This document shows positions 1-64,000 of a DNA stretch of 64,000 nt, piece by piece (the stretch's first letter is position 1; each line of letters starts with the position of its first letter). Source of the stretch: Polytrichum commune (taxonomy: Eukaryota; Streptophyta; Polytrichopsida; Polytrichales; Polytrichaceae); the NCBI GenBank assembly GCA_950295325.1, contig OX485805.1, positions 54,398,758-54,462,757 on the forward strand, in the 5' to 3' direction. Made by a program: the position numbers and the translations under genes. The notes beneath the pieces are model-generated. The model searched no databases. It was not told the origin of the DNA and worked only from the letters and a program-made list of their open reading frames with translations.

Positions 1-2510
1 AGTGACATAAAATCCTACATGTCCAATATGGACGATGTTTGGGTTCACATGAATTTTACAGCGAGACAACTCAAACAAATATTCTCGTTGTAAAATGAAG
101 GCAATGGAGATTCTATATATTGCAACGTTTACTTTAACTTTAAATAGTGTGTCTCCAGTCAAAGCATTCTTCAAACCAAATCCCATGACGAACTTGGCTT
201 CTAATAATAAGTGGATTAGAATCTCTCTTGGTCATGGCTTTAGACCGCCAACTATGACCACGAGTATCCTATATCACTTTTTCTCAAGGTCCTTAATCAT
301 GTGTGTAAAACGACCCTCGATGTCATGGAAGTGAATCCTTTGTTTACTTCGAATGTTAGACTTAACATGGGACATGAGTTCAATTTTTTACTTTCTAAAT
401 CCTAGGCATTAAGAAACAAACAAAATAAAACAAATTAAAACCAGACGAAAACAAATAAATAAAATTTGCTATGGAGTGGAAAGTGCATGAAAATGGCAAC
501 TCCTCGAAGTGGATCTTATTTAGTCCACATTGACCACAAAACATGGTAAATTTTGGGAGAAATTGACCTTGATTACATGCTTATTTGCTAGGTCTAATTG
601 GATTGTGAGCAACTCTTGTTGTAAAACGTTGCCTTGACTCTAATTTGAGTCCCATAATTGATCCAGAACATTGCAAGAGCATAATAATGCATATGGAAAT
701 TCTTTGAAATTGGCAATTCCCCTTGAGTAGATGATTCTAGCACGGCTTCAAAATGTTTTTGGAGCGATGAAATGTGATACATGTTGTTTGTTGCCTAGTC
801 TAATTGGATGGTTGGACTCACAACTGTTGTGAAACGTCATTGACTTGTTGTGACTTGGAACCCCAAATAATGGAATTGTGGTGTTATTCAAGAATTTCCG
901 GGATAGATTGCGTGTTCAAAAAGTGTAATAATCTTAAGGTATGTATAAGACCCCCTTGTTAGACCCCGAGTACATTTTCGAGAGTGTCGGTAAAGCTCAC
1001 CTCCAATGTTGCAACAGGTTGGACCATATCACATTCAAAGGAGTCAACATTTACAAGTTCTTGGGAGTATTCCTCTTGGTTTGTGTGGGTGTTGGGATGA
1101 ATGAATTGATGTCATAATAAGGTCACATTTGAGAAGGCCAACTAAAAACAATTTATATTTTTTGCATCATTTTTGGGTAGCTAATGTTATAAGTTATAAG
1201 CGAGTCACATTTTTTAGTTCTTAGACATGTGCTATCTTTTCCTAGTTCAACTCATGGGTTATTTTATTATTCAAGTTACTCCTTTAATCATGGAAATCAT
1301 CATTGATTTCATAAATGAGCATCCTAGTATATACATACCTAACCCTCAAATCCTATGACTATGTTCCACCCAATCATATTGAAAATATTTGTGTGAATCA
1401 AATATTCCCAATCAATCACGTGGGAACCATGAGCCTGCGTTTATGGGACGTAGGTGCGGTTTAATTTGGCCTTTTCATGAGTTCAAAGCATTTGCCTTTG
1501 AAAAAGGTAAGTATTCTTCAAGGTCCCTCTCATTCTTATGATATCCACTTCATGACCTTACTTTCACACACACGCACACACACACACATGTGTATATATT
1601 TATAATTCGATTCAAATGTGAAGGAACACTATAATTACACTAGTGGCAACATTGATTTTGTCTTTCTTTCTTACTCAATCTTTAAATGACTAAGTGACTC
1701 CTCGGACTTTGCATTATACATGATTGCAATTTATGGTTGTTTATAATTGCAATTCAAAGCCATTGGTGTCAACTTGTACAATTACAAAAATCTAAATGAC
1801 TTGGTGGCCCTATTAATAAATTGAACCATAATTGTTATGAAGCAACATTGGAAAGAATTGATGCCATTTATGCATAATTAGTGCCAAAGGAGGATATATG
1901 GGAGCACAACACGATGGAATATATACTTGTGGACCACAAAAAGCGCCCCCTCTTCTTTAGGACCCCATTGCCATTAGAAACTTTGTTATTTTAGTTCTAT
2001 AGTTCCATTCAAAATCATTCAATCATCCACTCTATATATGAAAGGAAAAATTACAGTGTCTCGCATACACATCTTTGTTAAAAAATAGTTGTGGACAAAC
2101 ATTTGAAATTGTCTACATAAATATTCCAAGTTGGGACTTACTATGAATTTTTTGGTATCATGTGGTCCCCACTAGTTGCAACTATGATACAATAGTGTCC
2201 CTCTATAAATAACAATATGAGGCCGTCGTCCCACCGTTCCCCACCGTTTGTGCTTAAAAAGTAATTTAAAAAAAAAAAAAAAACTACATGTGAAAGGATC
2301 CTCCCCCCCCCCCCAAAAAAAAACACAAGACAAAAAACAAAATGTGAAAGTAGGGTGGGAGATGGTGGTGGGTCATGAGGCTTATGGAGCACATGCATGG
2401 GGGCATATGGTTGCATGTGTGTATGGGGTTGGGTTGATCCATGATACTAATTCATATGCATGGGGTGCAATGGGCCATGATGGCATGGGCCCAAATGACA
2501 CTAAATATGA
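1..2510. other. AT-rich DNA, no gene recognised
   Basis: Apart from the duplication at 480-870, it holds a (CA)n run at 1567-1590 and poly-A/poly-C tracts at 2264-2330. Short open frames lack any domain. Confidence 0.6.
480..870 (+). repeat. diverged tandem duplication, unit about 200 bp
   Basis: The segments about 487-650 and 692-860 share phrases in order: GCATG..AAATGGCAACTCC/AAATTGGCAATTCC, GATTACATGCTTATTTGCTA/GATACATGTTGTTTGTTGCC, GTCTAATTGGAT, and CAACTCTTGTTGTAAAACGT/CAACTGTTGTGAAACGT. Confidence 0.65.
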
Positions 2511-2700
2511 TATTTTGTGTCACCTACTATTTGGAAATACACAATGCTAATTTTTCTATTGATGTAATTTGTTTACCAAGTAAAGTTGCTAATGTTTTAT
2601 AATGTCCAAACAACCAGTTTGACATTCGCTAATAAAATTTGAGATATACATTCAATAAATACAACATTGCATACTTCCAAATAATAAGTGACACTAAATA
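2511..2700. mobile_element. 190-bp MITE, TATTTWGTGTCAC family
   Basis: The left end TATTTTGTGTCACCTACTAT and the inverted right end TATTTAGTGTCACTTATTAT match, and similarity continues through TTGGAAATAC. The interior (ACCAAGTAAAG, TGTCCAAACAACCAG) is shared, in reverse orientation, with the 47987-48179 copy. Confidence 0.8.
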
Positions 2701-5377
2701 ACACATGTAATGTAATCATCTACACTGTCCAACAAAACTTGTGTCATCATTTGCATACACATGACAAAGTAATGTAAACTTTTGTTGAATAACATTACAA
2801 TGTCATACAAGCCTCAACCATTTAGTAGTTAAAATTATGGATTAGTGTGGCTAATAGTTAGAGTGTTATCCTCCATTTCTCAAATGCCATAGAATTAAAG
2901 TGTAGCATACCAAATAATGCCATATTGCAAGTGACAACAACCATGCCACGTCACATATGGACAAAGTATTTTCATTGAGAGACTTTATCATAAATCTTCT
3001 TTGAGCACAAAATATATCATGCCATGTGGTCTTGGGAAGCTAGATGTCGTATTTTTGAAATAGCACAATGGTTGTTGTGATTGTGAATGGGCAATGTACC
3101 AAAGCTGCATTGATTTGACGATCCACATTAAACCTTTCAACCAATTACTGGTGTCAAGGGACTAGACAATCCTCATCCCCCCAAAAGAGAGAACAGCGAA
3201 CATCAAGATATTTAAAGGGGTTATCAAGCAAAACATTCTGTCCCCATACTTGATACCATATGTGAATGCCTAAAGCTGTTCAAAATCATTTAGTACTAAA
3301 GCTTGCTTACCAAATTGCTAACAAATCATCACAGTGTAATTTAGAGTTACAGAAAGAAGTGACAGATTAACTTCCCCACAAAATGCAGTATTCTTGCGTT
3401 TGAATGTGCCAATCCTAGTGCGTTTGGCACATGACTACCCAAACTTGCCAAAGTGTTGGGAATAGGTGCCAGTACCTTATAAGAACTCCCAAGGGTACCA
3501 TTGCGTCCCTCGATACATATACAATTTTAAAAGAGTCACGGCCACCATTCCCACTTGTAGTTTTGAGTTGTGTATTCCATGGGGTTGCCTCCAGAAATTG
3601 GCATTCTGGCACTCAGACTGCCCAAAACCAAGAAACTTGTGAAATTTCGTGCCACCTTAAGGTGAGTGGACCACCTGTGGCCAAGAGCCAACACACGGTA
3701 AGGTACTGAGCTCTCCCTTCCTAGTCATATGAAGTTGTGCATATGAAGTTTTGCCATTTGTTTAAAAGATGGGAAAGGAGGCACCTTAATATAATACAAT
3801 ACTCTTTTTCCCATTTGGTGGATTTCTCCGTCCTCTAATTTAAGTCCCAGAGCTGACAGTATAAAGCTATGTCAAACTCCCAAATTTAGAGGAATTTGGG
3901 TCTGTTTATAATACTGAAACTCAGGAATCATTGAATACAATAAAGAGGTGTCCCTTGCCCCCAAAGCATGAGGGAGGTAGGTAATGCATGCCCTTGATTG
4001 AGGCAAGAAATTGTTGGGAAGATCCTTGTATCGATAAATTTAAAATGTAGATTGGTGGGCAGTAGTAGCCTGCCCGGTGCATTCAAAGATGGTCACTGGT
4101 CCGTTTGTTGAGGTATATATGCAACTTAAGTTATAGCTGAGAGGGGTCAGATTGAAAGATTCAACAAAGTTGCACATAATTGTTTCATGTTACACATCGC
4201 GTCCGAACTTGGAAGCTGAGTCAAGTTACACGTTGCATCCAATTTTGTCAAGCCTTCTGACCCCACAGAACATAATAGGAGTACGTAAATTAACCCCTAC
4301 CATAGCACAGGTTTATGCATCTCACTCAATGTTGGTTGTGAAAATTTGGTGGACAAGTTTTGAGGTTAAAACGGGGTTTATCCGTAGGATCTTGAAACAT
4401 GGGAGATGAGTTGTTTTGAGGGGGAAATTTGGACATGAATAACCTTTTGGATTTTTAGATGATAACATTTGAAGGAAGATGCACAAGAAAATGCCATGTT
4501 TGATCCCCCAAAGGAGATATTTGACCAATCGAATTTACATGGAAAATGAGTGGAATGCTTGTGTGATCGACTAGATGGGCACAACTCAATAGTTAAGCAC
4601 TTCCACAAATTCTCTTGCCAAAATGTGCAAACCATAATAGCTAGCCACCTTGCATTCGGAGCATGTAAACCGTCCCAAATTTCTAACCACATACATGCAA
4701 AGAATTCTTTGAAAATTAAAGATTGTCCACATGTTAAATTAAAAAGGACATGTGGGAGCTCATAGGCCGTTTTTAGATGAACACCACAAAATATTTCACT
4801 CTTACCAAAATTAACACCAATGAAGTTCATGAAAGTTTACATCGGAGTGGCAACCATTGATTGGTAGGACATTTAAGTATGTTGTGTTGCATGATGTAAG
4901 ATGATGTTATCACTTACTTGATGCGAACATAAGCGTAGCATAAAAAGTATAGTTGATTGGCTAGACCGTAGTAATACACTAACTCTAGAACACAACGCTC
5001 AAATAGGGTGCATTATGTAACACATGTCCCATTGCCAATGGTAAAATTTGTTGCGCCAACACATGCATATCATGCGATTGAAGACTATGTAGTTTCCCAT
5101 TTACCACATGTAACCTCATTGCACTTTAATAGCCTATCCAAGCTTTTTAATTTCTTATACAAGACATAAACCCAAATATTACAATATAGTTATCCAATGT
5201 TCCCAAGCTTCAATTTAGACCCTTAGGAGGATGCATGGTCTATCATGCAACCACAATTTTGGTTGCGTGTACACACCCTGCATATTTTCCCTCTTAACAA
5301 CACTGTCTTATTTGCCAAGCATGGTCCTCAAAACATTGCCGATTACATTACACTCCATATGCATGACGTTCAACGTA
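2701..5377. other. no gene recognised
   Basis: The longest open frame is 150 codons on the minus strand (4378-4830). It has no recognisable motif and conflicts with open frames on the other strand. Nothing else is seen. Confidence 0.5.
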
Positions 5378-5385
5378 TGTTTGAT

Positions 5386-5799
5386 CTCGGGGAGTGCACT
5401 TAAAGTTAAGACTAGGAATCACGTGAGTGCGTACTTTTGACCCCCTTGTGTATGTACTAAAAAATCATCTAAAAATTGTTAAAAAAATATGAAGTTGTTA
5501 AACACAATCTAAATTTCTTGTTGTATAAATTTCAAAAAAAATCAATTATAAATATTTTTAAATTTATTTTTGAAGCAAAAAACAATGCATTTTAGTTCAA
5601 ACTTCTATCATTTTTTTTTAATAATTTTTAAAAACTTTTCGTCCTGAAATTTATACCAAGTGATAGATATATACGTAATGATTTGGCACTTAAAAAGTCT
5701 TAATTTAAGAACTATTTTAAGGCCAAGTATTGTAGGGGGTATGCCATTAAAACGCACTCACGTGTATTCCTAATCTTAACTTTAAGTGCACTCCCCGGG
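5386..5799. mobile_element. non-autonomous DNA transposon, GGGGAGTGCACTT terminal inverted repeats
   Basis: The left end CTCGGGGAGTGCACTTAAAG and right end CTTTAAGTGCACTCCCCGGG are inverted copies. Similarity extends about 60 bp inward (GTTAAGACTAGGAATCACGT). Both sides carry TGTTTGAT (5378-5385 and 5800-5807), an apparent 8-bp target duplication. The 414-bp AT-rich interior has no coding capacity. Confidence 0.85.
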
Positions 5800-5807
5800 T
5801 GTTTGAT

Positions 5808-8800
5808 GAGCAAGTGATGTCCAAAAACCATACCCACATGTATATACAACATAATATTCCTCCCTAGTGAGAAAATTGAATCCTAAAATATTAAAAAATG
5901 CAAGCATTTCCTACACAAGCCAATTGAATACGTCAACAATTCCATGAACACCACACATGCACACGTTATGCAACAAGAGTAAGTCACCTTACCTCCTAGT
6001 CAGGTAGTCAAAAACATGTGCTTCTCTTCTTAATTCATGTCACCCAAGCTAGATATTCCCTCAAAGGCCTAGTCCCATCCGTTACTAAGGCCTCTCTTGA
6101 GCCTCCATATTTGCACATGTGAACGTGTAATACACAGAGGTGTTGTTCCCCACTTTGGGATGTGATTGAAAGCCACACAAGGTTGTCTTAGTGAGTGCAT
6201 TATGTGCAACCATTTATGGTGTTGGTTGCCGTACACCATCTTCCACAGTTGATGTGAATATTGTTCACAAGCACTAGAACCACAAAGTTGGGCATCCAAC
6301 ATAGCCTTTTGTTGCACACCCATTGAAGTAGACCAATCCCGGGAATTTTGTTATGATGGATAGACACAAACCCATCCAATTAACCAATTTTTTTTCCTTG
6401 GCTCACGAGGAGATCCCAAACCCACAAACTTGGGAACTATAGCTCTTGCAACTCCTTGATTATAGGCACAAAAAGACATTGAGGTTCTTAGATGTAGGTG
6501 CATTTGGGCTAGGAATCAATAGCATCAACAATGTGAAGAACTTTTTGCACATTAGCCATGGTGGGAGGTTTGCAATTATGACAAGCATGGGCCATATGGA
6601 CCACTTGCTACTCATAAAGGAGAAGGGATTGACCTGTTGCAAGGAATAGCCGAACATTGTGATGATCACATGCTGCTAGGCTGAGGAATTGCCTAAATTC
6701 CTCATAGCTTGGTTTTCACTTCTATTGTGAAGCCCACCATGTTAGAAACCCAAAATCTTTGACAAGCCGTGCTTTCATTTTAGTCTTGGGATGATAGGAA
6801 AATGTTTGAAGACCTTCATAGGCTTCTAGTAGCGTAGCTATTATTTAGACTTAGCATTTTGAGTCAGGTACAATTCATGTGTAGGTGTATGTAGTGGAGG
6901 GTGCTTGAGGGGTGTCCTGCACATCAAGAATGATATGTTTAGCACTTGCCCAAGAATTAAGGGGCAAGGAGTGCATTTTTGCTATGGCATAATAAATGAG
7001 GCAAAAATATCTATTGAGAAATTATGGCTTGTATGTCTTTTGGGACGATCAGTGCGGGGATAGAGCCTATTTTCCTTCAAATAATGAATGTCGGGGAATA
7101 TCTTATATTTTAAGTGCATTATGTTGTGTCCATTTTGATTGGTGCATGCATGCCATCAACGAGTCAAATTTAGTGAGATTGATATGAATTTCATATCAAA
7201 ATGCAAGCATATTTCCATGTCCATCAGGTGAATTGTCATTGTACTCATTTAACTTCTATTGAAAAGCATATGTCTTTGAGCATACACTTAGGTGTGGATT
7301 GTGTCCATGGAATGTTGATGTCCATGTGTGACCCTTCCAATGACATAGGAATCTCTTAGTCTTACATGGCCTTAAAATGCGTTGTGCCAATACATTATAA
7401 AATATTATGAATTGGGACTTTATATGTCCACGACTATATGGTAATAGAAGCAATAATATCGTCCAACATTAAATCCTTGTTGCCTAGGCAATTTCGTATC
7501 ATATATGTCATTGATTGTTGCAACATGCTATGGACACCAAGGATGTCCAGTGTGACTTGTCCCTCGTGGATGGGACCGGTTATATGATTCCTTGGTAACT
7601 ATTGGTTATGACTTACCATGGTAACCATATTCTTGGTTATATGTTATGTCAGGAACACCATAGACGTTGGTAGTGATTTAGTTGAGAAGAGGACTCTTGC
7701 TGCATCACACACAAAATTGATAACATAATGCATGTCATTGGAATGTTAGGCTCTGTATACTTTGATTTACCATAGTTAAATATTGATAGATATGGTTTCC
7801 AATTCCAAAGCACTCTGATGGTTCAAGTAACAATGACGTTGTTTCAGAGATCTCATACACTTATTGGTGTCAGTTTTTTTTTAATCAAAGAGAATGAGCA
7901 CTTGGCAGTGATGTTCTTAAAATCACTTGCCATTTCCATGACACATGAGTATGTGTATCGTTGTCCAGGACTATTTGGAAACTAGACTTGTCATGGTCTG
8001 GTTGTTAAACTGTTGGTCAAAAAAGATGGGAGAATTATCAAGAAGAGATTGGAGACGACCCACACTCTATGATGATGTTTTCCACAAAACAGTTGTGATC
8101 TCCACATGTTGGAATGAATGGCAAATTGGCTCCTGGTGTGATCACAGCTAACACAGTTGCAAAACCCACAAACATTTGACTCAAATCTCTGCTAAAGTTA
8201 TTCACCACACATAAACATCACTGGTTGTCGTCTCCTACCAGTTTGTTAATTTTATGCGAGTTGATCTCGGATGGGTGACCTTCCAAGCACTGGATTTCCG
8301 GTGCACCATGCCACCTATAGTTCACCTGCATTTCAACTAACCATGAGGAAACCTAGCACTAATGTGTTTTGACTGCGTTAATGTCAACTTATTGAGCAAC
8401 AATGATATCGCAAATGTGACACTTTCTCTCATTGAAAACTAAGAACGTCACAAAGTTGACAAACAAATATGACATTAAATCCATCATTTTCGAGTAGTGT
8501 AGAGGCTTGCCCTTGGGGGATACAAGTGTCAGCCGGCTTGTCCGTGCCCTTCCAAGGTGTTCACCTTCGAATGAAAGCAATAGTCTTTCGGGGCCCCTCC
8601 GATTCTCATAATGTCCATTTTGTGATCACACTTAGACTTAGACCAACCTGAAAATGAAGCACCGGTGACAACATCAGAGTTGTCTTTCTTTTCTTTTTCT
8701 TTTTTGCGAGTTGATTTCTGCAACTTTGGCAATGTACGTCAGCGGCAGCCACCCGGCCACTCAATTCATCTCCTGCTGTCGCATAGACATCGTGCACTCC

Positions 8801-9452
8801 CAGACTTGGTGACTCCACTGATTTTCTGTTGTTGGCGCATGGATCGAGCTAAGCTTGTTTTGTTGCATCTGGGTCTGATACAGCAAAGAAAAGGAGGTGT
8901 GAGAAACTTCCAAGAGGATGTGTGTGCATTAGTTAAGTAAGTACCTGCAATCCAGCTAAACTAGATTCATAGCGAGTACTGACGCCCCTAAAACCAATGA
9001 CTAAGGGCAAGACTAAGTTAGGTTAGAGGCTTGAGCCATCCCTGGAGGCTTGAGCCTTCCCCACCACAGCTCACTTGTGAGCTGTGTGGGTCACTTGCTT
9101 CCTGTCTGTCGCTTCTGCCGTCAACACTCACAGCTCTCTGGCTCCAGGACTTGATTTGATGGGCCACCGCCCAAATATTGAGCTGCTAATCGTCTCGCTG
9201 TTTAGACCGCTTTCCTTCCCTACAACTATGTTATATGCAGAGAGCCTTGTATGTACAGTACAGTATGTAGATGGGTTGAGTCAACTTCGAGTACATATAT
9301 AAAACTTAGACAACAGAATACTAGGGCTACTACCAGACGATATCGTGCAGAAAGTAATCACATCATGAATCTCAATCGACTCAGCTTACTGGCAGGTGGA
9401 GAAGACTATCAGTTTCCAGACTTGTGTATTGGCATCACGTACTACAAGGAAT
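5808..9452. other. no gene recognised
   Basis: Only short frames occur. 8640-9450 is somewhat richer in G+C and has a small hairpin (CACAGCTCACTTGTGAGCTGTG, with flanks, near 9065-9086). A GGATGGGTGACC match to 5S rRNA at 8269-8280 is isolated. Confidence 0.5.
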
Positions 9453-9788
9453 GCGGGTGTTATTCGGTTACTTTGCTTAATTGAACACCTATATGTGATT
9501 GGTGAGTGGTTTGGTGAGGATTAGAGAACAAACATAATAAAGACACATGTTTAAAAGAGATTGAAATATGCTTTTAAATTGTAGTAAATGTGAATTGGAA
9601 AAAAGTGTGTCTTCAGTTTAAAAATCAACAAACTTTCAAACACCATAACTAAATTAGGGGAAGTTTTTTTTCAATCCAATTTTTGTTGATGCTTCACTGT
9701 AGATTTGGTAATGCAACACAATTTTTTTTGGTTGTAAATCTAATCATTAAAGTTGGAGACCTTGAAAATCTAACCGAATAACACCCAC
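9453..9788. mobile_element. MITE with GGGTGTTATTCGGTTA inverted ends
   Basis: GGGTGTTATTCGGTTA at 9455-9470 is inverted as TAACCGAATAACACCC at 9771-9786. The interior contains GACACATGTTTAAAAGAGATTG, shared with 38.8-39.1 kb. It is noncoding. The duplication at the insertion site is not clear. Confidence 0.78.
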
Positions 9789-11699
9789 ATATCTTATGTA
9801 TGTCCTTTTATATGCAGGTGATGTGATTCAGCTTGCAGCCATTGAACATTGATGAGGAAAGCCACGTCCCATATCTAATGTACATATATGAGTACAGGTG
9901 TTTCCATATTATATATTAGAGTGACAACTAGGCTTTGAAGTGAATTGTATAGGTAGAACACAAAGTGGGTTTGATTCATCGTGCCACTGACATTTGCAAG
10001 GAATACTAACACATCAACACATAAGTACTGTTTACTGAGGAGAAAACCTGTCAACATCAGAGGCATTGTAGTGGAGAAGCTGAGATCTGATCTGGGTGGA
10101 TGGTTTTAAATCAATACTGTATATCATGTTCAGTTCAATAAGTACTAACAACTTTAATATAAATTATCACACAGAATCTGCTGGTATCTTTGTGAAGCAA
10201 TTTGATATACTCATAATTAAGTTGTCACATTGTATAGTACTTAAGCTTTTCCTTGGAAACCTGTGGTTCAAGTATACTCATCAATGTCATGGATTTTAGG
10301 GTACTCAACATCAATATATGGACTGCTTGCATGGCATTTGCTTATTGGCGCAGGAGACCTCAGAAACATGATAATTTGCAAGTCGCTTGGTATAGGTAGT
10401 TTACATCATAGCGTGTTCAACAAAATAGACATCCTTTCATGAGAGGTGTTGTTTAAAAAGGTAGGGCTAATATCATAATGTTATCAGTCGAAATTATGCA
10501 AGGATCCAGGAGTTGTTACCAAGCCCTAACTTGAAGATTTCAGTGAAGCCATGTAGAAGTCATGGTTGCACAAGTTCACCAGGGAATCTGTTCAAGCCCA
10601 ATCATCCAAATAGTAAGGTTGAAAAATTGGAGGAGGTATATCTTCATGATACATCATTTTGTGTGTCATTTCCAACGTCTTACGAGGTCATATCTCAAAA
10701 TGTCTCGTGCTTAAAACCATGTACGGTGCAGGAACTGCATGGTGCAATAAGTTAAGTAGCCACTATGTAATGAGGTAGAAGCACCTATAACGGACACTTT
10801 GAGCACTTGAGGTCCCCTCAACATGTATAAAATACTTCAAAAATTTCTAGTTTATTCATAAGAAGGCTAATGCATTTAAAGTTCATACATTTTGCGATTT
10901 AAATTTGATTGATGGAAGTCAAGATGTCTTTGTAATCCAAAGTGCATAATTTTGACCAATGACATTTTGTCTTTTTAAATCAATGAATTACGTTGTAAGT
11001 TCTTAGAATGATATAAATAGTGTTCATGTTGAAATACGCAACTCAACTTTGGGACAAAATGTTAGCAGGAAATCCCTGACGGATTTTGACGCTTTTATGT
11101 CTAAAAGTATATATATGACTAACTTGAAGAAAACCTTTTGGCACAAACATGCATGAAAACCGTAGAGGAGGTACAGCGCCAGGCATCTCCTTACCCAGGA
11201 AGGACATACATAGGACATAATATACATTAAGCGGTGCTGCCATGGTTTCTCACAGTTTCTATAAATAGATAACACGAGCAATCTGATCCGTGAAGGTAAT
11301 AACACGTGAAGGCAAACATCATGTGTGAGGACAATTCATTTTTCTATGTACTGTATGTTATGATCATGAATTACAGGAGCAATTTGAGCTTGGACTCGAT
11401 GACGTAAGCCTTTTCTTTCATTCAGCATGTGGGGATCCCTCATTTTGTCTTGTCTTCCAATTTCTAAATTAATGGTCCCAAAATAAAGGAAAAGTAAAGG
11501 CAAAACTTGGATCAATTATTCTGTTACTGTGTGTACAAAATATAAACATATAACATAGAGGCTCCTCTTAGTATTTCATCTAAGGTAGAGGGTGTTATAT
11601 TCAACACCCCACTCAAAAGCAAAACTTATAAACACATTGTAATCTTGTATTCAGAGCACACCTTATATCATACAAATGTCTCCGACGCAAAGTGGAGAT
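9789..11699. other. no gene recognised
   Basis: An 80-codon frame (10513-10755) and a 93-codon minus frame (11024-11305) have no domain. I see no repeat or regulatory structure I can name. Confidence 0.5.
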
Positions 11700-12010
11700 G
11701 AATTCGGGTGAAAAGTGGGGTGATTGCGGGCAAATGCAAGGTTGGTTTTGGGTGAAAGTGGGATGGGATTTGACCAAGCATCAAATTATGGTTGGGGGTG
11801 GCTTGCGTATATGTATTTATTAAGAATCCACATGCAAAACAACTAAGTTTTTTATTGGGTGGAAAGTTGGTTCTTGTGCAGGGCAGTTTGGACAAAAGGT
11901 GGGGCTGGTTTTGGGAGAAAAGGGGGTTGGTATTGGGTGAAAAATGAAAGCATTTTGGGTGAGTGTTGGGCCGGTTTGGGGAGCCGTTTGCAATGGAAAA
12001 ATCGGGAGTC
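11700..12010 (+). repeat. degenerate G-rich minisatellite
   Basis: Phrases such as GGTTTTGGGTGAAAGTGGG, GGTTTTGGGAGAAAAGGGGG and TATTGGGTGAAAAATG recur at irregular spacing of about 25-35 bp. Overlapping short open frames here are by-products of the repeat and are not genes. Confidence 0.55.
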
Positions 12011-12329
12011 TAGGGATGGATTTAGGAAGCTATGGGTAAGTGACTTCAATAATTTGTAGTATATTTAGATGATGTGCAATTTCTTTTATTTTTGTTTCTA
12101 CTATGTCTAAGCCAATTTGCTAAGCCAATCATGCATACCAATAATCTAAATGAACTCCAAAAAAAGGCTACATCACTTAAATTGTCCGTTCAACCTTATA
12201 ATGATGTTGAAATGTAGTTTCCACATGGGATTCAAGTAGTTTGCAACCAATGTAAGAATAAAACATGGTAAACTTTGAGGGGAAAACAATCAAAACACAA
12301 CCTAAGCCAAATTTCTTCTTTTCCCAACA

Positions 12330-13468
12330 CTATATGGCTTGTACATTAATGAACTTGAAACATATTTGGACAAGATTGATAGAGATTCTCCATGTTCATT
12401 CAACATAATGTTTGCCATCCTCCTCTATGTTGATGTTGGTTTTTTTGTTCTATAAATCAAGAGCAAGGTTACAAAGACTTTTGAACAAGCTATATGAGTT
12501 ATGCACTTCCTTTAGCCTTGACGTCAATTTATCTAAGATCAAAATTATGATCTTTGGTTGTAACAAAAGGAAATGAATCCACGAGGCCTTCTACCTAGGC
12601 AAGGACCAAATTGAGATAACCCTTGAATATAAATATATTGGGATTCATTTCTATTCACTGGGTTACTTTGGGATATTTATCAAGCTAAAGGCAATGAATT
12701 GCATGTATTAAACCTGATGACCACCTTAAGAAAGAAGCAACATTTGGAGGCATATGTTGGGGACTCAAATCCCATTTATTCAAGGCTTTGGTGCTTCCAA
12801 TTGTTTGCACATATGACACTAAAATTTGGGGAAGTGACTTGGAAAATTCTCATTGGAAGGTTCTTGAGAAGGGCACGAAGATACATATGATATCTCACAT
12901 CCAAGTGTGTTCTTTGACAACCTAACATATTTTGTTGGCCGAATTTGGAGGACTTTTCATGGAGTAGTTAACTTGCTAACCATGGGTTTTCAACAACGGC
13001 TTGCCACCTACTCTCCTCTTGGGTAGTCAATCAAGCAACCTCACTTTCTTGACACCTTGCCGCACAAGGATTTGACAATTGGTACAAATCGACAACCATG
13101 TGGAAGGCATCACGGGGTCTATCTCATTGACCCCAAGCCCATGGCAACCCAATACCGTTAAAAATCACATTGGATGATCTCAAGGAGGCTTTGCTTGCTA
13201 AAGAGTGACTTCCATCTCTTGGGGAAGAAACTAGATTACCTCCACCTCAAGGATTTTCTCAAGTACTTGGATGTGGATTGTAATTGAAGCAACCATTTAC
13301 ACCACCACAACACACGATTGTTGATGCTTATTGCATCTCAAATCATAGACTTGTCATTGAAACTGGACAAGGCTCAACTATTCCTATCTCTAGAGACAAT
13401 GAATTTTTCAACTTTTGCTCTTGTAATATAGTTGAAATCGTCTTTCTTTCAATTGACCATCAAACCGA

Positions 13469-13500
<32 letters not shown>
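12330..13500 (+). pseudogene. LINE reverse-transcriptase C-terminal relic
   Basis: Plus-strand pieces read LYGLYINELETYLDKIDRDS and AILLYVDVGFFVL near 12.33-12.45 kb, where a YADD box has become YVDV. A stop-ridden stretch follows, then LRKKQHLEAYVGDSNPIYSR and FEVTW-like RT-tail sequence (about 12.72-12.89 kb). Near 13.29-13.46 kb come TPPQHTIVDAYCISNHRLV, ETGQGSTIPISRDN and FCSCNIVE, the zinc-finger-like tail seen in plant LINE polyproteins. Multiple stops and shifts show long inactivity. It seems a different LINE family from the nuclease-bearing fragments. The relic runs into a CT microsatellite. Confidence 0.8.
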
Positions 13501-13501
13501 A
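13468..13501. repeat. CT/TC microsatellite
   Basis: An almost pure (TC)n run, broken once by an A, at the 3' end of the LINE relic. A second (TC)n-(TA)n run lies at 13828-13864. Confidence 0.9.
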
Positions 13502-13833
13502 TGAAAACTACCACACTCGGCGACTCTAGTGAACTTAATATGTTTGATATCATCTTAATGTACTTTTAAACCCATATCCTTTTGGTATCCCAGACTTTTA
13601 AATCAATTTCATTTCATTGACTTTCATACTGCCAGGAAGTTGACAGAACAGTTGATTCTGGCATAAGTTTGTTCCACGTGTTCTTAGACTTTTAATATAT
13701 CAAACTAGCTTACACACTGCACAAGCAATCAAATAATATATTTATGTGCACAATAATTCAGACAACTTAGGAGCTGAAAAATGACGAAACAGCTCTCAAA
13801 AAGTTGAACAGTTACTCAATGGTCATCTCTCTG

Positions 13834-13864
<31 letters not shown>

Positions 13865-15439
13865 TATAATGGGTAGAAGAAGTGTTCAAGGAAGCCACTT
13901 GATGCAGCCACTGAGTGGCTGTAATTATAACCTAAGTAATAAAGTTTATGATGCCGCCATATCACGGCATGCCAGTGCCAAGTCAATAACATTCTTGATG
14001 TAAACAAAACATACACACATGAGCAAGGGGTTGGCAAGTCTGGCAGAGGAAGGAATTTGCCTCTTTCGAGGATAGCCACCAGTTCTCATATGATGTTTTC
14101 AGTTCTCATTTTTTAATAAATTGTTTTCCTTGTTCTTAGTGCCCCCGCCAAAAATCCATTTGCACATAAATGAATGGGGAGAATCGACTGCTAGTCACGG
14201 ATGAACTGTTTGAGTTTGAGAAATAGCCAGATGAAATTGAATACTTCAGGAAAATTATTGATCTTTTTAGAGGAATTTAGAGAATATATGCTTCAATTAA
14301 ATAAAGAAGTACTGAAGGATGTCAACACGTAACCAGTTGTACTTGGAAACATTACGGTCTCCTCCAGTTATGCCCCAAAACCTCCATGAACATCGTGCAC
14401 ACGCACTGTCTACATCTCCACCCTTCCGTCTTCGAAAGGGTGGATGTTCACAAGACTTAAGGTACACAACCCTTATTCAATTGTTTTTCTTATTAGGACA
14501 ACAATATTTGAGTGGTATGTGGTTTTGTGTGGTTTCAAGAACATACACCACAAAGACTTGTGTTTAAATGAGATTGGATTATGTGTTCAAAATATGATAA
14601 CCATTCTAAGCTCTTATAGGCAACATAATTGGGGGGAGGGGGGCTTATATGACCATTTAAGTGAATGAGCACAAGTATAATGAATAAGATAATCATATAA
14701 GCTCCAAAAATCACGAGGAAAGTGGCTACGATTGCAATCTACATTCGCTAACCATCTTGTACTAAATGTGTGTTTCATATCCTAGAAGAAGTGGGCTATT
14801 AAGAAAAAGAATTCATTTAAGACCCATCCAGGTTACCAAGGGTGAGTGGTTGAATGTTCACAACATCCACTGAGGGAGAGGACGAACCGGGGGAGGGTAG
14901 GGTGAAAATATTGCTTACCATTTTAGAGTTTGAAGATTGTGATACTATACTAAATTAACCCCTAAATCAAGGCCATAGCCTCTAGACTAGCCTAGTAAAT
15001 TTGAATTGGGATGAATCATCAGCCAACATATAGGGGGTTAGTTTTCAATATTACCATTGTATAGGTGTAAGGAAATTAAACCATCTTTGAAACTCCAAAT
15101 GTCAATCAAGGGTCAAATATATTGAAGGGGTTGGGGGCACAAAGGCTATAAAACTGCCAATTTCTCCCATTGATGCCACCTTCCTAGCTTTCTGGTAGCT
15201 AAATAAAAAGTTGGATCTTCATTGAAATGCCAATTGGGAACAAGGGTTTACCTCCCTAACAGATTGCCAACTCTCGAAAAATGGTGGGGGGGAGAAACAT
15301 AACCCATCATTTTGGGAAACAATAAGAACACAACATCTAGTCTCCGATGTTTAAATTTAACATTCTAATATTTTTGTAAAGTCATCTTTGAGGTGGGGTG
15401 TCACTAAACTAACAAAAACGGCAACTCATTTGCACATGT
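13865..15439. other. no gene recognised
   Basis: AT-rich with G-run patches (14631-14643, 15283-15291). No coding or repeat structure is supported. Confidence 0.5.
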
Positions 15440-15545
15440 AGTGTGGCTGCAAGGTTCAAAACACTTGGTTTCACCTCTCCAGTCCTAAATGGTTTTTTGC
15501 GAAAATCTACAGTTTTGGATGTGTGTGGCCTCCACTCAAGGGCCT
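15440..15545 (+). repeat. dispersed repeat pair, copy 1
   Basis: It matches 49337-49442 on the same strand: GTTTCACCTCTCCAGTCC/GTTTCACCTCTCCGGTCC, AAATGG(C)TTTT, and GTTTTGGATGTGTGTGGCCT against GTTTTGGGTGTATGTGGCCT, followed by CCACT. The family is not recognised. Confidence 0.75.
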
Positions 15546-15648
15546 AGATACTCCCATGCAAGTACAACCTTGCACACTTGTATGGAGAGAAGGGTATTGC
15601 AAGAGTGTCTTGGTAAACTCATATCATTTGAAAGGTGAAAATGCAACT

Positions 15649-15868
15649 ACATTGAATTGTCCTATGAGTGTGGGTTACCATTTGGAGTTGTCTGCTGCTA
15701 TAAATTTTTACCAACATTATCTTATTTTTACCAAATAAGTTATATCATGTTCTTTGATGTGCATACTAACTATATATGTAGGTCCAGTATAAAATTATAT
15801 GTTTAGAAAAATGTTATAGCAATGCATAACTCCAAATGGTAATCCACACTAATAGGACGATTCAATGT
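15649..15868. mobile_element. 220-bp MITE with terminal inverted repeats of at least 40 bp
   Basis: The left ACATTGAATTGTCCTATGAG and the inverted right ACATTGAATCGTCCTATTAG continue as TGTGGGTTACCATTTGGAGT on both arms. The arm interior (GTTACCATTTGGAGTTATGC) resembles the TATTTRGTGTCAC MITEs at 2.5 and 48 kb, suggesting a distant relation. Confidence 0.82.
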
Positions 15869-17139
15869 AAATATACACTCTAGAATCCATAATATGCCTT
15901 TTGCCACCTTAATGCCACTCCTTTTATTTTGACACCCTAGGAAATTAAAGTTTTTAGTTAAATCTCACTTCTTGTTATCACGTTTCCCTCCCACATCTCA
16001 TGGGTTTTGACATCAAATTAAACCACCAAAGAATTTAAACCACACGTTAGCATAGATCATGTTGTCATCATTAAAACTATTTACATTATTGTAATTTTGA
16101 CTTTGTGTTATTTTATAATGTTACATACTACACTAGTTCTCTTTTATCATGCATCCATGTTAACACTACAAAACTCCTTAATATTACATGCACTTTGATT
16201 GCCACAAACATGACATTGTGGAGTTTAGAGTGTATAAGGAATCAATATTTGTAAAAATTATTTTAATTTAATTAAAAATTGATATCACAAAATCTTGAAG
16301 TGGTTTGGTTAGACCCAACTAGAATCAATTGGCCTCAACCTATAGGAAGGTTCTTTTTCTTTTTCTGTTAAAAGACCTTAGAGCACTTTCATCCAAGATT
16401 GATGATTTTAACTGGACTTCAGAAAGATTCTGCCTTATGCATTTAAAAAATAGTCAAGACACCGAACTTATGATGCACCCTTTCTAAACAAAAGAGATGT
16501 TGTGTTTCATGGGCACATTGTAACGGCACTAACAACAACTAACAATTTCCACAACAACTAATTAGGTACACCTGGATACTATTCTACACTTCTCATACAG
16601 ATTTCACAAAGTAAAAATTCTCCGCCACACAAACATTTATGGATGCAATTTGAGGCTACAAATTCCACATCTATATCCAACCAAAAAATAACACACTTGC
16701 AGAGGATACCAACACTACTCAACAATGGCACACTTTTCCACCGTTGTCTTGTTATTTGAATTTGTCCGGAAGTATGGGACTTTCAGTAATGCAAGTTTAG
16801 AATCTAGTACGTAGATTTAGGAAACACAAGTGTTAGCCCTAAACCCCCACCCTTGTGCGTCGTAGTCCGGATGAGAGTTTAAGGCTTTCATACACTTGTC
16901 CAACTTCACCCATCTCTCAAACACAATCCACATGATTCACCATTGGTGATATTGAACACACAATTCTCATTTAAAGAACATTAGGCCACAAGTATTTATA
17001 AATACTCTCCTTCCTCCCTAATTGTTGTCCTTCTTCACCACAACCATCTAACCTACAGCAATAATTTGATTAAATGGCCTAATTGCTTCCTAATGGTTCT
17101 TAAGCAGTCCCAACTTACATGGAGAAAGCCATTGTTGTT
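15869..17139. other. no gene recognised
   Basis: AT-rich, no long open frame, and no repeat that I could pair with another part of the window. Confidence 0.5.
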
Positions 17140-18110
17140 CACAACAGTTGTCAACCAGGCCCATCATTACCAACCTAGTCTACCCTGTTCTACAAATTAA
17201 GCCCTGGTCCTCAACCTCTGGAGTCCTCCCAAACCGGCAGAGAGCTCTTGCCCTTGGTGGAAACCGAGGCCTACCCCCTCTACAGTCTGCCGGAGGCCTC
17301 AGGCCCTTCTGCCACGTCCTTCGTGCTTGCCCTGTGTCCGAGGTCGCTCTGCAGGCCCCTGGCTTGCCCTCAGTTCGCCTCAGCTCCTCCTCGGGCATTG
17401 TGGCGTCACACCCACTCAACCCTCCTTATTGGACATGCATTAGCCAATCACTCAGCTCCCAGCTGAAGCTTGAGGCTGAGATTTTTAGTCTGGTCCTCAG
17501 AATTTCGAAGGCAGCTCTCAGCAATGGAGTTTGGCATTCTCTAAGTCCAGCCCAATCCTCCTCATAGATTCATGATTAATAGATCCGAGGTTTCCGCAAC
17601 TGGTTCAAGCTATATGACCAACATCCCATCGCCACCATTCGGCATTCTGCCCTTCATGTTTCCAATTCCTACATCGCCAGGAATGCCTCACCAACTCCTG
17701 CCTCGTGGTCGACAATGTTGGGCCTTTCATGAACCGCAACATTCAGCACTAGCTGGTCATTTTCGGCAGTTGCCCACCCCCCTTCGGCGAGCCCCTCCAG
17801 ACCAATCCTCTTCTGTTCTCTTCTCACTTTGTGTTGTCCTTCCTACACTCTCAGCAATTTTCTGCCGGCACCCTCCTCCTTCCAAGTCCACTCAGTCTTC
17901 GTTTCCGTCCTCTCCCCCAAGGGCCACCTCCCATCTGCATCTTCCGCCGCATCCAACCTTCATCCCCATAGAGAGTGTGAGAGAGAGAGAGGCTCATGAC
18001 GAACATGGGGCCTGCTTCCGGAGGTCCGGAATTCAGGCAATTACCCTATCCAAGTGCGGAGCCCCCCCCCCTTTGAATGAACACCCTTTAACCCCGGAAT
18101 AACCAATACT
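17140..18110 (+). other. GC-rich island with open frames, function unknown
   Basis: This stretch is clearly richer in G+C than its surroundings. It holds two plus-strand open frames, 17148-17567 (139 codons) and 17572-18102 (176 codons), separated by one stop. The second is rich in Pro and Ser with no recognisable domain, and antisense frames are also open, as expected from composition alone. It could be an unrecognised exon, a transposon end or a degraded foreign insertion. I do not call a gene. Confidence 0.3.
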
Positions 18111-18539
18111 CGCACTAGCCCACTAATCCTAACCAGAATAAACAATAACTCGGCCTACGCCTTAACCCCCCGCTAAATGAAACTTTAAATCGTAACTTCT
18201 TGCAACTCCAAGCCTTCCGTACCCACAATGTAATCCATGATTCAACCTCAAGCTAGAAATCCAATGTAATGCCTAAACTAATCTTAAACTCAATTGCAAT
18301 TCTAAGCGCTAAACTCCACTCTTTTTATATTTTTGCATATTCAAACAAACACCACAGTCTAATCTTTAATAGTTTTAAAGGGTTAAAAACACATGTGTGC
18401 TCACAACAAGTTGGTTTCTAACGATTTATTTTATTTACAATACTTTCTTGATTATATTAAATATGAATTTCCCTTACAAATTATATATATTAATTTTATG
18501 GATTGCAATACCCATTTAATCTAATAATTAAAATAATAT

Positions 18540-18995
18540 AATCATTTTTTCATTTAAACTAAACTCTCAATTCTTCATTCAAACTAGTTTTCTCAATATT
18601 TTATTCAAGAATTATCAATATTTCATTAAAAAAAACTCTCACTTCTTCATTCAACCTAAGCCCTAAACCCTAAACCTAAAACTCTCAATTTTTCATTCAA
18701 ACTAAATTTTCAATTCTTTATTCAAACTAAAATCTCATTTTTTCATTGAAATTAAAATTAAAATTCTTCATCCAATATTATTTTTTATTTTTTCATTTAA
18801 AGTACACTCTCAAATTTTTATTTAAACTAAATTTTTTATTCAATCTAAACTCTCAATCATTTCCTCAAATTAAATTATATAGTCTTCAGTCAAATCAAAC
18901 CCTCAATGTTTCATTCAAAATAAACTCTCAATCCTTCATCCAAACTAAATTCTTCACTCCACTCAAATTTAATTTTCAAATTTTCACTACAACTA
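18540..18995 (+). repeat. degenerate minisatellite CTCAATTCTTCATTCAAACTAAA, with telomere-like units
   Basis: A unit of about 22-25 bp (CTCAATTCTTCATTCAAACTAA) repeats with heavy divergence for about 450 bp. CCCTAAACCCTAAACC, the plant telomere repeat, occurs within it near 18661-18676. The 84-codon open frame at 18746-19000 only reads this repeat. Confidence 0.75.
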
Positions 18996-19084
18996 ACTAG
19001 AACATGGTTGATCCACATACATATTTTGAATAGCAATAACACACGTAAATACCTACATTTTAAATACTAACCAACCAACATCAC

Positions 19085-21890
19085 GACAATGGCACATTTG
19101 ATGCATGAGATGTTGAAGCGCAAGAAGAAGGAGCCCAAGGCAAAGACATGGAGATGGTGTTGCAACAAAGCAAAGCAGACAATCCACCTTCGCGGCAAGG
19201 CGTAAGGACATGCTTCTATTGTTGCAAACTGGGCCACATTACGTGATTTTGCTACAAAGCCAACAACAATAAGAGGAAATATGCCACAAATGCGAAGGAT
19301 GAGGAAAAAATCACAATCGTAACGTAATAAATAACACATTAAAGGAGCCACACAACACATGACTTCGCATAGAACAACATTTGACACCTACGAAATAATT
19401 TCTTCATACAATGTGTTCTTGGATAATGATAGTGTGGCTGAAATCATTTGAATGAAGTCCATTGTCGTTGGAGTTGAAACGAGAGGCAAAACAATTAGAA
19501 TTCGCATCACGGACGTGTTTTACGTGCCCAAGTTGCAAGCCAACTTGCTCTCGGTGAGCAAGTTTTTGTCAAACGGATTGAAGTTGTAATTTCACGTAAA
19601 CGAATGTATTATGGGAGGTGCAAATGGCAATGTGGTTACAATAGCTCGACGTGAAGGGAATTTGTACCAAATGACCTTCACATAGATATGTGGAGCAAAT
19701 GCGGCCAGCTTTATGTGTTCACGTGAGGGAGTCGGTTCGATGGAGCTTTGGCACTGCCGACTTCGACATTTGGATGTAAGGAATGTTCATGCAATACAAA
19801 GTATGGTAAGGGACATAAACCTAGGCAAAACCTCTTGTCCCACCTCTAGATTGGTTTGCAAAGCATGCACGGAGGGGAGGGAGCATGCACGGAGGGGAGG
19901 GAGCATGCAGCAAAGTTGGGCAACGATGCGGAGAAACAAGCAACAAAAACCCTTAGAGATTGTGCATTTGGGTGTTTATGGCCCCATGAGGAACACGTCC
20001 GTGGATTGGGCAAAGTATTCTGTTACTTTTGTTAATGATTTTTTGAAGAGGGTGTGGGTTTACATGAAGAAATCTAAAAGAGAGTAGTTTGAGAGGTTTA
20101 AGGAGTTTCGATCATTTATAAAAACGCAATTGGAGCATGAAATTAAGGCATTTTGGTGGACGAGCGGAGACATCTCAAAAGATTCTGAAGCATTTTTTAT
20201 GGAACATGACATTGAGAACATGCCTCAAGACATTGGACCAGTAGAGTGTATAGGTCAAACCGTTGTCGCAATAACAAAGCGTATGCTTGAGCTCAAAAGC
20301 TTGAAAATTTGTTTTGGACGGAAACGGTGGCAAATGCGGTTTATACACTATACACTCAATGAGGGTCTTGCGCTTTGTTACACCCAAAGAAACGTGGAGC
20401 GGGAGGAAGCCTTGCATTGCACACATACATGTATTTAGAATTGTTGCTTATGCAATGGTTTCGAACGAGAAGAAGGGCAAACTCGATGTGAAAAAATAAA
20501 AATAAAAAATCAAATGCATGTTTCTCGGATAATGCGAAGGTATGAAGATGTACATGCTGATGTGTTTGGAAACAAAAAAAAATTATAAAAATTAGAGATG
20601 TTGTGTTTGAAGATGCGTCCAAGTGGGAGAAATGAAGGCTATACGGTGGTGGTGGTGGATGAATCTTCCAAATCGCCGTTGTTTGATGGCGGTGGACAAT
20701 TCATGAATGACAATGGTACTACTTACTTGTAAGCAACAACACATACATTCACTTCATGACAAAAGACACAACAAAGCAGTATGGGAAATTATGAAACTAT
20801 TAATCTCATCCGAAAAATCTCGATGCTATACTCTCATGAATGCTGGCACCTTCAATAACACACCCCAAGAAAACACCGTTCCCAATTGGCTACTCCCTTG
20901 CACATGCGGTATACAAAGATGCCATTGTAACTCCAAATTTAGACCTGATATCCTTTGTGTTAGAGGATTACCATACCAAAATGCCCCCCCCCCCACAGAC
21001 ATAGACCCCAACCTCACCATACAATTCATCGAATTCACAACTGTAATGACAGATTCTCACCAGAAACAATCGAAGCAAAAAATAGCAAATACAGACCATT
21101 AATAGACAATATTGTTGCCAGAGGATGGAAAGTTGACCCCCTTATTATAATCACTGCAGGCGCCAGAGCCACTACATACATCCCATCAATGAAGTCACTC
21201 GAAAATAAATTTAAAATACCTATGCTTACCATTAAAAACACCTTTAAAAACATCAATACTATCTCTATAAAATATGCCATGTCTATCCTCCTCCACAAAA
21301 GAAGAATAGAAAATCACCAACCGCTTCCCCAATCATTAGACCCCCCATAGATAAAGCTATAAAGCCCTAACAACTAAGCCACTCCACTCCACTCACTAAC
21401 AATGCACTAGTGAATGGATGACCACACTCATATTAAAAAATACCTAAAAACTAACCATTATGGTCCTTGTTACTGGTGATTGGTGACTATAGTGTCTACT
21501 CTCGAAAGGGAGGAGTAGATCTGTACTTCCATACCTTTGTCATGTGGGCATCGGATTGGGGGTGGATCGAACAGACACTTAATTCACGTCGGTCTCCTCC
21601 GGAGACCGAAGTTTTTTTTCTTTTTTTTCTTCTTTTTTCTTCTTGAATGACAATGAGCAAGTAGGAGGTAATGAAGTTGCAATTGAAGAGCCACGAGAAG
21701 GGTCCCCAAACATCGATGTTATTGTTGAAGAATTTGGCCATGAGCGGCAATATCCCACGAGGGAGCGGTGACCACTTGGAGAATGGTGGAAAAACCACAT
21801 TATGCCTCAATATGGTGAGGAATGGGCCAATGTGACAATATTTGAAGGTACTTTGAGTTGGACTGAATCATTTAGGCATAATATGGAGAA
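19085..21890 (+). pseudogene. Ty1/Copia retrotransposon relic (gag zinc knuckle to integrase linker), interrupted by a LINE
   Basis: Read across several frames and stops. Gag tail, then a CCHC knuckle CFYCCKLGHIT*FC (19210-19255) with a stop inside the knuckle. Protease remnant GATQHMTSHRTTFDTYEII (about 19340-19395) with the catalytic DSG lost, then DVFYVPKLQANLLSVSKF. GAG-pre-integrase MELWHCRLRHLDVRNVHAI with a C-x2-C (19740-19900). Integrase remnant LEIVHLGVYGPM (catalytic Asp replaced) and VTFVNDFLKRVWVYMKKS. Then, in a shifted frame, TPKETWSGRKPCIAHIHVF (about 20380-20440) and RDVVFEDASKW. The linker resumes after the LINE insertion at 21656 as EQVGGNEVAIEEPREG...WWKNHIMPQYGEEWANV. No reverse transcriptase, RNase H or LTR was recognised. 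A 20-bp unit (GCATGCACGGAGGGGAGGGA) is tandemly duplicated near 19864-19903. Confidence 0.85.
20716..21643 (+). mobile_element. 5'-truncated LINE 3' end with nuclease-like domain, inserted in the Copia relic
   Basis: A 928-bp insertion is flanked by the 12-bp direct repeat TGAATGACAATG at 20704-20715 and 21644-21655. Removing the insert restores the Copia linker frame (GGGQFMNDNEQVGGNE). It encodes the C-terminus of a LINE polyprotein: CYTLMNAGTFNN, VPNWLLPCTCGIQRCHC, RPDILCVRGLPY, TIQFIEFT, a 1-nt frameshift near 21042, KYRPLIDNIVARGWKVDP, LIIITAGARATTYIPS, then a stop at about 21348. RPD...IEF resembles a PD-(D/E)XK nuclease core. The 3' end is a T/C-rich tail (about 21609-21643) and not poly(A). 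No reverse transcriptase is present; this is a 5'-truncated copy made by target-primed reverse transcription. Confidence 0.85.
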
Positions 21891-24800
21891 ATTAATGGGC
21901 AATGTTAGAAACTCACTATATAAGATTGGGAAATCAAGAAACTCAATAATATTACAACTCTTCAACTACTTGCAAAATGGGATCGTTGAAGGTGAAACAA
22001 TAGATTGCTCATAGTCATAGAAATGTAATACTAGAATGAATGAGGTTGTAATAAGCCTACAAGGTTGGTTCGTAGTGGAAGAAAAGTAATCCCATATTGT
22101 TTGTAAGAACCATGTTGAAAATGAGCAATAAAGGCCAGGGAAGGGCGAGGATGACCATCTCACTCCAAGCATTGTTCATATGCCTTTGTGTATGTGTAAT
22201 ATGCTTGTGCATTCTAGAAAACAATGTTCAACTTCTCAAAAAATGAATTTGACAATGGTTATAGTGAGGGTGATAGGATGTTGTATGTGTTTCCTTTTGA
22301 CAATGATTGGAAACACTGTGGATATTATTTGTTCAAACTCTTGGGACAATTAATGGCGGTTATTCAATGGGTCATTTAAGACCATGCATAAAAGTAATAA
22401 GGACTATGAGAGGTTTTATGGGAAGATGTGACACTTGGGAGAGTAACCATCATGTTTCAAATTGGCAACTACATGTTAATAAGCTTTATTATTAAGATGT
22501 AGTATGACATTACTTAGTTGATGGCATAGTTCTTGAACAAGCAGGTTGGGTGCGCATTTTTTTCAATACTATACATGATATAAACATTTATGATTATTTA
22601 TAACTTTTTACATAATAAATAATTTATTTATCAATCAATTTGTAATTGCCTCTCATATTTTTATTGTTGTCCTCCCTAGATCAACATTAAGTAACCATGT
22701 TAAAATGAATTAAGTTCATAAATTGCATTAGGTGAGGAGTTTTGATATCACAAAGTTAGAGGAATTCAAAGATCTCCTTAGCTCTGATCAATACGCAAAA
22801 TGTCTTAAAAAGGGTTGAAAGGTACTTGGTATATCATATTCTCTCACATTTGAGTTCTCCACTTAATTTCTTTACAAGGTGAATGTTATTTTGTGTTTCA
22901 TAGTATTTTTATCGTTTAGTTTACATTAATGATTTATGACTCATATGGTTTTTATTTTGTGTGTAATGTGAGATAGCTTCTATGATTACAAAAAATTATC
23001 TCATAAATACAATGAGAAAACCCTCCTCAATCAAGGACGGCAAAAAGAGTATAGGACACCATTTAGAATGCCACTTTGAAAAAATGTTTTATTGTTGAAA
23101 GAAGTTCAAAGAATCATTAGTCATCACTAATCCTGTGAATAGTGTCGAGTTTTGATTGAGATAAATTATGGTTTGTGTTGGTCTATGTCTTGGTTTTTCA
23201 TTATTAACTTAGTTATTGACATAAAATATGTATTTCTAAACATTAAGTTATGTTTTTACTTTTCATTTTATGTTGTCTTCATTCACATAATCATTGTCAT
23301 CCTAGTTTGATCTACCATGATTCAAATGGTTTTTTTTTGTTTGATAGGTATTTCATTCACCAGCTATTGGCTTCTAGTGTAATATCATTTACCGCCCTTT
23401 TCAAGCAATTTTTTTTTTGTCATGGATTGTTAAGTCTATTGACCTTTGCATTTTATCGGCAACTCAAAGAAAAATTTGGAATTGTCCAGCATTGAAAGAA
23501 TGTCCTTAGTTTCTAAAGTGTCCTCTTACATTTCATACGATGAAAGAAGAGGAGATTGGAAAGGATGCATGTCCAATAGACTTACATGCACGTGATGTTG
23601 ATATGATAGATGATGAAGTTGAGATGGCAAAGAAAGAGGTCCAACTATAGGGGAAAGGTAAACAACAACGTGGTGCAAAAACCAAAAAATGTGTTTCTTA
23701 AGTTGTTGTTGTTGCATCCAAGTCATAGTCTTCAACTCCCACTCCCATTTCATCTTTACGGAAGGGATCTATGTCTCTCCCCACTTTGCGTATTTTACAT
23801 TTTTAGTAGTTACCAAAAGTCATTTGTCAATGATACGTCACCTTCAAGGAAACCTTATTCGGTCTTGTTGGAGAAGATGTCAATACCAACAATGATGATA
23901 ATGGTGCAAGTCACAATCCATTGATGGTGAAAATGTTCAATTTTGTTAAGAAAGTTAGTTCATTATGCTTTTTGAGAGTTTTCTATTATATTTCAGTCTT
24001 TTCACTACATGCAAAATGTAATGTTATCAGTTTTAATCATTGTTTTCATTATGTGTTCTTAGGTTGGCTTCACACGGAAGAGAAAGGTGTCTTCCAAGGC
24101 TTGGTCATTTAGAAGGTTTGCTTTAATCATTCTTGACTTACCAAAGGTCTTCTTGTGCCCAATGTGTCCTCTCGTACTACCATCCCTTCTTGAAATGTTC
24201 ACAAGAGCAAGAACATTGTGGCCATCTTTGATTTTAATTTATTTTTAATTTATTTTTACTTTTTACTTTTTGCCTATTTCATTGATGGCAACCTTTTTCT
24301 TTCTATTTGTCCTTGAGAAGAATGATGTGTGGGACGATATAAAACCATTTGCGGCTTCTTATGATTTTGTGTTGCGGAAGGATTGTGTTGTATTTGTTTG
24401 TGAAAGTCTGGGTTCGAAACCCTATAAGATTCCCTTAGGAAGCCAGTGTCGTGGTAAAATGTAATCCCTTTACTAAGTCTAAATGGTGACATCTACCAAC
24501 CACTTTCGTAGTTTCTGGGTTTTGTTGGGGTTATTCATTAAAAATTTGTACTTTTAATGCTAAAATACCACAAATATAGAGTGCTAGTGGTTGTATTTTT
24601 ATAAAAAAAAATATATATATATATTACCTCATTGCTCATGTGTAACTGCTCACATGATAGCATCCCCCCAATACCCATTGACCAAAATGTCACTTGATGA
24701 CATGTATTAGCTCGTTTGACATCTAAGTAACATCTAAAATTCTATCATTTGTGACAGTTTATATTATACAATATAAAATCTAAGATCTATCAAAGAACAT

Positions 24801-25628
24801 TTCATTTTTATATGTCAAAAGTATCATAATTGATTTTAAAAAACCAAAGGGAGGGGACCCAACTAATCCAGTTCTTTGGAAAACTAACTTTTATGGTTGA
24901 CAAAAAGAGAGATAACTTTTAATGAAAGTGAGATTAATTGCCCTTACAAAACACCTCACCAGTAACAACTCTAACAAGTTTGCCTCAAATCCAAAATACG
25001 TCCAAGACAGTGAACAATAGCGAGCTAGAGAAAGGGAGTCAAAGGGCAACATTATCTAATTGAAGACACTTGGATATAAAGAGGACGGTGGCTGATGCCA
25101 TGTCAGCAATAATTGGGGTAATGGCGCAAACTTCGAGACTAGACTTGCCCACCCACCCAACCATTTAAAATGTCACCTCCTCCTTTCTTCCAATAATTAG
25201 ACTAGACCATAGAATCATAGCCCTTTGATCTGGTCTCTAACACCATCGGTGCTTTGTTGATGGGATTGGGTTGAATTAAGTTAGGCCACCACTCACTTCA
25301 TTACAATAATTTAAACCCAAAGTAAGAAGTTGCATAAAGTTGCCGTGAGCAAGACTAAACTCTTCTTCAGGGGACATACATAACATTATTCAGATCCATA
25401 ACAGTGTTTTGTGGGACTGACAATATTCCACAAAAATATTCTCTGGTATTTTGTACATTCAGTCTAATGATGTTTTTTGGAGGTGTGCTATTTATTGTTC
25501 CGGAGTTGGTGTGTGATCTCCCATGTATTGTGCGGAGCGGAATTTGGTGATTTGTGTTATTTAGGCATCCGTATTTTGTTTGGTTTCCTAGTAGTGGTTT
25601 GAGAATTTCCAGTCTAATTGGTTATCCA
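21891..25628. other. no gene recognised
   Basis: Possibly the decayed remainder of the Copia element near its left edge. Frames up to 104 codons (23610-23924) lack domains. A tRNA-like T-arm sequence GGGTTCGAAACCC at 24411-24423 has no matching A box. Confidence 0.45.
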
Positions 25629-26250
25629 TTACGATGCATAGGGGAATATTTGGGTGTGCTTGATGGTGAGCCTAGTGTGTTCCATTTGTACATGGGATTG
25701 TAGATATCTAATGATACCTATCATGTTTGTGGTTGAAGGGGGTTTGGCTAGCCGGTATGGGATAGTGTGTGCGACATGTATGTGAGGCACTAGGGTTATG
25801 GTACTTTTAAGGGCACCTTTGTTTGCTAGTGTATATGCCAATTCATCGCCTTGAATGCATATGTGTGCTTGGACTCTGTGTATGGTGATTTTGTGTTGGG
25901 ACCAAATGATAAAGTGTACTATTGATGCTATCTGGAGTTTGGCAAGGTGGTTGTGTTGGGTGGATTGGCGTCTATTGTGGTTGTTTATGAGGTCTATATT
26001 GTTGAGGCTATCAATAAATATGTGTATGTTGTGTGGGGTGTTTTGGGTGATGGCTAATGCTAGTCATATAGCATACATATACGTGTGGAGTATGTTTTAA
26101 AATCTCAAGAGTTGTTGTTGTCTTTTAGCTAGATGCATGGTGTTGATTAGGCTATATACTCTTGAGCCTATGATGTTGCCATTGCATTTGCCGTATGGTG
26201 GCATGAATGATCCGTCTATGTATATGCTATGAAGGGGTTGTATTTCAAAC
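25629..26250 (-). pseudogene. LINE RNase H domain relic
   Basis: Minus-strand translation, with at least one frameshift and stops, gives IYIDGSFMPPYGKCNG (first catalytic Asp kept), GSRVYSLINTMHLAKR, a damaged LRAE region, NIHIFIDSLNNIDLINNH (third acidic position kept), KLQIASIVHFIIWSQHKIT and IHRVQAHICIQGDELAYTLA. The last is the usual GNExADxLA box with Asp replaced by Tyr. The block order is that of RNase H type I domains in plant LINEs. About 70 codons of open sequence follow to 25629 without a nuclease domain. It may be the domain upstream of the nuclease-bearing fragments at 20.7 and 46.4 kb, but no overlap proves this. Confidence 0.8.
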
Positions 26251-26479
26251 GGTTTTGTTTATGGTCTTTTTTGTGGGATGGGCGGGGGTGCCCGTGTGGA
26301 TAGGTGTGTTGAAGGGGTATTTTATGAGGGGGAAGTTTGTCCACTTTTCCAAGGTTTTTACTTTATAGGGCTTTATCATTATGGTTGTAGTGCAGAGGCC
26401 ATTGTGGGGCTTGTGGGTATAGGTGTGTGTTTGGGGGATTGTAGTGATGGTGTGTATGTATGGGTAGTTGTCTAGTGTG

Positions 26480-27260
26480 AGTTCTCATGGCATCCAATCT
26501 TTGTGATTTAGAACCATAACTATGATATTTTGTGGATTTTTTTCAATAGCCATTCGAGCCCAATGTATTATTGAGTTAAATCTTGGTAATTTGCGGGATT
26601 TGTGTATCATGCTTTGTTCCATTGTGATGATAGCACTTGCCCTTGTGAGCCGAAGATTGTGTGTCGTTGGTGAGGTGGGTCGTTTCTTATGATAGGGACT
26701 ACACATGTAAGTGGTGAGGAATAATATGAGTGTATGAGTTGGAAAGTTCAATGATGAGGTTGATCACTATGGGATGTAGGCTATGGTGTTGGTTTATGGG
26801 TAGGGTATGTTTGGTTTTTTTCTTTCTTGGGAGTATTATATGTATACTACACCAATTCAATTTCAAAGTTTTGGGGAGGTTGGAGGAGCGTGGCAAGTAG
26901 TGGTTTGTTTGTGTTGTTAAAGTGTCTTTTCCAAAGCCAATGGAGCCATTATGAAGTTATGGTTCCTATGTAAGAGCATGTGCGGTAAGAAATTAATGTG
27001 TTTTGCATGTGTATTTGCATTGTTGGTTGTATGGCTTGTATGCCTTTGTCTAGGTTACATTCTTGGATGTTGAGGGTATTCTGGGGTAACCTAATGGGTG
27101 GTCGGAAAAATCATGAGTCTGCATTTGTGGGTCATTGAAGGTGTTTACGTATTCTTGTAATTTAATGTTGTTATGTTTGTGGTAGAGGAATGTGTTCACT
27201 AATGTTCCGATCACAAGTACAATAGAAAAGGCATCTTCTCTAGACACACTGGGAAACATA
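26480..27260 (-). pseudogene. probable continuation of the LINE relic upstream of RNase H
   Basis: Three fairly long minus-strand open segments (26485-26751, 26699-26896, 27050-27259) lie immediately 5' of the RNase H relic in the same orientation. They would be the reverse-transcriptase thumb/linker of the same LINE. I recognise no specific motif, so this rests only on position and orientation. Confidence 0.3.
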
Positions 27261-27945
27261 GGAGCGGAGCATGCACAACCACAACGAAACCTGAAACCCT
27301 ACACCTAGAGACCTATTTCAAAACACCATTTGAAACGAATAGAAACGTGTTTCATTGCAACTTTGATCATACCATCTCCACCCAAAATTCAAACTATGAT
27401 TAGTTACGATAAATTACATCCGTTGAGAAAGCATCAAAATGGATCAAGGTGTTCAAAATGGAAGTAAAATCTACTTCATTACAAACAAATATTGTTTCTC
27501 AACACCTACTAGGGGGTTTAGTAAAACTTGTCCTCTATAAGTTTATTGCCATTTCATCCTTATTTAACCTCTATAAACTAATTTGGGGTCTTGGATTCCA
27601 ATTCAAATGTTAATTTGGCATGAAATAACAATCACCGGGTTCTACATAATAAGCAAAGTTTTCACCCTCACCCTTGATAGGTGCTACGATACATCACCTG
27701 ATCCTCTGGTATCTCAAAATATGTACAATGTTGGAATATAAACAACATGTTAGAACATGAGCTTATTTATATGCAAGCATTTCTTTAATTCAATTAATTT
27801 TATTTTTATAAAATATGAATTGCTTGGGCCCTTGATTGTTGGTTTTCTTGAGTAAGACTGATAGAAAAACACGGGGTTGAACTTAGCACACCGACCACAA
27901 TTATGGTTGTTGAATCATAGAAACCTACACTAATGGAGATGTGGT

Positions 27946-28001
27946 AGTTTCATGACACGATAATTTGACACCAAGTGACGTGTCATGTCATGAAACTACA
28001 A
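27946..28001. repeat. short inverted repeat
   Basis: GTAGTTTCATGACACG and CGTGTCATGTCATGAAACTAC form a stem of about 16 bp with a loop of about 20 nt. No gene is nearby; it may be a small transposon foldback. Confidence 0.6.
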
Positions 28002-28540
28002 CATTTGTAGTAGTTCACCTACTAAAGTTTGTGCCAAAAATCAAGAGATTTTGTGGAGTGGAAATGGTAGTGAGGATTGTCTCATTATGTTCAAATGGAG
28101 TTGAAGTACAACAAGGGGTACTTTAATCTATGCCTTGTCAATCATGAACCTTAAATTTCTGATCGTCAAGAGTGACAGATATACTGATTCATCTCAGCCA
28201 AACATGACACGTGAATAGTTCCTACTAGCTTCTGAATCCTGAAGATAAAGTCCAACAAACCAATACAGCTAATACCTAAGTATTCTTACATGCTTGCATT
28301 ACATAATAGACTCAACTTTCACAATTCAAAGGGGTCTCTAGCTACAACGACGAATGCAATGGCTTCCAGACAGAAATTAAGCACAGTCGAATTCCACATT
28401 GGGGTTTGTGCGCGCAATCAAAAGGACGACATCAATGAAACTACTATGTATTTGTTTGACCTAGATTACAGGGACAACTTTAAATAACCTTTGAAGATCT
28501 TAAGGGGCACTTTACACTTGAACTTGAGGACGACACGGTT

Positions 28541-28790
28541 CTGTCCAATTAGTGTGGGTGGGAGATTCATGTGAGTTGAAATTTAGTGTGGTCCACACTA
28601 ATTCTATAGTACTTGCCTTTGTTAACTTTAGTGATTTTATGGTACTTGCCTTGCCTTGAATCTTCATCCAAATGTGTAGACAAAAGAATCCACACTAATT
28701 TTTCACACTGGAAATTATAGTGGGCCACTTCAAATTATAATAAGAATAGCGTGGGTAATAGCGTGGCCCACATAAATTAGACAAAACAAT
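28541..28790. mobile_element. possible 250-bp MITE
   Basis: The left CTGTCCAATTAGTGTGGG and the inverted right TTGTCTAATTTATGTGGG are imperfect terminal repeats. The interior has GTGTGGTCCACACTAATTC and two copies of a TAGTACTTGCCTT-like phrase. Confidence 0.35.
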
Positions 28791-29229
28791 GTACTCCAAT
28801 GGCCATTGAAATCTCATTTGGTTAGTTATTTCACACGTGGACAACTTAATTTGAGTGGTATAATGCTTAAGTGTGAATTTGAGAAGGGATGTAAAAGAAA
28901 CACATGTTAAAAAATAGATTAGACTAAGGGCTACAAATTGGATGCCTCTAATTATGAGTCCACATAATTGAGGGGGCTTGACACATAATCAATTAAGGAG
29001 AAATCATTTAATATTTTTGGTAGTAAACAAGATGTTCATACGAGATTGGAAAATCATGAGAAATATAGCTACAACCCAGATTTGCAATTTTTAAGAACCA
29101 CGTGTTTAGTATCATAGGAGAAGTGGGTGCGTGGCTAAAAGTGTCTATTTTCGGCCCACTCACCTTTACATGTGCACCAAGATCGACTAGGTTACCTACA
29201 CACTAAGGTTGACGTGTGTTATTCCAGAC

Positions 29230-29460
29230 ACTTTGCTCTTCGCACCCAAAATTTGCAAGATATGGAACACGCAACTAGTGCGAGATGATTAGCAAATCGC
29301 AATTGTGTATGTAGCCAATCGCCTCACAATATTTCAATTGAATTTTTTTTCTTCCTATTATCAAATTGAAAATTAAGTGGTCATATAGGTCCCACCCCCC
29401 CCCCCCCCAATCGTGTTGACTATTAAACCTAGAACGATCAACATATGTTGAGCACGTAGA
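29230..29460 (+). repeat. dispersed repeat, uninterrupted copy
   Basis: It aligns with 37370-37422 plus 37914-38095. Shared phrases: AGTGCGAGATGATTA, CAAATCGCAA/CAAATCATGC, CATAGCCATTTGCCTCA-type, AGTGGTCAT.TAGGTC, and GTTGACTATTAAACCTAG/GTTGGTTATTGAGCCTAG. It gives the empty site for the element at 37423-37913. A run of about 16 C lies at 29394-29409. Confidence 0.75.
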
Positions 29461-29879
29461 TCGATCTTATTTGAACCGTTCGATCCACACCTAACAACAT
29501 GCCACGCCCATGTAGGTGCATGCCTTCACATATTTTTGGTGCATCACCGTACTGACAAGATCGATCGTGCAGCAGCAGCAGCATAAGTAAAGTACTACCT
29601 CCCAGGGAAGTGATGGGACCTCTTCTAATTAAGTACGCTGGAGTCTGGACCTCGTCTTGCAGTGCACGGCGGCTGATTTTTCATTGCAAAAGTTAAAGCG
29701 AAGGCAGCTGATTGAGGAGGAGTGTCCACGGAGGGGAATGTGGCCTTCCCTGCTGCTGCCACTCCCAAGCATTCAGGCCCAACACTTGGAGCCTGCTGCC
29801 GGGATGGATCCTCATTCCTTCCGCACGCTGTCCGTCCGGAGAGAATGTTGTCGAGATCCAAATGTTTCCATCTCCCACC

Positions 29880-30055
29880 GGTCACGTTTTCACATCTCTG
29901 GGTTTTCTATTTATGAACTTGAGACATGTTCTATAAATTCCCCTAAAACGGCTGGTCATTTTCCTATAGTCTTGAACTTGAACCAGTTGTTTCTCAAGCT
30001 CAACAGGTCTGTATGTGGCTAGGAACCGGTTCTGCCCGTTTGATGCTTGGGACTC
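29880..30055 (+). repeat. AACCGGTT-rich dispersed repeat, copy 1
   Basis: It aligns with 41262-41425. Shared phrases: CTATAAATTCCCCTAAAACGG/CCATAAATTTCTCTAAAGTG, AACTTGAACCAGTTGTTTCT/AACTTCAACCGGTTATTTCT, CAAGCTCAAC/CAAACTCAAC and CCGGTTCTSCCC. The family is unknown; an old retroelement terminal region is possible. Confidence 0.65.
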
Positions 30056-33000
30056 CACCTGCAGCTGACAACATTCAGGATTGACACTCCAGCCTTTCCT
30101 TCAGGCAGGGGACAATGAATCCATATCATGATTATTATTATTATTATTATTATTTGGACATATGTAAATTCAACTCTCTCATGCCCCAATCACACCAAAA
30201 TTTCCGTTCAATTCTAGTCATGAATTCCAATCTATTTCTCAATTTAGAGGATTATGTTGAGAATTAGATGCTAGCTCACCACTTTTCACACTATTATAAC
30301 TGGAGATTCCAACCGATGGTGTGAGAACTGGCCGGTGTGATGAACCCCTCAAACTTTACCCAACAATTGCAAAGCGCAAGTGGTATAAGAAGAAAGATGT
30401 ACTTGGAGTTATTCTTAAAGTGGGCATGTGTTTTAAGAGAATCCAAATCCTCTAAGCTGGTGGGTTCTAGGGGTGTAAATCTTGAGATTGATCCCAGGAT
30501 TTCAGTTCAGAGCACCTATTATGAGGGGGCAAGTAAAAACATGCCCCTCCTGAGTTTGTTGTTACAGCATCTCATTTGAGTCCTGCTATAGCCTTTATGA
30601 TATTTAGTGTCGTGTACACTATTTGCAAAGGTTCTAAATTAGATGTCTAGAGGTCTCAAAGTGTTACGTGCACTAACTACCAACATACATTACCTTTCAA
30701 AGTGATTTTTATTTATTTTTATAATGTGACATTTACCAACTTGCGTGGCATATTGCGATACTTGAGGTGACAGTTTTGCATTTTAGTATGCAAGGGGAAG
30801 TTATTATTGAGTATACCAATGGCAAGTGATATGTGTTTGCAATTTAGTAGTATGCGACAAGAAGATATTCTTGACTTAGGGGGTGGACTCTTAATGCCAC
30901 ATACAAACTAATGTGAGTATAACAAGGGTTTGAGGCATCAATGCACATTGTATACACAAGGGAGAGGCATTGTTATTCTCTAGTGTGTACATTCAAAAAG
31001 GGTATCCAAAATTTTAAAGTTTTGGTGTATGTACAAAAGGGGGCCCTAGGTTAGAGTTTTTTTTGTTTTTTTTGTTTTTGTTTTTTTTTGTTTTTGTTTG
31101 ACAATGTGTGTGATGTTTTCATCCAATTTACGTTTTGCATCCCAATGATGTGTGATTTCGGGTCATATTATTATGAGTTATATCCTATGAATGAAGAAGT
31201 GTCCAATGATGTTGTCATTGGAAAGTGAAAATGGATTGTATATGTAATAAAAGCCTTCTTATTCATGATTTATATGTTGTGTATTTAGTAGAGGCATTTA
31301 TCATATAAATTTGAAAATCTTAGTATAAATATATGAGTCCATTTTCTAGCCCACCTTTAGTACATATATGATTGTTTTTCTCCATGAATTTCTTGTATAT
31401 AGGGGGTCTTATTTCATGGTCATCCAGAATTTAGATTTCTAATGAGGATTCTAGCCCAGGGAATCTTGAGCACACTAATGCCAAGTGTCATTTGTATCCA
31501 CTTTAGTCAACATGCAGACCATTGTGTAACATAGCCATACACCTCATAACACTTAGGTTGAACATGCTCATGCCAAGATATTAGAAGCGTAGTTGAATGC
31601 CAAGTGACATGAGATGACATTAATAGTGAAGTTGTTGATGATTAATGTAACCCTGCATACGCCTCTACATAAGCTAAGTGAAATTATTATGCATGTGACA
31701 CTAAATACCATAAAATGTGCAGACCGAGTCAAGATCTTTACCCCAAGTTAGGGGCAATTATGGTAAAAATAAAAGAACAAACGTATGTAATGTTTTACTG
31801 CATTTTTATTCTCCCTTTCAAAGGTGTCACAAAAATTTGCCTTTAATCTAGAATGTAAAAGAATTTAGGGGTTTCTATATATGTAACTTGTCTAGCTAAA
31901 GCATGAACTCTAATGTAGACTTCAAATAACAAGAAATTGACACGACATGCACATATTAATGGGAGCCTGAGGGTGATGACACCTTGGTCTACATGGAGGA
32001 TGGTGGCAATTATTCCCGGGTTGGTTCATTCACTCACTCAAGATTGGGCCCAAAGTTCAAATTCATGTATCCTCTCGTCTTGATCCATAACTCAATCTTT
32101 CTTGAGTTCTTTGAGAATACTTAACAAAGGATTAAAAAAAGAGAGGGGGATTTGAAGAGTTTTTTAAAAAAAAAACTCAATGATAGTCTTATGCTACTTT
32201 GTGGATAGATTTAATATATGTCCAATTTTTTGCATTAATGTACAACAATATCGATTAAGATCTTTGTTGTCTAGAATAACATCATATCTTTAATATATGT
32301 CCTATCTTTTGAATTGATGTGCAACAGTGTCCATTGAGATCTTGCTGCTTGGAAAAGGATCAGATTACATTCTCAATTTGGATGGGGGAGATGTTCATAG
32401 CATATTTGTGTTGTATTTCAAAGTTTTGATGCATTAATATATTTGGACCGTGTTGTGGAAGACAAAATTTGTAGAAATAGTGTACCTTTACGGTACAGTT
32501 TCAACATAAATGCGATTAACATGCACATAAGTAAGTACTAATACAATTTGGTTACAAAGTTACTACTACTAACTGCTATGTCTTCCTCTATCTCAGGATG
32601 TGATATAGCTTGACATTGTAAGCACACAATCACTCTATTGTTCTTCTCTTGTTCACATCCTGACTCCTCTCCAAGGAATGCATCTTATTCCATCATGGCT
32701 TTAGAGTGTGATTGTGTCATGATGTCTTAGCATTCACATAATATGAAATTTGAGTTCAGATTAGTTGAACAAAATGACAATGGAAGAGTCATAAATTTTT
32801 TTGGTATCTCCATCATCAAGAAGGGTACTCAATGTATCCCTTACCTTACTACGTGGGTGTACAAAAAGTGTATTTAACGAGAGTTTGGCTTACAAAGGAT
32901 ACATATGTGATGGATCTTGGTCCATCTAGTTGTATAGAAATAAGCAGGACATAGTATGAAATATGAGGAACGATAAGTGTTCTCTAAACCCTCCTCCCTA

Positions 33001-33231
33001 TAGTTTCTTACAAGTGGAGTTTATTTCATCCAAATTTGTCTTATATCCCCCATATTGAGAAGTATGCCCTACACATTATTGAATTCTCATAAGTTTATAG
33101 AGGAGATACCCAAATTTCACAATAAAAATCTTAATTGCATATTTACTCCAAGAGGAAATCCTTGTGTCAATCTTAAGTTCTACAATGGACATCATGTCCG
33201 CCTTCTACCTCTACTTAGGTTAGAGAATCTT
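30056..33231. other. no gene recognised outside the 30.9 kb repeat
   Basis: It holds an (ATT)n microsatellite at 30134-30153 and a T/G tract at 31057-31100. The remainder is AT-rich without coding signal. Confidence 0.5.
30877..31050 (+). repeat. dispersed repeat pair, copy 1
   Basis: It matches 48700-48875: ACATACAAACTAATGTGAGT, then ACACAAGGGAGAGGCATT, AGTGTGTACATT and GTACAAAAGGGGGCCCTA, in the same order and strand. A T-rich (TTTTTG)n tract follows at 31057-31100. Confidence 0.75.
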
Positions 33232-34237
33232 AGGGCCACTTCACACACGAGCCAAGAGGCGTGACGATGAAATTGTGAGAGCCCAAAAGAAAGTGTCTAA
33301 AGGCCGACCCAAGACACCTCCAAAATCATGTAGTGTGGTCACGGACCCTCAAGTGTAGTGGGAAGTCATATGTGACTGGGCCCTCAACCAAATGCTATTT
33401 CAATGACTTTTATTCATACGGGTCCTCACACATGATAAAATAGAATAAACCAACGGTTGTGAGTGTTCGGAGTGCCATGGTCTCTCGGTTTTGTGTTAGG
33501 CCTCACGGGTAGATCACTTAGTGCATTTTAAAAACGACGTGTGGCATAATATAGAGAGGATTAAAATCATTTGAAATAAAAATTATGAAGGAATTCCAAA
33601 TAATGAAGGGGCCATTAAATGTAGACAATCCCATTATAAGTAAGTTAGATGGACATAAAACGTGGGCCATTATTTTTTTGTAAAATTAATATAGGGGCTG
33701 AAGATAAGGATCCTAGAAGGTATGTTTAGTATGGTATGTAAATGGGTTTAGGACTCACGGGGATGGATGATAATTGGGATTTCCGTCTGTCCAAAAATGG
33801 CTTACAAGGAATTAAGAGTACAAAAAATTGCAGTGACTTGGACAATATAAGTAATGGAAGGGTGCAAACAAATGGGATATTTTTGAAATTTAAGTAATTA
33901 TAGGGAGGCTTTAATTCAACCCTTGAAGGTAAATAGCCCCAAAACAAAAAAACCCCAGCCGCACGTGGTGCACAAAAATGCCTTAGAGTGATCTACCCGT
34001 GTTAGGCCTACCTCCAAGAGGTGGTTTTTGAAAATAGTCCAAGTGACCATGAAACATGATCCATTTGATGCCATGCAGGAATCCATGTAGACTTTACATC
34101 CATCTTGCATTCGCATATTCCGTTGGTCCCTGAAGCGTAGTGTGAAGTGAACTTGGACCGACTCCGCCTTTTCCACCAATGAGAGTGCTTGAAGTATAAT
34201 GGTCATGGGCTCTCAGTCTTGTGTGTGAAGTGGCCTT
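33232..34237. mobile_element. about 1-kb foldback-like element
   Basis: The left end GGGCCACTTCACACACGAGCC is inverted at the right end (AGTCTTGTGTGTGAAGTGGCC). Further inverted matches lie inside: GAGAGCCCA near each end, and GTTAGGCCTCACGGGTAGATCACT (33497 on) against GTGATCTACCCGTGTTAGGCC (33988 on). No coding domain is seen. Confidence 0.65.
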
Positions 34238-36776
34238 TAATCCGCAGAAGAGGTCATGGAAGCAGCCCTGTTTTAAAAAATGAACAGGATGACCTAATAA
34301 CCTGAATGGGAACAAACCAAGTTAAACACTTCTATTGTAGAAAGTTTGGGCATCAATTGCTGCCGAATCGCTCCCAATGAAAGCCAAAACCTGTTCTAAT
34401 AAACAGTCATCTTCGAGAAACAGTAGGGAGATATTCCTTCGTTGCCTTGATGGCAAGGGAAAACACCAATCCAACATGGTACGTGTATATGGGGCCACCT
34501 TAACATCATATGTCCCACAAGAAGAATGCCTTTATGAATTATATTGAGTGCGCCAAGCGGAAGTTGTCTATCTTGGCGACAATTCCACCCAATTATTTCA
34601 GGAAAGGAGATCTGTCACTACCAAACTTATGAACGATTTTGTTGAAGATACTCCAGTCAGATGATTAGACAAGGCTGGGGAGAGAGATTGTCATGGCCAT
34701 AATCACAATAAAATCGGTGAAATTATTGCACATTGTACGGCAGAAAATCATCTCTGTAAGCTAGGGGTCACAGGGTGGCACACACATTACAAGGCAGTTC
34801 CAAGTACGCTCTTCATGTAACTTAGAAGTGCATCAACTTGTCAAAGTTGGGCACTTCACTTGTTTCTAAGTAAAACCGGACATGTATCTAACCCTTACCT
34901 TCCTGGAGCGTATTGTAGTTTCATTGGATCATCTAAAAAGTGAGTTTTTTGGAGCTCGATTCATATTGTACTAAAAGTTGTTGTTGATGAGTTTCAGACC
35001 ACATTAATATAGTAGCAATATTTAGTAGATTTTAGGAAGTTAAGGATTAAAATCTAGGTTTTCCTTATCATCTCAATTCTATGAATGGTTTGTCCATACA
35101 ATTTCAATTCATCTATTTAAAATAAGAGATATGCGAATCTGTAGTGATAATTTGAATGTTTTGAAATTGAGATATGAAGTAAATAATATTAACAAACTGC
35201 TTTTTCATGTTACATGTATATTATCATCTGATGAATGATGAAATCTAATAACTTTTTTTTTGCGATGCATAAGTTTAAGTATCACTTCGTAGACATTGTT
35301 TGCATTGAAATTCTACTAACAAAATCATGTAGGCATATTATAGGGATACTAAAAGTGATTGTTTGAAGGCATATTGTACACTAAGAAGGTTTGCGTCAAC
35401 CTTCTGTTGAATTCGTGATGCTGTCAGTAATCCTCCTGTGTGGCAAGCTCAAAACATTTCATTGGGGTTATATGATTCGCTATGAAAATGTTTGTCAAGA
35501 TTGTCAGTGGATTTTAATGACACAAAATGCTGAAACTCATTGAGCATAAATTCACTTGAACTTAAATCCGAGCCAGAATTCGACAGACATTGCAATGAGC
35601 CCTGCTAGATTACTCAGAGAATCACAAAACTATATGAATCCATCTCGAAATTTGACAAACTGAAATACTTTAAATGGTGTGCAACGAGAAATCTTCAAAA
35701 TCCACATGAAGATGACATGATTTTCAATCCCCGAAACTACGTTCATTAGAATGCAGTACTCGACATCAATCAAATGCAGTTACCATGTCAATATCCATAC
35801 TCTAATTTTGAGCAGAAGTGTTCAAATCTTGTGTATTTCCTGGTAATTTGGAAATATTTGCTCCATTTCTATGTAGGAGTTTGAAACCTGTTCCTGCCTT
35901 TGGTTGATGGTATTTCCCAGAGACTTCTCATCGAATGCATCCAGAAAACCTTCATAACTTCCTTGCAAGTGTTGACAGGAAGACCATGAAAACACATGTT
36001 CATAAATAGACATGGAGGACATGTGCATATCAATGTCCTCCCTTCATTTACCAGGCATGGCTGTCTTGAGATGCAATTTATCAGACATTCTGGTAGGTTT
36101 TATTAAAGGAGAGAAAAATACGTCTAGATAATTCATGTGCGCATCCTGAATGATATGAATTAAAGTTTTTGCCTACTGAGACTGTCTGCCTTGAACTTCA
36201 GGCCATTGCTTTCTTAGAGGATATTATCAAATTCAAACATTCTAATTAGTGAAATATTGTGGTCGGATCAGGTTCATTGATCTTAATTTGGTAATATCAG
36301 CAGATGCCATTCTCCTATGCACCCCTGCCACCCTTTCACCTGTTTGATATGGTTGATGCACATTCCTTGTACAGAACAAGACCCTTTTAGTAATTTGCTG
36401 AATGTTGATGACGTATGCCTCATTATTGACATTGGGAGAAAGTAATCAGGGATAGCATCTATTTGCAAAATCAGGTCTGAAACAACTGATTAGAATCTGG
36501 AAGGATTTAGGCTGTGGTGAATAAAAATTCAACAGCAACTTGCTTTGAGATTTGGTGCCACACCATGAAGATTCAGGACCTAGAACATGTGGCGGCAAAG
36601 GCTTGATAAGTTCAACCTGATAGTGTCCCTTTGCACCGACATTATCTGCATTGAAATTAAGGAAGGAGAGATTAAGACTTATAATGTAGGAGAGGAGACA
36701 ATTTTCAGAGACTTGATTGGGAGACCAAAAGCTTTTTTTTTAAGTTAGATTAATTATACTGATGTAAAACTGATTA
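34238..36776. other. no gene recognised
   Basis: Unique-looking AT-rich DNA. The longest frames are under 75 codons and show no domain. Confidence 0.5.
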
Positions 36777-37101
36777 CCGTAACACCATAGCAGGTTCATC
36801 ACCTGGCGAACGAATACTTATTTTTTTTTGAAAAAATAAGGTTCGTTTGCTAAAAATAGATTTTTTTGAAATTCGTTCTTCTATTTTGAGGAAAAAAAGA
36901 TTCGTCCTGGAACAGAGTAGATGTACCGGGATGACAACTTAAATTGATTTTTTCAACAGAGTCTGCTTCACCCAACTTTCTGGATTTTTGTTCTTTTCAT
37001 AATATAATTTTCCATAATTTCGTTCTTCATGGCCTGGAATTTCTGATTTTTTTCGTTTTTTTTTGGAATTATTTAAGAACGAACCTGCTATGGTGTTACG
37101 G
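36777..37101. mobile_element. 325-bp MITE with TA duplication
   Basis: The ends CCGTAACACCATAGCAGGTTC and GAACCTGCTATGGTGTTACGG are a perfect inverted pair, each flanked by TA. This suggests a Tc1/mariner-type target site. The interior is T-rich and noncoding. Confidence 0.88.
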
Positions 37102-37422
37102 TATACCTCCCTGTGTCTTGCAGATTGGTATAAATATGGTCAAATAATAACACCTCACAGTATGGCATGTATAAGATTTGCAATCGAGATTCCAACCATC
37201 ACGCTTCACATTTTATGATATTTTGTATTTTATGAATAGCACATGAAAGGAGTTGGCAGTTGACGACCACTGAGCCAATTGCCAAAGCACCACTTATTGT
37301 TGAGGGATGACAAACTACCCTGTGGAACCATATAAGGTAGAATATGTTATTTAACTACCTTTTTTCTCTGCACCCACTTCTCATAGAATATGAAACATGC
37401 AATTAGTGCGAGATGATTAACC

Positions 37423-37913
37423 CAGGGAGTGCACTGTTCAAGTATTGTATTTATACATGTGGGTGCACAAAAGGGGTATTATTTAAAACAAGCATGTACA
37501 AAATGTACGTACAAGAGACATATTGCTATTAAGCAAGAAGTAGATATACATGAGGCTATAGAAAAATATATGTAAAGTACGCATTTACGCGTTTACGCGT
37601 TCAAGTCAGACTTGGACCAAGAATCATGTGTTTTTTCATCCACTAAGTAACGACTTTATAACTAAAAATCCATGATTTGATATTATACATATAATAGGGC
37701 CATATTTTTGCATTTCCAAACATTTGTACACATGTTATATACAATTTATGTTTTTTTTTTGGACCCTTGTGTACGTATGGAAATGTATTTTGAAGCAATG
37801 AGATTTGTAAGTATATTGCTTGATTTTAGCAAAAATAAAATGTATACAGGGGTATTTTAATAAGGGGCATGCACGCACGTGATGCTTGGTTTTAATGAAT
37901 AGTGCACTCCCTG
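37423..37913. mobile_element. non-autonomous DNA transposon, CAGGGAGTGCACT terminal inverted repeats
   Basis: The ends are CAGGGAGTGCACT and AGTGCACTCCCTG. Direct copies of AGATGATTAACC flank it (37411-37422 and 37914-37925). The flanking DNA is itself a repeat whose paralogue near 29.27-29.34 kb (AGTGCGAGATGATTAGCAAA) lacks the insertion. The 491-bp element has no coding capacity and belongs to the same terminal-repeat family as 5386-5799. Confidence 0.85.
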
Positions 37914-38822
37914 AGATGATTAACCAGTGCAAATCATGCCCATAGCCATTTGCCTCATAGTTTTTGGAGATCATAAAAATTATTATATATTCAGTATCAA
38001 AGTGAACATTCTTGTGCTCAATTAGTGGTCATGTAGGTCTCCTCAATCAATGTTGGTTATTGAGCCTAGTATGTAGCATATTTTAAGCACAAAGTTCAAT
38101 TTTGTAAACACATGTCTTTTTGGTGTCTATTCTTAGGTCCACACATAACTACATACACTATTTGAATCCGGCGGATTTAGTGTCATATTTGTTTGTAAAC
38201 TTTGTGACATTCTAAATTTCCACTGAGAGAAAGTGTCATAGTTATGACATTATTGCGCTCAATAAGTTGACATTATCGTAGTCAAAATGCATTAGTGATG
38301 CCACTCAAATATGGATGTCCATATTATTGTTATGTTGGATTTCATGTTAATATTTTTTCATTGAGTTAGCCTGGTCCTCTATTATTGCCTCTCGAGATAT
38401 TATTATCTTACATCAAACAATGTCAAGCTTACATAGTTTGGGTGTTAAGTCAACACTTCACAAGCACAAACATCTTGTTGAGTTCATATGGGTGAGGGAG
38501 AGCAGGAGATACTCAAAGCACAACAATTATAGCTGGTATTTGACATCAATGTCATAAGGTTTCTTACTGCTGAATGATTTGGGGGAGAAATGTCAGGCTG
38601 TTGATCATCATAAAATGAATTAACTTGAGAATTTGAGCAGAGTATACTTAATGTTCATGTACAATTGCAGCAAAGTGGTTTTCATTAGCACCAAACCAAC
38701 ATGTAAATGAGCAATGTCTAGTACAATGGAGGTTGTTCTCTGTTCACATTTCTGGGTCTTGATCGATTGCTTAGTAAATGAGTGTTTGAGAGGTGGACAT
38801 AGATCGAATTTCTTTTAAAGTA

Positions 38823-39120
38823 AGTGGGTGCTATTCGATTACCAATATAATCGGACACCTATATTTGAATAGTGTGTGGTCGAGTATGGAGCTAGGTGCA
38901 GACACCATATAGACACATATTTAAAAGAGATTGGACTTCATCTGCAGATTTTATTGACTACTCTGCACTCAATAATCAACACAATTGGGAGGACCTACAA
39001 AGTCACTTAGGAAATCAACATACATGCACTTCCAATAAGCTTATTAGAAGCTTAGGCATAACTAAATAAGGGGAAGCCTAAATTTCAATCCACTTTTTTT
39101 AAGATGTTTCATCACACTTG
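38823..39120. mobile_element. diverged or incomplete copy of the 9.45 kb MITE
   Basis: The left end GGGTGCTATTCGATTACC, internal GACACATATTTAAAAGAGAT, and CTAAATAAGGGGAAG with TTTCAATCCA near 39.07-39.09 kb parallel the 9453-9788 element in order. The right terminal repeat is not found. Confidence 0.6.
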
Positions 39121-40262
39121 CTAAAGGAACGTACACTTCAAGAAGCGAAGTTGATCAATAGAAGATGGAGAACAGGAAAAGCAAGCCACTTCACAGCCGC
39201 ATACCTTAGCTTGATACTGCAGATGTTTCCTGCCACTGGAAGCTTCCCCATGACATCATGTAGCATGACTGGTATCTCACAAATTATCCAGTGCATCAAT
39301 TCCTGCACATCTAAGTTGAAAAACTCCCCGGAATCAAGATATGTCGTGTATTTACAAGGCTGCCATAGGGGTAGTATTTCTCATGAAATGTGCACTTCAG
39401 CCCTCCATTCAAATATGTACTTGAAACCACAAACTGATCGAAAATGCTGTGAAGTCAAGTCTTTTGCATAAATCTAGAAGAGTGAATGATGAATGGTCTT
39501 ACAGCTAAGGTGTCTCATTTCCAAGCTTTTCAATATATCCAGTGAGGGATTGAGAGCAAATGAACACTATTTACTCCTAAACTGCCTGAGCCTTCCATCA
39601 GCTCTACTTAACCCCCTTGCTGCATTGATCTTGCAATGGTCCTGTGTTCATGAACCTTCCCACTGTAGTGGTTCCAATTGATAAGCGAGGACAATTGTAG
39701 GTGCTCCTGGGAAACAAAACTTTAAAGAAAAAAACAAAACTACCCAAACTTTCACAGTGTGTTGTGAGGTCTTGTTATGTTGTGTTAACACCTTCCGCAT
39801 TTTAGGGGTGCTTATATGAACATCGAACAAGGGGCTGAAGACTAAATTCATGCCTTGGATGGGTCCTTCCTTTCAAAATGCTCCAGCTCTCGGGCCTTAT
39901 TTATTACATGAAAAATTGAGCATATTAGCGTTATTTGTAAAGTAAACTAGATGACATCGTGTGTTTAGTCTCAAACTATGAGTTTATGAGAACTAACACA
40001 AAGTCATCCATGTTTTCTTAATGCTTAAATTATTATACACAAAGAGTTGTGCTCGGCTATTGATAATTGGCTTTCTAGCTTGTCCTACTAGGATGGGTGG
40101 ACCAAAGCTAGCTTTACATAGGTCAATCCGGGATTTAGGACAGTGGGTCTCATTTGCAAACCCTATTTTAAATCCTAAAATATTTCAAAAAAATTAGATC
40201 GGTTCCAAAAGTTTCACTCAACTCTCAACATTGGCTTTGATACATGACAAGCTAACAAACTC
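39121..40262. other. no gene recognised
   Basis: A 117-codon plus frame (39118-39471) and a 62-codon frame (39493-39681) are open but show no recognisable domain, and the base composition is unremarkable. Confidence 0.4.
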
Positions 40263-40770
40263 TTAATAAAAAACAAATCTCAAGGAAGGACCGAACCCAC
40301 GGTTTTGCCCCTCTTTAAGTGACTTTATGGATAACTTTGTTGTATTCATGATGGTTAAACATACTCTCCTTAAGTTACGGGGGATGTTAAATACCCCCCA
40401 TGAACTTTTCGGGGGAGGTAGATTCGGGTAGGGGCAGCCACCTAGAGAGAAATCCAGATTTTCTGGACGTAACTGAAAACTTTTGACTGCCCGCCTGACT
40501 TCGAAAAAACCATTGCCATTGCATTCTTGAAGGCCACTTATCCACAAATCCCATATTGAGTGCATTTTGCCTTCAAGGTCCAAAATCCAATATATATATG
40601 TTCACTTCCATTGAGTAAATAAGCAATTGACTTGAATTTCATTATCAAAGTGAAACCGTCAATAAAACATGTAATTAACTTGGAAATAAAAATAATTGCA
40701 AAACCCTCACTAGCACTGAGATTATAATTTTTGTGACTTGCCATTGAAAGGGTCTTTGTCATTCTTAAAA
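40263..40770 (-). repeat. dispersed repeat, uninterrupted copy (empty site for the 46.4 kb LINE)
   Basis: On the minus strand it reads from GAATGACAAAG through CATATATATATTGGATTTTGGACCTTGAAGG into CTCAATATGGGATTTGTGG without the 725-bp insert seen at 46.4 kb. Short open frames on this strand (40538-40762 and 40263-40583) show no recognisable domain and are probably not genes. Confidence 0.7.
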
Positions 40771-41261
40771 TGGAACTAAAATTTATTGTTTTATTTTTAT
40801 TATGTTAAATATTGTAGTCTAGTTAATACCTTCTACTTTCACAAAGTATTCATATGCATTTAAACTAATTAAGTTTGATTGAATGTAATTAAGTCAAATA
40901 AATCTGATTTATCCTAATTAAGCCCTGTTAAATAAAAAATTATGCTTACCAAATTAATCAAGCCTAATTAGCTATAAAATGTACTTATTGCGGCAGGGAA
41001 TCAGGATGCTGTAACTACCTAGTATATACACATGTGGTACTTTGTCAGCTATTTGGACACTTTGTACAAATGACGTCACTTCGAGTGATGTCACTTTAAT
41101 GTCCCTAATATCACACAAGTGGCAACCAAAGTGCACGTGCCATTAGGGAGGTCTGTAGTGTTTGACATGGATGCGTGATAATTGAGGGTTAGTATAGCCT
41201 ATGACCAGTGATCGGGGAGATTTTTGGGCAAAATCGGTTGAGATCCTAGTGTTTGCAAGTC

Positions 41262-41425
41262 CAACCGGTTACATGTTGACATCCTTCGGTTTTTCTATAT
41301 TCATGTGAGTATATTCCATAAATTTCTCTAAAGTGATCGGTAATTCTCCTAAAGTCTCCAACTTCAACCGGTTATTTCTCAAACTCAACCGGTTCATCTA
41401 TAACTAACTGCCGGTTCTCCCCAAT
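41262..41425 (+). repeat. AACCGGTT-rich dispersed repeat, copy 2
   Basis: This is the partner of 29880-30055 and keeps the CCGGTT units better. It runs directly into the 41431-41729 tandem duplication. Confidence 0.65.
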
Positions 41426-41430
41426 CATTG

Positions 41431-41729
41431 CATATGACATTGGGAAATAACACAAAATCAACAAAGCGAACAAGGACAATCTCAACCTTTGCTACCAATG
41501 AGAGATTTTAGATTTTAATGGTTACCACCCTTTATTATAGGCTTAGTGTAAAGTACTCGATTCACGGTCACGGCCATTATAGAGGATTAGTATAGCATAT
41601 GACATTATAAAATAACACAAAGTCAACAAAGCGAACAAGAACAATCTCAACCTTTGCTACTGATGAGAAGTTTTAGGTTTCAATGGTTACTGCCCTTAAT
41701 AGGCTTTAGTGTAAAGTACTTCACGGTCA
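41431..41729 (+). repeat. tandem duplication, two units of about 135-140 bp
   Basis: Unit 1 (41431-41570) and unit 2 (41596-41729) share CATATGACATT, AAATAACACAAA, TCAACAAAGCGAACAAG, ACAATCTCAACCTTTGCTAC, TTTAGTGTAAAGTACT and TCACGGTCA in order, with few differences. Confidence 0.85.
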
Positions 41730-41869
41730 GCTCTGTAGTAGGCCAGCTCTGAACTTGGCATTTTCATACAAGAGATTCTTGACCGAACAAAGTTCTTTAA
41801 AAAGGTTTTCGGTTCAGTTTATTGAGCAACATTTTAAGTTATAAATAATATCATATATTGGAATTATAG

Positions 41870-43830
41870 CTTGGGGGGTGCACTTAGTGTATAGTAATGG
41901 ACCCATGTGCGAGCAAAGGGTATTTATTAATGTGGGTTGAATAAATACAACCCTCTAATTAAGTAGATTCCAAAATTAATCTTGGTTTTTAATCTGGGGG
42001 TTGATTTTTTTAAGTATTTTTGTTTTATTGATAGAATATGTTTGAACAAATATAATTTCTATTTGATTTCTGAACTTACAACAAAATGTGCATGTGTAGT
42101 TACTATGTGGTGCCAACAAGTATAAGAGCCTTGAAGTATCACAAGAGAATCACAAACATTGGAACAACAAACAAGTTCAAAAGGTCTATGAAAATTCAAC
42201 GTAAAACACTATTATAACAAAACACAAACATGCCACCAATCGCTTGTCGCAGGGTTGTCTATCCCGACGTCATGACGGTGTCGTGTCGTGACGGACCCCT
42301 CCGTCACGACACAATAGGGTCCACGTAGGGTCAACCTAAGGGGAAGCTAGTAGGGTGGGTAAAATACTTACCTTCTTGCCAAGGTGGCGTCCTATGTGGC
42401 AGAAAAGGCCGATGTGGACGTGGATATGCCTAGCGCCAGGTAAACCATTTTGCCATTCTGTTTATCATTTTGTTAAAATCAAAGTAGTAAAATATGACTA
42501 AGGAGGGTATGGGGCGGATGGGGGACGAGGGTGGGCGCACGGGGGGAACGGGGACGGACGGGGGGGGGGGGGCGGGAACGGGGGCGGACGGGAGGGGCGG
42601 ACGGGCACTAGTAATTTTTTCCCCACTTTACCTCTACTTTGCTGACATGTCATCACACGTGGACATCTTACATCATACGTGTCCGAAATGGGGTAATGTA
42701 ATTACACACAAAATTCGGTAAAATTCAAGTCCGTCAGGATAAAGACAGCATCCGGCATAATGTCGTGACGGATACGTGTCGTGACGGCACGACATTATGC
42801 CGAGATTAGCCTCCGTCACGACACAATAGACAACCCTGGCTTGTCGATAACCTAAAGCGTTGTCATGAGAGGTAACTCAATTGTGATTATATGAACCATG
42901 TGCAATACAAGGTTGATTTCAAGGGGTCTATGAAGTAATGCGCATATATACTTGGGACCCTATCATTTATCGTACCATGTTTCTAGTGGAACAAAGGTCC
43001 CCCCCGCCCCCCCTTTCCTTATGAGTTTTGAAGAGGACACTTAAAGGTCATGCCAACCACTATTTACTTTCTCAAACCTCCACTAAGATTATGCAAATAC
43101 AATCTTGATGTCCTTCACTCTAAACTCTCAATCACATTGAACAAGTGACAATACAACTTGCTTTGCCTAAACCCTAGAAGCATGTGTAAACCTTCAACAA
43201 AGCAACATACAAGAAACTTGAGGAGAAGCCCATATGAAACCCTACAAGCTATGGCTTGGTGCCTACCCCAAAACCCTAGGGGATTGGACTCTTCATTGGA
43301 AACTTAAATGAGGTGCATGGGTTAATATGAAATCAAACCCCCAATATATGAGAATTTTATAAAAGAAAACAAGTGTATACGTACTAACAACATGCTAGGA
43401 AATGAACTCATGTATTTATATTAAGCTTTTTAGTTTAATGTGATAAATGCCTCCACTGCATATACAAAATATATATCATGAATTAAGTAGGCCTTTTATC
43501 ATACATGAAATCCACTTTCACTTTCCTCCAAAAAAGAAATCATCTTCATCCATAGCATGTAACTCAATAATTATATCAAACAAACAAAGACAAGAGCACA
43601 ATAACCTAGCCACAAACCAGAGAGCATAATTCATGGAAGCCTGTGAGAGCTCTAAGACTAATTTAGGGTCTTAGAGTCTAATTTTGGTTTGAAATGAACT
43701 AAAAAGTAACCTTCAAGTTGCATACTATTTCAAGGTTTTTATGTTGAATGAATGATAGGTATGCTTGTACACAATTATTCCCTCTCTCCCTCACGCAATT
43801 TACAAGATTTACACTAAGTGCACCCCCTGA
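41870..43830. mobile_element. about 1.96-kb DNA transposon, GGGGGTGCACTTAGTGT terminal inverted repeats
   Basis: The left end GGGGGTGCACTTAGTGT (41874-41890) is exactly inverted at the right end (43811-43827). GAATTATAG (41861-41869) and GAATCATAG (43831-43839) are a likely decayed 9-bp duplication. No transposase domain is seen inside, and a hAT-type element is nested at 42250-42838. The terminal GTGCACT motif ties it to the elements at 5.4 and 37.4 kb. Confidence 0.7.
42250..42838. mobile_element. hAT-type non-autonomous element with 8-bp duplication, G-rich core
   Basis: The ends CAGGGTTGTCTAT and ATAGACAACCCTG are flanked by exact 8-bp repeats GCTTGTCG (42242-42249 and 42839-42846), typical of hAT insertions. 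Subterminal regions hold many inverted GTCGTGACGG/CCGTCACGAC units. The core (about 42515-42608) is a G-run minisatellite on the plus strand with repeated GGGGACGGACGGGG-like units. No transposase is present. Confidence 0.9.
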
Positions 43831-43839
43831 GAATCATAG

Positions 43840-45349
43840 AAAACTCTCAGGCATTTAGAGTGTATATTGCACAATACTATTGTAATTTCATAGCAGCTTG
43901 GGAGGGTCTTTGCCTAATAATTAATTAGAACGACCAAAACAATTAGGCAACCTAGAAAATAATATATCAAAATTGGGCATTTTCAAAATACAATTAAAAT
44001 AAGTTAGACATTCATCCAAGCTTCTCTTATTGTTATTGGATGGCTATTGCTATTTTCTTTTCTTCTAAGGTGCCCAATTTACCCTAAACCCTTACCTTCA
44101 CCTCCGAAGCTCCCATTAATTACCCTAAACCCTTATTAGACATGCTTTGTTATGTGCGAGAGATATGTTGTATTTGTGAAAGATTGTGGGTTAGAAGTCT
44201 TAGAATGGGAGACACAAGACTCACAAAAGACTTTGCAATGTATGTCTAGACTTAATGATACCTAAAAGCTAATATATTGAATCACAAACACATGCGAGTT
44301 GAGCTTATGTGATTTGGGCATTAATACGATCTTTTTTTATTAAAAAAAGGCAAACCTTGTCAATAAATTCCAAGAAATTTAGACATCCTTTTATAATATA
44401 TTTTCTACCCAAGCTGCTAGGAAACTTTGATATTATAATAAAATTGTTAGTCACTTAGGCATAGCCAAGTACAGTCGGTAAAGTAATGATGATGTGCAAT
44501 CTACAAGCAACTGTTTGCAACTTAAATGGGGCTTTGTGAGGGACATAACATTATTAAGTAGTGTGTTTTCATTCATGTGGGCTCCAAGAATAAAACCATG
44601 GATGCCACAACTAGTGCAAATTCATACTAAATTTGCACTAGTAGCAGCATCCATGGTTTTATGCCCGGAGCCCATATGAACAAATGCACATTGCTTAATA
44701 ATGTGATGAACTAAAATTAGAGTAATTGTGCATAAACAATGCTAAAGAATTTCATCACTTTTCTTTATGATAGTCTCGCAAAGGCATATGAGACCAATTA
44801 AAATGTACATAGTACTCATGACTTTAGCCTTGTTGCCGACTAATAAGCTTAGTTTGAGATGGATTATTAAGTTGTCTAGCCTAGTTTACACGGGTCCCAA
44901 GTCCTAAGTCCCAAGTCACTAGAGGTCAATCTATGCAATCTCCACCGTTGAGAGCATGGAAGTTGAGACTTAGAGTAGACATTCCCTATACCCCCACAAT
45001 TGCATCGGGAACATGTATCACCCATTTTACCACTACAAACTCCCTACACATGCACTTGGTTGTAGCTTTGGTTCTGCATTTTAGATGATTTTGTCGCAAA
45101 TGTTGTCCATCATATATTATTTCTAAACAACATGTTTGTCCAAATATACTTAAATTTGAGTTTTGCGTTCCCTCAACATGGTCCACTTTTACTCTACACT
45201 AAACTTGAAGGCCCATCATTTATAAAAATTAATTTCTATTTCCCACAATACAACCTTTGGATGATTTCCAAGGGCCCTTAGGTTTTCATGATATCAGCAA
45301 TTGGTTTGTATGTTTAGCGGCCCTAAGCAATCAGCCACGGGGTCACTGC
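43840..45349. other. no gene recognised outside the 44.5 kb hairpin
   Basis: AT-rich noncoding DNA with short frames only. Confidence 0.5.
44548..44704. repeat. 157-bp imperfect hairpin
   Basis: The left arm (ACATTATTAAG...GGGCTCC...AAAACCATGGATGC...ACTAGTGCAAATT) pairs with the right arm (AATTTGCACTAGT...GCATCCATGGTTTT...GGAGCCCATATGAA...CTTAATAATGT) around a short loop near 44626. The arms are about 75 nt with small bulges. It is either a foldback element or a miRNA-precursor-like hairpin. Confidence 0.8.
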
Positions 45350-45430
45350 ATGGAGATGACAAAAATGTGGTAAGTAGCAAGTGGGGTGAAACTGGCCGGG
45401 GATTCATGGCACTCAAGTAAAGTCATCCGG
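45350..45430 (+). repeat. rearranged repeat shared with 47490-47575
   Basis: GACAAAAATGTGGTAAGTAG plus CAAGTGGGGTGAAA is followed here by CCGGGGATTCATGGCACTCA. Near 47.5 kb the same GACAAAAATGTGGTAGGCAG block is preceded by the reverse complement GTGCCATGAATCCCCGG. The order is inverted between the two copies, so these are probably two ends of one element family. Confidence 0.55.
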
Positions 45431-46171
45431 TAACAAAAATTGGATGAGTCCATCAAGAAGCTCGGATGGAGCTAACTTTAGTGAAACACCTCCGAGTTGG
45501 CACGTAAGACCTATTTTCTCATTTATAGCTATTGTGAATTACTAGCTATTTTGTAAATATCAATTAGTTGGCAAGGGGCAATGATGTGGCCTTGGATGCT
45601 CTAAGCCTATTTTCTAACCTCCCATGAATTGTTTCCAAGGCCATGACGTAACTTTGAATTCCACATGGTTATTTTGATAAATATCGCAAGATATTAACGT
45701 GTGCAACATATAATTATGACGTGTTGTCATAGACATTTTTTTTGTTCATAATTCATTTATTTTGCACGGGTTTGATTTCTCAAACATTTGTAATATGTCA
45801 AAATAATATATATCACCTTATGGTAGATTGGTGAACTCAAAAATCAATTCAATAATAATAATAATAATTTATTTTAAAAATAATCAATATACATCATGTG
45901 ATTTTAAAGATTATACAATATGTGATGAGGATAAAATATTACAATAATTCAGATAGGCTATAGTCAGAAACTTATTATTTTCAGAGTATACCCCATCCAT
46001 AACGTTGTCCCACAAGTCTAATGCCAAATAACATACCATTTATTTATACCTCATATTATATTATCTAAAAAATAAAATTGATTTCTATATAATTTTTTTA
46101 GTTATATGTTCTATATTCTATCTTCATTATTTCATTTTGGTCATCTTATGAACACTTGTACTAATCTATTA

Positions 46172-47260
46172 TTAGAATGACAAAGATAATGGAAAATGGT
46201 AAGTCACAAAATTATAACCTCAATATTAATGAGGATTTTGTAATGTTTTTGACCTCAAAGTTAATTAAGTGCTTGATTGATGGTTTCACTTCCGGAATGA
46301 AATCCCAATCAATTGCTTATTTACTAATTGGAAGTGCACATATATATATTGGATTTTAGACGCGGTTCACCTCATCACTCAAACATTACAAGCCAACAAA
46401 CACACCCGATACTACACACTAACAAATGCAGGCAACCTCAACAACATAAACCAACAACAAATTGTCCCAGAATGGCTCATAGAATGCACATGCCCACAAA
46501 CAAAGTGCGAATGTCAAGCAAGACTAAGACCTGACATCCTTTGTATACTAGGAGCCCCAAATCACACCCCAACACCCCTAATACCCACACACGCCCACAC
46601 AATACAATTCATTGAATTCACATACTGTCATGATAGATTCCCCGAACAAACAATCACACAAAAACATGCAAAATACGACCCACTAATTAATACTATACAA
46701 AACAAAGGCTGGAAAACAAACCCCCTTGTAACTATTACAGCCGGAGTAAGAGGAGCTATACATGAACAATCCATTGAAAAACTAGCTGAGCTCAAAATCC
46801 CAAAGTCCAACATCAAAACTCTCATGAAAACCATACATCAAAATGCCATTAAGTACCTAACATATCTTGTATTAAACAAAAGAAAACTTGATAATAAACA
46901 AAATACCGTCGCACCGCCTTACAAAAAAAAAAAAAACGGAACCAAACATTATAAACTAACAGAGCCCACCTCCCAAAAGAGGCATAACTCCTCATGCGAC
47001 AACACGGCCTGCCGTGTTAAACATGTGGATAATGGGCTCACATTCATGCCAGTACATTGTACGGGCGTAATTTTTCTTTTCTTTCTATTGGATTTTAGAC
47101 CTTGAAGGTGAAGTGCATTCAATATGGGATTTGTAATCAAGCGGCCTTCAAGAATGCAAGAGCAATGTTTTTTTTCGAAATTAGGGGGGATGGCCAACAA
47201 TTTGTGAGGGGGTATTTAATGTCCGCCCATATTAATTTCTTTAAAATAACCGGACTAGTA
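46172..47260 (+). repeat. dispersed repeat (paralogue of 40.48-40.77 kb) split by the LINE insertion
   Basis: The segments 46172-46361 and 47087-47260 together match the minus strand of 40480-40770. Matching stretches include GAATGACAAAG, AATTGCTTATTTACT, CATATATATATTGGATTTT, GACCTTGAAGGTGAA-type and CAATATGGGATTTGT. The parent family is not recognised. The repeat is useful because it supplies the empty target site for the LINE. Confidence 0.75.
46362..47086 (+). mobile_element. second 5'-truncated LINE 3' end of the same family, 14-bp target-site duplication
   Basis: A 725-bp insertion lies between two exact copies of ATTGGATTTTAGAC (46348-46361 and 47087-47100). The unoccupied version of the host repeat is on the minus strand near 40.58 kb (ATTGGATTTTGGAC). 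The insert encodes RYYTLTNAGNLNN, PEWLIECTCPQTKCECQ, RLRPDILCILGAPNH, TIQFIEFTYCHDRFPEQ, KYDPLINTIQNKGWKTNP, LVTITAGVRGAIHEQS and LTYLVLNKRKLDNKQ, the same order as the copy at 20.7-21.6 kb. It starts about 35 residues further into the protein. It ends in TTTTTCTTTTCTTTCT directly before the duplication. It is better preserved than the 20.7 kb copy. Confidence 0.88.
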
Positions 47261-47986
47261 ATGATAGATTGGCAACGCATGATGGACCCACTTGCTTCTA
47301 TATGAGGCATTTTTTTTTATGTCTAACACCCTTTATATTATTGCCTTAAGTATTAGATTAGATTGAGATTATTTAGAACTACTAAAACTTGGCATTTTTG
47401 AAACCCTTGAGACAAGGAGCCGAAGACGTAAGATAGTGTCTAAAGTGGTTCATCTCATCCGCAAAGATGAATGAACTTACACTAATGAAAATACATGAGT
47501 GCCATGAATCCCCGGCCGGGTGAAGCCCCCTTAATACCGACAAAAATGTGGTAGGCAGCAAGTGGGGTGAAATCCCCTTAATACCAACGCCGGTCTGAAA
47601 TTTCTTCTCCAATAGCACACACCTCTAGGAGATTTTCTCCAAAAAAGTTAAGTGGACCACATGATGACTCAAGCACCTAAATATAATACGTGAGTATGTC
47701 ATGAACACATCACTCATAATTTTTGTATAGCACATGTACGTACACTGTATAAGATATGAAATAACAATACTAAGCACATTCCAAGATGATTCATATGAAA
47801 CTACTAATGTAATCAATTAGCTCACGGAACCTTGTTGTCCATACATATCCATATTATAATCAAATTAGTGAAGCAAGGGGAGTGTACTTGGTCAAGTCGA
47901 AACTTGATGGACTTTAGTCACCACGATTCCGACCACATGGCAATGGTGTGCACATTAAGTAGGATAAAATGACTACACCGTTGTGG

Positions 47987-48179
47987 TATTTGGTGTCACT
48001 TACTATTCGGAGTTACGTTGTGCTATAGCTTTTAGCTGTAGATCTTAATTTCTACCAACAAAGGTCAAATTGGTTGTTTGGACAGTATGGAACATTAACA
48101 TCTTTACTTGGTAACAATTTACATCAATAATAAAATGTTAGCTCAATGCATAACTTCAAATAGTAAGTGACACTAAATA
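47987..48179. mobile_element. 193-bp MITE, TATTTRGTGTCAC family
   Basis: The left end TATTTGGTGTCACTTACTAT is inverted as TATTTAGTGTCACTTACTAT at the right end. The internal sequence TTGTTTGGACAGTATG...CTTTACTTGGTAACAA is the reverse complement of the interior of the 2.5 kb copy, so both are members of one family. Confidence 0.82.
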
Positions 48180-48699
48180 TCAAAAACGGTGTATCACTTT
48201 GGTTGGTTTTTACATTTCTACCAGAGGGAGGTTACCAACCAACACTCGTTACCGCTCAAAACGTGGGGAATTTGGATAGCAAGGGGGTCAAGGGTGAAGG
48301 TGGTGACTTGATAACATAGTATTTAGGACAGGTACCAGGTGAGCTTGGGTGCCTGGGGTGGCAACATGCGTTGAATATTGAGCAATTTATTCTTGTTTAA
48401 TATGCTGATTCTTTTCACACATCTTATCCTCAATGAATTTGGTCTTATTCTAAAGAACTCAAGAAGATGAATCTAGTTGTATTCTGTTTGACATAGTTCA
48501 TTTCCGTATTTTTTGTGGGCAATGGATAATAAGAGAAGATAGAAATCCCCATGGATCATATGCTGATGGTTTTCTTGCCTCACAAGTTTTATTTTGTCAA
48601 TATGCATGTATTGACAGTGCAAACATTACTCTCAATGTTTTTTTTAAAAATTTTGAAACTTAAAATTTCCTAGTTGAGTTTCCTAGTTGAGTCTAATGG

Positions 48700-48875
48700 T
48701 GACTCCCTAGGGGTGGAATCTTCATACCACGTACAAACTAATGTGAGTGTAAGAAGGGGTATTATTTGAGGCATTAGAGGTCATAGTATACATAAGGGAG
48801 AGGTATCATTTTCCTCAAGTGTGTACATTTGGGAAGGCTATTTTGATATGTACAAAAGGGGACCCTAAGTTTTAG
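48700..48875 (+). repeat. dispersed repeat pair, copy 2
   Basis: This is the partner of 30877-31050, with CGTACAAACTAATGTGAGTG, CATAAGGGAGAGGTATCATT and GTACAAAAGGGGACCCTAAG. Confidence 0.75.
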
Positions 48876-49336
48876 AGAAAACATTAACAATATATGTGTT
48901 AATTTCATACAATTCATATTCTCATCCATTATTCTCATATGGTAATATTCCTCAATGACTATTCTACCCAAAACTTCCTAAAATACTTTTCCAAACCATA
49001 TTCGGAACCAAATACCATAAGAGAAAGAATGAAATGTGGACTTGTTCCATGCCATCATCATGGAACAAGGATGAGGAGAGCAACAATAACTCAAGAGGAT
49101 CCATTGATATTACACAAAGACAAATCATAAGTGTTGAAAAGAGAATTTCCAATGACCCTCCTCCATGATATTAGGAGTAATTATTAATCAAAAAAGATTA
49201 AATAGAGGAAGAGGGGTGGAAACCATGTATACTTATTAGTATTTGATCAAAGCACATGGTATTCAAGGTGTGTGGGACCTTGACAATGTGACTCTTCAAA
49301 CTGTCATATATATCACTAAACAATGGCTCATTTGCA

Positions 49337-49442
49337 CAGAGTGTGACCTCAAGCTTCAAAACATCCGGTTTCACCTCTCCGGTCCGAGACGGCTTTTCAT
49401 GAGAACCTCTGGTTTTGGGTGTATGTGGCCTCCACTTGATAT
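49337..49442 (+). repeat. dispersed repeat pair, copy 2
   Basis: This is the partner of 15440-15545. It lies about 0.9 kb upstream of the edd start codon, so part of the upstream region of edd is transposon-derived. Confidence 0.75.
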
Positions 49443-49630
49443 GAGGCATGTGAGGCGTCTACTGACAGATACATTTTCATCTGAATTCGCGTATCGAATC
49501 CAGCTAATCCAGGTCCAGTAAACGCACAATCTTATGACTTTGCCCACTACATGACAACGTAGTTTCTATACTAAGTTACCACCAGTGTAGATTAATTGCT
49601 GGAATGGGCAATTGGCTTCTCAGGTTGACG

Positions 49631-49638
49631 TATAAATA
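49631..49638 (+). promoter_or_regulatory. possible TATA box upstream of edd
   Basis: TATAAATA lies about 690 bp upstream of the edd ATG. If used, it implies a long leader of about 660 nt or an extra 5' exon. A frame continuous with edd is open from 50198 to the ATG and nearly lacks acidic residues, so an upstream targeting exon is possible but unproven. Confidence 0.2.
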
Positions 49639-50326
49639 TTCATAGTCGATGGCGGTGTTGTGAGAAGCAAGTGTTTCATAACTTGTTTACATTTGGTCTT
49701 GGCTCGAGGGTTGAGGTCCGAGACTCCATTCTATACAAGGTGTCAAGATCGACATGACATGTGAAAATAGAAAAGTGACAGGAGCTTGTCAGGCCAGCAG
49801 TGGCTCAAGTGTGTGCTCACACAGCGATAAATTTGACCACTTGAAATGGTTTGGGATGGTGATCTAGTATTGGCATTCTATACGAAGTTCTCATTCCTTG
49901 GAATGGTGTAGGAGTTCTTTCTCTACAAGTTTGCACCCACTGCTTCTAGCCTTCTTGAGTTGATTACAATACTATCCTTTTCCAACCGATAGTCCAGCAG
50001 CTCATGTGGCTCTTTATTACATTGGAGGATCATACATAACCTGGACCAAAGTCTGGCAGTGGAAACTGCTCAAAGTTACATGTTAAGAAATTCTCAGATG
50101 AATATTCAATCACAATATAGATTGCATTGATAACATTTCCGTGGCCACATCCTGGTATGACTATGTATTATGAGCAATATGCCATCTTCTAGATTAAATC
50201 CTCCAGCCAGATTATTTTGCCTGCTGTTCTGGTACTTCATTTCAAATTCACAGCATAATAGTGGCCAGTAAGCGGCCGGGGCATTCAATAATCTGTGGTA
50301 GTTCAAATTTCAAGGGACGATTACAC

Positions 50327-52556
50327 ATGGAGTTGCATCCCGTAGTTGAACAGGTGACTAACCGGATCGTCAAGCTCAGCCAGCTATCGCGCTTGGCCTA
50401 CCTTGCTCACCTCGATGCAGCACACTCGCAGGGTGTGCAGCGGGGTGCACTCTTATGCACCAATCTCGCACATGCCTTTGCGGCATCCCCCCAGAAGTAA
50501 GTAAATCTAGACATGTTCATAAGGTTGAAAATAGTGAAATTTTATTTGTGCACTTCTATAGGTGGACCCTATGATAGAAATGACAGCAACGAATCTTACA
50601 GGTGAATTGCATTTCGTGTTGTAGCACGTGATAGTGGCATGCCCACTCTGTTATTTGTGGAAAATACACATCTAAAGGGAACATTCGACAATGTTGCTTC
50701 TCAAAATATGTATAATTAGAGTCTTCATGACATTCTTCTATTTTCTTCCTCCGAAAGCTGTGCTTTGCAATATATATGTTTCAACTGTGCAAAAAACTAT
50801 CAGATGCATCATTAATATATTGAACAAGTCTTTTGTCCATATTTACTTGAATCCTAGTGTCAAGCTCAAATTGCGCAAGCAGGAGAGGGCGTTGGTGGCA
50901 ATTATTTCGTCCTACAATGATATACTGTCGGCACACCAACCTTTTGAAAACTTCCCGAATGTGATCAAGCAGGCAATTCATGACGTTGGTGCGGTGGCCC
51001 AGTTTGCGGGCGGCGTGCCCGCCATGTGCGATGGCGTCACCCAGGGACAGCCAGGCATGGAGCTGTCTCTTTTCTCACGCGACACCATTGCGATGAGCAC
51101 GGCGATCGCACTCTCGCACAATGTGTTCGACGCGGGTCTGTACCTGGGCGTTTGCGACAAGATCGTTCCTGGACTCTTGATCGGTGCACTGCACTTTGGC
51201 CACCTCCCAGCCGTGTTTGTGCCCGCGGGTCCGATGCCGAGTGGTTTGTCAAACAAGAAAAAGGCACATGTGCGGCAACTTTATGCCCAGGGCAAGGCGA
51301 CGTGGGAGGAGCTGCTCGAATGTGAAGCACGATCATACCATGCCGCCGGCACTTGCACTTTCTATGGAACAGCCAACAGCAATCAAATGTTGATGGAGAT
51401 TATGGGCTTGCACTTGCCAGGTGCTGCCTTCATCACTCTGGGAACGCCGCTCCGTGACGCACTCACTGTGGCCGCCGCTCAACGCGCGGTTGCGATTTCT
51501 TCGCACGGTGAGGGAGGTGGGAGCTGTAACTCCATGCCAATCGGACGTTTGGTGGATGAGAAAAGCATTGTGAACGCCATTGTTGGCCTGCTTGCCACCG
51601 GCGGTTCCACAAATCACACACTGCACCTTGTGGCAATTGCTCGTGCAGCTGGGATCGTGATTGATTGGGATGACTTCAACGAGCTCTCCAGCGTGGTGCC
51701 GTTGCTGGCCCGCATCTACCCAAATGGTGACGCTGACGTGAACCACTTTCATGCCGCAGGTGGCCCGGGATTTGTAATCCGTGAGCTACTCGACGCAGGC
51801 CTAGCCCACGAGGACGTGAACACCATCCTTGGTTGCGGTCTACGTGCCCACTGCCGGAAGCCTACTCTCGACATGCACGGCAAGGTCGTTTGGCATGAGG
51901 TGCCAAGGCACAGCGGCGACGAAAATGTGGTCCGCCCTGCATCTAAACCGTTTAGCAAGGATGGTGGCCTAATTGTCGTGTCCGGTAACCTCGGCCGTGC
52001 GATCATGAAGGTTTCCGCGATCTGCAAGGAACAACAATATGTGGTCGAGGCGCCTGCACTGACATTTGACTCACAAGAGGCCTTTGTGCACGCCTACAAG
52101 GCCGGCCAGCTCAACCGCGATTTCGTTGCCATCCTCCGCCTCCAGGGCCCTCGCGCAAACGGTATGCCAGAACTGCATGCGCTCACACCTGCGTTGTCGA
52201 ACCTGCAGGACGCCGGCCATCGCGTGGCATTGGTGACCGATGGCCGTATGTCCGGCGCCTCAGGGAAGGTGCCCACCGCCATCCATGTCTCGCCGGAGAC
52301 CCTGGCAGGCGGCCCTCTAGGCCTCGTGCGGGATGGCGACATCATCCGCTTGGATGCGCACACCTGCACGCTGGAGGCTTTGGTGCCGCATGCGCTTTGG
52401 GCCCAACGTTCGCGGACAGCGACGGCGGACTTGGCAACCAGTCCCATTGGCATGGGGCGCGAGCTATTCTCCATGTTCCGCCACTGCATCAGTGACGCCG
52501 AAACGGGTGCGGTCACCTTCCCACTCCCATCCGCAACCCCGCATAAGGGCCACTAG
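50327..52556 (+). CDS. edd: 6-phosphogluconate dehydratase (Entner-Doudoroff), two exons: 50327-50496 and 50858-52556
   Basis: The enzyme dehydrates 6-phosphogluconate to 2-keto-3-deoxy-6-phosphogluconate using an iron-sulfur cluster. Exon 1 starts at ATG 50327 and encodes the conserved Edd N-terminus ([13 protein letters not shown], then [13 protein letters not shown]). Exon 2 resumes in phase through a split Asn codon and runs to TAG 52554-52556. The joined product is 622 residues; E. coli Edd is about 600. Visible motifs: [16 protein letters not shown] (Cys about 114); [11 protein letters not shown], which fits ILVD_EDD signature 1 (Cys about 156); [13 protein letters not shown] (Cys about 223); and [11 protein letters not shown], which fits signature 2 (about 517-527). 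[10 protein letters not shown] and the MCDGVTQGQ block separate it from dihydroxy-acid dehydratase (IlvD). No stop or frameshift is present. Exons are clearly GC- and CpG-rich, unlike the intron and flanks. The only other start, ATG 50691, lies inside the intron and would lose the N-terminus. No aldolase (eda) gene or operon partner is in the window. Plastid or cytosolic location is not resolved. Confidence 0.93.
50497..50857 (+). other. spliceosomal intron of edd (361 bp)
   Basis: The donor is GTAAGT at 50497-50502, directly after the codon fragment AA. The acceptor is CTTGAATCCTAG ending at 50857, behind a T-rich stretch. Removing it joins the Edd N-terminal block to the downstream Edd reading frame in the correct phase (AA|T = Asn). 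Unspliced, exon 1 hits TAA at 50498. The intron is AT-rich like the surrounding DNA, in contrast to the GC-rich exons, so it was probably gained after the coding sequence entered this genome. Confidence 0.88.
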
Positions 52557-52849
52557 GATTGCACTTTCCATGTCCAATGTGACTCCAAGTGGGAAACTAG
52601 ATTGACGTTCTTATTGTCGTCGGAAAATTTAGATATACTTCAAGGGTCTAATTAGAAGAAAAAAATTAGCCCACCATGTACATAATTAAATGCTCGTGTG
52701 CATGAAAAAGGGTCCTTCAATTATGGGAAACGTATATGTATGCAAGAAAATGTCTTATATAGAACACATGAATATATGGTAATTGGAAACATATCGGTGG
52801 CTATTGTGAATGATTGGTCAGTGCTTGAATCCTCCTTACACCTCACATT

Positions 52850-52916
52850 GTCGTTATGTAATCAAAGGTTGTGATTACACAGCCTCAATAAACACAACCT
52901 TTAATTACACAACGAC
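52850..52916. repeat. short inverted repeat downstream of edd with AATAAA in its loop
   Basis: Arms 52850-52873 and 52893-52916 are near-perfect inverted copies (GTCGTTATGTAATCAAAGG-type against CCTTTAATTACACAACGAC). The 19-nt loop and arm edge contain AATAAA at 52887-52892, about 330 bp past the edd stop. It could be a tiny foldback element, and the hexamer could serve as a polyadenylation signal. Confidence 0.5.
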
Positions 52917-53984
52917 CAACACTACAAAATTTACGTTCACCTAATTTTTTTGTTCAAATTCATCTTAAAATGGCAGTTGCAACATTTGTAATGCGACATT
53001 TGAGATCCTTATATGTCAAATCATTAAGGTGTGTTCAAAGGGACTCCCCAAGATTGAAGTAGCATAAGCCATATCCACTTGGGTAATTGAATATTTTGAG
53101 TGGTACCCTTGGCAAACTAAGTGTACAATGTTGCGAACCCTAAATGTACTCACTCTCCAAATACTCTCAACACTTACAAATCCTTTCACTTCCAACACAC
53201 TCAAATCATGTCATGAAAGCGGGAAAGACTTGGGTTTTTTTTTTCAATAATTATAATGTATTTCTATAAAACTTGTGTGCGAACTAAATGCAATGATTCC
53301 ACTCTCCAAGATCCTCTAAACCCAATGTTTCAGCTTCACATTCCTTACACTAGCTTCGGGGATTTGAAAGAAACACTATATTCGTTAAATTGAAACTTTC
53401 TCTTGTCTCAAATTAATATATAGACCACAACAACATGAAGTCGCCCAAAACTATATTGTCAACAATCTCAAATATGTTATCAGTCTTAGTATCCCAAAAT
53501 CAATTGTTGGCCGACATAAGCACATTGGGTAGAGCACTTGATACCAACTTCATCAACAAAAACACATTGGGTAGAGCACTTGAAACCAACTTCGCCAAAA
53601 AAATCATATAGAATGATTTATATTATTAGAATGGCCAATACAATATATACACTACAACCTACATAGTATCATGTAATAAATGCAAATTTATTCAACCCTA
53701 CAATTTAGGCCCCCACATAATAATAAAATGAAGTTCACATTTGTTGGCAAATATTCTATATGGATATTCATCCAACCCCGAATAATATAGCGTTTCTAAG
53801 TTCAACCCAAACTCTACACCAATTTTGAAGAGCACACATATGACTACTACTAGTTACATATCAAATTAAAATCATGATAACACAATCCTACCAACGTCTC
53901 ATTCAATGTGGTTTGTTTCTTGTACGATCCGAGCAAGGTTGCCTTTTGCAAAAATTATGTACTTTTGAAGGATGGACACTGATT
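52917..53984. other. AT-rich DNA between edd and the transposase relic
   Basis: It contains an imperfect direct duplication of about 45-50 bp (53522-53567 and 53568-53613: CACATTGGGTAGAGCACTTG). A phrase ACACTATATTCGTTAA near 53369 also occurs near 57069. No gene is seen. Confidence 0.55.
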
Positions 53985-54500
53985 CACTATGATTTTTCCG
54001 TGGTTTCCATACTATGAATATGAAATTTATATCTATCCAAGATGGACCATGCTCAGAATCCACCTTCCATCAAAAGTTAGGGTTTGTATCCCAGTCCGTG
54101 TAATGCCGAATCACATCTTCATTCCGTGCCATCAGTCGGTAATATTCCACCTGAATCTATTAAAAAAGAAAGCTGGAAGTTGCAAAATTTGGTTTGGACA
54201 AGGCTCTTGCCATCCACACTGACTTTACATATGTTTTATCTCTAGGATGCATAATGAGAATATAACGTTCATGACAATCCATTGCAATGCGGAAAGATAG
54301 TGGGGGACGGTCACTAGCAGGCCCGATGTAATGGTCGTCCACATCAAACTCCTCAGGAACCTCTCTATTTCCCAAAAGACTAGCCTCCGAAGCTTGTACA
54401 TCCACATGTGTTTGTGGCCAAAATCCATGTCTCAAAGTAAGGGGGGTATCTTGGTGTAGGTCTGCCAAGGCGGCACAAACCCATTTATGTAATATATGCC
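53985..54500 (-). pseudogene. C-terminal fragment of a second DUF7869-type transposase
   Basis: Minus-strand translation gives GFWPQTHVDV, DDHYIGPASDRPP, SFRIAMDCHERYI and KSVWMARALSKPNF. A frameshift follows, then QVEYYRLMARNEDVIRHY, an internal stop after DTNPNF, and WKVDSEHGPSWID...VWKPRK. Each block aligns with the C-terminus of the larger copy at 57.5-60.6 kb (GFWPQSR, DEHYVGPARDRPA, WDTKKNFKWTVDS, CAWKPRKGS). It is diverged, frameshifted and stop-containing, so it is an older relic of a related element in the same orientation, not a recent duplicate. The catalytic region is absent. Confidence 0.8.
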
Positions 54501-54539
54501 TCAAATGTATATCGATTTTCACATGCTCCCTCTCCCCCC

Positions 54540-55920
54540 TTCCCTTAGATTTTGTTTGTTTTTATTTTGGCATTAGCGTTTGGAGCCCTCGCTTGAGGTC
54601 ATCAGTGAATCAAACTTGGGAAGCTTCTTCTATGAGACCGTTTACGATGCCGTGTCCACCATCAACTACTCCAAGGAGCCTCTTGATGCCGGCATTGTCG
54701 ATAACCCCCCACCCAAGCAAATATTCGGATAATCTTCGTCTCCATCACCACTCAAGGGCATAAATCGCAATTGCGTCCGGGCGTCCCCCACTCGGCCTGG
54801 CGGCAATATTACACCTCAACAGCGGCTGCGGATGGACGCTCAGCCTACAAAGAGTGGACCTGTCGTGCACCTCTCCACGAGGAGTGCCCGAAACATCATG
54901 GACATAAGGGGGACCCCGGAATGATACCCGGGACTTGTGACGCCGTTGGTGAGAGGGCCCAAGTGATCCTAGTGTGGGTGAGGGCCCCGGGTGTTGGGAA
55001 CGCCTCCCACCCATGGAGACTAGGAGGCATGAGGGTAAGGCCATCAGCTATGCGTAGCTTATGATGTGTAGATTCTAGAATGCTCAAGAAAACCTTAATC
55101 GGAGGTGTGAGCTAGGAGTTATGGAAATCTTAGTGGGCGGTGTCATGGGACAGCGCCCTCGTACAACAATGGCCTGGGAGTGGCTCCCGGGACTGCCAAG
55201 GTTTGAACATGCATAACTTCCTCAATATTTTCCCCAATGGGGCAAGTGAGGAGTCCATGGGCATCTACGTGAATTATAGATGAAAATGGAATGGTTGTTT
55301 GTTAGCATCAGATATCACATAAGGAAGTTATGATGGTCTAAAGCTGCTGGGGGCTTCTAGGCCCAGCGACTAATGGAAAATGTCTACTTATTCCCAAGTC
55401 TTAGTAGAGAGAGAAAAAGTTTCTTGACGTTGGGGTAGGGGCCTTGCCAAAAATCCTAGAAGCTTATATGGGTGAGGTGGTGGGGCCTCACCCACCCTAG
55501 GCCAAACAACATGGCTCCCATGGGCTTTGATCCAATGTGAGGGCATAGTTGCCTAGTATGATTCGGGTTGTTATAGTGTTGTTCCGGCAATGCGATGATC
55601 AACATAAGATTGGACTTCCATGAATGGAAGTCCACATCTAAGAATTGGTTACCGATTAAGGGGTGAGTCCCCAAAAGCAAAGTAGGAGGGTTGATTCCCT
55701 CTTATGAACTATAAGGTCCGGGATAGGAGAACTAACAATTAGCATGGCGGTATGCGAAGGGTTAGCGCTCGTAACCTTTGCTAGAAATAAAACTGGTTAA
55801 GATTGTTTAGGGGGCTAGCAAAGGTTGCGACATGACCCCTTCCTATTATTTTGCGGGATGCTTTGCCTTTATTCACCAACTCGGACGCAAATGCCCCCCG
55901 TGCCAAAGTGACGCCCCGCA
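54540..55920 (+). other. GC-richer block, possible retroelement remnant
   Basis: 54581-54730 reads plausibly as EPSLEVISESNLGSFFYETV...AGIVDNPPPKQIFG before a stop, and 54795-54905 reads TPQQRLRMDAQPTKSG, but neither matches a family I know. The rest (CCCGGGACT, GAGGGCCC, CTCCCGGGACTGCC) has an LTR-like feel without a demonstrable second LTR. Confidence 0.3.
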
Positions 55921-57474
55921 CAAAGCTTAATCATACATTATAATCATTCTGCACTAAAAAGGAGCGTGTAACATGTTTGGGTTTTTCTCCTCAAACTAAC
56001 ACATGTTTCTTGGTCTGATGCGTTGCAAGTTGCATCCAACCCTAAACCTCTGCGGTCCAATGCGTCGATTGAGTTGGAGTGTTTATACGCCATGTCTAGA
56101 AATGCAAGACAGTCCACTTCATCGTGTTCGAATTCTTCGTCATATAATTCAGGCGGTCGATAGACACCAAAATGTGTTATGGAGGGCCCATGTCCCAACC
56201 TTGGCTATAGTCGCAGTGCGGAGATTTTCAGGAATGTTGAAGGAATGCAAGGAAAAGAATCGACGACAAAAGAGAAAGATGCAGTCTCCAAGGCTAGATA
56301 GGCCATCGTAGGCGTAGGGGTTTGGGCCATAAGCAAGATGATATTGGGTTGCACTATCCAATGGATGTGTGGTGTTAGCATGCTATTCAATTTACATGCC
56401 ATACGTTGCATATTTTATTTCCAATAATATGAGTGTTATATGATTTCCCCTTCAATATGATGTAATGTTTGGATTGTCCTACCTAAACCATCTCGATATG
56501 AGTTCTTAATTGGGTTCTTGATATGAACACCCGCTTCAAAAAAATTGCATCTTACAACAATCTCCAATGTTTATGTCATTTTATCCATGTTCTTCTGTTT
56601 GTAAATGTCTCAAAATACCCAAAAGTCCCAAATTAATGAGTATAGTGTTAAGACCAAGGAAAGACCCCAAGGACTCCAATATATGCAAGAATTCTATAAA
56701 ATATACACAAGAACAATGGTCGTCTTAGCAATTGATTACACATATTCTTATGTTTGTCCCCAGAGAGATGCCTCTCAATTGGATACCAAGGTATTTCCAA
56801 TCCTAATTAGAGAGCCATGCATCTGTAAATGTATTGATCAATTGTGTGTACCTCTAACCTAAATCCTATCGCGATTCTTTACCGCATGCCAAATCAATTT
56901 GTTGTTGCATCTTCAAGGAAGCTTCAAGGATCAGAGAGTCTTAGAGTACATTGTCCTAGAGGAGATTTTTGGCACGATTGGTTGTTAGAACGAAAGTAGA
57001 TTCATTCATCCAATATATTCACATATAATTAACTACTTAGAAAGCACAAAATTATTTAGATTAAAAGGAACACTATATTCGTTAATCGGAGACTTTTGAA
57101 AGTCTCAAAATAAAATATGCCCATGGTTTGGGATGCCAATATTGTGGGCATACGGAATATTGGGAACATCAAGAACATGACGATTTAAAATTTTACACGT
57201 AAAGCATATTCTTATTACTAAAAATAGAGAACTTCAATTAAAATGAAAACGTGAGCTCTTTGTGGAAAATAACAATCAACTCTAAAAAAACAATTGGTTT
57301 ATGTCATTATAGAGTTTGGGGTGCGCATCCCATAAGTAAGGCTCTTATGAATTTGGATGGCACATCCCAAACGTATACAACAATGGAGTGTGACAAGTCC
57401 ACTAAGTCTAATAAAAACCAAGTCTACTAAGCGCCCATGTTTTTCGCCATTAACTCCCACCTAATATGTTATGT
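55921..57474. other. no gene recognised
   Basis: Open frames up to 102 codons on both strands overlap one another and show no domain. It may include the 3' end of the DUF7869-type element, but no terminal repeat was found. Confidence 0.45.
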
Positions 57475-60400
57475 TTACACATCTCCATCTTCCGCTTCAT
57501 ATCCATTCTCAGCGTCATTCACCGCAGCTGCAATACGTGCCAAGTTGTCTTTGGCAAAATCTATATGTTTTTGGGGGATGGTCATTGTTTCTGTTTTGGA
57601 ACCTTTGCGCGGCTTCCAAGCACAAAGTATAGTATCCGTGTTTATCCAAACCGGTGTGTACGCTGAGTCCACTGTCCACTTAAAATTCTTTTTGGTGTCC
57701 CAACCTAAATAAGTGCGTAGCACGTTTTGGTCTTTAGTGCTTGGACGACAATATTCCACCTCAATTTGACGAAAGTTGGGGCTAGTTCGAACAAAATTGG
57801 GTGAAGACAATGCTTTCACCAACCAAATTGGCTTGGGATGCTCCTCATCCCCTGCTCGTACGAGGACCAAATAACCTTCATGGCAATCAACACCTACACG
57901 AAACGATGGTGCCGGTCGATCTCGGGCAGGGCCAACGTAATGCTCGTCCATTGCGAACTCTTCACGAACGTCTCCATTGCTAAAAAACATGGTGTCGGAC
58001 TCGACAACCGTTAAACGGCTTTGTGGCCAAAATCCTTGTGTTAAAGTTGTACGGGTGTCGCCACTAAGTGTCATTAGGGCCGAGCGAATGCGATCCCAAT
58101 ACGCAATCAAAGGTTCATGAGTATCTCTAACACGTCTAGTGATGTCCTCCTCACACAACTCTTTCCAATATTCAATGAATCCGGATATGCCTTTGATGAT
58201 TTCCGGCCCATTCCTCATGGGGTCGGGTTTGCAAGGCTTTGGATCCCCATCCGGGAGCAAACATTTCCCATCATTGTCTTGACGCCATACGAGTATACCA
58301 TCATCCGGGCCCCAATTAGGAGATGTGCACAAAAGCTTAAATTGTATGGCCGGGAGACCATCATCCCTTATATAGAATCGGAATTGTTGTGCTTTGGTAT
58401 GTCCCACCAAACGGTCCCCTCCCTTCAACATGTATGGCTTGATGAAGACCTTGAAATCTGGTACTTCCTCAATCATGTGCGGAATTACCGGCATATGGTC
58501 CAAATCCATATACGATTTCATAAGAAGTGGTATGGTTGGAAAATCTTCTTCATGCAACTTCATGCTCCACCGTCCGAAAGACGCATCAATGTCATCGTGT
58601 GTGTGTCCCACCATCAAGAAAGACACAAACACCTCCTTGAAGATTCCTTTCGCCACAAGCAAGGACCAAAAACAAAATACATATCGACATTTGTTGTCCT
58701 TCGCACAATTATCAAGTTGAACGTGGAGAGTTGGAGGCAAAGGTTTCGCACAAAGAGGTTCTCCGGGTGGCTCCGGCAATGACGACATACAAACCTCCTT
58801 CCCCTCAAGCAGTGCTTCGTAAAGGGGTGTCGTTCCACAACCATCAAACAATGCACGTGATGAATGTACCGGTGGCTTCTCCAGATCGCGCAAGAGTTTT
58901 GCAAATGATCCCACCGTGTGGTTAGCATCGCCAGGGTAAAAATCCAGACCATAATGGGCATACTTTACGTCTCCATGTCCGTGGGCAATCATCCCTGGGA
59001 AAGAAACAAACGATGCATGAATGAAAACAACAACAACCCTAAACGGATGTATGAAGTTGAAACCTAACGTAAACACACCTAGTAAAATTGGATAATTTGA
59101 ACACATATTTGTGATTTCATACAAACCTGTGACAGCTACTGGCAACTTGAAGAGTCCATCCGTGGCCTTTATTTTCCATGCATAACAAGGGCATGCGGTC
59201 TTTGCATGGTCCATTTTATCATGGATGATTGTTAGAACCTCTGTAGGCCTCATTATGGATAGAGCACGGTTCTTATAGTAATCTTGACGGTGAGCCTCTT
59301 GGTTGTTGACATGTTCAATATATTTTCTTTGGTGTCTGGAGTGTGATTCGGTGCCTATGGGGTGGGCGTCCCGAAGACCTTTGTATTTTTCACACGTCGT
59401 ACACCTAGCGAACTTGTCCCCAGGTCTCTTCAAAATGTATTCAGCAAACTGTTGGTTTTTAATCACACTCAACTTGGACAAAGAAATGGGCCCACATCCC
59501 GCTATGCGACCCACTTCGTTAATGTCCGTTAAAATGTTCTTCCATTTTGTTCCCATGGGCAAAACCATTTGTACAATTTTCTCCCCTGACGACAATGTTC
59601 TCGTTTTGTGGGGCATTGCATCGGCCAATGGGACAATGATGGTGGAGAGTGTCGCAGAGGCTTGGAGTGTAGCCTCCCTGGGTTTCTTTGTACCCAAATT
59701 TCCATGAAATCGAGAGCGCCGACCCAACGATGAATACTTTTGAAACCTATAAAAGTCAGACTTTGAAACGGCGTGGATGGTATACCACGCGGTACAACAC
59801 ACTTCCACATTCTCAAGTGTGACCACCTTATGCCCATGGGTGTCAATGTGCACATTTATGTGGACCTCGAGTTTCTTTGCCGATCTCATCCGGAAATCCG
59901 CAAGCCACATCTCTTAACGTAGGGACTTAATTTTCTCCCGCGAGAAAAATTGGCAACATTTCCGATCGCAACAGTCCTTGGCGGACACAAGACGGATAGA
60001 TTCGTCTCCCAATATGCGATCCCGTCTACGTTCTTTATCTCCTCGAGGCACACGGTTAGAATCATATTTGCGCAGGCCTTTGCGAGGACGTATGTTGGCC
60101 AACAAAGCTAATTGCGTTTGCTTATGGCGCCGCTCATGGTCCAACAAGCTCACTCCGTCATAGAGAACCCGACAAAGAGGCCATCGACGCAAGGAGAATC
60201 TCCATGTCACCGGGACCTCAAGCGGAAGCAATGAATTCAAGATGCACACACCAACATCGCTAGGACCAAGGGGGTTGGCATCCACACAATCACGGGGATC
60301 GGAGTTTCTACATATGCCATCTGCCACAGGGACACCAAGGTCGTTGTGTAGGACGACATCAAGGCCAACCCATTGCTCCCTCCCGAAACCGGCACACAAA

Positions 60401-60603
60401 GGAATGTCATCGTGGTCATCCCTGGAATGTAGAGATTGTTCGTGCACTTCCAAAGATTCATGGGAGGATGCATCCACAAACACCCCCATCACGTTAGGCA
60501 TACCATTACTACCCGCCGACGGGGAAGAAAGTTCACAGTTACCATCGGAGGACGAAGCAATTGTGGGAAACTCCAATGAACTATATGCCGCGGGCAGCGC
60601 CAT
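57475..60603 (-). pseudogene. DUF7869-type DDE-like transposase gene, one intron, one premature stop
   Basis: This is a minus-strand gene starting at ATG 60603-60601, the first ATG in frame. It reads 229 codons, meets a single TAA at 59914-59916, then continues in the same frame for 768 codons after removal of an in-frame intron (58995-59126). The product would be about 997 residues. Landmarks in order: a Cys cluster CCDRKCCQFF just before the stop; HGNLGTKKPR; a CTTCEKYKGLR zinc-finger-like motif; HDKMDHAKTACPC; LPVAVTG-MIAHGHGD across the splice; QLDNCAKDNKCRYVF near 58711 (candidate catalytic Asp); and GHTHDDIDASFGRW near 58600. These match the plant and animal transposon proteins annotated DUF7869. 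The enzymatic role is inferred. The single disabling change suggests recent inactivation. A palindrome array lies directly upstream at 61.0-62.3 kb. An alternative is that the TAA is a sequencing error and the gene is intact. Confidence 0.75.
58995..59126 (-). other. intron in the DUF7869-type transposase (132 bp, multiple of three)
   Basis: On the minus strand the exon ends ...GTCACAG, followed by GTTTGT, and the intron ends TTTCTTTCCCAG before GGATGATT. Splicing gives VTGMIAHGHGD, a continuous conserved block. The intron has no stop and is 44 codons long, so unspliced RNA stays open and adds a hydrophobic stretch that does not belong to the family. Confidence 0.75.
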
Positions 60604-60984
60604 AAAACCTAAGCAAACCAATAATTAATGACAAACAAAACAAGCACAGCAATGCACACAAAAGCGAATACGAGAGCTGTGTAGGTATATGGCTCAAAAA
60701 TCACAAAGAACTCTCGCGGCATCGTTGGGGGACCTCACATATGTAGACGAACGTGCTTTCGAAAACAACGCCATGACATGGAAATACAACATGGGATCCA
60801 CACGGCAATGGACAACGGCATGCAATTGTAAAATGGATAAGCAACGTGCATTGATTATGAGCACCCAAAATGCACTTGCATCATTATAATGATGCAGTAA
60901 AGCAATTGAGGGACATGTCTTTGACGGGTGTGTGCATGCGAACGACCGACCCCAAGACAGAGCCAAAACTGAGGGATGTATGTA

Positions 60985-62322
60985 TACGAACGATCGTTCA
61001 TAAGTCCTAGCCGAAACATATGGACGTATGCATAGGAACGATAAATAATATGTTCTAGCCGTGACCTTGTTTGTAAAAACTATTGACCCGACAGAAGAGA
61101 TATCCATAGCCAAGGACTTGGAGGCATGTGTTCAAACTAACGGTTGTTTCTGGATAATTGCAAAATAATATCAATTGATATTTACGAACGCACGTTCGTG
61201 AATAACCCACCATCAGATGTTCAGTTGGACATCACAGATTCACGGGAGCCTATGTGGGTTGGAAGGTTGGAAGGAAAATATACGAATGCACGTTCGTGTA
61301 TCATTGATACATTTTAGTACCTACGACTACCTATAAGTAGGTCAATGTGGATCTATGTACAATGATCTACTTACGAACGCACGTTCGCAAACAACTCGCA
61401 TCACAAGAACTTAGGTGCGACTGTATCTCGAAAGAAATATATACGAACGCACGTTCGTATATCATTGACAATTTTCATGCCTCTGACTACATATAAGTAA
61501 ATCAACGTGGAGTATGTCTAATGCTCTACTTACGAACGTACGTTCGTAAACCAATCACATCACACGAAGTTAGGTGCCCTGTATCTTGAAGGAAATATAT
61601 ACGAACGCACGTTCGTAAACCAATCACATCACACGAAGTTAGGTGCCCTGTATCTGGAAGGAAATATATACGAACGCACGTTCGTATGTCATCGATAATT
61701 TTCATGCCTCTGACTACATATAATTAAATCAACATGGAGTATGTCTAATGCTCGGTTTACGAACGCACGTTCGTAAACCAATCACATCACACGAAGTTAG
61801 GTGCCCTGTATCTGAAAGGAAATATATACGAACGCACGTTCGTATGTCATCGACAATTTTCATGCCTCTGACTACATATAATTAAATCAACATGGAGTAT
61901 GTCTAATGCTCGGTTTACGAACGCACGTTCGTAAACCAATCACATCACACGAAGTTAGGTGTCCTGTATCTTGAAGGAAATATATACGAACGCACGTTCG
62001 TATGTCATCGACAATTTTCATGCCTCTGACTACATATAATTAAATCAACATGGAGTATGTCTAATGCTCTACTTACGAACGCACGTTCGTAAACCATTCA
62101 CATCACACGAACTTAGGTGCCCCTGTATCTCGAAGGAAATATATACGAACGCACGTTCGTATATCATTGACAACTTTCATGCCTCTGACTACATATACGT
62201 AAATCAGCGTGGAGTATGTCTAATGCTCGGTTTACGAACGCACGTTCGTAAACCACTCACATCACGTGTCTGAGCCTATTGTGCATATGCTACCAACTCA
62301 TCTTTACGAACGTGCGTTCATA
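60985..62322. repeat. array of 16 near-palindromes TACGAACGCACGTTCGTA, alternating 69/89-bp spacing
   Basis: Copies start at 60985, then 61183, 61281, 61372, 61442, 61531, 61600, 61669, 61758, 61827, 61916, 61985, 62074, 62144, 62233 and 62305. Each has 8-bp arms (TACGAACG/CGTTCGTA) around a 2-bp centre; the 61531 copy is a perfect palindrome. From 61372 the spacing mostly alternates about 69 and 89 bp, giving a repeat unit of about 158 bp with two palindromes. The intervals are also repeated (CATGCCTCTGACTACATATA; CACATCACACGAAGTTAGG). One 69-bp segment is locally duplicated (61531-61669). The array lies 5' of the minus-strand transposase and looks like a subterminal binding-site array. That role is inferred. 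Confidence 0.9.
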
Positions 62323-64000
62323 AAGGTCCGGTATTTGCGGCGGTATATACGGGTATGTGCAGACTATTGTGTACCTAGGAGGTATAGGGTGGGCGCATAA
62401 GAAAATGGTTTGAGCTCGTTCCAGTCAGGTCTGTGGAGCGCACACTTGGATGTGCCGCAAAAAAGAGCTCTGATGTGGGGGGAAGAGCTTTAAGTACCTT
62501 CCCCCTGATGGTTCAAAATCCCTTGGATGCTATTTAAAAGAGGATTCCCGCCGCCTACTTTGACCTAACAATATGCCATTCCATCCATGTGGATATATAT
62601 AAATAGCATTATGTATGGAGCATGTCTTGCATGCACGCAACATATTGTAAATATGTCAATCGGTCGCACACCTTAGTTGTTACCAAGGTCTCACGAGAAT
62701 ATATGTCTATATTTATATGTCTATATAAATTATAAATTATATTATATTATATATACATATATATATAATATTAGATACATAATGCCTATATAGGTTGATG
62801 GTTAACATTGAGTTTTAAATGATTTGCGACTAAGGTATGAAGTCCAAGTTAATTAACGATTGATTATACCTAATAAAGTGATGAAGGGTTTAGGGTAATA
62901 CATATTCACACACACAATGAGGTAAGAGTGGCTAAGAACATGTTGTGGAAGCCCCTAAAATTGTAGGTATTATATGATTCACATTAAAAAAATGCCCGTA
63001 ATATGGTCATCAAGTGCATGAATACCAATAAAAAGTCGCTTAATCCATTATGGCTTGTATTAGGTAGATTGATGACATTTTGAACCAATCTTACCCAGTA
63101 TATGTAGATAAGGTCTTCATTCAAATGTAACACTAGGTTTGAAAATAATGAATTAAAATGGTATGATTGGAAATGATCAATCACTTTGGAACGGTGCATA
63201 CGATAATGATAAGAATTGAAACCATACCTACGTGAAGTCACACTTACAATTATTAATATGTGTTTGACATCCTATGGGAAATAAATTTTCCTCCACCTCT
63301 TGTAAAGGTTTAGGATAGCCCTCGCCACAATTTGAAATTGAGTCCTTTATCCGATAAATATTTATTTAAGGAACCATTGAACACCTTGAAAGATATATTG
63401 TCCATGAAAATTTTATATTTTAAAACACCATATACACATCCTTGCGGGTGGATTCTTCATTTGAATCCACCCCCTACACTCGAGGCTCGCCAAACATCGG
63501 ACCATATTATGAACTAATATAAGTTTAAATGCAATTGATCATTGGTGAAATTAAAAGTTGATGGCACTAGTATTCGTTTGTTAGTTCAAGTCGAAAACTA
63601 ATTAAATGACTTCACCTCCTATTGGAAATTCATTTATCCTCCACTATGGTGTGGAAATGGATAACTAATTTGGAATGGTGCATACATTAGTATGCACTTA
63701 CAATTATCTGTTTATATTATTTGCATCCTACAAGAAGTATGTGCATGACCATAGCTTAAACTGTTGATTTAAACCAAAGTCTTAAATCATTCATGTTATA
63801 ATAAGATTAAGTATGCATAGTGTGATCAAATTGCACTCAAAACTATATACTAAGGTGAAAGGGCTAGCATTCTAAATTTCCCTCTTCACCTATTAAGCCA
63901 ATGTTTTATCTCAAAATACAATTATTCGCATGAGTCTAGATTATTATAGTTGCTATGAACCACATAAAGCGATTTCCAATCGAACCAACATTGGTTTACC
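62323..64000. other. AT-rich end of the window, no gene recognised
   Basis: It includes an (AT)n-rich stretch at 62725-62770. The outer end of the transposon carrying the palindrome array probably falls near its start, but no terminal inverted repeat could be identified. Confidence 0.5.

Follow-up and report, generated by a model that had tools for sequence, protein, structure and literature searches.

A predicted intron-bearing gene for bacterial-type 6-phosphogluconate dehydratase in a Polytrichum commune contig

It is important to know whether any plant carries a genuine 6-phosphogluconate dehydratase (EDD, encoded by edd), and the locus described here raises that question directly. Evans et al. 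(2024; PMC10847513) conclude, in the sections of that paper drawn on here, that EDD and hence the Entner-Doudoroff pathway is absent from all eukaryotes. In the same sections apparent eukaryotic EDDs are dismissed, partly for missing introns, and plant dihydroxy-acid dehydratase (DHAD) is argued to be unable to substitute for EDD. The Phaeodactylum EDD claim (Fabris et al., 2012), a eukaryotic sequence annotated as EDD and known to us by citation, is cited in the excerpted text of PMC10847513 and PMC8465370, and is described in the former as being without functional confirmation. No confirmed eukaryotic Edd appears in the excerpts of PMC5124317 or PMC8465370, and in those of PMC10907420 the name phosphogluconate dehydratase occurs a single time, where a table gives it as the name of a COG. 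In the literature searched we found no report of Edd in a moss, and the exceptions dismissed by Evans et al. may include a moss sequence.

In this study, we followed up a gene in a 64,000-base stretch of Polytrichum commune DNA (38.9% GC; hereafter the window), for which a sequence-only reading had proposed a complete bacterial-type Edd split by an intron, acquired by ancient horizontal or endosymbiotic transfer and retained under selection. The explanation that we regard as very probable is that an edd gene passed from a Massilia-like bacterium into a moss ancestor, gained an intron and was kept under purifying selection.

Gene structure and protein identity

Excision of positions 50497-50857 leaves 622 codons with zero internal stops (Table 1). 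The donor of the predicted intron reads AA/GTAAGTA and the acceptor TTACTTGAATCCTAG/TG, and the positions 50496 and 50858 named in the sequence-only reading are the exon bases on either side. When GT donors within 50441-50540 were scanned against AG acceptors within 50801-50930, three donor-acceptor pairs kept the frame open, each with the donor at 50497 and with acceptors at 50803, 50857 and 50887. Only the acceptor at 50857 gave a gap-free alignment with bacterial Edd. The junction reads SPQN-V-KLKLR in the window and FPANDKLKLR in bacteria, that is N57-V-K-L-K-L against the commonest bacterial residues N-D-K-L-K-L. The candidate intron has the GT donor, the AG acceptor and the restoration of frame at the homologous place that characterize spliceosomal GT-AG introns, in agreement with what had been read from the sequence. 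The contrast in composition noted at the same time was also recovered, with a GC content of 0.576 in exon 1 and 0.588 in exon 2 vs. 0.341 in the intron and 0.386 and 0.368 in the 2-kb flanks. The observed/expected CpG ratio is 0.72 in exon 1, 0.94 in exon 2, 0.48 in the intron and 0.56 in the window. In a self-search of the window the intron did not recur as a repeated element, the next best match having an E of 0.065.

Table 1. Coordinates of the edd gene and of a neighboring open reading frame in the window.
Feature	Position	Strand	Details
edd gene, two exons	50327..52556	+	spliced product 622 aa, undamaged, without internal stop
edd exon 1	50327..50496	+	170 bases; ATG, residues 1-56 and two bases of codon 57
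edd intron	50497..50857	+	361 bases, GTAAGT...TAG, phase 2, 34% GC; splicing predicted
edd exon 2	50858..52556	+	1,699 bases; third base of codon 57 through residue 622, TAG stop
GVCDKIVPG segment in edd exon 2, residues 154-162	51147..51173	+	every position is the commonest residue in 186 bacterial-type rows
DUF7869 ORF, 811 residues, ~5 kb from edd	57475..59910	-	PF25273, 133.5 bits

The Edd equivalog model TIGR01196 (NCBIfam) is passed by 170 bits (score 878.6, cut-off 708.25), and the scores for the ilvD model TIGR00110 (322 bits against 618.15) and the dihydroxy-acid dehydratase model NF002068 (348.8 bits against 644) fall below their cut-offs; all three scores refer to the open reading frame 50691-52556, which consists of exon 2 and 56 intron read-through residues, with exon 1 absent. 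Exon 1 alone gave no Pfam match. For the spliced protein, the best match among solved structures is the 6-phosphogluconate dehydratase 2gp4 (756 bits, residues 3-609), followed by a dihydroxy-acid dehydratase at 181 bits; the best chloroplast DHAD scores 180 bits. Membership of the plant DHADs, with which the gene shares the ILVD_EDD superfamily, was rejected on these results, and the predicted product is a bacterial-type 6-phosphogluconate dehydratase, not a dihydroxy-acid dehydratase. The sequence-only reading was right that the gene is complete and undamaged, and right to place it outside the plant enzymes.

The likeness to bacterial Edd (TIGR01196; 2gp4) extends over nearly the whole length, including the cysteine and serine segments and the domain-2 motif. 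Cys114, Cys156, Cys223 and Ser522 are all retained, and none of the four varies across the 186 bacterial-type rows, which comprise 119 proteins from the protein search described below and 67 of 80 loci. We take the three cysteines to be putative Fe-S cluster ligands and S522 to be a putative catalytic residue. The EDD-specific domain-1 motif, LAHGFAAX4(D/E)KX3 in the excerpts of Evans et al. (2024; PMC10847513), is departed from at G50A and D58V, with the remaining positions kept. Alanine is found at the first of these sites in 19 of the 186 rows. At the second, which lies beside the intron, valine occurs in 1/186 and a residue other than D or E in 8/186. The domain-2 basic motif, printed in the same source as KXK(V/I)RQLYAXXK, is kept at residues 190-203, where K192 and V195 are separated by two residues, a spacing shared by the 186 aligned rows.

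The two departures in domain 1, together with an insertion at 276-280 and the fact that no KDPG aldolase gene was found nearby, would fit a protein kept for another dehydration, of a different sugar acid or in branched-chain amino acid synthesis, instead of that of 6-phosphogluconate. We consider this unlikely in view of the margin by which the equivalog model is passed, the intact domain-2 motif and the strict substrate specificity reported for both enzymes in the excerpts of PMC10847513.

Related copies and selection

A protein search with the window Edd scored 8000 candidates, of which the best 120 were listed. Among these, the 561-residue P0002 comes from a 3,631-base JGI contig and matches 90% of the query at 96% identity. 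Identity is 76%–82% for the remaining 119, which are bacterial wherever an organism is named, and no plant name occurs among the best 120 of 8000. P0002 starts at residue 62, five codons past the intron-split codon, and its first residue is L, the sole non-M start among the 240 proteins compared. Because this start may be a contig edge, P0002 was not taken as evidence for the intron.

To a gene caller that is blind to introns, exon 1 should look like a very small open reading frame terminated at the intron, and exon 1 of the window, read unspliced, ends in AAG TAA as a 57-residue frame. A search with the 56 residues of exon 1 only yielded three proteins. P0242 (57 aa, 98% identical, four contigs with the longest at 4,846 bases, sources jgi, lgn and ena) and P0243 (57 aa, 96%, two contigs with the longest at 3,513 bases, sources lgn and ena) both terminate in K exactly at the window donor. 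They are one residue apart from each other and two and three residues apart from the window. The third, P0244 (75 aa, 78%, a single 623-base contig), reads through the donor site and looks bacterial. We infer that the same intron follows the P0242 and P0243 frames; the position of the break itself is shared with the window. Absence of the gene elsewhere had been named in the sequence-only reading as a sign of contamination or chimerism; what we found instead were related copies, namely P0002, P0242 and P0243.

The window gene and P0002 have in common an insertion of five residues (276-280), a cysteine at position 446 and one extra residue at 578, and both are without 24 C-terminal alignment columns. 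These insertions and the shortened end are absent from the 119 near rows. The window gene thus differs from bacterial Edd in being split by an intron, in insertions common only with P0002 and in its shorter end, and also in a lower GC3 and in having no adjacent eda that we could find. A search for relatives of P0002 in viral contigs returned no DNA that matched the search patterns.

To describe divergence, window edd was compared with eight Oxalobacteraceae genes over 607 gap-free codons, with 11 of the 80 loci entering the analysis overall. Values of pS between the window and these genes range from 0.65–0.77 and of pN from 0.153–0.186, as against 0.29–0.55 and 0.034–0.177 among the eight themselves. 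GC3 is 0.66 in window edd vs. 0.78–0.93 in the eight. Three-point estimates from five triplets give a dS of 1.33–1.53, a dN of 0.096–0.105 and a ratio of 0.067–0.075 for the moss branch, which are rough and count as an order of magnitude only because dS is near saturation, GC3 differs and the branch includes a bacterial part before the transfer. The Massilia arenosa branch has a dN/dS of 0.22–0.55. The window and M. arenosa are separated by 517 base differences, which cause 138 residue changes and 0 stops; the same number of differences placed randomly in 500 draws caused a mean of 298 residue changes (minimum 272) and 10.6 stops (minimum 3). Between the window and P0002, 27 of 553 sites differ, and these fall at variable positions. 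The mean entropy at these sites is 1.37 vs. 0.78 at random sites, a value reached in 2 of 10,000 draws. These patterns support the view that purifying selection keeps the gene intact, and the retention under selection suggested earlier finds support in the approximate moss-branch ratio.

Across the 186 bacterial-type rows, 207 sites are conserved at a level of 98% or more, and the window differs at five of them (17, 79, 251, 482 and 560). At 251 (P to L) and 482 (V to I), the window alone has changed and P0002 keeps the bacterial residue. At 560, both copies depart from the bacterial G, each in its own way; the change at 79 is common to both and site 17 lies outside P0002. The changes at 251, 482 and 560 may reflect early or recent relaxation in the window copy. 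They could also point to a recent pseudogene or silenced insert, a gene that was transferred and once selected and is now unexpressed, as could the gene-poor surroundings with their DUF7869 frame and weak retroelement matches and the fact that no partner gene was found in the window. On the other hand, the frame is full-length, the splice sites are intact, the four putative cluster and catalytic residues are retained and the differences from P0002 avoid conserved sites, and we judge a dead or silent gene to be improbable.

Phylogeny and origin

A 98-row tree was built from the window gene, P0002, 36 further proteins from the search and 60 loci, the latter drawn from 68 readable of 80 fetched after 12 had been set aside by a motif filter. 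The window gene pairs with P0002 (SH-aLRT 100) inside a 45-row set (SH-aLRT 99) in which Oxalobacteraceae, with seven named members, is the only family named. Undibacterium L060, which has a long branch, attaches to this set with a support of 91. In a 36-row tree, 28 rows comprising the moss pair, Oxalobacteraceae and near proteins are supported at 100/100, and the moss pair lies within a 17-row Massilia-type set at 99/99. Forcing the 26 bacterial rows together, with the moss pair as their sister, costs 10.8 log units, yet the AU test does not reject this arrangement (p 0.129). Nor does it reject P0018 as the sole partner of the moss pair (p 0.302), a grouping that is absent from the 36-row tree. 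Nesting inside rather than beside Oxalobacteraceae is therefore not proven. Since both trees group the gene with that family, the donor is, on this phylogenetic evidence, a member of Oxalobacteraceae or a close relative. The highest identity is 82% for unnamed metagenome rows, 80% for rows with an organism name (a Massilia MAG) and 77% for genome loci.

The intron position is read through in 186 of 186 bacterial-type rows, and for this reason the intron would have been gained after the transfer, which is an indirect argument for the later gain that the sequence-only reading had assumed.

Bacterial contamination or an assembly chimera would mean that a Massilia-type edd had been misjoined into moss DNA. 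Such an error would explain why identity of the protein to metagenome rows reaches 82% and why the GC content of the exons is strongly unlike that of the flanks, and earlier plant EDD hits were judged to be artefacts in the excerpts of Evans et al. (2024; PMC10847513). It is nevertheless very unlikely here, because P0242 and P0243 end at the same donor and P0002, which corresponds to exon 2, is 96% identical. An AT-rich GT-AG intron within the gene, the insertions and shortened end that P0002 shares and the 119 near rows do not, and a pS to each of the eight Oxalobacteraceae above that among them also argue against it. Furthermore, when stop-to-stop open reading frames of at least 150 residues from eight Oxalobacteraceae loci were used as tblastn queries (E up to 1e-3), no co-transferred bacterial neighbors were found in the window, all matches being confined to 50306-52546, the edd stretch. 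For eda, the KDPG aldolase gene, a single query gave no match in the window. This query was the frame adjoining edd in locus L003, which reads like KDPG aldolase and which we presume to be one. The window gene has an intron, the lack of which counted against the exceptions discussed by Evans et al., and it shares a long, separate branch with a second copy; measured by the criteria of those authors, it has no evident transit peptide and two departures from the domain-1 motif.

Endosymbiotic transfer from a plastid or mitochondrial ancestor, which would account for an old intron and for which we found no support, was rejected as barely credible given the grouping with Oxalobacteraceae in both trees, the absence of EDD from probable plastid ancestors (excerpts of Evans et al., 2024; PMC10847513) and the lack of a plant name in the best 120 of 8000 protein matches. 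Of the two routes left side by side in the sequence-only reading, the horizontal one stands and the endosymbiotic one does not.

Under the preferred explanation, horizontal acquisition from bacteria, a moss ancestor would have taken up edd from a Massilia-like betaproteobacterium (Oxalobacteraceae). Once established in AT-rich DNA of the host, the gene would have acquired a single spliceosomal intron and small in-frame insertions, become shorter at its C-terminal end and drifted in base composition, and purifying selection would have kept it intact after the transfer. The event is of a known kind, that of bacterial genes in mosses, and foreign genes in moss or plant genomes are reported in the excerpts of PMC11228847 and PMC12454661. 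In the main texts of these two papers the words dehydratase, Entner, Massilia and Oxalobacter do not occur.

Possible role and surrounding DNA

We infer splicing, a nuclear location, activity, the compartment and pairing with a plant KDPG aldolase. The spliced product would be a bacterial-type Edd, predicted to be cytosolic because the start codon coincides with the bacterial Edd start and the frame upstream of the ATG consists of 43 open codons with no ATG among them. No transit peptide is evident at the N-terminus; an unseen upstream exon could add one. In the cytosol, Edd would convert 6-phosphogluconate from the oxidative pentose phosphate route into KDPG. Since the soybean KDPG aldolase is located in the chloroplast (excerpts of PMC10847513), KDPG would have to cross compartments, or the moss would have another aldolase, or the product would serve something else.

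It is a tentative and somewhat doubtful suggestion that a land plant runs an Entner-Doudoroff shunt in which a moss Edd makes KDPG and a plant KDPG aldolase splits it. If it is true, the claim that the Entner-Doudoroff pathway is limited to prokaryotes is wrong. At the level of the gene, an intact, intron-bearing Edd under apparent purifying selection in a probable moss, accompanied by interrupted copies in contigs from three source collections, is a counter-example to the conclusion of Evans et al. (2024), as given in the excerpts of PMC10847513. The pathway question becomes testable by measuring a single metabolite, KDPG, in a single plant. For proposals to introduce the Entner-Doudoroff pathway into plant cells, the locus would also provide natural material.

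Among the 24 window open reading frames, out of 150 with at least 70 residues, that were scanned against Pfam, the DUF7869 frame alone passed a curated cut-off. A search found 184 relatives of it, and eight of the best 120 listed carry an organism name, all of them mosses (three Ceratodon purpureus and five Physcomitrium patens, 40%–45% identity), so that the host is most probably a moss different from either of these species. DUF7869 is presumably common in moss mobile elements. By way of this one neighboring gene, edd is probably flanked by eukaryotic, probably moss DNA, which fits the plant setting assumed in the sequence-only reading. Just upstream of the DUF7869 frame is a 235-aa frame without a Pfam match (57475-60621 for both, - strand), and relatives of the DUF7869 frame among the matches listed are up to 97% identical over about one third of it (P0183, ena). 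This stretch may be part of a moss mobile element that was active recently. A gag_pre-integrase match (1.5e-05) and an RNase H match (0.001), at 19686-20084 and 25632-26063 and both below curated cut-offs, probably mark decayed retroelements; the weak gag_pre-integrs match is about 30 kb from edd. No Rfam families at gathering score and no tRNAs were found in the window.

Several other features of the window were observed. A 165-base hairpin at 44544-44708, with 79-base arms that are 82% complementary and seven bases between them, has a folding energy of -95.1 kcal/mol (z -15.3 vs. 200 shuffles) and no Rfam match at gathering score. It may represent the precursor of a small RNA or a mobile element of the hairpin type. 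Overlapping tandem arrays at 61270-62265 contain the palindrome TACGAACGCACGTTCGTA, and the largest array, at 61600-62265, consists of 4.2 copies of a 158-base unit with 95% matches. Strong strand asymmetry is seen in a GC skew of -0.525 at 18001-19000 and +0.463 at 26001-27000, the former region overlapping a degenerate 25-base tandem array at 18542-18953.
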